Source: Flammeovirgaceae bacterium BBD 1991-12 (lineage in GTDB: Bacteria > Bacteroidota > Bacteroidia > Cytophagales > Cyclobacteriaceae). From it: DNA of 56,373 nt. This document shows positions 1 to 56,373 of the stretch, in pieces; the stretch's first letter is position 1; each line of letters begins with the position of its first letter. The stretch covers positions 1-56,373 of the forward strand of contig LYSV01000027.1 in NCBI GenBank assembly GCA_001657315.1, in the 5' to 3' direction. A program made the position numbers and the translations under genes. The notes under the pieces were generated by a model that searched no databases, was not told the origin of the DNA, and saw nothing but the letters and a program-made list of their open reading frames with translations.

Positions 1-108
1 TTGTTTAATCAATTCCAGGACATACTGAATTTTACTTTTTACCTTTTCATTTTGCTTCTGATAAAATTCGACAAAATAATTTCCATAAAATTCAATACGT
101 CTTGCCAC
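1..108 (-). CDS. HigB/Gp49-like (RelE/ParE superfamily) toxin, N-terminal part
   Basis: A reading frame starts at GTG (108-106) and runs off the left edge, giving 36 residues. An in-frame TAG lies two codons upstream, so the GTG is the only plausible start. The N-terminus resembles phage Gp49-like/HigB toxins: a basic-aromatic start (ARRIEFYGNYF), then a charged amphipathic helix ending in YVLELIKQ. In that family the protein is a ribosome-dependent mRNA interferase, about 100-110 aa long, whose antitoxin gene usually follows; here that gene would lie outside the window. The identification rests on family resemblance of a fragment, so it is tentative. Confidence 0.5.
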   Translation of the reverse strand, partial: MARRIEFYGNYFVEFYQKQNEKVKSKIQYVLELIKQ

Positions 109-403
109 AGGCTAAAGTTATCTTAAAAGATAACATTTTGCAACTTTTCACTTCACCAAACCGGTAATATTACAGGTACCTCTGATGATGTATTTACCAG
201 AAGTAAATTTTTGTATTAAAAAGCTGGATAAACTTAAACGAGCTATTACCCTATTTCATTTTTATTAATAAAACTTAAACAAGTAATTATGTAAATTAAA
301 ATTTTGCAGATTATTATTTTATGGTGTACTGGCACAGTATAGTATAAACTGATGTCTATGCCAGTCTACTGCAACAGGCTTTCCGATGAAGAGTCCTCCA
401 GGC
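109..403. other. AT-rich intergenic region
   Basis: About 295 bp between the putative toxin start and the end of the small membrane-protein gene. It must contain the toxin promoter on the minus strand. I see no convincing reading frame, strong hairpin or TAnnTTTG element in it. Confidence 0.5.
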
Positions 404-778
404 TTAATTCACAAACAGGAATCTCCACGGAATAACAAAAGGCAATACCAACACCCATAGTATAAAGAACACCGCCATTCCTTTGGGATAAGCATGATGG
501 TTCAAAACTGCCGGGAGGCAGGCAAACAACAGCCATGATGATTTATAGACGAGTTGAAATACCAACACCGGGCTCATAGGTTTAGGAAAAAACAACCCCA
601 GAATAGAAAGGATGAATATGGCCCACCAAAGTGCTCCCACCAGCCGGATAGCCTCTGAGTATTCAAAAGTATCTTCAAATATGGTATGCTGCGCCGTTTT
701 TGGTGTAAACAGACTCGTTATGCTGATCCAACCTGCCACCAATACATTAGCCAGATAGACGATCTTCATAGCTATCAT
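404..778 (-). CDS. Small four-helix membrane protein of unknown function
   Basis: A 124-residue hydrophobic protein with about four membrane helices (approximately residues 4-22, 44-63, 70-88 and 100-119). It has a conserved-looking WW pair in the second helix and short polar loops. No enzyme motif is visible. Its start overlaps the stop of the upstream SRPBCC gene by 4 bp (ATGA, 775-778), so the two are almost certainly translated together. DoxX-like or DUF4345-like small membrane proteins have a similar shape, but I cannot assign a family. An alternative ATG lies three codons inside. Confidence 0.7.
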   Translation of the reverse strand: MIAMKIVYLANVLVAGWISITSLFTPKTAQHTIFEDTFEYSEAIRLVGALWWAIFILSILGLFFPKPMSPVLVFQLVYKSSWLLFACLPAVLNHHAYPKGMAVFFILWVLVLPFVIPWRFLFVN

Positions 779-1260
779 TGCTCAGCAATATTTTTGATAT
801 TTTCCAATACACCCGGCAGCTTGTCGCGGAAGTCTGCTCCAAAGGCTTTGGCAAAAATCCCCTTGGTAAGCCCTTCAAACCAAACCTCATGGGTGAATCG
901 GGTTACCCCCTCCCCTGTTTCAAGGTATCTTTTTACATAAAGGCTTCCCAGTGGCAGCCCGGTTTTAAAGGTGTAGGACTTTCCCTCAATATATTCTACG
1001 ACAGTAAATTTTGATTTCCTGTCTTCCAGAGAGATGATGGTACCTTTGGCTTGGAGTTCAAAGTTGCCTGCCAGCGAGGCATCCTTGAGTCCTGTATCCC
1101 ATGTTTTCCAGTGGGCTACATCCGTCCATATATTCCAGATCTTTTCTGACGGAGCATTGGTTTCCAGGGTATGCCAGAAGTGCCCGTCCGTCTGGACCTG
1201 AGATTGGAGAGATGAAGTCATAATAAAGGTCAGTAGGATCGAAGCTGCTATACGTCTCAT
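775..1260 (-). CDS. SRPBCC (START/Bet v1-like) family protein with signal peptide
   Basis: 161 residues. The N-terminus is a typical export signal (RR followed by a hydrophobic run to about residue 20). The rest fits the polyketide-cyclase/dehydrase SRPBCC fold: an early ETNAPSEKIWNIWTDVAHW segment, a central beta sheet and a long C-terminal helix ending in LENIKNIAEQ. These proteins bind hydrophobic ligands in a helix-grip pocket; the ligand is not predictable here. It overlaps the downstream membrane-protein gene by 4 bp and lies 44 bp downstream of a Crp/Fnr-type regulator gene on the same strand, so the three may form one operon. Export is inferred from the signal only. Confidence 0.75.
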   Translation of the reverse strand: MRRIAASILLTFIMTSSLQSQVQTDGHFWHTLETNAPSEKIWNIWTDVAHWKTWDTGLKDASLAGNFELQAKGTIISLEDRKSKFTVVEYIEGKSYTFKTGLPLGSLYVKRYLETGEGVTRFTHEVWFEGLTKGIFAKAFGADFRDKLPGVLENIKNIAEQ

Positions 1261-1304
1261 GTTTTAATACAAAGGTCATAGCCCGGACCCCAAATCCACT
1301 TAAC

Positions 1305-1889
1305 CTATGTTAAATTCCGCTGATCCAGCAAATATTTTCTTCTTATGCGACTAAGTGACTGAGGCGCTATACCCAGCCAGGAAGCAATATGTTTGAGAGG
1401 GACTCTTGCCAACAGGGGATCTCTTTCCTCAATCATCCTGATATACCTGTCTTCAGCGGTCTGATTTTGTATGGCCTCCAGTATCTGTTCCGTATTGAAC
1501 TGCACCTCCTGGATCAACTTTCTCACAAACTCACTCCAGCTGCTGTATCTAAACAGATCAAACGCATCCGATTTGCTCATTTCCCAGATGATGGAATCCT
1601 CAAGGGTTTCAATGTTATCATTGGAAGGGATCTCATCTGTGAAACTCTTTTGTGAAGTGAAGCAGTAAGGGGGTTCTGTAAAAAATTTTGAAACGTCTAC
1701 ACCATCCTTAAAGACAAAAAAACGCAACAACCCCTCTTCTATAAAGTAAAGTTTTCGGCAAATTTTTCCGCTTTCAAGAAGTATCTCACCTGCCGGATAT
1801 TCCTTTCTCGTCAGACATTTCTCTATTCCTGTCCATTCTTCATCAGGTATGCGGGCAAATTTCAATATGTACTTCCTAAACGGATGCAT
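1305..1889 (-). CDS. Crp/Fnr family transcriptional regulator
   Basis: 194 residues with the usual two-part plan: an N-terminal cyclic-nucleotide-binding-like beta roll (about residues 15-115, including EYPAGEILLESGK and LYFIEEGLLRFF) and a C-terminal winged helix (about 145-190) whose recognition helix is in the segment IASWLGIAPQSLSRIRRK. The cNMP phosphate-binding RxS signature is not obvious and there is no Fnr-type cysteine cluster, so the effector is unknown. Small Crp-like regulators of this type are common in Bacteroidota and often control the adjacent gene; the SRPBCC/membrane pair immediately downstream is the natural candidate (inference). Confidence 0.85.
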   Translation of the reverse strand: MHPFRKYILKFARIPDEEWTGIEKCLTRKEYPAGEILLESGKICRKLYFIEEGLLRFFVFKDGVDVSKFFTEPPYCFTSQKSFTDEIPSNDNIETLEDSIIWEMSKSDAFDLFRYSSWSEFVRKLIQEVQFNTEQILEAIQNQTAEDRYIRMIEERDPLLARVPLKHIASWLGIAPQSLSRIRRKYLLDQRNLT

Positions 1890-1940
1890 TCTTCTTCCAA
1901 AATGACTGATCTAACCTTTAAAACCAAACCTGCAGGGTAT

Positions 1941-1970
1941 AAAAAAACCACCCTAACAGGTGGCTTTTCT
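1941..1970. terminator. Intrinsic terminator hairpin
   Basis: Stem CCACC (1948-1952) / GGTGG (1959-1963) with a six-base loop. On the minus strand a run of seven T follows, so it should end transcripts of the DUF6249 gene. On the plus strand a CTTTTCTTTT tail follows, so it may work in both directions. Confidence 0.7.
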
Positions 1971-1999
1971 TTTAACACATATAGAGACGAACTGTTCTG

Positions 2000-2368
2000 T
2001 TAACGTTGGGAACGTTCTTCCTCTTCCCTGAGCTTTTTCTCTTCAATGATATACGATATGCCCAGACCCAACCCTCCAAAGATAAAGATCATGGAGAAAT
2101 AGGCCACCTCTTCCATATAGAAGGACGAATCCAGGAAGTACCCGATCAAAAGACCTACGCCTACTCCCATCAGCAACAGGGCAAACCTTAACGGCCAACT
2201 GGTATTACTTCTGGTTTTACGGAGCTCACTGATCTCTTTGGGGTTCATACCTTTTTCGATCATGCTCATTCGCTCCTGATTCTCAAATTTTCTGAGGTTA
2301 ATGATCATGATCACTGCCGCTATGATGGTAACAATGGGTATGAATACGCCTATAATTTCTACTTCCAT
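2000..2368 (-). CDS. DUF6249-type membrane protein
   Basis: 122 residues: an N-terminal membrane helix (about 5-25), a cytosolic charged linker containing RMSMIEKGMNPKEI, then two more helices (about 60-80 and 88-108) and a charged tail. The 'ekGm.p' linker between the first and second helices is the hallmark of the DUF6249 family, frequent in Bacteroidota next to ECF sigma factors. Here it is divergent from an ECF sigma/anti-sigma pair, which fits that association. Function is unknown. A clear terminator follows it at 1941-1970. Confidence 0.75.
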   Translation of the reverse strand: MEVEIIGVFIPIVTIIAAVIMIINLRKFENQERMSMIEKGMNPKEISELRKTRSNTSWPLRFALLLMGVGVGLLIGYFLDSSFYMEEVAYFSMIFIFGGLGLGISYIIEEKKLREEEERSQR

Positions 2369-2492
2369 CTTATTGTTAATTTAGTTTTTGACAACATTTA
2401 CCCATTTGACCCATGCTGAAGGAGGCAGGTTACAGGAGGAGAAAAAATTTTTTGATGGACTGAAGATATTTTAGTCCTGCCATGATATAGGT

Positions 2493-2525
2493 AACCTTAC
2501 TAAGCCTTTGAGGCTTAGTAAGGTT
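2493..2525. promoter_or_regulatory. Perfect 14-bp inverted repeat between divergent genes
   Basis: AACCTTACTAAGCC (2493-2506) is followed by the loop TTTGA (2507-2511) and its exact complement (2512-2525). There is no T-run on either side, and the flanking genes (DUF6249 minus, ECF sigma plus) point away from each other, so a terminator role is unlikely. It may be an operator, a leader hairpin or the relic of a small repeat element. It sits 110-142 bp upstream of the sigma-factor start. Confidence 0.6.
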
Positions 2526-2634
2526 GGTTTGGTCCGGTGAACAAATTGGCAGGACCAATACCAGGATGACAAGAGTCCATGAAATTTTTGGCGTTTATGT
2601 GTAACTTGTTCAACAGGAGCAGCGTCCAAAGCAC

Positions 2635-3189
2635 GTGGATCATATTAATGATGATATTATCATCGACAGGATACTGGAGGGAGAGCAGGCACTGTATAAA
2701 GTCCTTATTGATAAGTACAAGCACTTCGCCTTCACCCTGGCTTTTAATATTCTTAACAGCCGGGAAGAAGCGGAGGAAGCTGCCCAGGACAGTTTCATAA
2801 AAGCGTTCCGCAGCCTGTCAAGGTTCAACCGTCAGGCGAAATTTTCTACCTGGTTTTACAGGATCGTCAGCAATACGGCCATTACCTACTGCAGAAGGAA
2901 CAAAGTGAGAAAGGAAGACATAGCAACGGCTTTAGCCGTTGCCGCCGAGCCTGAGCACAATCTGGAAACGGAGGACAGGAAAAGATTTATCCGCAAGGGG
3001 CTGGCTCTGCTTAGTGAACAGGACAGGCTGGTGATCTCGCTGTTTTATCTAAAGGAACTGTCACTGGAGGAGATTGCTGAAATTACAGGTATAAAGGCCA
3101 GCCTCGTAAAGGTAAGGCTGCATAGAGCAAGGAAACGACTGGCTGTGCAATTGCAAACGCTGTTACGCGAAGAAGCATTAAATTTGTAA
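2635..3189 (+). CDS. ECF (sigma-70 family) RNA polymerase sigma factor
   Basis: 184 residues. Region 2 is at about residues 10-85 (ALYKVLIDKYKHFAF, then EEAEEAAQDSFIKAFRSL and FSTWFYRIVSNTAI, the -10 binding helix). Region 4 is at about 120-175 with the helix-turn-helix LSLEEIAEITGIKASLVKVR. The reading frame has no ATG near its start: an in-frame TAA lies at 2602-2604, and GTG at 2635 aligns with the family N-terminus, so GTG is chosen. The next gene begins 2 bp after the stop and encodes a two-TM protein that fits an anti-sigma role. The target regulon is not visible; autoregulation is usual for this class. Confidence 0.9.
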   Translation: MDHINDDIIIDRILEGEQALYKVLIDKYKHFAFTLAFNILNSREEAEEAAQDSFIKAFRSLSRFNRQAKFSTWFYRIVSNTAITYCRRNKVRKEDIATALAVAAEPEHNLETEDRKRFIRKGLALLSEQDRLVISLFYLKELSLEEIAEITGIKASLVKVRLHRARKRLAVQLQTLLREEALNL

Positions 3190-3191
3190 TC

Positions 3192-3713
3192 ATGGAAAAA
3201 TTTGAGATAACGGATGAAGTTTTGCTTGACTATATAGATGGAGCATTGTCCGCAGGTAAAAAAGAACTGGTAGAAGGGGCATGCGAGTCTGATTCGGCAC
3301 TCAGAAAAAGACTGGCTGAATTGCAAAAGACGGACCAGTGGTTATCCCAAATGATCGAATCTGCCCCGGCCACATTTACCACCCGGGTTTGGGAGAGGTT
3401 GCAGCAGTCTCCCGGGCTGGAATCACGGTACAACTTTAATAGCCTGCTGGTGCTGCTGGGAGCATTGGCGACGGTGGTGATCGGCTCTTACTTTATATCA
3501 GACAGTGTGATGCAGCTTCACCTGGACTGGAGCTTTGAGGGTATCGGCAACTACGTACGTATTCCGGAAGTCTCTTTGAACCAAGGTATTCAGCTAAAGC
3601 TGATCACGCAGGTATTACTTTTTGGGCTGGCCATGCTTGCTTTACTCTTTTTGGATAAAGCTGTACTGCGTCCTTATTTCAGGCGGAGAAGGGCAGACCT
3701 GAGTGGTATGTAA
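3192..3713 (+). CDS. Putative anti-sigma factor, two-TM membrane protein
   Basis: 173 residues. The N-terminal cytosolic part (1-80) starts with ITDEVLLDYIDGAL and has the 'L.dYidG.L...e...ve' pattern of Bacteroidota anti-sigma N-termini, but it lacks the HxxxCxxC zinc motif. Two membrane helices follow (about 83-103 and 136-155), with a short exposed loop between them and a basic RRRR tail. Its position 2 bp behind an ECF sigma gene is the main reason for the call. A sensor would have to signal through the short loop or a partner protein. No downstream gene on this strand follows. Confidence 0.65.
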   Translation: MEKFEITDEVLLDYIDGALSAGKKELVEGACESDSALRKRLAELQKTDQWLSQMIESAPATFTTRVWERLQQSPGLESRYNFNSLLVLLGALATVVIGSYFISDSVMQLHLDWSFEGIGNYVRIPEVSLNQGIQLKLITQVLLFGLAMLALLFLDKAVLRPYFRRRRADLSGM

Positions 3714-3760
3714 CTTTCAGGCTTCTCAACACCTTAAGATTCGTTGCTCAGAGCCAACAG

Positions 3761-4384
3761 CTATTTCTTTTTCTTCTTTAGCTTACCCTCAGCGATATCC
3801 CTTACAAAGTTGGACCAGCGGATGGGATTGAGGAAATTATTGGGTGGTACCTCACGGTGCAGCTCATACAGCCGGTTGTAACGCATCTGGTCATAATAAT
3901 ACTCATAGAGCTCATTATCATCCACGGTTTTTTTAACATCGCGTTGTACTTCAAAGATCAGGTCATCCATATTTCGTTTCGGCCTCGCATCCATAAAGGC
4001 CTCCCGGAAGTTTTCCAATGTGGGCCAGGGAAACACCACTATTTCATCCAGTAGTACCGTCTCTTTGCGCATAAGCTGGAGCAGTGAGTACTGTGAACCT
4101 TTTAAGTCAAAAGGCATGACAAAAACAGCTCCCATATAACCTACGGAGCTAAAGGAGAGCGTATCTCCAGGGTTAATGAATATTGAAAAATAGCCATTGC
4201 TGTCACTTGATGTGCCGTACCGCGTGCCCCTTATCCGGATATTCACATAGGGTAGTTCCTCCCGATCATCTGCATCGATCACTGCTCCTGTTACCCGCAC
4301 GGAGTTCATGTTGATCTTCTGTGCATGCGCCGTTCCTGCCAGCAGGATCACAAACATCAGGATCAGAATGCAGATTCTGTTCAT
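3761..4384 (-). CDS. Exported carboxypeptidase-regulatory-like domain protein
   Basis: 207 residues when started at the ATG at 4384, which gives a clean signal peptide (MNRICILILMF... AHAQ) and a 4-bp ATGA overlap with the upstream peptidase gene. Residues about 25-105 form a CarboxypepD_reg-like beta sandwich (VTGAVIDADDREELPYVNIRIRG, then SDSNGYFSIFINPGDTLSFSSVGY). The C-terminal half is charged, rich in Tyr and Arg, and ends in KKKKK. In Bacteroidota this domain usually precedes a TonB receptor barrel, but here no barrel follows. Probably periplasmic or outer-membrane associated; function unknown. Confidence 0.75.
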   Translation of the reverse strand: MNRICILILMFVILLAGTAHAQKINMNSVRVTGAVIDADDREELPYVNIRIRGTRYGTSSDSNGYFSIFINPGDTLSFSSVGYMGAVFVMPFDLKGSQYSLLQLMRKETVLLDEIVVFPWPTLENFREAFMDARPKRNMDDLIFEVQRDVKKTVDDNELYEYYYDQMRYNRLYELHREVPPNNFLNPIRWSNFVRDIAEGKLKKKKK

Positions 4385-5430
4385 TTGTGGTTCCAATCGT
4401 AGGTATCCAGGGATTCCAGACAAGCTTTTAAAAGCTTTATACTATTTTCAATGTCCCCCTTATGGGCCATTTCTATGACCTGATGCAGGTGTCGTGTAGG
4501 AATGGAGACCGCACCTGAAATGGCTCCGTTCTTCCCCATACGCTGAATGCCAGCGGTGTCCGTGCCTCCGGCAGTAAGTAGCTCAGGCTGCCATTTGATC
4601 TTCTTCTTATCCGCTACTTGTTTCATATAGTCTACCATACGGTAGTCACATATAGTCATGGCGTCCATGATCTTGATGGCGGTTCCTTCTCCAAGCGAAG
4701 TCACTTTCTCATGCGGCTGTGCCCCGGGCAGGTCAAAGGCAATGGTCGTATCCAGCCCGAAACCAAAATCGGGATTCAGGGTATGAGCCGCAACATTGGC
4801 TCCGCGAATGCCTACTTCTTCCTGCACAGTGAACACCCCATAAACATCGTAAGGCATGGTCTTAAGCTTACGGAGGGTCTCTATCAAAACAAAGACGGAC
4901 ACCCGGTTATCAATGGATTTGCAATTGACACAATCCCCCATTTCGATCAGCTCCCGCTCACGGGTAATGGGATCCCCTACACTCACTATCCCCTGCACCT
5001 TCTCCTTAGGCATACCCAGATCGATGTAGTAATCCTTGATCTTTGGCATCTTGTTACGCTCCTCAGGGGTCATCACATGAATAGGCTTGGTACCCATCAC
5101 ACCAATGATATCCTTTTTCCCATGGACTACCACCCGCTGCGCGGTAAGGGTCTTGGGGTCAAAGCCACCAAGCGTGGTAAACCTCACAAAGCCCTTGTCA
5201 TCCACATGAGTGACCATAAACCCGATCTCATCCATATGAGCGCCGATCATGGCCTTTTTATCACTGCTTTTTCCTTTTTTCAGGGCTATGACATTCCCCA
5301 TATTATCTACCTCCACACTATCGGCCAGAGATTCTATCTCTTTCAGGACAATGTTGCGGATCCTGCTTTCATAGCCCGGCACTCCGGGAGCCTCACATAT
5401 TTTCTTCAGTAACTTAACGTTTATACTCAT
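4381..5430 (-). CDS. M42 family glutamyl aminopeptidase-like metallopeptidase
   Basis: 349 residues, the usual length for M42 (TET-type) aminopeptidases/FrvX-like proteins. Expected metal and catalytic residues are in place: His65 and Asp67 in GAHMDEIG, bridging Asp174 in SIDNR, the Glu204-Glu205 pair in QEEVGIRGA (general base and ligand), Asp227 in GLDTT, and His314 in PTRHLH. The GGTDTAG loop near residue 290 is also typical. It is cytosolic (no signal) and should release N-terminal residues from short peptides with a di-zinc or di-cobalt centre. Its stop overlaps the start of the exported protein gene downstream by 4 bp, an odd pairing of a cytosolic peptidase with a periplasmic protein. 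Confidence 0.92.
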   Translation of the reverse strand: MSINVKLLKKICEAPGVPGYESRIRNIVLKEIESLADSVEVDNMGNVIALKKGKSSDKKAMIGAHMDEIGFMVTHVDDKGFVRFTTLGGFDPKTLTAQRVVVHGKKDIIGVMGTKPIHVMTPEERNKMPKIKDYYIDLGMPKEKVQGIVSVGDPITRERELIEMGDCVNCKSIDNRVSVFVLIETLRKLKTMPYDVYGVFTVQEEVGIRGANVAAHTLNPDFGFGLDTTIAFDLPGAQPHEKVTSLGEGTAIKIMDAMTICDYRMVDYMKQVADKKKIKWQPELLTAGGTDTAGIQRMGKNGAISGAVSIPTRHLHQVIEMAHKGDIENSIKLLKACLESLDTYDWNHK

Positions 5431-5500
5431 TGGTGCTGTATTTACAGGATCAATATTATCCAGGAAAGAGCAAAAACCTCCTCTTTAGGATCATTTACTT

Positions 5501-6974
<1,474 letters not shown>

Positions 6975-7232
6975 TCAATGGGCTGTTATTCCGCCTGCAA
7001 ATTAAAAAAATGCTACACTTTTTTATTGAGGATATGGCTTTAATAACCACACACGCATATCCACCTGCCAAAGCAGGCTTTTAACCAATCCGGTGATAAA
7101 AAATTTGACTGCGTTGATCCATCGTATTATCCTTTTTTAACGTTACTTAGAGTAGCGAATTTCAATATTGATCTATCGCTCAGGTGAGTCTGTGATCAAT
7201 ATCCGGACGGGCCTTAAAATTAACTTGTGATT

Positions 7233-9542
7233 ATGCTGAAGAAAGCTGCCCGGTTTCTTTTAAAACTGGTCATTGTGCTGATATGCCTGTGCCTGGGCTT
7301 TGTTATACTTGTGGCCAACGGTCTTTTTGGCGAAATACCTTCAAAAGAACAATTAAAAGGTATCCGGAATCACCTGGCTACGGAGGTTTACAGTGCCGAT
7401 GACCAGCTCATTGGCCGGTTCTACATTCAGGAGCGCACCAGTATTGACTTTGAGGACATCTCAAAACACATAATTGATGCCCTTATCGCCACGGAGGACG
7501 TCAGATTTTACGACCATAATGGTATTGATGTCCGGAGTCTGGTAAGGGTGTTGATCAAAACAGTGATCCTGCAGGACAGGAGTGGCGGGGGCGGCAGCAC
7601 CATCAGTCAGCAGCTGGCCAAGAATATATTTCCAAGAGGGGACTACGGGATCTGGACCATTCCGGTGATAAAGGTAAAAGAATCACTGATCGCCCGCCGA
7701 ATAGAAAGTGTTTACTCCAAGGAAGATATACTGGCGCTGTACCTTAACACGGTACCATTTGGGGATAATGTATACGGTATCGAGACAGCTTCAAAAAGGT
7801 TTTTCAATAAACCGGCACGATCCCTGCAACTGGAAGAAGCTGCCGTACTGGTAGGAATGCTCAAGGCCAACTACTCCTACAACCCCAGACTTTTTCCTGA
7901 CCGTTCATTGGAGAGGAGAAACGTTGTGCTGTCGCAAATGAAAAAATACCACTACCTGACAGCAGAAGAGTTCAACAGGGTCAGTGCCCTTCCTTTAACA
8001 CTGAACTATAAGAATACAGGCACACAAAAGCAGTCAGCGGCATATTTCAGGGAGATGGTTAGGAATGAGCTGGAGGCATGGGTGAAGGTTAACCCTAAAC
8101 CAGATGGCACACACTACAATATTTATACGGATGGGCTCAAAGTGTATACCACACTTGATTCACGGCTCCAGTCCTATGCCGAGGAAGCTATGCAGGAGCA
8201 TATGAAAGAATTACAGTCCGCGTTTAACCGCCACTGGAAAAATACCAAACCGTGGGACAAGGACCCGGCCATTCTACAATCTGCTCTGGAAAGGCATGCG
8301 GGTTATCAGTCCCTGAAAAGCCAGGGTTTGTCAGAGGATGAGATCAAAAGAGAGCTGGACAGGACTCACCCCGTGCGTCTGTTTTCGTGGAAGGGTGATA
8401 TTGAAAAAGAAATATCGTCCCTTGACTCCATAAAGCACTATCTCGGGCTGCTACAGGCTGGTATTGTAGCACTGGACCCCAACAGCGGAGATATAAAAGT
8501 ATGGGTAGGAGGCATAGATTTTAATTACTTCCAGTATGATCATGTGAAAGAGTCTACCAAACGGCAAGTGGGCTCCACGTTCAAACCATTTGTATATGCA
8601 GCAGCCCTGGAGAGTGGATTTGACCCGTGCAAACACATATCTGCGGCCCGCACGGTATACACGGATATGGAAGGCTGGACTCCGGATAATGCTGACAAGA
8701 AGGAAAATGTGTTGAAATATTCGTACAAGGGCGCACTCGCACAATCTGTTAATACGGTAACTGTAAAGATACTGGAGGATACCGGCCTGAAGGAAACTAT
8801 TGCCCTTGCCCGGCGGCTGGGCATTGAGTCGGAAATTCCCGAGGTACCTTCCATAGCACTGGGCACGCCTTCCGTTTCGCTGCTGGAAATGACCCGGGCC
8901 TACGCCACATTTGCCAACGGTGGTCAGAGGGTCATTCCGCGAATGATCACTGCCATCACCGACAAAGACGGAAATATCCTGGCAGAATTCACTTCTGAAA
9001 AACCCGCAGAAGCATTGGAGGAGAGCACTGCCATGATGATCAACGCCATGATGAGGGAGGTAGTGGATGCAGGTACAGCTTCCAGAATACGCTGGAAGTA
9101 CAGTTTGAAGAATTCCCTTGCCGGTAAAACAGGCACCACACAGTCCAATGCAGACGGTTGGTTCATAGGATATAATCCCCAATTGGTAGTAGGTGTATGG
9201 GTAGGAGCGGATGACCCCAGGGTAAGGTTCAGAACTACCGATCTTGGCTCAGGAGCCAATATGGCACTACCCATTTTTGCAGGCTTGTTCCAGAGGATGA
9301 ACAAGGACCGTGAGCTGTCCAAGATATGCAAGGCGCGGTTTCGACCATTACCACGGGATCTCATGAAAAAACTGGATTGCGTCAATTCGAAGGAAGACAA
9401 AAACTTTATTCAGACCCTGTTGGGTATAGAGAAGAAGGAGAAAGTCAGGGAAAAGGAATTCGGAGAGAAAGAGAAGAAGAAAAAAAAGAAGAACCTGTTT
9501 GATAAGATCGGCTCTCTTTTTAAGAAGAAAAAGGATGGTTAA
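7233..9542 (+). CDS. Class A penicillin-binding protein (PBP1A-type transglycosylase/transpeptidase)
   Basis: About 769 residues from ATG 7233; a GTG two codons upstream is an alternative. A single N-terminal membrane helix (about 8-29) anchors a GT51 glycosyltransferase domain, with catalytic Glu in ATEDVRFYDHNGID (near residue 88) and the GGSTISQQLAKN motif. The transpeptidase domain has the SxxK motif in GSTFKPF (Ser near 448), SVN near 505 and KTGTT near 632. It polymerises and crosslinks peptidoglycan at the outer face of the inner membrane. The C-terminus is unusually basic (long Lys/Glu stretches from about residue 725), which could contact the wall or partner proteins. It stands alone between convergent genes. 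Confidence 0.95.
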   Translation: MLKKAARFLLKLVIVLICLCLGFVILVANGLFGEIPSKEQLKGIRNHLATEVYSADDQLIGRFYIQERTSIDFEDISKHIIDALIATEDVRFYDHNGIDVRSLVRVLIKTVILQDRSGGGGSTISQQLAKNIFPRGDYGIWTIPVIKVKESLIARRIESVYSKEDILALYLNTVPFGDNVYGIETASKRFFNKPARSLQLEEAAVLVGMLKANYSYNPRLFPDRSLERRNVVLSQMKKYHYLTAEEFNRVSALPLTLNYKNTGTQKQSAAYFREMVRNELEAWVKVNPKPDGTHYNIYTDGLKVYTTLDSRLQSYAEEAMQEHMKELQSAFNRHWKNTKPWDKDPAILQSALERHAGYQSLKSQGLSEDEIKRELDRTHPVRLFSWKGDIEKEISSLDSIKHYLGLLQAGIVALDPNSGDIKVWVGGIDFNYFQYDHVKESTKRQVGSTFKPFVYAAALESGFDPCKHISAARTVYTDMEGWTPDNADKKENVLKYSYKGALAQSVNTVTVKILEDTGLKETIALARRLGIESEIPEVPSIALGTPSVSLLEMTRAYATFANGGQRVIPRMITAITDKDGNILAEFTSEKPAEALEESTAMMINAMMREVVDAGTASRIRWKYSLKNSLAGKTGTTQSNADGWFIGYNPQLVVGVWVGADDPRVRFRTTDLGSGANMALPIFAGLFQRMNKDRELSKICKARFRPLPRDLMKKLDCVNSKEDKNFIQTLLGIEKKEKVREKEFGEKEKKKKKKNLFDKIGSLFKKKKDG

Positions 9543-9581
9543 GGTTGAGGATTATTAGGTTACTAAGTTATTCGGTTACTG

Positions 9582-9627
9582 GGTTATTGAGTTACTTAAT
9601 AGCTTAATACACCAATAACTCAATAAC
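9582..9627. terminator. Inverted repeat between convergent genes
   Basis: GTTATTGAGTTA (9583-9594) is repeated as its exact complement at 9616-9627, with a 21-base loop. It lies between the ends of the PBP gene (plus) and the TPR gene (minus), so a two-way terminator is the simple reading. The preceding 30 bases consist of degenerate 'ggttact/gttattg' direct repeats. Confidence 0.5.
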
Positions 9628-9631
9628 GAAA

Positions 9632-10504
9632 CTACCGATCCTCAAGGGCCAGAAGCTCCATTTTATACTTGTTGGAGATCTCAAACTCACGGAGGCTGAA
9701 ATGTATGCCAGCAAGGCCTTCCAGTATGTTTTTGTCTTTGGAATCGGCCTCATAGGCCCTTCTCATATAAGGAAGGGATTTTTTGAACAGGGATATGGTC
9801 TGATCTTCGAACTGTCCGAAGGCCAGCAGGTCAATGTCATCATAATCTACATTCAGTATCCTTGAAACCGCTTCATTGTAATAGATAACACCGATGTTGT
9901 AGTTGGCTTCCTTATTGGTAGAATCTATATCCAGCACCTCTCCGAAAGCCTGCAGCGCCTCACGGCTGTAATCGGCAGTAGAATCTGCCGCCTCCATACG
10001 TACATATCCTGAGCCCAGTGCAAGATAAAAGCGGGATTTACTTCCTGCTATGGATATTGTGGTATCATTAAGAGGTCTGTATACCTGTTCAAAATTAGTA
10101 TAATACAATAAAGCTGAGTCCGGTTGCTGACGCTGGGTAAGGATCATGGCCTCGTTATAATAGGTGGTGGCGAGGTATATCAGATTTTGCCTCGCCTCTT
10201 TTTCATATTCCTTTAATGTATCTATCTCCAATAGCCGGTTGAATGAAACCACCGCTTCTTCCCGGTAGGACTGACTGAGCGAGTCGGCTGAGCTTTCCTT
10301 GAACAGATCCTTGCAAATAAAACCCTTAAGGTACCATGTTATGCTTTGCGCAGCATACAGCTCGCTGGTCAGGGCGGAATCGATCAGCACCTTAGCCTCT
10401 TTCAGCTCTCCGGCCTGATAATGATCCAAAGACCGGGTCAGGATATTCTGAGCTGTTGCTGCTCCGGCAATCAGTGTAAAGACTATGGTCGATAAAAACT
10501 TCAT
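9632..10504 (-). CDS. Periplasmic TPR-repeat protein
   Basis: 290 residues with a signal peptide (to about residue 18, ending in TAQ). The rest is helical and built of tetratricopeptide-like units, for example the stretches around ALLYYTNFEQVYRPLNDTT and EANYNIGVIYYNEAVSRI. TPR proteins act as assembly scaffolds. It overlaps the upstream YfiR-like gene by 4 bp (ATGA, 10501-10504), so the two products are probably made in a fixed ratio and may work together. The specific partner is unknown. Confidence 0.75.
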   Translation of the reverse strand: MKFLSTIVFTLIAGAATAQNILTRSLDHYQAGELKEAKVLIDSALTSELYAAQSITWYLKGFICKDLFKESSADSLSQSYREEAVVSFNRLLEIDTLKEYEKEARQNLIYLATTYYNEAMILTQRQQPDSALLYYTNFEQVYRPLNDTTISIAGSKSRFYLALGSGYVRMEAADSTADYSREALQAFGEVLDIDSTNKEANYNIGVIYYNEAVSRILNVDYDDIDLLAFGQFEDQTISLFKKSLPYMRRAYEADSKDKNILEGLAGIHFSLREFEISNKYKMELLALEDR

Positions 10505-11046
10505 CCATTTACCACTTTTGAAATTGAAACAAGCTCATTGCTTACTTTAAGTCCACGGGCATCAAAATTCGAAGGGTTGATCTCCAGTTTTTGTTTATTG
10601 TTTTCGTAATACAGATTAATATGCGCCCCACGGTTGATCAATCCATCCCCTTCCGTTACCAGCAGTGTAGGCGATCTTTTTAGTTTTTTTGTAATATCCT
10701 CTATGTCAGCTCCCCTGTCTTTGACCACAAACAGGATATGCGTCATAATAATATCATCTGCTGAGTCAAAGTTCAGTATTTCAAAACTTCTGTCACCACG
10801 TCTTTTGATCTTCGACATCCTTATCAATTCTTCCTCAAGAGCCGGATAATCACCGTAAATCGCAATTTTAAATCTTCCGCTTGCCATTTTTTCAGGCCAT
10901 TCGACATACTTGGAAAAATTGTAAAGAAAAATAGCCTTTACCTTAGCATTGATATCCGGATTGTCGGTTCTGAAAGCGAAGGCTATCAGGGCCAGGGTCA
11001 TAATTATCAACTTAAACGTGATCTTATCGTCAGCCCTTCTATACAC
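10501..11046 (-). CDS. YfiR/DUF4154 family periplasmic protein
   Basis: 181 residues. The DUF4154 signature is clear: VKAIFLYNFSKYVEWPE near residue 37, then FKIAIYGDYPALEEEL, a central THILFV strand, LLVTEGDGLINRGAHINLYYEN and the end LKVSNELVSISKVV. In Pseudomonas, YfiR is a periplasmic repressor of the diguanylate cyclase YfiN; no cyclase is adjacent here, so that role should not be assumed. The start is GTG at 11046, giving a basic N-region before the hydrophobic segment; an ATG at 11001 would leave a shorter signal without basic residues. Coupled to the TPR gene by a 4-bp overlap. Confidence 0.8.
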   Translation of the reverse strand: MYRRADDKITFKLIIMTLALIAFAFRTDNPDINAKVKAIFLYNFSKYVEWPEKMASGRFKIAIYGDYPALEEELIRMSKIKRRGDRSFEILNFDSADDIIMTHILFVVKDRGADIEDITKKLKRSPTLLVTEGDGLINRGAHINLYYENNKQKLEINPSNFDARGLKVSNELVSISKVVNG

Positions 11047-11341
11047 TTTTTCGATCCACCGGTTTTTTCCGGCATCCTTGTATTTTTATTCTTCCAAATT
11101 AGCAAGTTTTTCGTCATCTCCTTACACAAAGCATGCCTATTTCTGAAAATTTCATTTCCGTTTGTACAGAGTGATCCGGAAAGGCACAATACCGCTTTTT
11201 CTGCAACTTTTTGATCTTAGAGATTGGATATCCAGACTTTTGTCCGCAGCTCACAACAGGGACATGGTGCCGATTTGAGAAATATTCCCAAATTGATCCT
11301 AACGCAAGAGCATTCACTCCCGGGGGTACATGGCTTTACAT

Positions 11342-14300
11342 TTACACTACGCGTTTTATTTTTGTGCTGACTAATACAAGAAGTACGAACACAGCCCAAT
11401 ACACAGGCTGACTTTGTGGTCGTATCCCGGTAAGAAAGTCATTATTTCTCTCAGGCTCTGTCATGGCTATATCTGCGTGATCCTGACGTGAAGAACTATT
11501 AAAATCCACGAAGTCAAAATATTGTGGATCATCATAACTGTTGAACCTGAGCCTCGTGGCACCATCGGCGTCATCTATTTCCACGACAATTTTCAATTCG
11601 GTATCACAGCCATCCAATACCAGTTTATGGCCTTCTCCAAAGGGCACATCATCAAACTGGAAGTAGCCTACAGCATTGGTTTCAACACAGGATAATTCTT
11701 CAGCCTTTTCATTCATCAGCACAACCGGATGCCCTTCCGGATTTTCGGCAAACCAGATCTCACCGCAGATTTTCGAATGAAGCTGGTCATACTCCTCTTC
11801 ATAAGCCAGCAGGCTCTCATAACGGAAGATCTCCCTGCGGTTCAGATTATTCATCCGGTCGATAATGTCACCATATCTGTTCTTCACCAGTAGATTAACT
11901 GTCATTTGTGCATCTGACTTTGAAAGCAAAAAAGCATATTTGCCTCCAGCAGGCAACGCGCGAAATTCAAATGTTCCGTCATTGTCTGTAACAGCCCTGT
12001 CTACTACACTCATAGCAGCATCCAGTGCCAGTACCACACGACCTGCCATTGGCCTGGCATTGTAAACTACCGTGCCCGTGATGGTAGTCTGCGCTTCATT
12101 CAGAGCATATACCCCGGCTTCATAGTCTTCCAGCATCCGGTACTTGAAGATCTCCTGCCGGTTGCTACTGCTAAATCTTGATATGATGTTCCCCAATGGG
12201 TCCAGAACAGCGACATCAATGTTGAATTTCCCCTCTACTTCTTCCAGCACAAAGGAATATTGCCCCTGAACTGGCAGTTGGCGGAATGTGAACCTTCCGG
12301 AACGATCAGTAACCGCCGCTCCAAGTATTTTACCATTTTCATCGATCAGCAGAACCTTTTGATCACTCAGCGCCAGCCTGCCTGCCACCAGGGAACCGGA
12401 AATAGTAGCATCATTTACAGACAATGTATATACACCGGTTTCATATTCTTCCAGCCTTCTGTATTTGAAGATCTCCTTTGATGTGATACTGTTAAAACGC
12501 CGGATCACTTTGCCTAAACGGTCCTCAATACTCACCTCTATTGACAGCGGAATATCCCGGGCATCCAGAACAAACGAGTATTTTTCGTTGCCCGGCAGTT
12601 TTTTGAAACTGAACATACCCTGGCTATTGGTTTGCGCAGCGGCTACTACCCTACCCTGGGTGTCCACTAGAAATACCTTCTCATTGGCTTTGGCTATGCC
12701 GTCATCCAGTAACCGTCCGGAAACGGTGGCGTCGTTCACATTGAGTGTCCAAACGCCGGATTCATAATCTTCGAGGGTACGGTACTGGAACAGGTCAGGC
12801 TGCTCCAGATTGCTAAGTTTGCCAAAAACATGGCCTTTCCGGTTCAACAGCGACATATTAACGTTCATATCCGCATCTGCGTTGGCCAGGACAAACGAGT
12901 ACTGACTCCCTGCCGGCAACTGACGAAATTCAAATTTACCCAGATTGTCAGTGATGGTAGAGCTGATCACCTCTCCCATTTTATCTACCAGCAGGATCTT
13001 CCTGTTCTGTACGGAAAGACCATCATCAGTCAGCAAACCTTCAATATCAGCATCTTCCGTAAGGATGAATTCCGTGTTGCTTTCGCTAAAATTAAGCTGT
13101 GCATAGCTAAAAGGCTGCTTTAATATGGCCAGCTCGTCATCGTACTGTTCGAAAGATGACACCTCAGTGAAGTACTGAGGAATATCTTCAAATGAATGGG
13201 GCAGTTTTAATTCTACCTGATAGGGTTGGTCACAGCAATGTTCTTTCCGGTTGGAAGATAAAAATCCCATGGAACGGTCCTGACTAAGACTAAAATAGTG
13301 ATCATCGGCTCCGGAATTGACCGGTTTACCAAGGTTATAGACCTTACCCTGCCCTTCACCCCAATCCACCCGGACCAGAAATATGTCCATTTCTCCCAGG
13401 CCACCATGACCGTTGGAACTCAGGAAAAGGTAGCCCGTGGAGGCATCGAAAAACGGGGTGATCTCGTCCTTCTCGGTATTGATCCCCAGGCCGAGATTGA
13501 CGGGTCTTTGAAATTCACCATTCTCAATTTTTGACACCCATATATCATATCCTCCAAATCCTCCCGGGCGATCCGATGCAAAAAAGAAAAGTGTTTCCCC
13601 TTTATTCGTAACCACCAGATGAGGATTCTTCGTAGAGGTGCCCGGCTGATTGATACGATCCGTGATCTTTTGTGGTGATGCCCACTTTCTTGACTTCAGG
13701 CTGGACACGTAGATCTGACATTCGTTCTTCCCTCCAAACTGATCACAGGCTGAGAAGTACAGTTGTGCCGGACCCGTTCCTTTGGTCGGGCCTGCTATGT
13801 TTTTACTAACATCGGACAGTTTTATATCCAGTTTGGAAACCTTGCCGCTCCGCATGTGGTAGAGCCGGCTCACCTGCACTGAATCCGTGACCGCTATCAG
13901 GTTTTCCGTCACCTCTATTTTCCTGTTATACCTGACCGGAGCTATTCCGGTGATGAGCACACCGTTGTCTGGCCAGTATGCAGCCGATATGGTATTCCTG
14001 CTGTCAAAGCCGGGTACATTCCAAAGTTTTACGGATGCATTTCCAAGCTTTTTGTCAATTTCAGAAGCAAACTCAAGGGCTTTTATTTCCCGGTAAACCT
14101 CCCGGGAGTACTTACTGAACAGGGGCGCAAAGTGATTGGTGAAGTAGTTAAAAGCTACTTTGGACTTATCATATTCTTCGAGTGCCTTGTACACAAACCC
14201 CAATCGATAATGCGCCATTGGCCATTTTTGAGGATCTTTACTGATCACAGCTTCCAGTATTTCCGCAGACTGTTTGTATTGTCGTAGTCCATACAGGGCC

Positions 14301-14527
14301 TCTCCCATTTTTACCCTGTCCGTATCGGTCAATTCTCCTTCAGCCTCCAGCTTTTCAAAGTGTTCCAGCGCAGCGCCGTGCCGCTGATGTTCCATCAGCT
14401 TATCCGCCAACTGGCGCAATTCCACCGGCTCAGGCTCTTCCGACACATCTTTCAAAGGCCGAATATGCTGAGCATGGCAAAGAAACCCAATGAGGAACAG
14501 TATAAAGGTGAGTATCTTGCTCATCAT
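11342..14527 (-). CDS. TPR/WD40-like propeller protein with five 107-residue repeats and a C-terminal membrane helix
   Basis: 1061 residues, third gene of a type IX secretion-associated unit. Order: signal peptide (1-19); TPR helices (about 30-160); a PD40/WD40-like beta propeller (about 170-440, with LYFSACDQFGGKNECQIY, FFFASDRPGGFGGYDIW and YLFLSSNGHGGLGEMDIF); then five tandem repeats starting near residues 493, 600, 707, 814 and 918 (spacing 107, 107, 107, 104). Each repeat is a transthyretin/CarboxypepD-like sandwich followed by an 'iFkYR.LedYE.GVy.L' link. Residues about 1041-1061 form one membrane helix with a KIKR end. Relatives such as PorE-type proteins usually end in a peptidoglycan-binding OmpA domain, which is absent here. 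Start overlaps the PorP gene stop by 4 bp. Confidence 0.85.
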   Translation of the reverse strand: MMSKILTFILFLIGFLCHAQHIRPLKDVSEEPEPVELRQLADKLMEHQRHGAALEHFEKLEAEGELTDTDRVKMGEALYGLRQYKQSAEILEAVISKDPQKWPMAHYRLGFVYKALEEYDKSKVAFNYFTNHFAPLFSKYSREVYREIKALEFASEIDKKLGNASVKLWNVPGFDSRNTISAAYWPDNGVLITGIAPVRYNRKIEVTENLIAVTDSVQVSRLYHMRSGKVSKLDIKLSDVSKNIAGPTKGTGPAQLYFSACDQFGGKNECQIYVSSLKSRKWASPQKITDRINQPGTSTKNPHLVVTNKGETLFFFASDRPGGFGGYDIWVSKIENGEFQRPVNLGLGINTEKDEITPFFDASTGYLFLSSNGHGGLGEMDIFLVRVDWGEGQGKVYNLGKPVNSGADDHYFSLSQDRSMGFLSSNRKEHCCDQPYQVELKLPHSFEDIPQYFTEVSSFEQYDDELAILKQPFSYAQLNFSESNTEFILTEDADIEGLLTDDGLSVQNRKILLVDKMGEVISSTITDNLGKFEFRQLPAGSQYSFVLANADADMNVNMSLLNRKGHVFGKLSNLEQPDLFQYRTLEDYESGVWTLNVNDATVSGRLLDDGIAKANEKVFLVDTQGRVVAAAQTNSQGMFSFKKLPGNEKYSFVLDARDIPLSIEVSIEDRLGKVIRRFNSITSKEIFKYRRLEEYETGVYTLSVNDATISGSLVAGRLALSDQKVLLIDENGKILGAAVTDRSGRFTFRQLPVQGQYSFVLEEVEGKFNIDVAVLDPLGNIISRFSSSNRQEIFKYRMLEDYEAGVYALNEAQTTITGTVVYNARPMAGRVVLALDAAMSVVDRAVTDNDGTFEFRALPAGGKYAFLLSKSDAQMTVNLLVKNRYGDIIDRMNNLNRREIFRYESLLAYEEEYDQLHSKICGEIWFAENPEGHPVVLMNEKAEELSCVETNAVGYFQFDDVPFGEGHKLVLDGCDTELKIVVEIDDADGATRLRFNSYDDPQYFDFVDFNSSSRQDHADIAMTEPERNNDFLTGIRPQSQPVYWAVFVLLVLVSTKIKRVV

Positions 14528-15519
14528 AGCTTTGGTCTGATATTGGACCTTATTCTTGCTCTTTTCTTGTAGGTTCTTTTGATAAGATAGGTCAGGCTAA
14601 GCTCGGCCCCTCCGTTCCGCGTAGTTTCGGAAATGGAAGAAAGCAAGAGGTCATAGCTGGCTCCTATGGTAAAGTTTGAATATTCAAACTGGACTGTTCC
14701 AATGAGGGCATTCAAATTTCTCACCCATGTACCAAAAGAAAGGTAGCCTTCTTTTTGCAATACGAATTCCACTGACGTACCGGGACTAATCGTGTGCAGC
14801 CCACCCTGGTAGAAGTAGAGCACCGTTGGCGCCAGATTTACCCGTGGATTTATAGGGAATCTCGACGATGCATGTACAATATATCTTCTGTTCAGGTTAT
14901 TTTCCTGGCTCAGGAATTCCCTTTTGGGTTGTGCAAGGTGATAAGCCGAAAGGCCTGCTATGAAAGAGGTTCCATTCCTGAGAAATTTATACCACATCAA
15001 ACCGGCGTTAAAATCAATCACCGTGGCAGCATCTGATGGAAAATCCTCTCCGTTTACAAGAGTGGCGTCAAAGCCAACGCCCTGCACCCACTGATTCTGT
15101 GAGCTCAGCCTGGTCAGATCAAGATTGGTATTGTCAACGCCCACCTGCATACCAAAGGCCAGAAATTCATTCCTTGACCTTCCAAAAGCATTATGCCATG
15201 CAAAAGAAGCGTGGGTTTTGGTATTATGGAGTGCTTTTCCAGCCCTGTCGTGCAACAGGATCAGACCCACTCCGGCATAATCAGGATTGCGGTCATTTTC
15301 AAGTAAAGACATATCGGCGGCCAGCGCTACGGTCTGTATGTCGTCGAAATCATTAAAATACTCCTTGTAGTTGATACTGGCACGAACGTAACCATACGCT
15401 GTACCTGTAAAAGCGGGGTTCACCAAAAGGGGAGTGTTGTAGAATTGAGAAAAAAACGGCTCCTGGGCCAGTGCTGACGAGCAAAAGAAACACATCCCTA
15501 TGAAAAGTCTTGCCCTCAT
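14524..15519 (-). CDS. PorP/SprF family type IX secretion-associated outer membrane protein
   Basis: 331 residues with a signal peptide (MRARLFIGMCFFCSSALAQ) followed by the diagnostic PorP/SprF start EPFFSQFYNTPLLVNPAFTG. The rest alternates short beta strands typical of an outer-membrane barrel, ending in a strand-rich segment (FTIGASYDLLLSSISE, then AELSLTYLI). Family members work with type IX secretion substrates that carry the gliding-motility-type sorting domain, often encoded directly upstream, as here. The start overlaps the stop of that gene by one base (TAATG) and the stop overlaps the next start by four bases, so the three genes are tightly coupled. Confidence 0.93.
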   Translation of the reverse strand: MRARLFIGMCFFCSSALAQEPFFSQFYNTPLLVNPAFTGTAYGYVRASINYKEYFNDFDDIQTVALAADMSLLENDRNPDYAGVGLILLHDRAGKALHNTKTHASFAWHNAFGRSRNEFLAFGMQVGVDNTNLDLTRLSSQNQWVQGVGFDATLVNGEDFPSDAATVIDFNAGLMWYKFLRNGTSFIAGLSAYHLAQPKREFLSQENNLNRRYIVHASSRFPINPRVNLAPTVLYFYQGGLHTISPGTSVEFVLQKEGYLSFGTWVRNLNALIGTVQFEYSNFTIGASYDLLLSSISETTRNGGAELSLTYLIKRTYKKRARIRSNIRPKL

Positions 15520-18500
15520 TACCTTACCAGCTGAATTGATCCTTTCCTGCTTATTTTTTCTCCTTCCACGGTTTCGGCAATTACGTAGTAAACGTAGCTG
15601 TCCATGCTCTGCTCGGAACCATTGAATGTTCCGTCCCAGCCTTTTTCCTTGTCTGAGGTTGAGAATACCTCCTGTCCCATACGATCAAAGATCCTGAAAT
15701 CCAATGCACGGATCCCAAGGGTGTTTACATAGAGCACATCGTTCATCTGATCACCGTTTGGAGTAAAAAGGTCGGGAACGAATATCTCAAATCCTTCATT
15801 CACCAATACGGTTACCTGTGCTGACGCTGTACAGTTGAACTCATTGGTACCGGTGACGGTGTATGTAGTACTCTCTGTAAGCATGGCAACAGGATCACTG
15901 CCAGCCGGATCATTTAAACCTGCGGCAGGTGTCCATTGGTATTGAGAGGCGCCACTCGCAAAGAGTTGAATTTCTTCATTGGCAAATACGGTCGTATCTG
16001 AAATGGTGACCAGTACAGGCAGTGGATCTACGACCACATTCACTTTCAATGATGTAGTGACGCAATTGTCGTTTATAATGTCAACGGTATACTCAGTAGA
16101 CTCTTCCGGACTGGCCACCGGATTGGCTACAAAGGCATCATTCAATCCACCGGCAGGCTGCCACTGATACCGGTCTCCGCCTACTGCCTCCAACTGAACG
16201 GACTCACCCATACATATTTCCAATTCCTCTCTTGCTACGGCCGGTGAGAGGTACACAGTGATCAGCAGATCATCCGTTTTGGTGATACAGTTGCCATTTT
16301 CCACAGACCACCGCAGTAGGGTTTCTCCCGGCAGAAGGCCCCTGACCTGGGTAAGGGCCTGGTCACTATTCTGAATAGTTCCGCTACCACTGATGACAGA
16401 CCACATACCTCTGCCCACTGCGGGAGGCTGAGCGGAAATATCGGCTATTGATTCTCCGGCACAGAAAAACAGGTCCGCGCCAGCTACCGCATCATCAGGT
16501 TCTTCATAAACGGTGATAACAACTTCATCTTCCGTGCCTGTACAAATGGCACCGGTTATGCTGTACTTGAGAATATTGACCCCTACAGAGAGATCACTTA
16601 CCGGTGACAGGGGATCTGAGTTATCTGCAAACAGAGCAGAGCCTGATACCACGGTCCATACTCCACCGGCACCAGTCCCTGCCAAGGTAGTGTTGTTCAC
16701 ACCGCATAATTCCACATCATCGCCGGCATTGGCCACATCAGGGGCTACTTCATTTTCTATAGTCACATCCTGATTGCTGGTGCCGCAGTCATTGGCCACG
16801 GTCCATCTCAACGTAACATTTTCGCCGGGAACAAGGTCATTAACTTCAGTCTCGGGATCATTGACATCAACCAGAGTGGCTGTGCCCGCAAGTACAGTCC
16901 ATTGGCCATTCCCTATGGCTGGGTCTGCGGCCGATAGCCGGGCTGATTTCGCACTGCACAACATCAGACCGGAGCCAGCCTCTGCCAATGAAGGTGACGC
17001 ACCCACCTGGATCAGTAATTGATCCGTTTCCTCGACACAGGTGCCGTTGCTTATTGTCCAGGAAAGAACAACTTCCGTTTCAGGTACAAGACCCGTAATA
17101 GTAGTAGCCGGATCATCATCACTGTCAATGGTAGCCGTACCGCTCACTACACGCCATTCTCCTGTACCTACCACCGGAGTGTTGGCAGAAACAGGAGTGC
17201 TGATCTCATCGCAGATCAGCTTGTCTCCCTCCGTTATAGCGGGAGATGGAGCATTAAATACTTCTACAGTCACGTTTTCAGGGGTTCCTATGCACGCACC
17301 ATTATCTACCTGCCAGGTGAAGGTTTGTGTACCTGTTGCAAGTCCTGTTACAGTTGAACCGGGATCATTTGGATCATTGATGGTAATGCCGGCGGAGGAG
17401 GTACTCCAGGTCCCCACACCCACTATGGGTGTTTCTGCAAGCAGATTTGTCGCCGTTTCTTCACAAAGCTGTTGAGCGTCGCCGGGTCGTGCCAGAGAGG
17501 GCAACTGATATATTTGCACAGCCTGCGCACTGCTGGGTTCGCTGATACACATGGCTCCGTCACCATCAACCGTCCGTACGGTATAGCTCCCAGTCTGATT
17601 GAAGGAAGACAGAACAATCTGACGCGCGTCCTGACCGTTCACTTCAACGCCATCCTTAAGCCAGATATAGGTGCCTCCATCAGGAGCCACCAGACTGGAT
17701 TCAAGTTCTACCAGGCTGCCGTCAGCACATATCACATTGCCTGATGTGTTTATGGATGGTGTTGGCGGTAAAGGCTCTATTGTTATTGTCTGAGGACCAC
17801 CTAAACCACTGGTACAGCCTCGTTCACTCAACACAATGACAGTATAGTCACCACTTTGGGCCACGGAGCTAATGACAATAGAACGAGTGTTCTGTGGCAA
17901 TGTGGCTCCATTCCTGGACCATAAATAGCTACCGTTAAGTGGTGCCTCACTGGCTGTAAGTGTTATTGGTTCTCCATCACAGCCAAGGGTACGGGAGGCA
18001 TTGATCACAGGGACATCCGGGATGGCTTCAATGGACACTGTCTGAACAGCGCTTAATTCGCTTTCACAATTGGTGGTCATGTCAGTAGCACGTAGCTGAT
18101 AGTCACCACTGGCAGCAGGACCCGCCAGGATAAGATCGCCAAAAGTCCCTCCCAACGGGACGCCGTTCTTGTACCACTGATAACTGTAATCAGGGTCTGG
18201 ACTGTCCACGGTAAGCCTGACACTTGTACCATCACAAACAAAAGGACCTGCCAAAGACGCAACGCGAACAACAGGAGCAGGTGGCAGATCTGCCACAAAG
18301 ATCTCGACATCGTCTGTGACTGCTCCCACGGTCCATGTGAAAACATTGGAACCAGGATTTAGATTGGTCACCTGCGAAGTGGGAGATGAAGGATCAGTGA
18401 TGATAACCCCTGTACTGCTGGTAGACCACGTGCCTGGTCCGGTTTGAGCGTCAAGATTCGTAGATGCCACACCGCACAATGTCTGATCATCACCAGCATC

Positions 18501-18665
18501 CCCCGGGGCACTATAGTGATAAAATGATGTACTCAGGACTTTTTTTTCAGAGGTCCGCTTTCGGTTTGCTTCTTCAGAAACATTTTTGCAAAGGGCAGGG
18601 CTATAGATGAGCAGGCAAAGGATGCTGAAGTTTAAAAACCGAAATCGACAACGACCCGACATCAT
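15519..18665 (-). CDS. Large surface protein with Ig/PKD-like repeats and a gliding-motility-type (type B) C-terminal sorting domain
   Basis: 1048 residues. After a signal peptide (to about residue 26) come roughly ten beta-sandwich repeats. Several share the pattern 'aGdd..lC......L.a..p..G.G.Wsv.sG.a.i.d..dp.t.v..l..G...l.Wtv.ng.C', typical of PKD-like repeats in this phylum, interspersed with Ig-like SYQWYKNGVPL-type units. The last ~90 residues are the type B sorting domain: FVPDLFTPNGDQMNDVL, then FRIFDRMGQEVFST, WDGTFNG and VYYVIAETVEGE. This tail directs type IX export and attachment to the cell surface. First gene of the unit; a long upstream region (18666-19179) should hold its promoter. 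Likely an adhesin or matrix protein (inference). Confidence 0.92.
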   Translation of the reverse strand: MMSGRCRFRFLNFSILCLLIYSPALCKNVSEEANRKRTSEKKVLSTSFYHYSAPGDAGDDQTLCGVASTNLDAQTGPGTWSTSSTGVIITDPSSPTSQVTNLNPGSNVFTWTVGAVTDDVEIFVADLPPAPVVRVASLAGPFVCDGTSVRLTVDSPDPDYSYQWYKNGVPLGGTFGDLILAGPAASGDYQLRATDMTTNCESELSAVQTVSIEAIPDVPVINASRTLGCDGEPITLTASEAPLNGSYLWSRNGATLPQNTRSIVISSVAQSGDYTVIVLSERGCTSGLGGPQTITIEPLPPTPSINTSGNVICADGSLVELESSLVAPDGGTYIWLKDGVEVNGQDARQIVLSSFNQTGSYTVRTVDGDGAMCISEPSSAQAVQIYQLPSLARPGDAQQLCEETATNLLAETPIVGVGTWSTSSAGITINDPNDPGSTVTGLATGTQTFTWQVDNGACIGTPENVTVEVFNAPSPAITEGDKLICDEISTPVSANTPVVGTGEWRVVSGTATIDSDDDPATTITGLVPETEVVLSWTISNGTCVEETDQLLIQVGASPSLAEAGSGLMLCSAKSARLSAADPAIGNGQWTVLAGTATLVDVNDPETEVNDLVPGENVTLRWTVANDCGTSNQDVTIENEVAPDVANAGDDVELCGVNNTTLAGTGAGGVWTVVSGSALFADNSDPLSPVSDLSVGVNILKYSITGAICTGTEDEVVITVYEEPDDAVAGADLFFCAGESIADISAQPPAVGRGMWSVISGSGTIQNSDQALTQVRGLLPGETLLRWSVENGNCITKTDDLLITVYLSPAVAREELEICMGESVQLEAVGGDRYQWQPAGGLNDAFVANPVASPEESTEYTVDIINDNCVTTSLKVNVVVDPLPVLVTISDTTVFANEEIQLFASGASQYQWTPAAGLNDPAGSDPVAMLTESTTYTVTGTNEFNCTASAQVTVLVNEGFEIFVPDLFTPNGDQMNDVLYVNTLGIRALDFRIFDRMGQEVFSTSDKEKGWDGTFNGSEQSMDSYVYYVIAETVEGEKISRKGSIQLVR

Positions 18666-19179
18666 GAAAAAAGTAACTGAAAAAAAATCAAAAACAGTTT
18701 ACATTGCCATTAGAGCCTACCAAAATATTAATTTTAGCTGAAAAGGCAAAGGATAAAATCTTGTATACCAAATAGTTACACCAAGTCCCAAATCCATAAA
18801 GCCCGTCTACCTCATTCCTTCAAATCCATAATAAGGCTGCGTATCACACGCGAAACCTTCTGTAAATTATCATGAATAATGCTAACAAAGGTAAAATTAT
18901 ATTTTTTTCAATCATATTGGAAATCAAAGACTAATGCCGGACAAGTAATATTTTTTTAAAAAAAGAGAGATCAGATAGGAATGAATGGATGATCCACGGT
19001 ATTCTGTCAGTCACAGGAAGGGCAACATCACCACATCCAACACAGGTGAGTTGTCCAAAAAGCATTCAATTGAAGGGAGAAGGGCGGCCTTGCGCCGTGT
19101 GAGGTCGGGAAATTTTTACCATGGATAACACTCCAATGGTTACCGGTTCGCAGAAGAAATAATCTCCTGTGCAGATGGG
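18666..19179. other. Long intergenic region upstream of the type IX unit
   Basis: 514 bp downstream of the cysteine dioxygenase-like gene and upstream of the surface-protein gene. It contains a GTATAC site with adjacent TTACA (18763-18779) and a TACCTTTG element on the minus strand (18886-18893). I see no coding frame in the part from 18960 to 19179. Confidence 0.5.
18886..18893 (-). promoter_or_regulatory. Candidate -7 element (TACCTTTG) for the type IX unit
   Basis: Read on the minus strand, 18893-18886 is TACCTTTG, which fits the Bacteroidota -7 consensus TAnnTTTG. No clear TTTG -33 element lies at the expected distance, so the promoter call is weak. The implied leader is about 210 nt and would include the GTATAC site at 18763-18768. 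Confidence 0.3.
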
Positions 19180-19779
19180 CTAATATTCTGATTCGACCAG
19201 GCGGAATCCGTTCTCTATTACGCGGTGAAAGGCGTGCGGCTGGTTATCCCAGCATGAGCCAGTCGCTTCGCTATTCAATATTCCTATCCGTTTGCGCTCA
19301 AGGTCAAACAGAAGAACGTTGTCATAGTCAAATATCACTGGATAATATACATGGAGTGTGATGGCTTCGAGAGATGTGGAGCAATTGACTACCTTATGGA
19401 TGGCACTGGTCTCTTCCAGCAGAACATCGCCCGGGCCGTACGGAATGTAATCGCTGTCGTACATAGTTAGGGTCCTGTCCGGCTCGTCGAATTCAAACAC
19501 CTGCTCAGCAATCTGCCCTTTTACAACCTTGATCACCCCCCAGAAGCCATTATGCTGATGTACATCACTACTGGCCCCAGGCGGCCATTTGATCAATGAA
19601 ACATTGAATTCCCGACATTCCACAGGGAATTTCCTGTAACCGGAAGTATATTCTCCTATAGTCAGTGTTTCAGCTTCAGGTATGGGGATGATATATCTTT
19701 CCAGGATCTCGGCTACATAGCCCAGCGATATCTGATGACCTTCAAGGTTCTCCAGTTGTTGGATCAGGTTTTGTAACAT
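19180..19779 (-). CDS. Cysteine dioxygenase-like cupin (thiol dioxygenase)
   Basis: 199 residues. The cupin metal site is visible: His74 and His76 in SDVHQHNGFWG and His128 in SAIHKVVN, the three-histidine iron site of thiol dioxygenases of the CDO family. PPGASSDVHQH and YGPGDVLLEE are the two cupin motifs, and a Tyr-rich HVYYPV strand follows. Such enzymes oxidise cysteine (or 3-mercaptopropionate) to the sulfinic acid with O2. The substrate cannot be settled from sequence alone. It is alone on its strand behind a 341-bp leader region that contains a perfect palindrome at 19832-19855. Confidence 0.82.
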   Translation of the reverse strand: MLQNLIQQLENLEGHQISLGYVAEILERYIIPIPEAETLTIGEYTSGYRKFPVECREFNVSLIKWPPGASSDVHQHNGFWGVIKVVKGQIAEQVFEFDEPDRTLTMYDSDYIPYGPGDVLLEETSAIHKVVNCSTSLEAITLHVYYPVIFDYDNVLLFDLERKRIGILNSEATGSCWDNQPHAFHRVIENGFRLVESEY

Positions 19780-20047
19780 TGTTATGAAATTTGACGGTTT
19801 TCTCTAATGTTCTAAGATTTTTCCGATTTATGGGGGTAACCGATGGATTACCCCCACTGGCATCACTCTACCTCACTCGCTCAACTACTATCTTCATATC
19901 CACAATTATTTTCGAATATCTTTTAAGTCATCACCTGAATTCGGTCAGAGACCAATAAAACAACCTTATTTTTAAGGCATAAGCGATAGTTATTTTGTAA
20001 TCCGGGAAGTCCTGTATCGCCGGAAAGCTTAGACCATTGGTTCTCCG
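19780..20047. other. Leader region of the cysteine dioxygenase-like gene
   Basis: No reading frame is apparent. Besides the palindrome at 19832-19855 I find only AT-rich DNA; the far end is the terminator of the next gene (20048-20102). Confidence 0.45.
19832..19855. promoter_or_regulatory. Palindrome upstream of the cysteine dioxygenase-like gene
   Basis: GGGGGTAA (19832-19839), an 8-bp spacer, then TTACCCCC (19848-19855). It lies 53-76 bp upstream of the start codon. There is no T-run, so an operator or 5' leader hairpin is more likely than a terminator. Confidence 0.4.
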
Positions 20048-20102
20048 GAAAAGAAAAGCGGGGCTGCCGTTTAGTTTATGCGTAGCAAGCGTGGCAGCCC
20101 CG
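20048..20102 (-). terminator. Intrinsic terminator of the first peroxiredoxin gene
   Basis: A 10-bp perfect GC-rich stem CGGGGCTGCC (20059-20068) / GGCAGCCCCG (20093-20102). On the minus strand it is followed by CTTTTCTTTT, as expected for rho-independent termination. Confidence 0.75.
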
Positions 20103-20120
20103 ATCACCAATCAACGTATG

Positions 20121-20753
20121 TCAGGGTTGTGGAGTAAGTCTGAGATAAGGCTTTACCTCTTCAAAGCCTTTTGGGAATAATTCTGTCGCCTCTTCATTCG
20201 TGACAGAAGGAAGGATCACGCAGTCCTCACCCTGCTTCCAGTTCACCGGAGTGGCCAGCTTCCTGTACGCCGTCAATTGGAGCGAGTCGATCACCCTTAG
20301 AATTTCATTGAAGTTCCGGCCGGTAGAGGCAGGATAGGTGATCATCAGTTTGATCTTTTTATCCGGACCAATGATAAATACAGACCGTACTGTCATTTTA
20401 TCATCCGAATTGGGATGGATCATATCATACAGGCTGGAAACCACCCTGTCTTCATCAGCTACGATCGGAAAATTAACGGTCGTATTCTGGGTCTCGTTGA
20501 TATCCCTGATCCACCCTCTGTGAGACTCCAGGCTATCCACACTCAGCGCCATCACCTTTACATTCCTTTTTTCAAATTCCTCTTTCATACGTGCGGTGGT
20601 ACCCAGCTCTGTGGTACAGACAGGGGTGTAATCCGCCGGGTGTGAAAAAAGTACGCCCCAGCTATCTCCCAGCCATTCGTGAAAATTCAATTCACCTTCA
20701 GTAGTCATCGCGATGAAGTCAGGAGCTTCATCTCCTAATCTTAGTGTTGCCAT
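20121..20753 (-). CDS. 1-Cys peroxiredoxin (Prx6 type), copy 1
   Basis: 210 residues. The peroxidatic cysteine is Cys46 in PADYTPVCTTELG, the Prx6-subfamily form of the motif. The length and C-terminal arm (TPVNWKQGEDCVILPSVTNEEA) also fit Prx6, with a second cysteine near residue 177 that may or may not take part. It reduces H2O2 and organic peroxides in the cytosol. A close paralogue (about 85% identical by my alignment) lies at 32449-33084, same strand. A GTATAC site is located 123 bp upstream of the start, and a strong terminator follows. Confidence 0.95.
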   Translation of the reverse strand: MATLRLGDEAPDFIAMTTEGELNFHEWLGDSWGVLFSHPADYTPVCTTELGTTARMKEEFEKRNVKVMALSVDSLESHRGWIRDINETQNTTVNFPIVADEDRVVSSLYDMIHPNSDDKMTVRSVFIIGPDKKIKLMITYPASTGRNFNEILRVIDSLQLTAYRKLATPVNWKQGEDCVILPSVTNEEATELFPKGFEEVKPYLRLTPQP

Positions 20754-20875
20754 AGGTAATAAAAATTTTAGTTAATTGATAAGGTTTGTTAAATCCGGCT
20801 CCAAGAGTTACCGGTCGTTAGAACAAAATAAACGCAGGTGCGAACAGCGCGATTCAAAAAACAGGTTGACAAAAG

Positions 20876-20881
20876 GTATAC
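20876..20881. promoter_or_regulatory. GTATAC site upstream of peroxiredoxin copy 1
   Basis: A GTATAC hexamer in the 240-bp region between the peroxiredoxin start and the end of a TPR-HTH regulator gene. It is one of ten intergenic GTATAC sites between 18.7 and 30.7 kb. No second half-site at 11 bp is evident here. Confidence 0.3.
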
Positions 20882-20993
20882 ATAGCTTTAAAAGTCCTAA
20901 AAAAGCCCGTTAAAGCCATTTATTGTAAAAAAGTGCCTGATAATCTCGTCAGATTTCCTGAAATGGAATCACAGATTGGCAGGAAAGACTACG

Positions 20994-22796
20994 TTAAACA
21001 CCGGCTACTACCTCGCCAAGACTCTCTTCTTCACGGAGTCCCATTTTCCTTTTCATCCGGTAACGGGCCATTTTTATACTGTTCGGGTCTATACCCAAAA
21101 TCTCGGCAGATTCCTTTATGCTAAGATTCATTTTTAAAAGTGCGCAATGCCGCAGATCACCTGAGCTTAAGGCGGGATAGGTCTCCTTTATCTTGTCAAA
21201 GAATTCCTGATGGACATTGCCAAAATACTTGTTAAAATCGTGCCAGTCCTTTTCAGTGGATCTGTTCACTGTAATCACCCTGAGCAACTTGTTAAACACT
21301 TCTGGCGTCTCTCCATTCAGTTTTTTCCTGCAGCTTTTTATGGTTTCTTCCAACCCTTCAAGGAACTGATTTTTTTGTATCATATTCAGTGTAAAATCCG
21401 CCAACTCCCGTTCTCTGAGCTTGAGTTTATTCTCGACCCCTTTGCGTATAAGTTCGCTGTTTTCAAATGCCAGTTTGTTCCTTTTATTGGCAGCACTGTA
21501 GTATTTCAAACCTATAAATATGATCACAATAGTCAACGCCAGAACCATGACAATAGAAGTGGCCCTTACACGGCTAAGCTTTAATTGCTGATTTAGAGTG
21601 GCTATTTCATTCTCTTTTTCCATGGTCTCCAGTTGCACTCTCAGGTTGGCGTATTTTCGTTCCGTGGTCTCATTGATAAGCGAGTCTGAATATGCTTTCT
21701 GCATTTGGAAATAGTACAAGGCACTGTCATACTGGTGGTTCTCCTCCTTTACTTCTGAAAGCAACAGCCATGCATCTCTCAGCATTTCCATCTCACGGAT
21801 CACCTCTGTAGTACGAATGGTTTGCCACAATGCTGCCTCCGCCAAATGGTAACTCCTTTCTGATCTGTAGATCTTTGCCAGTTCAAAGTTTAAATAGGCC
21901 CCCAGCCTTTTGAAAGCATCTGATACATTCAGATGTTCTTTGGCCTGGTTCAGATGAAACTTGGCTGAATCCGTAAAGCCGGTGCTGTTAAAAATCTCTG
22001 CCAGATTCGCATGCACGTATGTTTTGCCAAGGTCATCGTCTGCATTATCATAATGGTCTAAAGCCTTATAGTAATAGAACATGGCACTGTCGTCCTCCTC
22101 TGTGATGGCGTATATACCGGCCAGTGTATGATAACCGTCACCCATTTTCGCATCATCATTTCGGATCAGCTTATTGTTCAGGTTTTTCCATACAAACGCT
22201 TTGGCCTGCTCATGATCACCCAGTTTGTTGTAGACATTGGCCATATAGCGGTAAATATCAGGCAATTGTTCGAGATCATGCTTCATGGCTATCATGTAGG
22301 CACGCCGGAAATATGAGAGTCCTTCGGCAAAGTGTCCACGCCGGGCAAGCTGCGAGCCCGCATCGGCAAGAGCATCGGTGAGTCCCTCATGATCTTCGGT
22401 CTGTTCAAAATATACAATGGCCTTTTCATAGAAAGTACCGGCCTTATCCTCCAGACCAATGTTATAGTTGGACTTACCGGCGGCCATTAGCAGATAGCCA
22501 TGGATGCTGTTTGGCTTTTCAATTGGATCGTTGATATTGATATCTGCCAGCTTTTTAATGGCAAGGGTGTCCTCATTGAACTTGGCATGCAGAATGACAA
22601 GATTCGCCATAGCGGATCGCAGTCCGTCAGAATAGTCCGTTTCCAGCGAAAGCTTTTCGGCCAGCAGCGCGGTCTCATAGGCAGCGGTAGAACTTGTGTA
22701 CCTGTTGCCAAAGGCATACTGATTCAATGAATCGATCTTTTCCGTACTTTCCAGGGCAGGCTGAAGGTATAGCAGAAAACAGAGGAGGTACTGCAT
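20994..22796 (-). CDS. TPR sensor with transmembrane helix and C-terminal LuxR-like HTH, copy B
   Basis: 600 residues: signal peptide (about 1-16), periplasmic TPR array (about 30-390; units such as AKFHLNQAKEHL and DSALYYFQMQKAY), membrane helix (about 413-435), a cytosolic coiled coil (about 440-490) and a C-terminal helix-turn-helix (about 540-590). The HTH region reads LSSGDLRHCALLKMNLSIKE, SAEILGIDPNSIKMARYRMK. This architecture is a one-component membrane regulator common in Bacteroidota. The gene starts 12 bp after the stop of a homologous gene with the same layout; the two C-termini are almost superimposable while the TPR parts differ more. The HTH may read the GTATAC sites nearby (inference). 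Confidence 0.88.
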   Translation of the reverse strand: MQYLLCFLLYLQPALESTEKIDSLNQYAFGNRYTSSTAAYETALLAEKLSLETDYSDGLRSAMANLVILHAKFNEDTLAIKKLADININDPIEKPNSIHGYLLMAAGKSNYNIGLEDKAGTFYEKAIVYFEQTEDHEGLTDALADAGSQLARRGHFAEGLSYFRRAYMIAMKHDLEQLPDIYRYMANVYNKLGDHEQAKAFVWKNLNNKLIRNDDAKMGDGYHTLAGIYAITEEDDSAMFYYYKALDHYDNADDDLGKTYVHANLAEIFNSTGFTDSAKFHLNQAKEHLNVSDAFKRLGAYLNFELAKIYRSERSYHLAEAALWQTIRTTEVIREMEMLRDAWLLLSEVKEENHQYDSALYYFQMQKAYSDSLINETTERKYANLRVQLETMEKENEIATLNQQLKLSRVRATSIVMVLALTIVIIFIGLKYYSAANKRNKLAFENSELIRKGVENKLKLRERELADFTLNMIQKNQFLEGLEETIKSCRKKLNGETPEVFNKLLRVITVNRSTEKDWHDFNKYFGNVHQEFFDKIKETYPALSSGDLRHCALLKMNLSIKESAEILGIDPNSIKMARYRMKRKMGLREEESLGEVVAGV

Positions 22797-22808
22797 GGTA
22801 TAAAAAGA

Positions 22809-24656
22809 TTAAATTGAATGGATGTGTGTTCCCAAGTCAGCGACTTCGTCCAGTCCCATCTTCTTCTTCATTCGGTATCGGGCCATTTTCACGCTGTTGG
22901 GGTCAACTCCAAGTATTTTTGCGGATTCCTTATGGCTCATATTCATCCTTATCAGCGCACAATGGCGCAGATCACCGGCGGACAGAACAGGATAGAGGCT
23001 CTTGAGCTTATCGAAAAACTCATTGTGAACATTCCCAAAATATTTGTTAAAGTCGTCCCATTCCTTTTCATTGGATCTGTTCAGTTCAAGGACCTTTTGT
23101 AACCTGCTCCATGTATGAAAGGCACTGCCATTTTTCTCATTTTTGGCCTTCCTGATGATTGTATCCAGCTCATCAAGGAATTGGTTTTTCTTAACCATTA
23201 CCAATGTGGTATCAGCCAGTTCCTTTTCTTTATGGACCAACTCGTTTTGAATATTTTCTTTCTCCAATTCGCTGTTGTGCAACTGCAGCGTCTTACGATG
23301 ATTTTTGCTCTTCAAAAACAGAATAAGGATCACCGAAGCTATTACGATCAACAAGCTAAAAACAATAGCAGCAATCAGCTTAAGACGATCCAGCTCCGAT
23401 CTTGCCTGAAGATGATCGATGGTCATTTGTTTTTCCAGGGTCTCCAGTTTTACCCTGAACGAGGTCAGGTCCCTTTCTTTCAGCCGCTTGAGTACAGTAT
23501 CTTTTTCTGCCTGATAGACCTCATGGTACCGCAAGGCATTGTCTGCATCATCCTCTTCTTTCGCCATTTGGTATAAAAATTTATAGAGGTCTCTCCTGCT
23601 TCTGTGCGAGTAACTTTCATGTGCATTGTCTCTGAAACTGAATGCATAATAATAGGCGCTGTCCCTTAGATTTTTTGAATGATAGTATTTGGCCAGTTGC
23701 AGATGGAATGAATGTAAATGTGAAGGAAACCGGGACCCCATTAATGTAATGACCTGATCCGTGTACAGCTTGCCCGAATCATACTGCTCAAGTTCATAAT
23801 AGCTTTCGGCGATATTGGAGGTGGTCGCTACGTTTTTGAAAAAGTTATTGCTTCTGTTGTGATACGCCTTTTTATAATAGAAAAGTGCACTATCATAATT
23901 GAACTGATCAAAATGGATATTCCCCAGCACATAGTATGCTGCCATAGTGAGGTCTCTTAACTGCTCGTCATCGCTAATCCGTAATGTGTTAACGGCCAAC
24001 TGTTTCGACTCAGCGAATAATCCATGATCAAAGTACAGATCGGTAAGTGCGAAAAACACCTTTCCAAGCTCATTATGTTGGTTCAATGCCATGGAGCTGC
24101 GGTACGCCTCCTCCAGATAGTCAACGGCCCGGTGATAGTCCTTGTTTTCCATGTACAACTGACCGAGGCCGATCGTTACCGCGAGTCTTAATTTATTATC
24201 TCCCGTTTTGTCAGACCATTGCAATACCTGCTTATAAAATAAGGAGGACATTTCGACGTCTTTTCTTGTTTGATAGAGTTGTGCCAGCCTAAGTCTGGCA
24301 TCGAACAGATTATGACGATCAAGCCAGATACTATCCTGATGAGTTCTGAGTAAAAAATCTATTGCTTCATCTTCGCGTTCCAGTCCGGTCATGATCCGCC
24401 CCAGGTAGTACCGACACAGGGCTGCTTTACTAAGGTCATTATGTGATAGTGCCGAGTTAAGAACTGCCCTTGCATAATGCTCAGCCCTTTCGAAATGGCC
24501 TGAGTCTACAAGTTCCGTGATCATTTCAATTGATCCCCGTGTCTGTGAGTATCCCGCAGTGGCTGCTAACGTTAAGATAGCGCTCAGCAGAACACGGGTA
24601 CAGACCCTGGCGGTATACCCATCCCTGTAAACCTTCAAACTGAAACTATACGACAT
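22809..24656 (-). CDS. TPR sensor with transmembrane helix and C-terminal LuxR-like HTH, copy A
   Basis: 615 residues with the same plan as the next gene: N-terminal signal segment ending near residue 37 (AATAGYSQ), TPR units (about 45-390; for example DSALFYYKKAYHNRSNNF), membrane helix (about 426-449), coiled coil, and C-terminal HTH (LSAGDLRHCALIRMNMSHKE, SAKILGVDPNSVKMARYRMK). It is the first gene of a two-gene operon. The 375-bp region upstream carries four GTATAC sites, two of them exactly 11 bp apart, so autoregulation is plausible. No histidine kinase or receiver domain is present. Confidence 0.88.
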   Translation of the reverse strand: MSYSFSLKVYRDGYTARVCTRVLLSAILTLAATAGYSQTRGSIEMITELVDSGHFERAEHYARAVLNSALSHNDLSKAALCRYYLGRIMTGLEREDEAIDFLLRTHQDSIWLDRHNLFDARLRLAQLYQTRKDVEMSSLFYKQVLQWSDKTGDNKLRLAVTIGLGQLYMENKDYHRAVDYLEEAYRSSMALNQHNELGKVFFALTDLYFDHGLFAESKQLAVNTLRISDDEQLRDLTMAAYYVLGNIHFDQFNYDSALFYYKKAYHNRSNNFFKNVATTSNIAESYYELEQYDSGKLYTDQVITLMGSRFPSHLHSFHLQLAKYYHSKNLRDSAYYYAFSFRDNAHESYSHRSRRDLYKFLYQMAKEEDDADNALRYHEVYQAEKDTVLKRLKERDLTSFRVKLETLEKQMTIDHLQARSELDRLKLIAAIVFSLLIVIASVILILFLKSKNHRKTLQLHNSELEKENIQNELVHKEKELADTTLVMVKKNQFLDELDTIIRKAKNEKNGSAFHTWSRLQKVLELNRSNEKEWDDFNKYFGNVHNEFFDKLKSLYPVLSAGDLRHCALIRMNMSHKESAKILGVDPNSVKMARYRMKKKMGLDEVADLGTHIHSI

Positions 24657-25031
24657 GATTCTGGTTATCCCTTCCGTTATACAAAATACAACTTTCAGGA
24701 AAGCCGGTCAACTTTTACATTCCCGGATTGTCAGCACTTTGTATACCTCAATTTTATACGTTTCATAGACGTTTAGGGACCAAAAAAGAGCTGATGTATA
24801 CCATTTGTATACGAAAAAAAATCCATCGGGCCCAGTTCTTTTCACTTTGTAGCAATTGCTTTGTACATTTCGAATCCATGATCCAGTGATTGTTTAAACA
24901 CCTAATGACCCGAGAAAAGCCAATAACAATCTTCCTGAATGTATACCTAATGTAGGACCGGTTTGCTTGGAGTCTCATGCCATAGCGGCTAACATAGTGT
25001 ATCACTATCAGCCACCGAAACCGACAAGAAC
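24657..25031. other. Divergent intergenic region with clustered GTATAC sites
   Basis: 375 bp between the regulator operon (minus) and a secreted-protein gene (plus). GTATAC occurs at 24741-24746, 24796-24801, 24807-24812 and 24941-24946. I found no convincing gene; an 80-codon minus-strand frame across it lacks coding character. Confidence 0.6.
24793..24812. promoter_or_regulatory. Tandem GTATAC operator-like site, copy 1
   Basis: GATGTATACCATTTGTATAC: two GTATAC hexamers whose starts are exactly 11 bp apart, one helical turn. The first 17 bases recur identically at 26182-26198 upstream of another gene, about 1.4 kb away. A related copy with a degenerate second half (GTATACC...GTAGGAC, again 11 bp) is at 24941-24957. 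Confidence 0.55.
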
Positions 25032-25898
25032 ATGAAAAGTATACTTACTTTTTTTTTCACACTAGCCCTTTCCGTTTGTATGAGCCAGAAAATTGAATAT
25101 CCCTCTTTGGGGGTTTCTTTTTCCGTTCCGATTGAGTTTAATGGTCAGGAGACTCTTTATGGCTATTCCATGTCAGACAATATCAACCACAGGTATATGT
25201 TCATCAGACCGCATGGCGCCAAAAGCATAGACGTTCTTGACCGGCACCTGAACCAAAGCCAGATAAAGATGAACGGCTACACGCTTTATTTTAATCCGTC
25301 AAGAGAACGTATTGATGACCAGGCCTTCGGTAAGACCTTTAGCGCTACGGCAGACCAGGGATACAATTTTAATGGATATGCCATCATTATCATGCGCGAC
25401 AAGGGTCAGGGTATGAGTGTAATATCCGCAACACCTCAGTCCGCTGCAGGAACTTCTCCCAAAGACCTCGCCATGTCACTCTACAACTCTATCTCCTTTT
25501 CCACGCCCGTCCGTGATGAAAAATTGAAGATGTGGTCGGACAATCTGAAAAACAAACACCTGATAAACATATCCAGCCATTATTCCAGTGATGTAGCAAG
25601 TGAATTCAGCACCGGAGGGGATACACAAACCGACATCTGGCTATGCGATAATCATACAGGACATTATAAATTCAAGAGCTCATGGAGCGGTAGTTCTTCC
25701 ACCGGTTTTACCGGGTACAGTACCAGCGCCAACGAAATTCATGGTGAATGGAACATATTTTACAATCTTCAAAGCCAACCCGTGTTACGCATCATGGACA
25801 AAAAGGGCAATGTCATGCAGTTTCTGCTCTACTTTGATGGGCGTAATCTCAGCCTTAACGGATCCAGATTTTCAACAGGTGACTACAACTGTCATTGA
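25032..25898 (+). CDS. Secreted protein of unknown function
   Basis: 288 residues with a signal peptide (MKSILTFFFTLALSVCMSQ). The first ~150 residues resemble no family I can name. The last ~100 residues form a Trp/Gly/Ser-rich beta domain (TQTDIWLCDNHTGHYKF, GEWNIFYNLQSQPVLRIMD, FDGRNLSLNGSRF) suggestive of a lipocalin-like or beta-barrel sheet with two cysteines that could pair. It is divergent from the TPR-HTH regulator operon and shares its GTATAC-rich upstream region, so joint control is likely. A single-gene unit: the next plus-strand gene is 382 bp away. Confidence 0.75.
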   Translation: MKSILTFFFTLALSVCMSQKIEYPSLGVSFSVPIEFNGQETLYGYSMSDNINHRYMFIRPHGAKSIDVLDRHLNQSQIKMNGYTLYFNPSRERIDDQAFGKTFSATADQGYNFNGYAIIIMRDKGQGMSVISATPQSAAGTSPKDLAMSLYNSISFSTPVRDEKLKMWSDNLKNKHLINISSHYSSDVASEFSTGGDTQTDIWLCDNHTGHYKFKSSWSGSSSTGFTGYSTSANEIHGEWNIFYNLQSQPVLRIMDKKGNVMQFLLYFDGRNLSLNGSRFSTGDYNCH

Positions 25899-26093
25899 CC
25901 TGACCCTGACCTGAAATGACTAAAACCACTCATATATTCCTGAGTATAGCTCCCCGTTAAAGATCACTTTAACGTACTGGAGGATTTACCCTGGGGATGG
26001 TATACCCATAGCAATGAATGATATGAACGGGTAACAATTGGTATACCGCCGGAATTTCGACTATCCTGACTCTAATATTTTTCGATAATTTCT

Positions 26094-26168
26094 TTATAGT
26101 TTAAAATTAAACTAAATAATGTTTTTTGATATTTTATATAAATAAAAAAGTTATTTATTAAACTATAA
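26094..26168. repeat. AT-rich inverted repeat with embedded 18-bp palindrome
   Basis: TTATAGTTTAA (26094-26104) and its exact complement TTAAACTATAA (26158-26168) bracket about 53 bp of nearly pure A+T. The left arm also forms its own palindrome, TAGTTTAA-AA-TTAAACTA (26097-26114). It could be a regulator-binding region or a small mobile-element relic. It ends 112 bp before the start codon of the secreted protein. Confidence 0.5.
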
Positions 26169-26181
26169 GACAATATCATAC

Positions 26182-26201
26182 GATGTATACCATTTGTAAA
26201 C
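26182..26201. promoter_or_regulatory. Tandem GTATAC operator-like site, copy 2
   Basis: GATGTATACCATTTGTAAAC: identical to the site at 24793 over 17 bases, with a GTAAAC second half-site starting 11 bp after the first. It lies about 80-100 bp upstream of the start codon of the secreted-protein gene that leads the peroxidase operon. Confidence 0.5.
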
Positions 26202-26280
26202 TACCCTTATCGGGTACACGGTTAAATACCATTCTAATTTAGCGGCTACTGAAAAATTACTGTACATAATCAAAAAAACT

Positions 26281-26997
26281 ATGAAAGCTATGAAAAAGCT
26301 AATGCTGTTATTGGCGCCTGTTACAATCATTATGGGTCTTGGTGCCTTTAAAATCGAAAAAGACAAAACTATTGAGCTGACCTTTGTAGATCATATAAAG
26401 GCAGGTCTGATCGAGCAGGATGTATTTGTAGAGAAAGTACCCGGGTCGGGGAAAGTGTATAGGGTGGTACCTCAGGAACGGGATAAGTACCTGCAGTCTC
26501 CGGTGTTTACTTCGGCAGAACCACATCATCACGATCCATTTAATACCGAAGGCTGCGGCCCTTTTAATAAAGGCAGGACACTCAAAGTTACCCTGGAGGA
26601 GTGGCTGAAGGCTACAGGCACGGCAACGTTCACTTGTGAGGACGGTTGGGGAAAGATCAGGGCCAGCTTTGAAAATCTAATGCCCAACGCTACCTACACC
26701 CTATGGCATTTCTTTATGTCTGCACCTCCTACCGTACCATTTAACGGCACACTGGATGTACCTCTTGGAAACCGGGATGGCAACCAATCGGTCTTCACAA
26801 CGGATTCCAAAGGCAGGGCCAAACTGGACATCACGTTTGAGCATTGCCTGCAATTGAGCAATGTCCAGTTGATGAGTGGTCTGGCGGTAGCCTACCACAG
26901 TGATGGTAAAACCTACGGCGGTTCCCCTGGTCCATTTGGACAGGTGACCCATATTCAACTGTTTGCCATGCTTCCTGAGGCAGATGATCCAAAATAG
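26281..26997 (+). CDS. Secreted protein, paralogue of the lipoprotein at 29824 (partner of a di-heme peroxidase)
   Basis: 238 residues, signal peptide to about residue 22. After an HHH-containing stretch (AEPHHHDPFN) comes a domain of about 150 residues: TLEEWLKATGTATFTCEDGW, FENLMPNATYTLWHFFM, a TDSKGRAKLDITF strand, and the end VAYHSDGKTYGGSPGPFG. The lipoprotein 2.8 kb downstream aligns over the same landmarks (W..L...G..T..C, L.P.T.FW, D.nGkgsiDV, H.D.kTHG...GP). I do not recognise the family. It leads a three-gene unit with a di-heme peroxidase and a DoxX-like protein. Three His and a conserved Cys suggest metal or redox contact, but this is inference. Confidence 0.75.
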   Translation: MKAMKKLMLLLAPVTIIMGLGAFKIEKDKTIELTFVDHIKAGLIEQDVFVEKVPGSGKVYRVVPQERDKYLQSPVFTSAEPHHHDPFNTEGCGPFNKGRTLKVTLEEWLKATGTATFTCEDGWGKIRASFENLMPNATYTLWHFFMSAPPTVPFNGTLDVPLGNRDGNQSVFTTDSKGRAKLDITFEHCLQLSNVQLMSGLAVAYHSDGKTYGGSPGPFGQVTHIQLFAMLPEADDPK

Positions 26998-27006
26998 AAA
27001 AGGTCT

Positions 27007-27040
27007 TTCATTGCAGCTGGCTTAAGCTGGCTGCAATGAA
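27007..27040 (+). promoter_or_regulatory. Intercistronic hairpin before the peroxidase gene
   Basis: TTCATTGCAGC (27007-27017) pairs exactly with GCTGCAATGAA (27030-27040), loop 12 bases. It lies just after the stop of the first gene. An in-frame ATG at 27036 is buried in its right arm. It may stabilise the upstream message or act as an attenuator; there is no following T-run. Confidence 0.5.
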
Positions 27041-27062
27041 TTCCTGCAACCAAAAGTTTCAC

Positions 27063-28418
27063 ATGAAGAAAGTTATGATGGTTTTGGCTACCGTTATGTT
27101 TTTGGTAGCCTCGAATCGCAATGGGCTACATCAGCAACTACAGCGTCTGATCAAAAAGCATGATCTTACAGCCTATGACCCCGGGCCGGTACCTGATCCG
27201 GCTAAGGTTGAACTGGGCCGTATGCTCTTTTTTGACAAGATCCTGAGTGGAAACAAGGATATTTCCTGTGCTACATGCCACCATCCTGGGTTGAAATCCG
27301 GTGATGAACTTACGCTTTCCATCGGTGTTGGAGGGGAAGGTCTTGGCACATCAAGAAGAATGGGAGATGGCAGAGAAAGGATACCGCGCAATTCCCCGGA
27401 GATATTCAACCGAGGAGCCGCAGAATGGCACACTATGTTTTGGGATGGCAGGGTGGCCAGATCCACCTCGAAAGGATTCGATACCCCTGCTGACGAGAAA
27501 CTACCCCAGGGGCTGGAAAATGTACTGGCTGCTCAGGCGATGTTTCCAGTATTATCCCGTGATGAAATGCGCGGGGAGATCGGAGATAAGGACATTCTCG
27601 GTAATGAAAATGAGCTGGCGCTGATCAGTGACGCCGTTCCGCAGTCAGTATGGTATCGGCTGACCCGGCGGCTTTTAGACATACCGGAATACAGAACGAT
27701 GTTTCAGGCAGTCTATCCGGAGATCCAACCTGAAAAGCTGGGGTTTCAACATGCTGCCAACGCCATCGCCGCGTTCGAAGCTGCCGCCTTTACATTTACC
27801 AAAAGTCCGTGGGACCGGTATTTAGCTGGTGATCATCAGGCACTCTCTCCATCCGCTATGCGCGGTGCTGTTCTGTTTTACGAAAAAGCCCGGTGTGTCA
27901 CATGCCATAGTGGCAACCTGCTCACCGACCAGGCTTACCATAACATCGGTATTCCGCAATTCGGACCTGGTAAGGACGATGCAGCGCCGCTGGACGCCGG
28001 ACGCTTTATGGAGTCAGGGCTACAACGGGATCGGTTTGCATTTAGAACACCTCCTCTTAGAAATGTGACTATTACAGGGCCCTGGATGCATAATGGAGCC
28101 TACAACGATTTAAGAGATGTAATTACGCACCATCTCAATGCGGAGACGGCACTGCGCCATTATGATGAACAGCAGTTGCCTGAAGAATTGAGACATACCT
28201 ACAAAGGGGATCAGGATGTCATTGAACGCGTGTTGGATAATCTGGACCCGGTTATTGGCAAATCTCCTAAACTAAGTGAAAATGAGGTCAGCGATATTCT
28301 GGCATTTTTGGAGGCACTGACAGACCCTGACGCTCTGGATCTGACATCTCTTATGCCTGAAGCCGTACCCAGTGGTCTGCCTTTAGAGAATATTTCCAAC
28401 AAAGAAAATACCTATTAG
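27063..28418 (+). CDS. Di-heme cytochrome c peroxidase/MauG family protein
   Basis: 451 residues from ATG 27063. An ATG at 27036 is possible but lies inside a hairpin and would spoil the signal peptide. Export signal 1-17, then two c-type heme motifs: CATCH (69-73, first heme) and CVTCH (277-281, second heme). The C-terminal TPPLRNVTITGPWMHNGAY supplies the usual distal Met/aromatic region. Family members reduce H2O2 with electrons from cytochromes, or, as in MauG and MbnH, oxidise residues of a partner protein; sequence alone does not decide which. Located in the periplasm. The gene for a secreted protein lies directly upstream and a DoxX-like gene directly downstream. Confidence 0.9.
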   Translation: MKKVMMVLATVMFLVASNRNGLHQQLQRLIKKHDLTAYDPGPVPDPAKVELGRMLFFDKILSGNKDISCATCHHPGLKSGDELTLSIGVGGEGLGTSRRMGDGRERIPRNSPEIFNRGAAEWHTMFWDGRVARSTSKGFDTPADEKLPQGLENVLAAQAMFPVLSRDEMRGEIGDKDILGNENELALISDAVPQSVWYRLTRRLLDIPEYRTMFQAVYPEIQPEKLGFQHAANAIAAFEAAAFTFTKSPWDRYLAGDHQALSPSAMRGAVLFYEKARCVTCHSGNLLTDQAYHNIGIPQFGPGKDDAAPLDAGRFMESGLQRDRFAFRTPPLRNVTITGPWMHNGAYNDLRDVITHHLNAETALRHYDEQQLPEELRHTYKGDQDVIERVLDNLDPVIGKSPKLSENEVSDILAFLEALTDPDALDLTSLMPEAVPSGLPLENISNKENTY

Positions 28419-28451
28419 GTGTGGTGAAATAACGTGGTAAACGACTTCAAA

Positions 28452-28901
28452 ATGTCCAGCTTCATTCATCCTGACAGGAAAACGGATCTGTTACGTGTCA
28501 GCATAGGGGTAGTTTATCTATGGTTTGGAGGACTTAAATTTTTTGCTGGTCTCAGCCCTGCAGAATCACTGGCCACTGAAACACTGGCCCGGCTGAGCTT
28601 TGGGCTTATTCCAGGTCATATCTGCTACCTGTCGCTGGCTTTTGGAGAAACATTTATCGGCGTGTTACTTGTGGTAAACCGAATGGTCAGGGTGGCCGTA
28701 ATGGCCGCAATCGTGCATATGCTTGGCACCTTCACGCCCATATTGCTGCTCCCTCAGGTCTGTTTTAATGAACCACCCTTTGCCATTACGCTGGTGGGCC
28801 AATACATTGTTAAGAATATCGTTATCGTCAGTGCCCTGCTGGTCATCTATCCGTTTGAGCCCCCTCACCCGGGGAAAAAGACGAACATCAAAAAGCCGTG
28901 A
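28452..28901 (+). CDS. DoxX-like membrane protein
   Basis: 149 residues from ATG 28452 (GTG 28434 is the alternative). Four membrane helices (about 14-34, 50-72, 78-98 and 112-133), with the DoxX-type start RVSIGVVYLWFGGLKF and a conserved-looking GETFIGVLL in the second half. DoxX-family proteins are often found with redox enzymes and may move electrons or quinols, but the activity of most is unproven. It starts 33 bp after the peroxidase stop; the gene ends inside the terminator stem at 28893-28925. Confidence 0.7.
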   Translation: MSSFIHPDRKTDLLRVSIGVVYLWFGGLKFFAGLSPAESLATETLARLSFGLIPGHICYLSLAFGETFIGVLLVVNRMVRVAVMAAIVHMLGTFTPILLLPQVCFNEPPFAITLVGQYIVKNIVIVSALLVIYPFEPPHPGKKTNIKKP

Positions 28902-28925
28902 TCTGTTTTACCCGGATCACGGCTT
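28893..28925. terminator. Bidirectional terminator between convergent genes
   Basis: AAGCCGTGATC (28893-28903) pairs exactly with GATCACGGCTT (28915-28925). On the minus strand TTTTT follows, so it terminates the acetyltransferase gene well. On the plus strand it overlaps the DoxX-like stop codon and may also end that operon. Confidence 0.75.
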
Positions 28926-28952
28926 ACTGATTCCTTTCTGTGTCTTTGGCTT

Positions 28953-29468
28953 TTACTGGCCATTCACCTTATCCAGCCTGAAAAAGCTGGTTGGTTTTCC
29001 TTCTATGATTTTGTTCTCGACATGTTTCATTCCCAGACGTTCACACATTCGTCTTGATTGCTCATGTGGCGTATCAATACTCGCAATGAGGTACTGATAG
29101 CCCAACCTGCCAAATGCATAGTCGATGACAGTTTTCGCCGCTTCTGTAGCATACCCCTTACCGGCATGCTGCGGAAGAATGGCATACAGCAGTTCGGGCT
29201 GATTTTCGTCAAAGAAGTACCATAGCCCTGCATATCCCATGGTTTCACCATTGCTTCTGCGAATGATCTTCCACAATCCCCATTTATCCTGATCGAAATA
29301 TTGATGGTTGCTATCCAGTATTTCACTGGTTGTTTCCTCTGAAATGATCTCGTCATCCCATAAATACTTCCTTACATAGGAGTCCGTATTTATGCTATGA
29401 AATTCCTGATGGTCTTTGGTTTCCCAGGGTTTCAAAATAAGCCTTGTTGATGTCAGTATCGGTTCCAT
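28953..29468 (-). CDS. GNAT N-acetyltransferase (RimJ/RimL type)
   Basis: 171 residues from the ATG at 29468 (MEPILTSTRLILKPW). The fold markers are the N-terminal TSTRLILKPW strand, the acetyl-CoA pyrophosphate loop region LPQHAGKGYATEAAKTVIDY and the later IASIDTPHEQSRRMCERLGM. RimJ/RimL-like enzymes acetylate N-terminal amines of ribosomal proteins, other proteins or small amines; the target is not predictable. It stands alone on the minus strand, with a short palindrome (29520-29535) about 52 bp upstream. Confidence 0.88.
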   Translation of the reverse strand: MEPILTSTRLILKPWETKDHQEFHSINTDSYVRKYLWDDEIISEETTSEILDSNHQYFDQDKWGLWKIIRRSNGETMGYAGLWYFFDENQPELLYAILPQHAGKGYATEAAKTVIDYAFGRLGYQYLIASIDTPHEQSRRMCERLGMKHVENKIIEGKPTSFFRLDKVNGQ

Positions 29469-29823
29469 GATGATCAAAATTACTTAAATCGGTAATAGAA
29501 AAGTGACGCGCTTCCCTGTTCTACAAACCTGTAGACCTTTTGTAATGATGAAAATATAATTATTCTCAATTCAAATAAAGTAATTCAAAGTTTCAGGATT
29601 TAATGATCAAATCGCCCATGATGTGTTGTAAGGTAACGTTTTCCAGCAAAGATTGACCCGTCAGATCTTAATATGATCCCCAGGAACGGGATCGAAAAGG
29701 TTACATAAGGTCTACAAGGTCCAAAAGGTCTTTTTTGAAGTGTCCGGGCGGCATAATATTGCACACCAATCTGGGCCAGATGGTAATAGTATAAAATTTT
29801 CACTAAAAAACCATAATAAAAAT
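29469..29823. other. Divergent intergenic region
   Basis: 355 bp between the acetyltransferase (minus) and the lipoprotein (plus). It holds the palindrome TCTACA-AACC-TGTAGA at 29520-29535 and several AGGTC/GGTCTAC-like repeats around 29699-29731. No gene is apparent. The plus-strand reading frame extends upstream of the lipoprotein ATG but has no credible start. Confidence 0.5.
29520..29535. promoter_or_regulatory. Short palindrome, candidate operator
   Basis: TCTACA (29520-29525), four bases, TGTAGA (29530-29535), upstream of the acetyltransferase start. A GGTCTAC-containing repeat occurs again near 29707. Such short palindromes arise by chance fairly often. Confidence 0.25.
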
Positions 29824-30516
29824 ATGTTGAACATCAAATTAATTTCAAGCCATTTTTTGTGCTCCTTATTATTATGCACCCTTGTGGCTTTGTCCGGCTG
29901 TGGTGACGATGACGAAAAGGACCTGCCCTCCACGGTACTGGGCCAGGTAGTGCCTGTAAATCTGTTTGCTGTAAATGAAGCCGGTGAAATGCCGGACAAG
30001 GATGATGACCTTGTGTTCGAATTCAGGAATAATAACCCTGTTATGCTACCTGATGATAGCAGGCAATTGACCTGGGGAGAACTGACCAATGACCTTAAGG
30101 GAGAGGTTACCATAGAATGCGCAGAAGGTGGCGCCAACATTAAGGTCGATGTTGAGGGTCTTATTCCAGGAACGGTGATCACCTTTTGGGCTGTTTTTCT
30201 TGATGATCCCGGGTTCCAGCCTGATAACCCTGCCGAACTGTTTGGGATCCGAGCCATTGGTGCCTGCGGAGCACGGGATGGAAGCGATAACTACATCATT
30301 GCCGATGCCAACGGCAAGGGTTCCATTGATGTATTCCTTCAAACACCGGACGTCTTTGACATGCTGGACAAAACTGAAGCCGGTTGTATCCTGACGGACG
30401 AGTTTGAGTTCCATGTAGTGGGTGCCATACATCTGGACAAAAAGACGCATGGGTCCCTGCTTGGGCCTGATGGTACAGCACTGGAATACTTTGCGTGGAT
30501 TCACAAACGTGGATAG
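29824..30516 (+). CDS. Lipoprotein paralogous to the secreted protein at 26281
   Basis: 230 residues from ATG 29824, which places a lipobox at the right distance (TLVALSGC, lipidated Cys near 29), followed by DDDEKD. The body aligns with the secreted protein at 26281-26997: LTWGELTNDLKGEVTIEC, VEGLIPGTVITFWAVF, IADANGKGSIDVF and VVGAIHLDKKTHG...GPDG. Several acidic residues follow the lipobox, a frequent feature of surface-exposed Bacteroidota lipoproteins. Function unknown. A monocistronic unit with its own terminator at 30534-30572, though it may act with the peroxidase cluster 1 kb upstream. Confidence 0.75.
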   Translation: MLNIKLISSHFLCSLLLCTLVALSGCGDDDEKDLPSTVLGQVVPVNLFAVNEAGEMPDKDDDLVFEFRNNNPVMLPDDSRQLTWGELTNDLKGEVTIECAEGGANIKVDVEGLIPGTVITFWAVFLDDPGFQPDNPAELFGIRAIGACGARDGSDNYIIADANGKGSIDVFLQTPDVFDMLDKTEAGCILTDEFEFHVVGAIHLDKKTHGSLLGPDGTALEYFAWIHKRG

Positions 30517-30533
30517 TGTGTATTCATTTCCGG

Positions 30534-30572
30534 GTAAAAGCAGGTATGTGATGTGCCTGCTTTTACTTCTTT
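30534..30572 (+). terminator. Intrinsic terminator of the lipoprotein gene
   Basis: GTAAAAGCAGG (30534-30544) pairs exactly with CCTGCTTTTAC (30556-30566), and TTCTTTA follows on the plus strand. Confidence 0.6.
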
Positions 30573-30605
30573 AGCCACGTCTCAGGCCCGAGAGGGCTCA
30601 AAACG

Positions 30606-30611
30606 TATACA
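30606..30611. promoter_or_regulatory. GTATAC site upstream of the decarboxylase gene
   Basis: A GTATAC hexamer 37 bp upstream of the decarboxylase start, without a clear second half-site. It is the rightmost of the ten intergenic GTATAC sites found between 18.7 and 30.7 kb. Confidence 0.3.
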
Positions 30612-30647
30612 TTCTTATCCTGTGATCCGTATTTAACAACATTGTGC

Positions 30648-32174
30648 ATGAGTATTTTAAAGACTATGGAAAGCGAATTTGACTCTCTGGATCTCCCCAT
30701 TGAAGAATTTAAGAAGCTTGGCTATGCAGTGATCGATATGATAGCCCAATACTACGAAGGTATAAGGGAAATACCTGTTAGCCCAAACGGTTCCTCGGCC
30801 AAGATAGAAAACCTATTTCGGGAAGAGCTGCCAGTTGATGGACAATCTCCTGATACAGTGATTGCTGAATGGCAGGATCGTATACTGCCCAATGCTACCC
30901 ACCTCGGCTCTCCACGGTATTTTGGTTTCGTAAATGGCTCGGGAAGTATGATCGCTACCCTTGCTGATGCACTGGCAAGCTCAGTAAATATGAACAGCGG
31001 GGCGTGGAAGCCTGGTCCAGGTGCCACGGAAATTGAACGGATCACTGTAAAATGGCTTGCACAGCTTATTGGCTATCCGGACCGGTGCGGCGGACTTATA
31101 GTCAGTGGCGGCACCATGGCTGATTTTACAGCGCTGCTCACGGCCTTTCGGAACAAAGCCACTGAAGACACGACTAATGAAGGACTTCAGTCAACAGAAA
31201 GCAACGGCCGGTACCGGATCTATATGTCTGATCATGAAGGCCATATTGCCATAGTAAGAAGTGCCGATATGATGAACCTGGGGAGAGATGCCGTAAGGAG
31301 AGTACCCAGCCGGGATGATTTTACCATGGACACCACTGCACTTGACAGGATGGTCCGGGAAGATATTGCCAGCGGGGACAAGCCGTTTTGTGTGGTAGCT
31401 CAGGCAGGCTCAATAAATGTTGGGGCTATAGATCCTATGGAGGAAATTGCGGCGATCTGCCGGAAATATGATCTGTGGTTCCATGTGGATGGAGCCTGTG
31501 GTGCTGTAGGGGCCATGCTCCCATCTTTGAAGCCTCTCTACAAAGGAATGGAACTGGCGGATTCCGTTACCCTGGATCCTCACAAGTGGCTTTACATGCC
31601 CTATGAATGTGGCTGCCTGCTGGTAAACGATCCGGAAAAACTCAGGCGTTCCTTTTCCATCAAGGCACCGTATCTGAGAGGCACGCTACCCTCGGAGTAC
31701 GATGGCCTCGATTTTTTGGAATACGGACCTCAAATGTCACGTGGTTTCAAGGCATTGAAATTATGGATGACGTTAAAGCATTATGGTGTGAAAGGCTATC
31801 AAAAATTGTTGTCGCAGAACATTGCCTGTGCAAGACACCTGCATAACCTCGTAAAGGCAGACGAGAACTTTCAGCCTGCTCATGAGCCCCGTTTGTACAT
31901 CTATTCCTTCAGGTATTTCCCACAGGATCTTCGGGAGGAGCACGACAAAAGCTGTATAAATCAATACCTTGATGTATTGAACCAGACCATAATAGATAAA
32001 ATACAACTGAGCGGTCTGGCATTTATCATGACCTCAAAGGTGAGAAACAGTGTGGTGATCAGAATGTCGGTCTGTTCTCACAGAACCACTTTGGAAGATA
32101 TAGAGATCGTTTTTGAAAAGCTAGCCATGCTGGGTCAGGCTATTGATTCAAAACTAAGAAAGACGACTGCCTAA
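30648..32174 (+). CDS. Group II PLP-dependent (aromatic L-amino acid type) decarboxylase
   Basis: 508 residues from ATG 30648; ATG 30666 (MESEFDSL) is also possible. The PLP lysine is in TLDPHKWLYMPYECG (near residue 313), with the cofactor-binding HVDGACGA (Asp near 281) and the earlier SGGTMADFTALLTA loop. N-terminal features LGSPRYFGFVNG and SGAWKPGPGATEIE are those of the DDC/glutamate decarboxylase-like fold type I group. It should decarboxylate an aromatic or related amino acid, giving an amine and CO2. The exact substrate is uncertain. No amine-utilisation gene is adjacent. Confidence 0.9.
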   Translation: MSILKTMESEFDSLDLPIEEFKKLGYAVIDMIAQYYEGIREIPVSPNGSSAKIENLFREELPVDGQSPDTVIAEWQDRILPNATHLGSPRYFGFVNGSGSMIATLADALASSVNMNSGAWKPGPGATEIERITVKWLAQLIGYPDRCGGLIVSGGTMADFTALLTAFRNKATEDTTNEGLQSTESNGRYRIYMSDHEGHIAIVRSADMMNLGRDAVRRVPSRDDFTMDTTALDRMVREDIASGDKPFCVVAQAGSINVGAIDPMEEIAAICRKYDLWFHVDGACGAVGAMLPSLKPLYKGMELADSVTLDPHKWLYMPYECGCLLVNDPEKLRRSFSIKAPYLRGTLPSEYDGLDFLEYGPQMSRGFKALKLWMTLKHYGVKGYQKLLSQNIACARHLHNLVKADENFQPAHEPRLYIYSFRYFPQDLREEHDKSCINQYLDVLNQTIIDKIQLSGLAFIMTSKVRNSVVIRMSVCSHRTTLEDIEIVFEKLAMLGQAIDSKLRKTTA

Positions 32175-32386
32175 CATGGTTCGACGGCCGATTCATTGGA
32201 TGATCAAGTCTCCCGGGAAAACACGCTGTCCTTTGCCGCGTTGAATAACTCAGGGTCCCTGTAAAAGCAGGGGCCGGAAGTTAGAAGCGTAATACAATAC
32301 AGCTTCTGGATTCCAGCCTCCACTTCTGATAGAATTTTACAACTTAGTGTAAATCAGTATATCAAAATATTAGTTATACAGAGTTA

Positions 32387-32419
32387 TTAAGTGATCAAGG
32401 GACGATCCAAATCACTTAA
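32387..32419. terminator. Inverted repeat between convergent genes
   Basis: TTAAGTGAT (32387-32395) pairs exactly with ATCACTTAA (32411-32419). It lies between the decarboxylase (plus) and peroxiredoxin copy 2 (minus). The flanks (GAGTTATT and CTCAATAAC) resemble the repeat at 9582-9627. The rest of the 274-bp gap shows nothing further. Confidence 0.45.
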
Positions 32420-32448
32420 TTTGCTCAATAACCCAACAACAATTGCCT

Positions 32449-33084
32449 CTAATTCGGCTGGGGTGTCATTCTCAAATAGGGTTTCACCTCCTTAAAGCCT
32501 TTGGGAAACAATTTTTCAGCCTCCTCATTGGTCACAGAAGGTAGGATGACACAATCTTCACCTTCCTTCCAGTTAACCGGGGTAGCTACCTTCTGATATG
32601 CTGTAAGTTGCAGAGAGTCGATCACCCTGAGTATTTCACTAAAATTCCGCCCTGTGGAAGCAGGATAGGTGATCATCAGCTTGATCTTTTTGTCAGGACC
32701 AATGATGAATACAGACCGTACCGTCATCTTGTCATCTGCATTGGGGTGTATCATATCATACAAAGACGCCACCTTCTTGTCCTCGTCTGCAATGATCGGG
32801 AAGTTAACCGTCGTATGCTGGGTCTCGTTGATGTCATTGATCCACCCTTTGTGTGATTCGAGGCCGTCAACACTGAGAGCCGCCACCTTCACATTTCTCT
32901 TTTCGAATTCACTTTTAAGTTTGGCCGTAGCGCCAAGCTCAGTAGTACATACAGGTGTATAATCAGCAGGATGAGAGAAAAGCACTCCCCAGCCATCTCC
33001 CAGCCATTGATGAAAATCAATCTCTCCTTCAGTAGTCTGAGCAGTAAAGTTTGGAGCTTCGTCTCCAAGTCGTAAGGTTGCCAT
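32449..33084 (-). CDS. 1-Cys peroxiredoxin (Prx6 type), copy 2
   Basis: 211 residues from the ATG at 33084, which matches the start of copy 1 exactly (MATLRLGDEAP); a longer frame to 33117 is not supported. Peroxidatic Cys46 is in the same PADYTPVCTTELG context. About 30 of 210 positions differ from copy 1, scattered over the protein, and the two DNA sequences differ at many third positions, so the duplication is not recent. Expected to reduce peroxides in the cytosol. There is no GTATAC site immediately upstream, unlike copy 1, which suggests the copies are controlled differently. Confidence 0.95.
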   Translation of the reverse strand: MATLRLGDEAPNFTAQTTEGEIDFHQWLGDGWGVLFSHPADYTPVCTTELGATAKLKSEFEKRNVKVAALSVDGLESHKGWINDINETQHTTVNFPIIADEDKKVASLYDMIHPNADDKMTVRSVFIIGPDKKIKLMITYPASTGRNFSEILRVIDSLQLTAYQKVATPVNWKEGEDCVILPSVTNEEAEKLFPKGFKEVKPYLRMTPQPN

Positions 33085-33236
33085 ACTTGTTGGTTTTAGT
33101 TGAAATTTATAAATCAAAGATCAGAATATTCTACTACTGATAAACGTGCCCAACAGGGTTTTTGATCCAAAATTTCTTAAGAATATTTGAAAGTGAACTG
33201 GAGTTTTTCACATCACTGAAATCGGAATCAACTGCT

Positions 33237-33619
33237 TTATTTTAATAGTTTAACAGCATATCTACTAAACCACTGATCATCTGAAAAAAGGATCAAATTC
33301 TCAAAAATCGCCTGTGAGATCAAAAGCCTGTCAAAAGGATCTCTATGATGGAACGGCAACCTGGAATTCTCAATGACATGATCCGTTGTGATTGGTAAGA
33401 TTACAATACCTGATTTCTCAATAATCCTAATAACCTCCTTAAGGTAATGTCCAACTCTAATTTGCCTATAGAATATTTTACACTCATCTCCCAAAGGGAT
33501 ACCATACTCACCAGAACATCATTCTTTGTATTTTCAATCTGAGTTTTTATTTTTTCAGGCAACTTTTTATCGTCCGTAATGAACCAAATTACGGCATGGG
33601 TATCCAATAACAAATCCAT
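33237..33619 (-). pseudogene. VapC-like PIN-domain toxin with a frameshift
   Basis: The N-terminal half (MDLLLDTHAVIWFITDD, SLWEMSVKYSIGKLELDIT) is in one frame and the C-terminal half (LKEVIRIIEKSGIVILPI, LPFHHRDPFDRLLISQA, LFSDDQWF) is in the -1 frame. The break is at about 33437-33446 (minus-strand ACCTTAAGG). One added base there would restore a 127-residue PIN protein, the normal size for this family, with all acidic active-site regions. PIN toxins are RNases. The start is ATG 33619, two bases after the antitoxin stop. A disabled toxin or a sequencing error; a programmed shift is unlikely because no slippery heptamer is present. Confidence 0.8.
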
Positions 33620-33621
33620 TT

Positions 33622-33828
33622 TCAAAAATCCCTAAAGTCGTTAAGCGGTTCATTAAAATCATCTGACATTCTGATCTTACCTTTTGCCAGTCCCGCTTGT
33701 CGTTTTTTAGGAGGGTCTTCTTTTTTGAGTTTATGTTTCAAGTGATCAATAAACTCTGAGACTTCTTTTCTAAGTTCATCGGGAAGAGATGATAATTTGG
33801 TATATAAATGAAGGTTGGTCATTATCAT
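33622..33828 (-). CDS. VapB-like antitoxin (DUF2281 type)
   Basis: 68 residues: an N-terminal helical DNA-binding-like segment (LYTKLSSLPDELRKEVSEFI) and a C-terminal toxin-neutralising tail (RQAGLAKGKIRMSDDFNEPL) typical of DUF2281 antitoxins paired with PIN toxins. It directly precedes the frameshifted toxin gene. A second ATG lies two codons inside. If the toxin is really broken, this gene is an orphan antitoxin that could still neutralise related toxins. Confidence 0.78.
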   Translation of the reverse strand: MIMTNLHLYTKLSSLPDELRKEVSEFIDHLKHKLKKEDPPKKRQAGLAKGKIRMSDDFNEPLNDFRDF

Positions 33829-33973
33829 AAATATACGAAACTCCTTAAAGGAAAGCTGCTAAACTTTTCAGGAAGATATTTTTAGCAACATAAAATGAAT
33901 AGAAACTGCGGAGTGCAAATAAGAACCTCAGTTAATTTACCTGTATCCGGACAGATATTAACTACTAAAATTG

Positions 33974-34055
33974 TGCGCACGAAAGGAGTCGAACCTTCAC
34001 GCCCGAAGGCACTGCCGCCTGAAGACAGCGCGTCTACCAATTCCGCCACGTGCGC
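33974..34055 (-). tRNA. tRNA-Leu (anticodon CAG)
   Basis: 82 nt on the minus strand. The acceptor stem GCGCACG (34055-34049) pairs with CGTGCGC (33981-33975), discriminator A at 33974. The D-loop has GGTAGACGC, the anticodon loop TTCAGGC sits in a CTGTC/GGCAG stem giving anticodon CAG, a variable arm (TGCCTTCGGGCG) marks a class II tRNA, and the T-loop is GTTCGACTCC. The CCA end is not encoded. Confidence 0.95.
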
Positions 34056-34120
34056 TAATACTTACAATTTTATTCCCGGCGCTCACTGGCCAGAGTCACA
34101 GCTCTTGCGCTGCGCGTTTG

Positions 34121-34128
34121 CAAAGGTA
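34121..34128 (-). promoter_or_regulatory. Candidate -7 element (TACCTTTG) for the tRNA gene
   Basis: On the minus strand 34128-34121 is TACCTTTG, matching TAnnTTTG and identical to the element before the type IX unit. It lies about 66 bp upstream of the tRNA 5' end, which would imply a short leader removed by RNase P. No strong -33 TTTG is visible. Confidence 0.4.
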
Positions 34129-34331
34129 ATATTTTTATCGATATACACTTAAGCAGAAAATATTTTTTCCGGTGTTTCCTGATTTACCATATCTCATACC
34201 GTCCACCTGGTGATAAGCCAGGTATTTCAGGCCCTATCAGTATGGCCATTTTTCTGACTAAAGCACTATTAAGTCAAAGAGTTATACTGCAAAAGAAGAT
34301 GTTTGACCTCCAAAGATCCTATAATCTGAAC

Positions 34332-34694
34332 CTAGCGTTTCATGAACTTATAGGTCTCCCCAAAAGAGCCCTGATCGTCACGAATAGCAATAAGGTAGTA
34401 ACCAGGAGCCAGGTCTTTAACCTTAACTGTGTATTGGGATACACCGGTTTTTCTTATTTCTACCTCTACCACATTCCCTATGATGTTATGAACGATGAGT
34501 TTGGGAGATTTAATGGTAGAATTGTTGATCCTGACCTGCAGATACTCTACCGTGGGGTTGGGATAGAGCTTAATTTCGTTATTGTTTGTAAGCTGATCAT
34601 TGGAGAAGCGGTCAAGCTCACCGGATTGCGCATAGGAATTACCTCCTATAGCCATTAAAACGCCAATCACCAATATGTACTTAATTCTTCCCAT
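34332..34694 (-). CDS. Small secreted protein made of a signal peptide and a type IX (Por-type) sorting domain
   Basis: 120 residues from the ATG at 34694, which starts the signal peptide (MGRIKYILVIGVLMAIGG...SYAQ). After a linker of about 20 residues comes a complete type A sorting tail: IKLYPNPTVEYLQVRINN, LIVHNIIGNVV, VKDLAPGYYLIAIRDDQG. In that family the tail is recognised by the type IX system and usually follows a large passenger; here there is almost none. It may be a standalone adaptor or decoy for the sorting machinery, or a small surface protein. Monocistronic. Confidence 0.82.
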   Translation of the reverse strand: MGRIKYILVIGVLMAIGGNSYAQSGELDRFSNDQLTNNNEIKLYPNPTVEYLQVRINNSTIKSPKLIVHNIIGNVVEVEIRKTGVSQYTVKVKDLAPGYYLIAIRDDQGSFGETYKFMKR

Positions 34695-34796
34695 GTTCAG
34701 GTATCTTTGGTTCCAAATTAAATTAACAGCAAAAATCAATCCAAAATTCCAAAGCCACTATACAATTTTAATTCCGAACCTCCGTTAAAAGTCACT

Positions 34797-35096
34797 CTAA
34801 GTGAATACGGACAAGGATGCATTTTGTTGTGTATCAACCAACATTTTAATTGTAGCAACGCTGACAAACGGACAGACCTGCTCCTTTACATGATCATAGG
34901 AAATCAGAACATTAAACAGGGTCTTTCTGAGACGCTGAGAAAACAGGCAAGTCCCTGGTACCGGTTTTTGAATCAGTTTGTTATTTTCCGATGCTGGTAT
35001 AAAACCCGCTAAAGGAAGATATTTCCTGGCCAAAAAAATTTCCCGATCTGAGAGATAGCCTAACCTTTTCTCCCAGTCTGAAACAGTGTATTTCAT
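34797..35096 (-). CDS. Possible hypothetical protein
   Basis: A 99-codon frame beginning 27 bp after the stop of the NAD(P)HX repair gene on the same strand. The N-terminal part (MKYTVSDWEKRLGYLSDREI) looks protein-like, the rest less so. No domain is recognised and no coupling overlap exists. It may be real, a decayed gene or chance. The remaining DNA between 34695 and 34796 shows nothing. Confidence 0.3.
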   Translation of the reverse strand: MKYTVSDWEKRLGYLSDREIFLARKYLPLAGFIPASENNKLIQKPVPGTCLFSQRLRKTLFNVLISYDHVKEQVCPFVSVATIKMLVDTQQNASLSVFT

Positions 35097-35122
35097 GCGA
35101 TCTGCGCATACGGTCCAATACC

Positions 35123-36622
35123 TCAGCCCTCATGGAGGAGCTTAAATGCATCTCCAAGACTTTCCAGTATGTCAGAGGCTATCATGGCCACCTGCCCATG
35201 CTTTTTACCGGCTATATCGCCCGCAAGACCATGAGTATAAACGGCTATTATGGCAGCTTCTTCAGGGCCATATCGTTGTGCAAGCATGGCCGTGACCATA
35301 CCTGTGAGTACATCCCCACTGCCTGCCGTGGCCATGCCAGGATTGCCGGTAGAATTAAAATATACCTTTCCTTCCGGGGTTGAAATGGAAGTATGTGCCC
35401 CTTTTAGCACAACGATCACCTGGTAGTCCTTTGAAAATTTGCGTTGGACCTCCAGCCGCTCAAAGTCGTTGTTCCATTTGCCCACCAGTCTTTCGAATTC
35501 CGCAGGATGGGGCGTAAGAATGGAGTTTTCCGGCAGCAACCCGAGGAGCTCTCTGTTGTCTGACAAAATATTAAGGGCATCCGCATCCACTACAACGGGT
35601 CGCCCGAGGGATGGGAGTAACTCTCTCATGCTATTGACAGCTTCCAGGGACTTCCCTATTCCAGGACCTATACCCACAGCATCATACCCGTCTACCTCCG
35701 GCGCTTTGGACAAGGTGTTTTCTTTCGGATCGATCACCACCATAGCCTCAGGCACAGCGGTCTGCATGATATCATATCCACAGGCCGGGATATAGGTTGT
35801 GAGCAGGCCTGTACCCGACCGGAGGGCCGCTCTGGCGCTTAGCACTGCGGCTCCCATCTTCCCATAACCCCCGGCTACAACCAGCGCTCTGCCAAATACA
35901 CCCTTGTGATCATACTTGCCTCTTTTTCTGATGATCTCCCTGATCTGTGATTCAGACAGCACAAAACAGTAGGTGTCCTGCTGCTCAATAAATTCTCTGC
36001 TCAGCCCAATGTCTACAACATGCCACTCTCCCACAAAGTCAAAATTCTGAGGTAGTACAAACGCCAGCTTAGGCTGCTGAAAACCAACCGTATGGTCCGC
36101 CCTGACGATCGAACCTTTGGAAACCTTATCAGCAAACAAACCGGAAGGGATATCAATGGCTACTTTGGTGGATGGCTGTTCATTGATATGGTTGATCACC
36201 TCAGCATACCATCCTTCCACCTGCCTGCCAAGGCCGGAACCAAACAAAGCGTCGATGATCACATCTCCTGCACCAAGCTGCCGAAGATCTGTATGACGTC
36301 TGAGAACCTGTATATTCTTCTGGTCCAGCCTCTCCATATTCATTTTGAAATCGGCTGAGCCTTTAGCAGGATCACCTACTACATAAATATGGACCTTGTA
36401 GGTTTTCTCCAGCAACATTCTTCCCACAGCCAATCCATCACCCCCATTGTTGCCGGTACCACAAAAAATATGAACAGCATGAACCGGGCTGAATCTGGTC
36501 ATAAACCAGGCAGCAAAAGCACCGGCTGCCCTTTCCATCAGGTCGATCGAGGCAATGGGTTCGTTTTGGATACTATACTTATCCGCATTGCGAATTTGCT
36601 CTACTGACAGGATCCTGATCAT
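35123..36622 (-). CDS. nnr: Bifunctional NAD(P)H-hydrate epimerase/ADP-dependent NAD(P)H-hydrate dehydratase
   Basis: 499 residues from the ATG at 36622, which aligns with the family start ([16 protein letters not shown]) and overlaps the nuoD stop by 4 bp. The N-terminal YjeF epimerase domain (about 1-215) has [16 protein letters not shown] near residue 55. The C-terminal ribokinase-like dehydratase (about 230-495) has [23 protein letters not shown] and the phosphate-binding [16 protein letters not shown]. The protein repairs hydrated, inactive NADH and NADPH: the epimerase interconverts R and S forms and the dehydratase restores the S form using ADP. Translational coupling to complex I subunit genes is notable. 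Confidence 0.95.
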
Positions 36623-37836
36623 CGGTCTACTTCGCCAAGTACAATGTCGATCGAGCCCAGAATAGCAATAAGATCGGCAATAAGGCTTCCACGGGACAGT
36701 TCTGAGATCACAGAAAGGTTCACAAAGGAACATGCCCTTGCCTTGCACCGGTACGGGATATCGCTTTTCCCATCAGCACGGAAAAAGAAACCCAGCTCAC
36801 CCTTTGGGTTTTCCGCACGTACATAGAGATCACCTGCTTTGGGCCGGATCTTTTTGGGTACTACTTCCTGTGGATCAAAATCACGTGTACGACGGTGATC
36901 TGTTGTAAGCCTTTGGAGGCATTGCTCTATGATCCTGACCGATTCATGCACCTCCCGTACCCTTACCCATGTTCTGTCCCAGCAGTCCCCCACAGTCCCC
37001 ATTTTTCCTTCTCCGATCGGAATGTTGAATTCCAGTTCAGGATAAACAGAGTAACCATCCACCTTACGCAGGTCCAGGCGAAGGCCTGACGCTCTTAACA
37101 TCGGCCCGGTCACACCATAGTTAATGGCCATGTCCCTGGAAAGCACACCGACGTCAGCAGTGCGCTTCACAAATATTTTATTGTTGACCACGAGGTCTTC
37201 CAGCTCGATCAGCTTTGGTTTGAGGTACCGGATAAACTCTCCGCACCTCTCTTCGAAACCCACGGGCAGATCATAGTAAAGCCCACCTACCCAGATGTAA
37301 TTATAGAGCATACGTGCTCCGGAAAGCCATTCCAGCAATCGTTGGATATGCTCACGGTCACGCATCATCCAGAAAAACGGAGTGAACGCCCCAATGTCCA
37401 TAGCGTAGGTGCCTATAGCCACAAAATGAGAGGCCATGCGGTTAAGCTCTGCAACAAGCACCCGGATGAACTCTACTCTTTTTGGTATTTTATCGTCAAT
37501 CCCCAGCATTTTCTCCACACCCATGGCATAGGCATGCTCGGAGTTCATGGCCGCCAGATAATCCATCCTGTCCACGTAAGGAATGATCTGATTGTAGGGC
37601 AGGGATTCTGCGTGTTTCTCAAAGCAACGGTGCAGGTACCCGAGATGCGGTACCACGTCTTTGATCAACTCTCCTTCCGTTAATACCTCCAGACGGAGAA
37701 CACCATGGGTAGAGGGGTGCTGCGGCCCCAGATTGATCACTACTTCTGTGGATCTGAGCTCATTTTCCCTGTATTTATTGGGCTCTGAGCGTACCAGATT
37801 GTCTTCTTTGTATACGTACTGGATGTCATTGGCCAT
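36619..37836 (-). CDS. nuoD: NADH-quinone oxidoreductase subunit D
   Basis: 405 residues, the 49-kDa subunit of respiratory complex I. Family motifs: [18 protein letters not shown] near residue 32, [31 protein letters not shown], and the C-terminal [29 protein letters not shown]. It forms part of the quinone pocket beside NuoB at the membrane interface. Its start shares one base with the nuoC stop (37836) and its stop overlaps the repair-enzyme gene by 4 bp. Confidence 0.97.
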
Positions 37837-38318
37837 CAGTATTCCACTTTTATTCCCCTGTAATACTCCTCGTGCTCATAGTCCTTCCGTAACGGATGTC
37901 CTTCCCAGTCCGCCGGCAGCAGTATTCTCCTGAGATCGGGGTGGCCATTGAATTTTATACCGAAAAGATCATAGGCTTCACGCTCATGCCAGTCAGCTGT
38001 TTTCCAGATATCAGAAACAGTATCTGTTTCAGGATTTTCTCTGGGTAATTCCACTTTTACCATGAGCTGAAGGTTGAATGGAATGGAATAGAGGTTGTAA
38101 ACTACCTCCATGGTATTTGCCTCAGGACCGTTGTCCACTCCGGTAATGCAGGAGAGCATGTCAAAGTAGGTGGCAGGATTTTGATAAAGCTCCTGCAGCA
38201 CAGTCTTTATGTCGGCGCGTTCTATTCGTATGGCAGCCGGTGATGTATTGTCCTCTGTTGCAATAGACAGATCACCCAACTTATTCTTGAGCAGGTGAAC
38301 CAGATCTTCGGTTTGCAT
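37836..38318 (-). CDS. nuoC: NADH-quinone oxidoreductase subunit C
   Basis: 160 residues, the 30-kDa subunit. The diagnostic end is present: [20 protein letters not shown], then [20 protein letters not shown], then [16 protein letters not shown]. It is a peripheral-arm subunit that packs against NuoD. Located 4 bp after the nuoB stop and sharing one base with nuoD. Not fused to nuoD, unlike in some enterobacteria. Confidence 0.97.
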
Positions 38319-38322
38319 GGCA

Positions 38323-38841
38323 TTACACTTTTTGTTTCATCATTTTTTCCAACGCTGCGGGCGCCATCAAAGACTCGCTTCTTATTTTTTCCTGAAGCTT
38401 CAGGAACCCACCAATCAGCGCTTCCGGTCTCGGCGGACACCCCGGCACATAAACATCGACAGGAATGATCCGGTCCACACCTTTTACCACGTGATAGCCA
38501 TGTTCCCAGTACGGTCCGCCACAATTGGCACAGGAGCCCATGGAGATCACATACCTTGGCTCAGCCATCTGTTCATAGAGTCTGCGGATGCGATCGGCCA
38601 TTTTGAAGGTTACCGTCCCTGCCACGATCATCACATCTGACTGCCGTGGAGTAGCGCGGGGTGCCATACCAAAACGGTCCATGTCGTAGATGGATGTACC
38701 AGTGCTCATAAACTCTATGGCGCAACATGCCAGCCCAAAAGTCATTGGCCACATGGAGGAAAGTCTGGCCCAGTTGATCAGGTCATCCAGTTTGGTGACC
38801 ATTACACCTCCGCTATTAAATTTTTGATCCAGTAATCCCAT
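38323..38841 (-). CDS. nuoB: NADH-quinone oxidoreductase subunit B
   Basis: 172 residues, the PSST/20-kDa subunit. Ligands of the terminal 4Fe-4S cluster N2 are present: the Cys39-Cys40 pair in [11 protein letters not shown], Cys104 in MGSCANCGG and Cys135 in [11 protein letters not shown]. It passes electrons to quinone. The N-terminus [20 protein letters not shown] has an extra ~15 residues before the core. The nuoA gene ends 152 bp upstream, an unusually wide gap for this operon. Confidence 0.97.
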
Positions 38842-38850
38842 TAGTTCATT

Positions 38851-38928
38851 TTACCGGTGAGCATATAGGGAGAATTGCTCTCCAATTTCAACATTCCTTG
38901 CTACAAACGAAGGATTTTTAGTATTCAT
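38851..38928 (-). CDS. Possible 25-residue ORF between nuoA and nuoB
   Basis: An ATG at 38928 is followed by 25 codons to TAA at 38851-38853 (MNTKNPSFVARNVEIGEQFS, then LYAHR), directly preceded by a purine-rich AAAAAGGAG. It ends 9 bp before the nuoB start. There is no family match. It could be a leader peptide or chance. Confidence 0.2.
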   Translation of the reverse strand: MNTKNPSFVARNVEIGEQFSLYAHR

Positions 38929-38993
38929 CTCCTTTTTGTCTGCATTCAGCCAGAGAACAGATTCTCCATGTGGCTGCTTTATTCATACCATGG

Positions 38994-39470
38994 CTATTGA
39001 TATGCCTTATTGATCTTTTCATACATGTGCGCAGGCACCGGAGAGTCAAATTCAGCTTTCCCAACCACTGGTTTGGGCCAGTCCAGATAGCCTTTGACCC
39101 ATGCATATACCAGCCCCAGGGCCAGAATAGTGATGAATACGAACATCTCTATCAGTGTATACCACCCCCAAAGACCGTCCGTACCTTCAATCAGATCCTT
39201 ATTGCCAAATACTGTAGCCCATGGGAACAGAAATACGATCTCTACCTCAAAGAGGAGAAAGATCAAGGCCACCAGATAGAAGCGTATGTTTATCCGCCCC
39301 CATGCATTTCCCATGGGTTGCTCACCACTTTCATAGGTGGTCAGCTTTTCCTCGTTTGGTCTTGAAGGGCGCACGATCCATGCCGTAACAAGCCCTCCCA
39401 GGATAAAAAGGATACCTCCGATAAAGTACAAAAGTACCTCTCCAAAGCCTGAAATTGCTTCCTGTTCCAT
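38994..39470 (-). CDS. nuoA: NADH-quinone oxidoreductase subunit A
   Basis: 158 residues with three membrane helices (about 12-33, 84-104 and 109-133), the ND3-like subunit. Conserved features include RPSRPNEEKLTTYESGEQPMG (the quinone-site loop) and RFYLVALIFLLFEVEIVFLFPWA with its membrane-embedded acidic residues. The C-terminal tail is longer than in many homologues. It is the first gene of the nuoABCD-nnr unit; the 195-bp region to the divergent dps gene contains the promoter. Confidence 0.96.
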   Translation of the reverse strand: MEQEAISGFGEVLLYFIGGILFILGGLVTAWIVRPSRPNEEKLTTYESGEQPMGNAWGRINIRFYLVALIFLLFEVEIVFLFPWATVFGNKDLIEGTDGLWGWYTLIEMFVFITILALGLVYAWVKGYLDWPKPVVGKAEFDSPVPAHMYEKINKAYQ

Positions 39471-39604
39471 TGTTGATCAAAGATAGTCAAAACTCCGGTT
39501 CTGTGGCCCATAGCTTATAAATACAGGCAACAGGACCATGAACCTGAATGCTAAACATTTAATTATAACTAAAACCTATCCGATCATAGTGATAAGTGAT
39601 GTTT

Positions 39605-39640
39605 TTTGCTAACTATTACCGGACTCGAGGGTTAACTTTG
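39605..39640 (+). promoter_or_regulatory. Candidate Bacteroidota promoter for dps
   Basis: TTTG at 39605-39608 (-33-like) and TAACTTTG at 39633-39640 (-7 element, TAnnTTTG), with a 24-bp spacer that is a little longer than usual. Transcription would begin about 20 bp before the dps ATG. Confidence 0.45.
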
Positions 39641-39665
39641 AAACAAGAAAACTTAAATACAGATC

Positions 39666-40106
39666 ATGGAAAACAACGGAATAATTAACAAACTGAATGT
39701 ATTACTGGCCGATTATCAGATCTACTACCAGAACCTGCGTGGCTTTCACTGGAATATCCAGGGGAAACACTTTTTTGAGCTACACGCCAAGTTTGAAGAG
39801 CTTTACACAGACTCCGCTGAAAAGATCGACGAGGTTGCTGAGCGAATTCTGACGATAGAAGGCACGCCGCTCCATTCCTTTGAGGATTATCAGGCCACAT
39901 CCACCATTAAAGCCCAAAAGAACGTGCATGACGGTGAAAGCTCCGTAAGTGCTATCATTTCCAATCTCACCGATATCCTTGGCCTTGAGAGGGAGATCAA
40001 GGAAATGGCAGTAAAAGCAGGTGACGATGGCACCGAAGACCTGATGTCTGACTTTATCGATGAGCAGGAGAAGACCCTGTGGATGATGAAGGCATGGATG
40101 AAGTAG
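39666..40106 (+). CDS. dps: Dps family DNA-protection/ferritin-like protein
   Basis: 146 residues. The ferroxidase-centre residues have the family spacing: His28 in LRGFHWNIQG, then Asp55 and Glu59 in EKIDEVAERI. LTIEGTPLHSFEDY in the middle is also typical of Dps, as is the C-terminal long helix ending in EKTLWMMKAWMK. The N-terminus is short with no basic DNA-binding tail. The dodecamer oxidises Fe(II) with H2O2 and stores the iron, limiting hydroxyl radical damage. Monocistronic with its own promoter and terminator; divergent from the nuo operon. Confidence 0.94.
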   Translation: MENNGIINKLNVLLADYQIYYQNLRGFHWNIQGKHFFELHAKFEELYTDSAEKIDEVAERILTIEGTPLHSFEDYQATSTIKAQKNVHDGESSVSAIISNLTDILGLEREIKEMAVKAGDDGTEDLMSDFIDEQEKTLWMMKAWMK

Positions 40107-40117
40107 AGATACCAAAA

Positions 40118-40152
40118 AAGGCCGTTCTGAAAGGATGGCCTTAATTTTTTTA
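40118..40152 (+). terminator. Intrinsic terminator of dps
   Basis: AAGGCC (40118-40123) pairs with GGCCTT (40137-40142), followed by AATTTTTTT. It begins 11 bp after the stop codon. Confidence 0.65.
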
Positions 40153-40304
40153 CCACTTATTGGACAATTCATTAGTTACTTCTTTATCTGAGAACCTCAG
40201 GGATTGTTTTTTTAACTTTTGAGCCTTTTCCGAAAACACTTCAAACTGCCCTGTAAGATTTATCAATTAGTCTTTTTTCCTTATTTAGATCAAAAATACA
40301 TTTT

Positions 40305-40353
40305 AAGATCATTTATTTGATCTTATTTCTTATTTTTATCTTAAATAAGAAAT
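40305..40353. promoter_or_regulatory. Nested palindromes before the DUF4143-type ATPase gene
   Basis: AAGATCA (40305-40311) / TGATCTT (40318-40324), followed directly by ATTTCTTATTT (40325-40335) / AAATAAGAAAT (40343-40353), each exact. The second ends 3 bp before the start codon, so it would lie over the translation start or the promoter. The surrounding A+T-rich DNA repeats TTAAGATC/ATCTTAA motifs. This fits a repressor operator or a hairpin controlling translation. Confidence 0.5.
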
Positions 40354-40356
40354 ATA

Positions 40357-41799
40357 ATGCTTAAGGAAGTCTCTAAAAAGCAGGTATTGGACCGCATTCG
40401 ATTTGAAAATCCGTGGTGGGTGGAAGGCCATATCGAAACGGATTACAATGAAATGCCAAGGCGTCTGTATTTTGATCTGTTCAAGCCATTGGTTTATGAG
40501 AGGGATATCAGACGAGCTGTAGTACTCATGGGGCCAAGACGGGTGGGCAAGACCGTTATGCTTTTTCACCTTGTAGAAGACATGATCCAGCATGGTACAG
40601 ATCCCAAAAAGATCATATTCATAACAATTGAGAACCCCATCTACAATAACATGTCATTGGAGCAATTATTCCAGTACGCACAAGAAGCAACGGGTCTACA
40701 GGATGAGAACGGCTGGAATGTCATTTTTGATGAGATCCAGTATTGCAGGGATTGGGAAGTACATCTGAAGTCGCTGGTAGACAGCTATCGAAAAGACAAG
40801 TTTATTGTTTCAGGCTCTGCGGCTGCTGCACTGAAATTTGCCAGCAATGAAAGTGGAGCGGGAAGGTTCACTGATTTCATGCTGCCACCACTTACATTTA
40901 ACGAGTATATTTCACTCAAGGGACTGGACAGGATCATAACACCTATCAATCTTAAATGGAAAGAGCATATTGCCGAATTTTACACATCTTCACATCTTGA
41001 CGAGCTTAACAGGCATTTCCTCGATTATATCAATTTCGGCGGGTATCCTGAAGTCATATTCTCTGAAAAAATTCAGGCCAATCCGGGGAGATACATCCGA
41101 CAGGATATTGTAGACAAGGTACTTTTAAGAGACCTGCCCAGCCTGTACGGGATCAGTGACACCCGTGAATTAAATTCGTTGTTCACCACTATTGCCTACA
41201 ACAGTGGAAGTGAATTCTCGTTGGAGACACTCAGCAAGCAATCTCAGGTACCGAAAAACACGATAAAAAAATATATCGAATACCTTGAAGCTGCCTATCT
41301 GATCAAGCGAGTCAGGAGAATAGACCAAAGTGGCAGGAGGTTTAAAAGAGATAATTTTTTCAAGATCTACCTGACCAACCCCTCTTTAAGGAGCGCACTG
41401 TTTTCACCGATAACCTCAACCGATGAGATGATCGGAAACATGGTTGAAACTGCTATATTCGCTCAATGGATGCACAGAGACTGGTTTACCCCATGGTATG
41501 CCCGGTGGACCAATGGTGAGGTGGATATGGTAGGGATAAGCGACGCTACGCTAAAACCTGTATGGGCATTGGAAATTAAATGGACCAACCGGTATTTTAA
41601 AAAACCCAATGAACTCAAAAGTCTTTACAGGTTTTGTATGGAAAACAGGCTGAGCTATCCGGTGGTAACTACCATTGATCAGGAAGGAGAAAAGGACTAT
41701 AAAGAGCTCACCATTCAGTTCTTGCCTTCATCGTCATATGCATACACCGTGGGGCGGAATACCCTTGACAAAAAGAGTACCCGTGGTGTCGACACTTGA
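40357..41799 (+). CDS. AAA_14/DUF4143 ATP-binding protein
   Basis: 480 residues. N-terminal AAA-type ATPase with Walker A GPRRVGKT (59-66) and a Walker B-like NVIFDEIQYC (about residue 127); the arginine-finger-type GSAAAALKF motif follows. The C-terminal DUF4143 part has a winged-helix middle (LSKQSQVPKNTIKKYIEYL) and a PD-(D/E)xK-like core (GEVDMVGISD, ALEIKWTNR). Such proteins are frequent in Bacteroidota and archaea and have no settled function; they vary between strains, which suggests horizontal spread. Monocistronic. Confidence 0.85.
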   Translation: MLKEVSKKQVLDRIRFENPWWVEGHIETDYNEMPRRLYFDLFKPLVYERDIRRAVVLMGPRRVGKTVMLFHLVEDMIQHGTDPKKIIFITIENPIYNNMSLEQLFQYAQEATGLQDENGWNVIFDEIQYCRDWEVHLKSLVDSYRKDKFIVSGSAAAALKFASNESGAGRFTDFMLPPLTFNEYISLKGLDRIITPINLKWKEHIAEFYTSSHLDELNRHFLDYINFGGYPEVIFSEKIQANPGRYIRQDIVDKVLLRDLPSLYGISDTRELNSLFTTIAYNSGSEFSLETLSKQSQVPKNTIKKYIEYLEAAYLIKRVRRIDQSGRRFKRDNFFKIYLTNPSLRSALFSPITSTDEMIGNMVETAIFAQWMHRDWFTPWYARWTNGEVDMVGISDATLKPVWALEIKWTNRYFKKPNELKSLYRFCMENRLSYPVVTTIDQEGEKDYKELTIQFLPSSSYAYTVGRNTLDKKSTRGVDT

Positions 41800-41881
41800 G
41801 AGTGTACAGAGACAGGCAAATGCAGATAGACTAAGAAACCTGTCAAGGGTCAGGTTGATGATATCCTGAGGGGTTATTTTT

Positions 41882-44338
41882 TCAAAACTCCATCTCAAAA
41901 TCATCACCATTCCCCCGGTCTCTCTGGTTCCGTTCGCGCCGGCTGGCCTTTTGATTTACGCGATAGGTGAAACTTAGTGTAAAGGACCGTGGCCTCCGTC
42001 GGTAAGTGGATTCAAATTCAAAATCTTCGTCGACCGTATTGTAACGGTATAATCCTGAATTAAATATATCCCTGATATTGAATACAAAGGTGCCTTTCTT
42101 TTTAAGTACATTCATGCTCCACCCAAGGTCCAGCGTATAAAATGACCTTCGGTCTCCCTGAGGGCGTATCTCAGGAGCCCGGTACCTAAAGTTCATCTGG
42201 TATTCCAGTTTCTTCCACAAAGTCATCCTGGAATTCAGCCGGGTGTTCATGGTATAGGTGTCACTGTCAAAATCCTGATCAGAAAAACCTCCGTCTATGA
42301 TGGAACGGTACAGGTTGGCGTTACCATTCACCCTCCACCAGTCGGTCAGCTCATGGGAATAATTGAACTCAAACCCATAGGCATTCTCGATGGAAAGGTT
42401 GACGGGCATCGAAATGTTGACTGTATCCACCCTTGTGGTGATGCGTTGTACCACCCCTTCCGTTCTCCGGTAGTAAATACTGGAAAAGAGTGTGGCTTTC
42501 TTCCAGGTTTTTAAATATCCCATTTCATAGGAATCGGTGAAGGTAGGGTCAAGGTCCGGGTTGCCGGTTCTCAGATTCCGGTTATCACCTATGGTGAACG
42601 GAAAGGGATTGAGGCTTCTGGAGCGCGGCCTTCTTATTCTACGGCTGTAACTTGTCTGCACGGAAGAACCTTCGCGGATCGTGTAGGTAAAAAAAGCGCT
42701 CGGAAAAAGGTTGGTATAGTTCTTTGGAAAGCTCTTATCGGTTTGCAACAACTCTACATTGATATCTGTTGCCTCCACCCGCAAGCCGAGCTGATAGGAT
42801 ATCTTTTCCATTTTGTGACCATAGATGGCATAGGCAGCATGAACATCCTCGTCGTATCGGAAGTTATTGCTCAGTCCGGTTTCATTTACCCATACCCCCT
42901 CAGTCAGTGTCTCCACCAGATAGTCATTCTGCAGGTCACGGAGGTTGGCCCGGTAGCCCATCTCAAAAGTGGTGGATTCGCTAAGGGGATGAACATAATC
43001 AGCCTGAACAAGCCAGCTTTTTTCCCCTTCCCGATTATCAGATCGCTGGTCAGGCGGTAAAGCCGCATCATTATCCAGGGTAAAAAGCAGTGTTTCCACA
43101 ATACCGGCCTTTTCTATTTCGGTATTATCGCGGTACTGAATATCGGCTGTTAGCTTCTGGCCTTTCTTTTTGAAAGTTTTGCTGTACCCCAGGGCATACT
43201 CCCGGTTGATGTCCTCCTCATCTTCTCCTTCTACACGCAGGGTTTCTTCCGTCAGGCTATTGGAAATGTCAAAATCACGGTAGTACGTATCCCTGTCATT
43301 GTTACCATCGGATATTCTGTAAAGAAAAGAACCAGTCAGGCTGCTGTTCTTGTCGATCAACCATTCCGTACCGAGCCTGACATTGTTGGATAACCCGCTT
43401 CGCTCAAAGTCAAATTCCTGATCTGTGATAGTGGTTCCTTCATTGGAAAAATAACGCTGAAAGCTGGAGCCTTCCCCCGGGGTATCACGATAGCGGAAGC
43501 CATAATTGCCAAAAAAATTGATCTTTTTCAGCCGGTAATTGAAGTTCAGGGAAGCACCATGATTATCAGGATAACCAGTGTCAAGTGTAAACGAACCGTT
43601 CAGCCCATTGTCACGGTTCTTTTTTAAAATGATATTTATGATGCCGGCATTACCTTCTGCATCATACCGGGCTGACGGATTCGTCACTACTTCAATACTC
43701 TCAATAATATCTCCCTGAAGCTGCCGCAGACCACCACTGCTGCTGATACCTATCAGTCCTGACGGTTTACCATCCACCAGTATCCTCACATTCTCACTGC
43801 CTCTCAGGCTAACATTTCCATCCTGATCAACGGATACCGAAGGTACATTGTCCAGAATATCCACAGCCGTCCGGCCTGCATTACTCAGGTCTTTACCTAC
43901 ATTGAATACCCGTTTGTCAAGTGTCATCTCCATCTGCCCCTTTTCACCGGTTACAACTACCTCATTCAGTGTTGCTACATCCGGTTTAAGGCCAATCTCT
44001 CCAAGATTAACTTCATCAGCATCACGTCGTATGGCTATCCCCTGAATTATTCTTTTCTCATAGGATATAAACTGAACCATGGCATAAAACCTGCCAGGAC
44101 GAATGTCTATGGAAAACATACCTCCTGCATCAGTAATCCCACCAGTCACCAACGAAGAATCCCTCATGGCAAACACACTGACATTGGCGTATTCCAGTGG
44201 CTGCCCTGTATCCTCATCCAGCACCTGTCCTGTAAGCTTTTTTGGTGTAAAGCTACGCTGCCCGCTTCGTGTCCCCCGCTGCTGAGCCTCAGCCGAGTAC
44301 AAGGATAAAATAAAACAAACTGTTAAAAATCTCTTCAT
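41882..44338 (-). CDS. Outer-membrane receptor with CarboxypepD_reg plug region (OMP_b-brl_3 type)
   Basis: 818 residues from the ATG at 44338; a TTG two codons upstream is less likely. Signal peptide (1-18), a CarboxypepD_reg-like sandwich (about 30-115: LTGQVLDEDTGQPLEYANVS, TDAGGMFSIDIRPG), a TonB-plug-like domain (about 120-215: LNEVVVTGEKGQMEM, DNVPSVSVDQDGNVSLRGSE, NVRILVDGKPSGLIG), then a large beta barrel ending in FTLSFTYRVNQKASRRERNQ. This class moves or senses compounds at the outer membrane. It is the last gene of the ECF-sigma operon and a likely target of that sigma factor. No SusD-like gene accompanies it. Confidence 0.9.
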   Translation of the reverse strand: MKRFLTVCFILSLYSAEAQQRGTRSGQRSFTPKKLTGQVLDEDTGQPLEYANVSVFAMRDSSLVTGGITDAGGMFSIDIRPGRFYAMVQFISYEKRIIQGIAIRRDADEVNLGEIGLKPDVATLNEVVVTGEKGQMEMTLDKRVFNVGKDLSNAGRTAVDILDNVPSVSVDQDGNVSLRGSENVRILVDGKPSGLIGISSSGGLRQLQGDIIESIEVVTNPSARYDAEGNAGIINIILKKNRDNGLNGSFTLDTGYPDNHGASLNFNYRLKKINFFGNYGFRYRDTPGEGSSFQRYFSNEGTTITDQEFDFERSGLSNNVRLGTEWLIDKNSSLTGSFLYRISDGNNDRDTYYRDFDISNSLTEETLRVEGEDEEDINREYALGYSKTFKKKGQKLTADIQYRDNTEIEKAGIVETLLFTLDNDAALPPDQRSDNREGEKSWLVQADYVHPLSESTTFEMGYRANLRDLQNDYLVETLTEGVWVNETGLSNNFRYDEDVHAAYAIYGHKMEKISYQLGLRVEATDINVELLQTDKSFPKNYTNLFPSAFFTYTIREGSSVQTSYSRRIRRPRSRSLNPFPFTIGDNRNLRTGNPDLDPTFTDSYEMGYLKTWKKATLFSSIYYRRTEGVVQRITTRVDTVNISMPVNLSIENAYGFEFNYSHELTDWWRVNGNANLYRSIIDGGFSDQDFDSDTYTMNTRLNSRMTLWKKLEYQMNFRYRAPEIRPQGDRRSFYTLDLGWSMNVLKKKGTFVFNIRDIFNSGLYRYNTVDEDFEFESTYRRRPRSFTLSFTYRVNQKASRRERNQRDRGNGDDFEMEF

Positions 44339-44340
44339 GA

Positions 44341-44844
44341 TCAATGGGTTCGCCTATGTCTCCTTCTCTTTTTCTCCCTGTGATGGCCCAGTCTGTCCAC
44401 CGTATTGAACATAACACTGTCAAATTTGGGTTGTTGCTTTTCTGTACAATAACTTCTGAGCCTTTGCATGTGTTCAAAACTGGCTCTTTCAAGATCCATC
44501 TGTGTCCTGGACATTTTTCGGATGAGGTGGTTCACTTCTGCAGAGTCGGGCTTCTGCGCCAGGAGTTTCATTAGCTCCTTTCTGTCCTTTTGCATAGCCT
44601 TCACCAAATGCTGAGTGGCAGCAAAATGATCGTCACGGGCTTCCTGAAATAATCTGGTCTGATCATCGCTCAGGTTCAGTTTTCTTTTCAGAAAACGTTC
44701 CACATCAGGCGTTTTCTTATGATCAGATCTTTCCTTTTTCGCCGTAGGCCTGGTAAACCAGAGAAATGAAAGTGTGGCAATATTGACCAGCATCAAAAAT
44801 ATGATGATCCCTACAAGTACTTTTGTATTTTTCAACCTATTCAT
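44341..44844 (-). CDS. Periplasmic metal/stress sensor, CnrX/Spy-like
   Basis: 167 residues from the ATG at 44844, which follows the anti-sigma-like gene and overlaps it by 8 bp. One N-terminal membrane anchor (about 8-28), then an all-helical periplasmic domain with the LTxxQ-like motif LNLSDDQTRLFQEARDDHF and a second hairpin ending SMRTQMDLERASFEHMQRL-like. The tail is His/Arg rich (HHREKKRRRHRRTH). The fold group covers Spy, CpxP, ZraP and the metal-sensing CnrX. Next to a sigma gene and a small anti-sigma candidate, a CnrX-like sensor role is the best guess. Confidence 0.75.
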   Translation of the reverse strand: MNRLKNTKVLVGIIIFLMLVNIATLSFLWFTRPTAKKERSDHKKTPDVERFLKRKLNLSDDQTRLFQEARDDHFAATQHLVKAMQKDRKELMKLLAQKPDSAEVNHLIRKMSRTQMDLERASFEHMQRLRSYCTEKQQPKFDSVMFNTVDRLGHHREKKRRRHRRTH

Positions 44845-45133
44845 CGATCCCGCGATAAATTGAAGGCCATTCCAGACTATATTCGGACGTAAGCTGATCC
44901 ATGGCATATTCATCCGTAGAAGCCTCCGGCCAATACCTTACATAGGCGGCAACATTCAGCAGAACGATCAGCAGAACACCGGCCAGACTCCACTTCAAGC
45001 CTATGGGACTGCTCTCCGTTTGCTCCATGCGTGCCCTTAAACGGGTGTAGAAATAAGGTTTCGTTTGCAGCCTCTCCATACCGTCAAGGCTATCGAGGGT
45101 TTTGTTTACTTCTCTTTCAATGTGCTTTTCCAT
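44837..45133 (-). CDS. Small one-TM protein, candidate anti-sigma factor
   Basis: 98 residues: a cytosolic N-terminal helix pair (1-45; EVNKTLDSLDGMERLQ), a membrane helix (about 48-66) and a short acidic periplasmic tail. It lacks a zinc-binding motif. Size and topology match CnrY-type anti-sigma factors, and it sits 8 bp after the sigma gene and overlaps the sensor gene by 8 bp. The family itself is not recognised; the call rests on position and topology. Confidence 0.6.
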   Translation of the reverse strand: MEKHIEREVNKTLDSLDGMERLQTKPYFYTRLRARMEQTESSPIGLKWSLAGVLLIVLLNVAAYVRYWPEASTDEYAMDQLTSEYSLEWPSIYRGIDE

Positions 45134-45141
45134 AACTCTGC

Positions 45142-45708
45142 CTAACTTTTATAATACTGATAAAGAGATCTTCGCAAATTGGTTTTGGCCCGGTGAAGCA
45201 ATGATTCTACAGAAGATACCGTAGTATGCATGATACCCGCGATCTCCGCATAGCTCTGCCCTTCTACTTTGTGGAGAAGGAAGGCGGTTTTCTGTTTTTC
45301 CGGCAGCTCATCAATTTTTGAGAACAATACTCCCGCCCTTTCCTTGTTTTCAAGCATTACTCCCGGGTGTACTTCATCTTTGTGAACATCCCCTACGCTC
45401 TCTTCCTTTCCAAAAAGGGAAAACACATATCCCCATCGTTTCTTTCGTTTTGCTTTCCGGATCATTTCCAGAGCTTTATTCACGGCAATCCTGTAGATCC
45501 AGGTACCGATACCGGAGTTTTCACTGAAGTTGTTTACAGAACGGTAAACTTCAATGAAAACCTCCTGTACCAGATCTTCGGCATCACTTTCATTTCTTAC
45601 ATAACCGTAGCAGAGGTTATATATCCTGTCTTTATAACTGTCCACCAGAACCCTGAATGCTTCTTCATTTCCACTTTTTAACTGATGGATTATATCTTTT
45701 TCTTCCAA
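45142..45708 (-). CDS. ECF RNA polymerase sigma factor
   Basis: 188 residues starting at TTG 45708, the only start that fits the family N-terminus (MEEKDIIHQLKSGNEEAFRV); no in-frame ATG is close. Region 2 at about 20-90 (ESDAEDLVQEVFIEVYRSV, IGTWIYRIAVNKALEMIR) and region 4 at about 130-180 (LPEKQKTAFLLHKVEGQS, YAEIAGIMHTTVSSVESLLH). The linker is long and charged. It is followed by the anti-sigma candidate and preceded by a Spy-like gene 23 bp upstream. The unusual start codon may keep sigma levels low relative to its partners. Confidence 0.92.
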   Translation of the reverse strand: MEEKDIIHQLKSGNEEAFRVLVDSYKDRIYNLCYGYVRNESDAEDLVQEVFIEVYRSVNNFSENSGIGTWIYRIAVNKALEMIRKAKRKKRWGYVFSLFGKEESVGDVHKDEVHPGVMLENKERAGVLFSKIDELPEKQKTAFLLHKVEGQSYAEIAGIMHTTVSSVESLLHRAKTNLRRSLYQYYKS

Positions 45709-45731
45709 TGCCTGACGGACAGTTATATGGA

Positions 45732-46208
45732 TCAGCCATGCCTCATGCCCATTCGGCCATGTGCTTTATGACGGCGCTTGCCTGCATGGGTATCAAAAAA
45801 CAGCCGCTGCTCTTCATTCAACTCAGCGCGTACCTTTTGATGATGCGCAGCGCGGATCTTCATCATACGGGTTTGCAGTCCGCCAATTTCATCGATCACA
45901 CGGTTAATGTCATTCATACTGGCCTTCTCAGCGGTGGAGAGTGTTTTCAGCCTGGCGCGTTTTTCACCCAGTTCATTCTTTATGGGTAGCATTTCTTTTT
46001 GCATATCCGTCCGCAGACTTTCGATCTTTTCCCGCTGCTCATCAGTAAGGTCAGGGATCATACTCAGGCGATCGCCACGTTCACGCCCCTCCCGTTTATG
46101 TCTCATTTCCTGTCTCATTTGCCGGCGTTCCTGTGCCTGTAGGGAATCCATTGCTCCGGCCATCACTAATGACAGCACACATACTACCATAAATTTTGAG
46201 TTTTTCAT
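45732..46208 (-). CDS. Secreted Spy/CpxP-like (LTxxQ) protein
   Basis: 158 residues. Signal peptide to about residue 25, then an Arg/Met-rich helical protein with IPDLTDEQREKIESLRTD (LTxxQ motif), a second helix pair with INRVIDEIGGLQTRMMKI and the motif LNEEQRLFFDTH. The C-terminus is His/Gly/Met rich (KAHGRMGMRHG), as in proteins that bind Zn, Cu or Ni in the periplasm. Spy-type members act as ATP-independent chaperones. It is probably the first gene of the sigma operon. Confidence 0.78.
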   Translation of the reverse strand: MKNSKFMVVCVLSLVMAGAMDSLQAQERRQMRQEMRHKREGRERGDRLSMIPDLTDEQREKIESLRTDMQKEMLPIKNELGEKRARLKTLSTAEKASMNDINRVIDEIGGLQTRMMKIRAAHHQKVRAELNEEQRLFFDTHAGKRRHKAHGRMGMRHG

Positions 46209-46265
46209 CTTATTTAATGTTTGTTTCTAACCTTTGGATGACAATAAAATGAAAAACCTGCGCCC

Positions 46266-46742
46266 TTACCCGGAAATATTTGCAATATAGTATCCGGTCA
46301 TGAACAGGCTGGCGGTAAGTTTGATAAGTGTACCTAACAAAAAGCCTACAAATGATCCCCATGCGGCCCGCATGGCGTCTTTGGAGTCTTTGCCAGCTAT
46401 GTATTCTCCCACCAGAGCGCCCAACAACGGCCCAACAATAATTCCAACCGGGGTAAAAAACAAGCCGATGACCAGACCTATGAAGGTTCCCAATACTCCC
46501 CATTTACTGCCTCCGTATCGCCTGGTGCCATAAGCAGGGATGACATAGTCGAGCCCTGTGACCACTATCGTGATCACCAGCCACAGGATCATGAAGTTAA
46601 GTGTAAAGGGCGCTTCAGACTGAAGCTGCATGAGCAACAGACCCACATAGCTTAGCGGCGGACCAGGAAGTACAGGCAGGAAACAGCCCAGAATACCGAT
46701 AAGCATAAAAAATCCAGCCAATATCAGTAATGCTATATCCAT
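46266..46742 (-). CDS. DUF456 family membrane protein
   Basis: 158 residues with about five hydrophobic segments, beginning with a helix containing ILGCFLPVLPGPPLSYVGLL and a Gly-rich pattern later (GLVIGLFFTPVGIIVGPLLG, then GALVGEYIAGKD). These are the landmarks of DUF456. The function is unknown. It lies upstream of the Spy-like gene, 57 bp apart, so it may be part of the same transcript or a separate unit. Confidence 0.85.
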   Translation of the reverse strand: MDIALLILAGFFMLIGILGCFLPVLPGPPLSYVGLLLMQLQSEAPFTLNFMILWLVITIVVTGLDYVIPAYGTRRYGGSKWGVLGTFIGLVIGLFFTPVGIIVGPLLGALVGEYIAGKDSKDAMRAAWGSFVGFLLGTLIKLTASLFMTGYYIANISG

Positions 46743-46763
46743 TCAAACATTTATATTCAGGTA

Positions 46764-47273
46764 ATGAACATCAAAGATGAAATTCTCAGGGAACATTCAA
46801 AACAACAGGCAATAAAAATTGCCTCTTACATTGGCACGGCCCCTGACAGGTTTGGAGAGCTGATGCATCTTTTTTTTGACAGGGAATACCGTACCAGCCA
46901 GCGCGCTGCATGGGTAGTGAGCCACTGTCTTGATAAACATCCTGGGCTTGCAAAACCACACCTGGAAAAGATGGTGCTCAATCTCAGGAATGAAGTGCAT
47001 GTCGCTGTGGTGAGAAATACGCTCAGAGTGCTGCAGTTCATGGATATACCGGATGAAGTACTGGGTGAAGCAACTGACATTTGCTTTACCATCATGGAAT
47101 CGGGGAGCCAACCGATAGCTGTGAAGGTATTTGCCATGACCGTGCTGGCCAATATATGTAAAAAACTTCCTGACCTGAAAAATGAGCTGACCCTTTTGAT
47201 CGAAGATCAGATGCCCTTTGCTTCTGCCGGATTCAGAAGCAGAGGCACTAAAATACTGAGGCAGTTGCGTTAG
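46764..47273 (+). CDS. HEAT/ARM-like helical repeat protein
   Basis: 169 residues, all-alpha, cytosolic. It begins INIKDEILREHSKQQAIKI-like, continues with paired helices (YRTSQRAAWVVSHCLDKH, LRNEVHVAVVRNTLRVLQFM, PIAVKVFAMTVLANICKKL) and ends in FRSRGTKILRQLR, a HEAT-like superhelix without catalytic residues. Homologues are small conserved Bacteroidota proteins of unknown role. Divergent from the DUF456 gene. Confidence 0.72.
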   Translation: MNIKDEILREHSKQQAIKIASYIGTAPDRFGELMHLFFDREYRTSQRAAWVVSHCLDKHPGLAKPHLEKMVLNLRNEVHVAVVRNTLRVLQFMDIPDEVLGEATDICFTIMESGSQPIAVKVFAMTVLANICKKLPDLKNELTLLIEDQMPFASAGFRSRGTKILRQLR

Positions 47274-47382
47274 CACAGTAGTTTTATGGTCTTATGTCCA
47301 CTATCACTGCCAGCTATTTCACTGCTGCCATCAATGCAGGAGTCGTGACCATTGGTATATAAAATAAGCACTTGGAGATAAG

Positions 47383-48081
47383 TTAGCTGCTATCACCTGA
47401 GTCGCTGAACCGGTTAAAAACCTCCTGGTCGTAAAAAGTAGTTGTTATAATATCTTCTTCACATATAACGGTCTCCGTATTTATATTTTCCATCGAGTCT
47501 TCTCCCCCCGCATTATCATAAACACTCAAATAATCGGTAACCAGCTTAACATCCTGTTTTTCGGTCCTGTAACCACTGTAAAATGGCAGAATTCGAATAT
47601 AGGACTGACCATCTGGCTCATTCAATTCTGTAGCAATACCAACATACACTTTCCCATTACGCAAAGTGATCATCAGCAATTGCTGGCTGGCATAGCTTTT
47701 CAGCAGGTCCAGTTGCATGGAATTGCCGGTTTTTTCTATCGCTTTGGCCAAATACAAATTTTCAACATTTGGGGTCACTACCCTTTTAAAGAAGTTAAAT
47801 CCGCTGGTCCACCCATAGGCCAGTAAAAAGGAGAGCAGTGAAGGGTAAAAGAAATCGATCTTTAAGGGAATTTTGCTTAGCCAGAATTCAATAGTGGGGC
47901 ATCCCCATGTCGTAAATAACCACAGGGCAAAAGAAATGAAAAGGAATCCAAAACCGTATATGGATGAATCAAAAATCAGACGTTGTCGCTCGAGGCGTTT
48001 GTAACGAAACTTGGTTCTTATGCAGCGGGTGAGATAATAATAACCTCCCAGTAAGGGAAGCAGAAGAATACTCCAACTCAT
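47383..48081 (-). CDS. Membrane protein with Sm/SH3-like cytosolic domain, unknown function
   Basis: 232 residues. Three membrane segments in the first half (about 3-20, 44-64 and 78-97), then a soluble domain with MITLRNGKVYVGIATELNEP and ILPFYSGYRTEKQDVKLVTDY, a pattern reminiscent of DUF6338-type Sm/SH3-like folds, and an acidic C-terminal tail. It overlaps the preceding small gene by 4 bp. No function is assigned. Confidence 0.65.
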   Translation of the reverse strand: MSWSILLLPLLGGYYYLTRCIRTKFRYKRLERQRLIFDSSIYGFGFLFISFALWLFTTWGCPTIEFWLSKIPLKIDFFYPSLLSFLLAYGWTSGFNFFKRVVTPNVENLYLAKAIEKTGNSMQLDLLKSYASQQLLMITLRNGKVYVGIATELNEPDGQSYIRILPFYSGYRTEKQDVKLVTDYLSVYDNAGGEDSMENINTETVICEEDIITTTFYDQEVFNRFSDSGDSS

Positions 48082-48230
48082 TTATCACGGGATACTGGCT
48101 TTAACTTCTTCAATAGCTTCTTTACATTTTCAGATTGAAGAACGTCCACAGTATCAATAGTGAAAGTGCCGGATTCCGTGATCTTATACTTTTTATCCAG
48201 CAACACCTTCATGTCTAAGCCTCTGCTCAT
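48078..48230 (-). CDS. Small hypothetical protein coupled to the membrane protein
   Basis: 50 residues from ATG 48230 (MSRGLDMKVLLDKKYKITES, then a Lys-rich end VKKLLKKLKPVSRDK); ATG 48212 is an alternative. Its stop overlaps the start of the next gene by 4 bp (ATGA), which supports that it is translated. No domain is recognised. It could be a small partner or regulator of the membrane protein. Confidence 0.5.
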   Translation of the reverse strand: MSRGLDMKVLLDKKYKITESGTFTIDTVDVLQSENVKKLLKKLKPVSRDK

Positions 48231-48410
48231 AAAAACTGATTTACATATACAACGAAATATCGTAAAATTTAGTTGTTTTTCCCACACTAATCCATTCAAT
48301 CTCACGGGAAACAGCTGCTTAACTCCTTGTCGACGTCTTCACAGGCTATACCTGATCCCCCGATATGATCATTCATTTGGTCGCAACCAAATCATTTCGC
48401 CTGGAAAATC

Positions 48411-49745
48411 TCAAATAAGCCCCCTGGCCTTCAGCTCCAGGTATTTGTTGATGGTGTCCACCGTCAGGTGCTGAGGCGCTGTGAGTATACTCTGAATACC
48501 ATGGTTGCTCAATTCTTTCATGATGAGGTGTTTTTCATAAGCCAGCTTCTCTGCTATGGCCTTGCGGTAGATGTCACGGGTTTTCTGCGCTTTTCCTGTC
48601 AGAAGCTGATCCAGCTCAGTGTTTTTGAAAAAGATCACCACCAGTAAATGGAATTTGGCCAGGTTTTTAAGGTAAGGTAGCTGCCGGTACATACCGGAGA
48701 GGGTCTCAAAATTGGTGTACAGGAGGAGCAGACTTCTGTGGGTGATCTTCCTTCTCACTACGGCATACAGCGTGGAATAGTCTGCTTCCTTAAAGGCCGT
48801 TTTCTGATTGTACAGGGCTTGCATGATCAGCTGCATCTGCTTGTTACGGCTACTGGCGGGGATCAATGTGCCGATCTTGTGCTGAAAGGTGATCAGTCCT
48901 GCCTTGTCTTCCTTCTTCACCGCTATATTGGAGATCACCAGGCTGGCATTGATGGCATAGTCCAGCAGGCTCATCCCTTCAAAGGGCATTTGCATCACCC
49001 GGCTCTTGTCAATTACAGAATATACCTGCTGCGATTTTTCGTCCTGATAGTTGTTTACCATCAGGTCGCCCTTTCTGGCGGTAGCCTTCCAGTTGATGGT
49101 ACGGTAGTCATCACCTACTACATATTCCTTGATGGATTCCATCTCCATGTTGTGACCTATCTTCCTGATCTTTTTAATGCCCAATTCAACCAGCCTGTTG
49201 GAAATAGCCATTAATTCATACTTTCTCATCTGGATAAATGATGGATATACCGGCACCATTTTATCCTGTGAAAAGCGAAACCTACGGGATATCAGCCCGA
49301 GCCTGGTTCTGGCAAAAAAGTTCAGCGCCCCGAAGGAATACTCACCCCGTTTTACCGGCCGAAGAAAATATTCAAGGGTTTCCCTCTTCCCCGGCTCGAG
49401 TTTTAGCATGTAGGAATGGTCCCTTACCTGGAACTGGTGCGGGATCTCGTCAATAACTCTCAGTAAAACTGAAAACGGATAATGATTGTGGATCTGTACC
49501 AGTATCTCATTTTGGTCACCATTGGAGAGCTTTTCAGGTGTAACACGCTTCCCATCCATCCCCTTTTTCACCCGGAACAACCTGATGATGTCGATCACCA
49601 ACAGGATCAGCAGACCAAAGAAAAGCAGTCGCGGTAATGGTAGAAGTACAGGAAAAAAGAATGTCAGCATAAATATAACAACGATCGCGCCCACGGCCTG
49701 AAAAAAACGATTGTTGATATAAAGCTGTCTGAAAAAACGGATCAT
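48411..49745 (-). CDS. DUF58 domain protein
   Basis: 444 residues. Two membrane helices near the N-terminus (about 15-50), an extended region, then the DUF58 core (SIKEYVVGDDYRTINWKATARKGDL...N), followed by a von Willebrand A-like segment with SVIDKSRVMQ and LLLLYTNFETLSG. DUF58 proteins are encoded next to MoxR ATPases in many phyla and are thought to help assemble or activate extracytoplasmic complexes. Overlaps the MoxR gene stop by 4 bp. Confidence 0.9.
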   Translation of the reverse strand: MIRFFRQLYINNRFFQAVGAIVVIFMLTFFFPVLLPLPRLLFFGLLILLVIDIIRLFRVKKGMDGKRVTPEKLSNGDQNEILVQIHNHYPFSVLLRVIDEIPHQFQVRDHSYMLKLEPGKRETLEYFLRPVKRGEYSFGALNFFARTRLGLISRRFRFSQDKMVPVYPSFIQMRKYELMAISNRLVELGIKKIRKIGHNMEMESIKEYVVGDDYRTINWKATARKGDLMVNNYQDEKSQQVYSVIDKSRVMQMPFEGMSLLDYAINASLVISNIAVKKEDKAGLITFQHKIGTLIPASSRNKQMQLIMQALYNQKTAFKEADYSTLYAVVRRKITHRSLLLLYTNFETLSGMYRQLPYLKNLAKFHLLVVIFFKNTELDQLLTGKAQKTRDIYRKAIAEKLAYEKHLIMKELSNHGIQSILTAPQHLTVDTINKYLELKARGLI

Positions 49746-50722
49746 CGGGGTACTTCAATTTTCTCGACGATCTCATCGATGATCTCGTCAGCCGTTTGTC
49801 CTTCCATTTCCTTTTCAGGAGTAAGGATCACACGGTGACGCATTACGGGTTTGGCTACGAATTTGATATCTTCAGGGGTGACAAAGTCGCGTCCCTGTAT
49901 GCCGGCAAAAGCCTTGGAGGTCTGCAAAATGGCGATAGAGGCACGGGGTGATGCTCCCAGATAAAGGTCAGGGCTGTTACGGGTCTCATTCACCACCCGG
50001 GCTATATAGTGCATAAGGTTCTCATCAATGTGCAGTCCATGCGCCCTTGCCCTGTAATCCTTTATATTGTCTTTGGTCAATACAGCCTCCACACTACTCA
50101 GGTCGTGCGCTTTCTTACGGCTGTGGTGCCCCTGAAGTACCCTTACTTCTTCCTCCAATACAGGATAATCCACTAATATCTTGAATAAAAAGCGGTCCAG
50201 TTGTGCTTCGGGCAGCCTGTAGGTACCCTCCTGCTCAATAGGGTTTTGCGTAGCTACTACAAGATAGGGCTCATCCATGGGATACGTCTGTCCGTCCACT
50301 GTGGCCTGTCGCTCCTCCATCACCTCAAACAACGCCGACTGTGTTTTAGCCGGAGCCCGGTTGATCTCATCGATGAGAACGATATTGGAAAAGATCGGAC
50401 CGGACCGGAATGAGAATTCCGAGGTTTTCTGGTTAAAAACGGAAGTGCCCAGCACGTCTGACGGCATAAGATCAGGAGTAAATTGAACACGCGCAAAATC
50501 AGCCTGGATCACTCTGCTCAGAAGCTTGGCCGTGAGGGTCTTGGCCACACCCGGCACCCCCTCCAGCAGCACATGACCATCCGCCAGAATAGCCGTGATC
50601 AGCAGCTCAACCATCCTTTCCTGGCCTACGATCACTTTGGCGATCTCACCCTTGATCTTTTCCACGCTCTGCTTCAGGTCCGAGAGGTCTACCCGGCTTT
50701 TAAATATTTCTTCGTTTTCCAT
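49742..50722 (-). CDS. MoxR family AAA+ ATPase
   Basis: 326 residues. Walker A GVPGVAKT (55-62), Walker B LIDEI (116-120), sensor region VATQNPIEQEGTYRLPEAQL and an arginine-finger region near LDRFLFKILVDYP; the C-terminal lid contains LGASPRASIAILQTSKAFA. MoxR proteins act as chaperone-like ATPases, and the operon below supplies possible membrane partners. Starts 2 bp downstream of the DUF4350 stop. Confidence 0.95.
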   Translation of the reverse strand: MENEEIFKSRVDLSDLKQSVEKIKGEIAKVIVGQERMVELLITAILADGHVLLEGVPGVAKTLTAKLLSRVIQADFARVQFTPDLMPSDVLGTSVFNQKTSEFSFRSGPIFSNIVLIDEINRAPAKTQSALFEVMEERQATVDGQTYPMDEPYLVVATQNPIEQEGTYRLPEAQLDRFLFKILVDYPVLEEEVRVLQGHHSRKKAHDLSSVEAVLTKDNIKDYRARAHGLHIDENLMHYIARVVNETRNSPDLYLGASPRASIAILQTSKAFAGIQGRDFVTPEDIKFVAKPVMRHRVILTPEKEMEGQTADEIIDEIVEKIEVPR

Positions 50723-50724
50723 AT

Positions 50725-51906
50725 TCAGGTTAATTTAATCTCGTCAATTTTAGTGTTCAGCTCCCTGAGCTCTTCTTCGGATATGGCAGGAAGTTTTTTG
50801 ATCCGGTTGATCAGGCTGAACAGTGATTCTATTTCCTCACGGTTATGTCCCGTCTTGCGTGCTACCTTTTCCAGCCAGCCCTCGTCCCCTTCCGTGTATT
50901 GCAACATGTGCCGGGTACGTAGCCTGTCAATGAAAAAGTTGATCCGTTTTTCCGCTATGGCCCTGTGGTCCTTCTTGTAGAAGTAAAGATTGCTTATTGT
51001 GCCCACAAAGTCCAGGGTGGTATTGGTAAGAGGCGTAATGACCGGAATGATCCTTTGTTTTCTCTTGGCTTCAAACAAAATGAACAGAAGCAGTGAGAGC
51101 AGCGCTATATAATAGGCCCACTTCAAAGGCTCGGAGGACAGTATGAACCGCAGCGGTGTTCTGGCTTCCATCCTGCCCAGCTGATAATACTCGGTCCATG
51201 TAATCTCATTGGAGGGCAAGTAGGAAAACGCCTTGCTGACAAATTCATGGTTCTCCTCATACAAAAGATAGTTATTGGTAAATGCCAGTGGAGTAGAGCA
51301 CAGATAAAGATAGCCCTTACCCCATTCAGTACGGATCAGTACCGGCTTTTCCAGGTCATTCACTGCCAGCACCTCGGTCCTCACGGTATCAAAGCTGGAG
51401 AAATAATTATGGGTGTTGTTCCTTCTGTACGGATAACCCTCCGTGATCATGCCCGGGTTAATAAATTTTAATCGTGCAGTATCGTCCCGTGAGAGGTTCT
51501 GTATAAGATTATTATCGAAAAAATAGTCTTCACAAATGAGGTTGAGCGTATCGGCGAAGGTCCCATAGTAGTATTCCGAAGCTATAAAGGCATTCGCTCC
51601 TTCATTTACCAGATCAAGCAGCGCCTCCGTATCCTCATCGGCCGGTGAAAAGTAATTGGCAAAGATGAGAATATTTTCCGGCAAGGAATCCCTGAGCTCA
51701 TACAGTGTCAGATTGGTATTGACAATCTCATCCGAAGGGAAAAGATCTTCCAGCCTCTGGTCTATGAGAAATGAACCGAACGGATTTTTATCCTGGTGAG
51801 AGAAGGTGATCCTCCAGTCCAGCGGTTTTGGAGAAAAAAGCTCAACCAAAATATACAGAAGGGCCCCTATGACCAGAAATGAGATGTATTTGAGGTCTTT
51901 TTTCAT
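50725..51906 (-). CDS. DUF4350 domain membrane protein
   Basis: 393 residues from ATG 51906 (MKKDLKYISFLVIGALLY), which overlaps the upstream stop by 4 bp; an ATG at 51927 would add seven residues. N-terminal membrane helix, a glutamine-amidotransferase-like DUF4350 domain (about 35-220, with PENILIFANYFSPADEDTE and RTEWGKGYLYLCSTPLAF), a second membrane helix (about 252-274), and a soluble helical C-terminus. Part of the MoxR-DUF58 cluster. Function unknown. Confidence 0.82.
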   Translation of the reverse strand: MKKDLKYISFLVIGALLYILVELFSPKPLDWRITFSHQDKNPFGSFLIDQRLEDLFPSDEIVNTNLTLYELRDSLPENILIFANYFSPADEDTEALLDLVNEGANAFIASEYYYGTFADTLNLICEDYFFDNNLIQNLSRDDTARLKFINPGMITEGYPYRRNNTHNYFSSFDTVRTEVLAVNDLEKPVLIRTEWGKGYLYLCSTPLAFTNNYLLYEENHEFVSKAFSYLPSNEITWTEYYQLGRMEARTPLRFILSSEPLKWAYYIALLSLLLFILFEAKRKQRIIPVITPLTNTTLDFVGTISNLYFYKKDHRAIAEKRINFFIDRLRTRHMLQYTEGDEGWLEKVARKTGHNREEIESLFSLINRIKKLPAISEEELRELNTKIDEIKLT

Positions 51907-52613
51907 CCCGGCAGCTCTTTTTTCCATGACCTGAACAGCTGATTCACATTCGCAAACAGCTCTTTTGAGATCTCAAAATCGCCATACCATGCGTATTCAA
52001 AGTAAAAGCTGAGTGACCCGAAACCCTTTCTTATATTTTCTTCCTTTAGTTCAAGCAGGTAGTCATGATTGGTCTTGCCGGGCTGCCATTCGATGAGATG
52101 CTGGTCTGACAGATTTTTCAGGGCATACAAATAGATCAGCCTTATGGCCTTTTTAAATTCTCCTGCATCTATGGATGTCTTGATCAGGCTTTCAAAATCC
52201 ATTTCATGGATGTTTTCCATGTGTATCTCATAAGGTGCAGATGGTGAGTCGGCTTCGGCATAAAAGCTTTTACGTACATCTGCCTTCATCAATTTAAGTA
52301 TTGCGTATATTATGATGGCTCCTATTAGAATGTAAACGATGATCTTTCCTATGGGCGTGTTGGTACCCATGTAGAACAGCCTGTTCAGCACACCATTGAG
52401 CCATATGCGAAACCTGTCCCAGAGGCTCAGTCCCGGAACAGGCCGGTTACCATAGTCAAAATCAGGATCAGCTTTATGCTCTGCTATTTTCTGTGCATCA
52501 AAGGACCGCCATTCCACGGCCGACGAATCGTATTTCACATCGACAGGATCAGTGAAACCAAAAGTAGCCTGGCACCATAGCAGAAATAAAAGACTAATAA
52601 TGCTCTTCCTCAT
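51903..52613 (-). CDS. DUF4129-type membrane protein
   Basis: 236 residues from the ATG at 52613, which yields a signal peptide (MRKSIISLLFLLWCQATFGF); a longer frame begins at 52646. After a periplasmic part comes one membrane helix (about 85-110) and a cytosolic helical domain ending in a DUF4129-like segment: AIRLIYLYALKNLSDQHLIE, WQPGKTNHDYLLELKEENIR, FEYAWYGDFEIS. Encoded between DUF4350 and a multi-TM protein in the MoxR cluster. Confidence 0.82.
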   Translation of the reverse strand: MRKSIISLLFLLWCQATFGFTDPVDVKYDSSAVEWRSFDAQKIAEHKADPDFDYGNRPVPGLSLWDRFRIWLNGVLNRLFYMGTNTPIGKIIVYILIGAIIIYAILKLMKADVRKSFYAEADSPSAPYEIHMENIHEMDFESLIKTSIDAGEFKKAIRLIYLYALKNLSDQHLIEWQPGKTNHDYLLELKEENIRKGFGSLSFYFEYAWYGDFEISKELFANVNQLFRSWKKELPG

Positions 52614-53565
52614 CTTCTCCGGTTGATGCTGTGCCGAACGTTTCAATTTTTGCCATCAGACCCTTCGATTCCTTTAACTCCACAAGATTAAAGTACTGAA
52701 ATGCCAGCGCTACGAGAGGGACGCAATAAAGCAGATAGCTGATCACCAGGTAGAACAACAAGCAGATGGTGCCTGCCAGCTGCGTCACCACCCCGGGCTC
52801 ATCAAAGGTGTTGGCGTCCGTGGAGTGTAGCATTTTAAGGATAAAAATGATATACCACGGCAGGAAGAAGATGGACGAGATAACACTCTGAATGAGGCTG
52901 GTGACTATGAATAACCCAAAGGTGCTCCACCACTTGCTCTTGATCAGTTGAAAACAGCGTGTTACAGCTGTTCCAAAGTTTACCTTCTCATAGGCCATAA
53001 CTATGAAAATAATGGAGAAGCTGACTACTACATAAACAGCACCTGCATAGAAAATGATAATACCTATGAAGGTAAGCGCTGGTGAAATGGCTGCCAGAAG
53101 GAACGTGGGAATGAGCATTACCACATAGGCCAGCATCAAGACAAGCACATAGAGCATCATAGTGCCCAGTACACGCCAGAATGATCTTTTGGTCAGCTCC
53201 CACACCTCCCGTACTGCTATATCTTTCCCCTGCTTTTCATACAGGATCATATAGTCATACACCACAGCGATCAGGGCAGTACCCCCTATGACCAGAAAGA
53301 TGGCAGCTCCAATGGCGGGGGAAATGAGCCCCATGAGCTCATCCAGTTCCGGATCTATACCCTGTGTTGAATATGTCAGAATATTCATGAAGTTATCCAG
53401 GATCTGTGCCATGAGTATGCTACCCAGGATGACCGGAGGCCCCGCAATGTAGAGCATAGCCTTGAAAAGAGGCTTGAAATTTTGCTTGATAAACTCTATG
53501 GTAGCATTTATCTTCTTGCCAAAATCCCGGGTTTTGTGATATTCAATTCTCAGTGCTTCGCTCAT
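52594..53565 (-). CDS. Multi-spanning membrane protein of the MoxR cluster
   Basis: 323 residues from the ATG at 53565 (MSEALRIEYHKTRDFGKKIN), which overlaps the SpoIIM-like gene by 23 bp. About six membrane helices (near 45-70, 88-112, 145-175, 190-215, 240-265 and 285-305). The N-terminal soluble start is charged. No family name can be given safely; it is regularly found between SpoIIM-like and DUF4129 genes in Bacteroidota. It overlaps the DUF4129 start by 20 bp. Confidence 0.75.
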   Translation of the reverse strand: MSEALRIEYHKTRDFGKKINATIEFIKQNFKPLFKAMLYIAGPPVILGSILMAQILDNFMNILTYSTQGIDPELDELMGLISPAIGAAIFLVIGGTALIAVVYDYMILYEKQGKDIAVREVWELTKRSFWRVLGTMMLYVLVLMLAYVVMLIPTFLLAAISPALTFIGIIIFYAGAVYVVVSFSIIFIVMAYEKVNFGTAVTRCFQLIKSKWWSTFGLFIVTSLIQSVISSIFFLPWYIIFILKMLHSTDANTFDEPGVVTQLAGTICLLFYLVISYLLYCVPLVALAFQYFNLVELKESKGLMAKIETFGTASTGEDEEEHY

Positions 53566-54511
53566 CGCGATGTAGTTTAATAGGGTAGATGATAAAATAG
53601 TACACAATAAAAATGGCCGATAATACCACTACAAAAAGCTTGACAGACCAGGGCATGAAGGTATAACGGGTAATGAAAGATTCGATGAAGCCGGCTACGA
53701 TAAAAACGGGCATCAGTCCCATCACTATTTTGAGCCCCTTTTTTGCTCCTCTCTTAAAGGACTCCAACCGGCTGTAAGTCCCTGGGAACAGGATGCTGTT
53801 ACCCATTACAAAACCTCCCGCTCCGGCAATAACAATAGCGGATAGCTCAAGGGTGCCGTGTAGCATCACGATCAGCAAGGAATCCAGCAGAAAACCCTTT
53901 TGGGTCAAAAAGGTGAAGAATGCCCCTACCATCAACCCATTGTAAAACAGCAGGAAGCCCGTACCGATGGATATGAGCAAACCCGCGGCAAATGCGGTAA
54001 AGGACACTTTTATATTATTGAAGGTGATCGCAAAGAACATGTCCGCTTCATTGGTCTTGCCATACACGGCAAGTGGATTTCCCTTTTCAATGTTTTCAAG
54101 GGTCATGTTAACGTAGGCATCTCCCAGTACAAGGCGTATGAAATTTTCGTCATTGGCCACTGATGTAACGCCGATCAGTATAGCGATGGTAAAGATGGTA
54201 AAAGCATAGAACAACTGCCTGTGAGCACTTTTGAAAAGAAATGGCAGCTCATATTTCCAAAAGGTGATGAACCTTTTCTTGTCCTCTTTTTTGTTTTTGT
54301 AGATTTCAAGGTGGATCATGGAGGCCAGGTTGTTCAGATATTGAGTAGTATCACTTTTCGGATACTGTGTTCTCGAAAAAGAGAGATCATCTGTGATCTG
54401 GATGAACAACTCCGCCAGCTGATCCGGCCCAATGGCTTTTTCATTTTCGAGTTGCCTCTCAAATTCCTGCCATTTCCGCAGGTTCTGTTTTACAAACGCT
54501 GCTTCTCTCAT
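53543..54511 (-). CDS. Stage II sporulation protein M-like (SpoIIM/DUF95) membrane protein
   Basis: 322 residues. A charged N-terminal soluble part (1-95), then a membrane domain with GVTSVANDENFIRLVLGDAY, AITFNNIKVSFTAFAAGLLI, VGAFFTFLTQKGFLLDSLLI and HGTLELSAIVIAGAGGFVMG, the classic SpoIIM/DUF95 pattern. In Firmicutes SpoIIM takes part in peptidoglycan hydrolysis during engulfment; non-sporulating bacteria use the fold for unknown envelope tasks. Its gene follows the dipeptidase by 99 bp and overlaps the next gene. Confidence 0.9.
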   Translation of the reverse strand: MREAAFVKQNLRKWQEFERQLENEKAIGPDQLAELFIQITDDLSFSRTQYPKSDTTQYLNNLASMIHLEIYKNKKEDKKRFITFWKYELPFLFKSAHRQLFYAFTIFTIAILIGVTSVANDENFIRLVLGDAYVNMTLENIEKGNPLAVYGKTNEADMFFAITFNNIKVSFTAFAAGLLISIGTGFLLFYNGLMVGAFFTFLTQKGFLLDSLLIVMLHGTLELSAIVIAGAGGFVMGNSILFPGTYSRLESFKRGAKKGLKIVMGLMPVFIVAGFIESFITRYTFMPWSVKLFVVVLSAIFIVYYFIIYPIKLHRDERSTEN

Positions 54512-54610
54512 TACCTTAAATTGAGTTTTCTATCATGGCCGGGCCTTCAACTTTACAGACACTCAAAGTTCTTACAACCAAAAGAATCCTTATCTGATTA
54601 TGCCGCTCTA

Positions 54611-55864
54611 TCAAGTGCCCTGCTTTTCCTGCGCTACTTTCTCTACAGCTTCCCAGACTCTGAAAACGTTTTTATAACAGATCTTCTCTATATCTTCTTC
54701 GGAATACCCTCTCTTTAACAGTTCGTAGATCAGGTTGGGATATTCGGAGACATCCTTGAGCCCTTCGGGCAGAGAATCACCTACACCATCGTAATCGGAA
54801 CCCAGGCCTACATGGTCAATACCTGCCAGCTCCACCACTCTGTCGATGTGGTCAGCTACTTTCTGCACATTGGAATACCGGTTGGGAAATTCCCTGTTAA
54901 AGTCATCAATGATGGACCGTGCTGCCGAATCAAGGAAGTTCAGTTGTTTTTCCTCCAGTATCTTACCGAGCCTTTCCCGTCTTTCATTGGTATAGGCAGC
55001 TACGGCAGAATCAAGAAATGTGGAACCAAAATTGATCTGGATAACACCGTCCTTTTCCCCCAGCAGTTTGATCATATCATCTCCCATATTTCGTTCAAAA
55101 TCTGGAGTAAAATGCCTGCAGGACGAGTGTGAAGCAATTACAGGTGCCTCCGCTATTTCCATGACCTGATAAAAGGTGCTGTCCGAAATATGGGAAACAT
55201 CCACCATTATTCCCACACGGTTCATTTCCTTTACCACCTCTTTTCCAAACGGGCTCAGTCCGTTCCATGTTCTTGTGGTGTCGTAGGAGGAATCACAGAT
55301 AAGGTTGTCTCTGGAATGCGTGAGCGTTACGTAGCGGATCCCCCTGCCATGAAAATAGGCCACGTTGGCAAGGTCATCACCGATGGGGGCACCGTTTTCC
55401 ATGCCCATAGGTAGTGAAATGATCCCCTTCTCAAAGTTTTCTTTTACCTGTGCAGGTGAGGTAGCCACCTTAAATTTATCGGGAAATGCATTGGCTATGC
55501 TTTCCACCATGTTGATGAGCGTATCCGCCAGCTCCTTCGCCCCGCCGGTCTCCTGGTAGCGTGCAGGAATATAAATAGACATAAAGGGCGCATCCAGCCC
55601 TCCGGCTTTACTTCGTTCATAGTCAAAATCTCCCTTTTCCGTACTTAAAATGACGTCTTTATCTTCTGCAATATCAAAATCAGCCGCTTTCAGCCTGTAA
55701 GGCAGATCTATGTGACCATCGGTAATGATAAATTTCCTGGCAAGCTCATTTGCCTTTGCCTTTAGCTCTTCGTCACCCGGCGCTGTTGTTTCCTCAGCAG
55801 GTGGAGGTGTGGTACAGGTCATAAAAAAAAGCGAAAAAACAAGGATCGATAAAATTCTGATCAT
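54611..55864 (-). CDS. M19 membrane dipeptidase (renal dipeptidase-like) lipoprotein
   Basis: 417 residues from the ATG at 55864, which gives a lipobox (SLFFMTC, lipidated Cys near residue 17). Binuclear zinc motifs of M19: DGHIDLPYR near residue 50 (His-x-Asp), a Glu ligand in GMENGAPIG, and two His later (VDVSHIS, APVIASHSSCR). The C-terminal GLGSDYDGVGDSLPEGLKDV is also conserved. It should cleave dipeptides, including D-amino acid or beta-lactam-like substrates, on the periplasmic or outer surface. Divergent from the RDD gene. Confidence 0.93.
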   Translation of the reverse strand: MIRILSILVFSLFFMTCTTPPPAEETTAPGDEELKAKANELARKFIITDGHIDLPYRLKAADFDIAEDKDVILSTEKGDFDYERSKAGGLDAPFMSIYIPARYQETGGAKELADTLINMVESIANAFPDKFKVATSPAQVKENFEKGIISLPMGMENGAPIGDDLANVAYFHGRGIRYVTLTHSRDNLICDSSYDTTRTWNGLSPFGKEVVKEMNRVGIMVDVSHISDSTFYQVMEIAEAPVIASHSSCRHFTPDFERNMGDDMIKLLGEKDGVIQINFGSTFLDSAVAAYTNERRERLGKILEEKQLNFLDSAARSIIDDFNREFPNRYSNVQKVADHIDRVVELAGIDHVGLGSDYDGVGDSLPEGLKDVSEYPNLIYELLKRGYSEEDIEKICYKNVFRVWEAVEKVAQEKQGT

Positions 55865-55921
55865 GTCAATATATTGTTTAGGCTTATTATTACTTTTGAA
55901 ATTTATGTAAAAATTGTTCTG

Positions 55922-56373
55922 GTGCAAAGTGTAAATATAAGAACGACTCAGAATGTTGCAATAGACTACCAGACAGCGGGATTAGCTGAAAGGATCGGTG
56001 CCTATCTTATCGATGCCGTTCTGATCATTGCCTATCTTATTACTATTTCATGGTTGCTGGTCAGGCTGGGGATAAACAGTCAGTGGACGTTTATCGGGAT
56101 GTACCTGCCCGCTTTCTTTTATCACCTTATCTGTGAGATCGGGTTTAACGGTCAAAGTGTGGGCAAAAGGCAGCTGAATATCAAGGTGGTAAGGCTGGAT
56201 GGCTCGCCGGCTACCATAGGTGGATACATACTCAGGTGGATACTGCGCCCTATTGATATTGGTATTTTTTCAGGCGCCATAGCGGTAATTGTGATTGCTA
56301 TGAGCGGTAAAGGCCAGCGGCTGGGAGATATGGCGGCAGGCACCACGGTCATTAAAATGGGGGGAAAGGTGAA
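55922..56373 (+). CDS. RDD family membrane protein, incomplete at the right edge
   Basis: The GTG at 55922 opens QSVNIRTTQNVAIDYQTAGL, AERIGAYLIDAVLIIAYL, the RDD-family start with the Arg-Asp-type core; 151 residues are visible before the edge. Membrane helices at about 25-50 and 55-80; the pattern GFNGQSVGKRQLNIKVVRLDG and GKGQRLGDMAAGTTVI completes the domain. Function unknown, usually beside the MoxR/SpoIIM cluster and transcribed away from it, as here. No upstream in-frame ATG exists nearby. Confidence 0.88.
   Translation, partial: MQSVNIRTTQNVAIDYQTAGLAERIGAYLIDAVLIIAYLITISWLLVRLGINSQWTFIGMYLPAFFYHLICEIGFNGQSVGKRQLNIKVVRLDGSPATIGGYILRWILRPIDIGIFSGAIAVIVIAMSGKGQRLGDMAAGTTVIKMGGKV

Follow-up and report, generated by a model that had tools for sequence, protein, structure and literature searches.

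The pairing of a membrane one-component regulator with an operator built of direct repeats is of a known kind. In the accessible text of PMC3878776, the HTCS regulators of Bacteroides are membrane-anchored proteins whose predicted operators consist of direct repeats facing one side of the DNA helix, and they carry a histidine kinase, a receiver and an AraC-type helix-turn-helix (HTH) domain, with a mean of 21 bp between the repeats. The same sections describe the SusR-like regulators of Bacteroides as single membrane proteins with a periplasmic sensor, a C-terminal HTH and direct-repeat motifs whose repeat centres lie 67 or 77 bp apart, similar regulators having similar motifs (PMC3878776). 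In another phylum, DadR, HcdR and CadR of Eggerthella lenta are membrane-anchored activators of metabolic genes with a LuxR-type HTH and 10-12 transmembrane (TM) helices, and no 11-bp code appears in the accessible sections of the report on them (PMC9734109).

The window analysed here, an entire contig (C6) of 56,373 bases from an 8.59-Mb genome in 282 contigs, encodes two regulators that share traits with each of these systems. Regulator 1 (P0001, 615 aa, 22809-24656, minus strand) has a TPR solenoid, a TM helix near residues 430-450, a cytosolic coiled coil and a GerE-like HTH; regulator 2 (P0002, 600 aa, 20994-22796, minus strand) has the same architecture and lies in tandem with it, as it does in a sister species (G088). 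Hydropathy gives an N-terminal hydrophobic stretch in P0001 and TM peaks at 430 in P0001 and 412 in P0002, so that one TM helix stands between sensor and HTH, while Pfam detects only TPR-like and HTH-like families and finds no kinase or receiver domain in either protein. By their single TM helix and domain content, both are predicted membrane-anchored one-component regulators. They thus differ from HTCS in having a GerE-like HTH, no detected kinase or receiver and a repeat spacing of 11 (in some relatives 12) bp, from the SusR-like proteins in that 11-bp spacing, obtained from a scan of 9-25 bp, and from the Eggerthella activators in having one TM helix.

The HTH assignment draws on several comparisons. 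For P0001, the PF00196 (GerE) score of 13.1 bits lies below its cut-off of 23.5, and that of Sigma70_r4_2 is the higher of the two at 19.5 (cut-off 25.7). GerE is matched at E <= 0.1 by each of the 14 A5 HTH-domain sequences, the best at 9.4e-8. Searched against solved structures, the HTH profile returns GerE domains of the NarL/FixJ type (EsrB, NarL, DosR, FixJ) among its best matches, with EsrB, NarL and DosR chains at E 2e-4 to 0.06; these proteins are, however, response regulators, and NarL binds inverted 7-2-7 sites rather than direct repeats. An AlphaFold model of P0001, built on an alignment of 4 sequences, places the TPR solenoid at about 45-390 (pLDDT mostly 80-93, lower at 270-350), followed by an uncertain coiled coil and by HTH helices at 545-554, 560-570, 575-582 and 586-599 (pLDDT about 64-88, mean 69, from the same alignment of 4). 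The topology would put the TPR part in the periplasm. The best NCBIfam match of P0001 is the BT3442 family (NF053779), with scores of 41.9 and 33.8 bits (P0001 41.9) that lie far below the cut-off of 940. BT3442 itself is described in the accessible text of PMC2954219 as a multi-domain protein with TPR motifs. The genome holds 14 matches to P0001.

The two intergenic regions beside these genes (375 and 382 bp) are rich in the word GTATAC, which stands at all seven positions originally predicted (24741, 24796, 24807, 24941, 26000, 26041 and 26185). Some 0.2 words had been expected by chance, and a first-order model built on the regions' own composition agrees, giving 0.25, with a maximum of 4 in 5000 runs; GTATAC is here the joint top 6-mer with AAAAAA (7 each). 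Two further copies, at 24613 and 25039, fall within the coding starts of the flanking genes. The whole window contains 21 copies against a shuffle mean of 7.4, a count reached by 0 of 100 shuffles. Of all 6-base palindromes in the window, TGATCA leads by a wide margin, with 71 copies against 40 for AAATTT in second place. Elsewhere in the genome, three GTATAC lie within 34 bases at G000:C89:10402-10435, about 10 kb from a family regulator match at C89:20995.

The three partners claimed at 11 bp are indeed present (GTATAC at 24807, GTAGGA at 24952 and GTAAAC at 26196), as is the identical 17-base block at 24793 and 26182. When both strands are read, the recurring and conserved unit is nevertheless best described, on sequence grounds, not as a GTATAC palindrome but as a direct repeat, TGTnnACC-N3-TGTnnACC, in which TGTATACC or TGTAGACC is followed after 3 bases by TGTATAC, TGTAAAC, TGTCAACC, TGTAACC or TGTAG. 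Read as a palindrome, close GTATAC pairs exceed a CATATG control (24 vs 10, forward strand) but have no preferred spacing by eye.

Between the regulators and the divergent gene at 25032 lie a single half-site, TGTATACC (24740..24747, plus strand), with its hexamer kept in the sister and TTATAC 13 rather than 11 bp on; a candidate operator pair, TGTATACCATTTGTATACG (24795..24813, plus strand), at 11 bp and with both hexamers kept in the sister; and a second candidate pair, TGTATACCTAATGTAGGAC (24940..24958, plus strand), where the sister retains the first half-site together with TGTAG from the second. The other intergenic region holds a candidate pair, TGTATACCATTTGTAAACT (26184..26202, plus strand), 78 bp ahead of the gene at 26281, a weaker candidate, GGTATACCAATTGTTACCC (26029..26047, minus strand), and a GTATAC at 26000..26005 with no 11-bp partner on either strand. 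The three further single sites of the original prediction fared unequally: the word is present at 18763, the one put at 30606, ahead of the decarboxylase gene, lies at 30605, and the one at 20876 turns out to be part of a full minus-strand candidate pair, TGTATACCTTTTGTCAACC (20864..20882), 111 bp ahead of a peroxiredoxin gene, identical to the sister in 19 of 19 bases and with its 17-mer recurring on contigs C11 and C237 of the same genome. At 18763 and 30605 an 11-bp partner is absent, so both lose support as regulon sites, and GTATAC is absent ahead of the orthologous type IX unit in the sister, the counterpart of 18763. Two pairs with GTAGACC half-sites come in addition to the sites first listed, a variant candidate operator, TGTAGACCTTATGTAACCT (29698..29716, minus strand), and a possible variant, TGTAGACCTTTTGTAATGA (29530..29548, plus strand).

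A scoring matrix was trained on eight sites, none of them from the window and one of them the sister ortholog of the peroxiredoxin site. Its top scores in the window fall at 20864 minus (29.8), 24795 plus (23.7), 26184 plus (23.0) and 29698 minus (17.3), the largest of 20 shuffled maxima being 16.6. Lower down come 26029 minus (14.2), an unrelated match at 42740 (14.1), 24940 plus (14.1) and 29530 plus (13.7); since matches within coding sequence follow directly, from 13.6, the sites at 26029, 24940 and 29530 are at noise level by score. The distance to the first possible start is 73-221 bp for six window sites, one of which, 29530, would be at 275 bp if translation begins at the ATG at 29824, and 1024 bp for the candidate pair at 26029.

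Conservation could be followed in close relatives. A scan with short regulator 1 peptides, which reaches close relatives only, returned one, a Fulvivirga MAG, at 67% identity. Within the genus (15 genomes), G088 alone encodes a close ortholog of each regulator; there too the two genes are in tandem, and the locus also keeps the divergent neighbour (the 25032 ortholog) and the peroxiredoxin downstream. In the intergenic region of G088 the four GTATAC sites, the 11-bp pair among them, follow one another as in the window. Their hexamers are identical in 24 of 24 bases, compared with 237 of 411 aligned window bases overall, a result equalled by 2 of 373 circular shifts. Upstream of the peroxiredoxin, the whole pair forms a run of 19 consecutive identical bases amid 143 of 271 identical between window and sister. 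Further blocks kept in the sister at 24838-24905 (ACAAAGTGAAAA, AAATGTACAAAG and TTAGGTGTTT) do not fit the half-site. This footprinting uses one sister genome because P0001 has no match at E <= 1e-60 in any of 77 other family genomes drawn, a sample that did not include G088, and the protein encoded at 26281 (P0004) has none at E <= 1e-8 in the 14 other genus genomes; of 91 genomes searched, a close regulator 1 ortholog occurs in the genome studied (G000) and G088 only.

The exact 17-base pattern is correspondingly rare. Over 390 family genomes it occurs 5 times in G000, once in G088 and once each in two others, with 7 matches for the reversed control, so that 386 of the 390 have no copy; the pattern was written from G000 sites, and its count of 5 there is thus no test, which the other genomes provide. 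With at most one mismatch, G000 has 9 sites vs 3 for the control, G088 4 vs 0, and the 13 other genus genomes together 10 vs 10; with at most two, G000 has 27 vs 18. Among the G000 copies examined for the genome-wide promoter enrichment that the original prediction had asked about, the best are mostly intergenic, but weaker ones occur near control level, and some sites, at 73950 of C11 and 7697 of C86, fall within genes. As the weaker sites are near control, no large regulon is claimed.

The direct-repeat architecture extends to other members of the regulator family. A sequence-only model run over the genus gave ten matches in one genome (G079). Two of these flank a single TPR-HTH gene and a third lies some 1.7 kb away from a second such gene; the half-site is TGTAGACC instead of TGTATACC. 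These letters suggested that each regulator might have its own letters within one frame, and loci were then taken by regulator or HTH homology, not by motif: 160 loci, of which 60 were from the genus, 60 from outside it and 40 held out, with 66, 65 and 41 regulators. Repeats anchored on TGT and agreeing in four or more of the five bases that follow were counted in noncoding DNA within 400 bp of the regulator gene. At 11 bp there were 10, 14 and 9 in the three sets (33 in total) and at 12 bp 5, 0 and 4 (9 in total), whereas the remaining spacings between 9 and 25 bp gave 0-4 apiece, with a mean of 0.8 for one spacing in one set. Comparable lengths of distant noncoding DNA from these loci yielded 1, 2 and 4 repeats at 11 bp, some of which resemble the near sites and may be real. 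When the proteins are pooled at 40% identity into 103 groups, an 11-bp repeat is present in 23 of them, a 12-bp repeat in 9 and a repeat at any other given spacing in 0-5; for 133 of 179 regulators there is no TGT repeat within 400 bp. In the held-out set, for which the 11-bp prediction had been fixed beforehand, 11 bp led with 9 and 12 bp came next with 4; without seven of its 40 loci (L324-L330), which were unfetched matches from genomes already drawn on, the figures are 8 and 4.

Direct repeats of 8 bases were also counted without any motif. The second set has 41 at 11 bp vs a mean of 7.7 and a maximum of 14, and the third has 27 vs a mean of 6.4 and a maximum of 23, at 22 bp. Upstream of the long regulators of the first set there are 19 at 11 bp vs a mean of 3.9 and a maximum of 12, a peak not seen downstream of them; for the TPR class of that set, 11 bp yields 15 upstream and 15 downstream and is rivalled by 12 bp (16 upstream) and 14 bp (18 downstream). 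One array, at L131 (G079:C39, 3070-3110), comprises four half-sites with an 11-bp period (TGTAGACC, TGTAAAGC, TGTAAACC and TGTAAATC), hinting at more than a dimer.

The sites at 11 or 12 bp also have a common orientation. Reading away from the regulator gene, that is, downstream on its own strand or upstream on the opposite strand, are 36 of 42 (p = 3e-6), and three of the six exceptions belong to a single array. For 30 of 33 chosen sites (26 from family loci and 7 from the window) a gene start lies ahead within the locus, at a median of 123 bp, and SusC-like proteins are found by eye among the genes ahead of long regulators. At four loci (L189, L190, L191 and L193, in G080, G090, G083 and G036), ORFs of 657-658 aa join a carbohydrate-kinase-like N-terminal part to the family HTH (by eye, in L190), and direct repeats of TGACGT with an 11-bp period precede the ORF starts by 30-41 bp. 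Fusion of such a regulator to a kinase would be out of the ordinary.

The letters of the half-sites vary with the recognition helix. The HTH domains of 179 regulators were aligned, and the two residues after the Val in SVxx..RYR were named X1 and X2; the helix reads DPNSVKMARYR in P0001 and DPNSIKMARYR in P0002. Helix similarity and half-site similarity correlate (Mantel r 0.43 and 0.41, with 0 of 10000 permutations each; 4 of 10000 for the held-out set alone and 2 of 10000 for strictly new genomes). The 46 regulators with a site form 36 groups. Of the 12 groups that have Lys at X1, 11 have CC at half-site positions 7-8, the one exception being the sister ortholog of P0001, and CC is found in 0 of 24 groups without this Lys; excluding loci fetched by motif, the counts are 10 of 10 vs 0 of 24. 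The helix rules as first fixed (ACC; TGTCC) scored 0 of 1 each on the held-out loci, where 7 regulators were usable, the helix pattern having dropped 5 of 12. The X1 rule as given is a post hoc revision, with 7 of 8 vs 0 of 17 in discovery, 4 of 4 vs 0 of 7 held out and 3 of 3 vs 0 of 7 in strictly new genomes. Lys at X2 goes with TGTCC in 6 of 6 vs 0 of 19 in discovery and 1 of 3 vs 0 of 8 held out, counts in which two L154 regulators with one common site were both entered. Repeats at 12 bp with an otherwise equal grammar occur at L154, L157, L160, L163, L314 and L322, and the regulators at 5 of these 6 loci have Lys at X2. The covariation of helix and letters, as read from aligned proteins and DNA, is strong, and the exact rule is provisional. 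P0001 and P0002 each carry Lys-Met at these two positions, and Lys at X1 occurs in 0 of 9 other members examined in the same genome, on account of which the TGTnnACC sites are assigned to the two window regulators.

With these data the GTATAC words are very probably half-sites of predicted operators for the two adjacent regulators, and the proposed binding of the sites by P0001 and P0002 is well supported by sequence comparison, but other explanations have to be weighed. It is unlikely that another DNA-binding protein, such as an OmpR/PhoB-type response regulator or a peroxide regulator, occupies the sites and that the TPR regulators are simply among its targets. PhoB and OmpR boxes are typically 11-bp direct repeats, which the architecture found here would fit, some copies lie on unlinked contigs away from P0001 and P0002, and peroxide-related targets would suit a redox regulator. 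Against such a protein speak the same architecture, in other letters, beside further members of the HTH family, with letters that follow the recognition helix, and exact copies that, beyond chance-level singles, are limited to G000 and G088, the two of 91 genomes searched with a close regulator 1 ortholog.

This limitation to two genomes is likewise not what a general promoter element would produce, and it is highly improbable that the words are core promoter elements rather than operators. The -7 box of Bacteroidota sigma factors is TAnnTTTG, and TTTG does follow the first half-site in several copies; in the TACCATTTG copies, however, TA and TTTG are 3 and not 2 bases apart, the words occur in both orientations, and 6 of 7 window pairs lie 73-275 bp ahead of start codons. 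The identical 17-mers at unlinked loci might be taken for what is left of a small repetitive or mobile element, or the words for an effect of composition, an origin that we regard as barely credible given that the flanks of the copies are unalignable past about 17-20 bases (by eye), that the composition model yields 0.25 words and that the copies are conserved against a diverged background. Operators for the two membrane-anchored regulators remain the preferred reading. The original picture of a local regulon of both regulators, with half-sites one helical turn apart, thereby gains from the sister conservation, the 386 of 390 genomes without a copy and the family architecture, while its membership changes: 29698 (and weakly 29530) and unlinked sites on other contigs join it, and 18763 and 30605 recede.

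The predicted targets adjoin these operators. Divergent from the regulators is a gene for a 288-aa protein of no known family with a signal-like start (25032..25898, plus strand), a neighbour kept in the sister. The pair at 26184 precedes P0004, a 238-aa protein of no known family (26281..26997, plus strand) with no match at E <= 1e-8 in 14 other genus genomes, and possibly co-transcribed with it are a di-haem cytochrome c peroxidase (CCP_MauG; 27036..28418, plus strand) and a DoxX-type membrane protein (28434..28901, plus strand). The peroxiredoxin (AhpC-TSA with 1-cysPrx_C; 20121..20753, minus strand) is a predicted target, and a 230-aa lipoprotein-like protein (29824..30516, plus strand) a possible one. 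The proteins of 26281-26997 and 29824-30516 are 26% identical over 138 positions, have signal- or lipoprotein-like starts and both lie behind predicted operators. Strong unlinked copies are found on four other contigs: on C3 near a UPF0014 permease, on C11 near an outer-membrane barrel, on C237 near a small protein whose start is signal-like and on C21 near what is, by eye, a receiver-like protein; the E. coli iron exporter FetB is a member of UPF0014. The targets suggest a redox theme, and a redox-stress signal is a guess from these genes.

From the sites, conservation, 11-bp architecture, orientation and helix-letter covariation observed in the window and family data, a mechanism may be proposed. 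Each operator would be a head-to-tail TGTnnACC-N3-TGTnnACC pair, whose 11-bp period would set two HTH domains next to each other on the same side of the helix, as in a dimer. Beyond the cytoplasmic membrane, the probably periplasmic TPR solenoid would detect or bind a partner and relay this through the TM helix and coiled coil to the HTH, thereby controlling the regulators' own divergent promoter region, the genes at 26281-28901, the promoter region at 29478-29823 and the peroxiredoxin. Since 6 of 7 window pairs lie 73-275 bp ahead of a start codon, the regulators are probably activators.

Beyond this locus, a Bacteroidota-wide operator code, in which membrane-anchored GerE-like HTH domains read TGT half-sites at 11 (some 12) bp with letters set by the helix, appears reasonably likely on the family comparison. 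It would hold for any sensor type (TPR, long sensors beside SusC-like genes and others), with sites that adjoin the regulator gene and point at the neighbouring target gene, and in it X1 would set half-site positions 7-8 (Lys with CC) and X2 would influence positions 4-5. Its support comes mainly from the organism's own family and class, and two site loci (L233 and L248) are from other classes. Such regulators are frequent in some of the Bacteroidota: among the genomes drawn, a strong HTH match is present in 23 of 31 from the family, 31 of 109 from the class and 12 of 46 from the phylum (under thresholds that differ). No published operator for them was found in the literature searched. That search, by title or abstract and with subscription journals mostly outside its coverage, found no equivalent operator, and within its scope the 11-bp code, like its link to the recognition helix, appears to be new. 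If the code is true, the operators and targets of many unstudied regulators would be predictable from protein sequence. Such an operator grammar would provide predicted targets and testable sites for orphan membrane regulators, several of which lie by eye beside SusC-like genes, and would reveal the way in which an HTH tethered to the membrane recognises sites in tandem.
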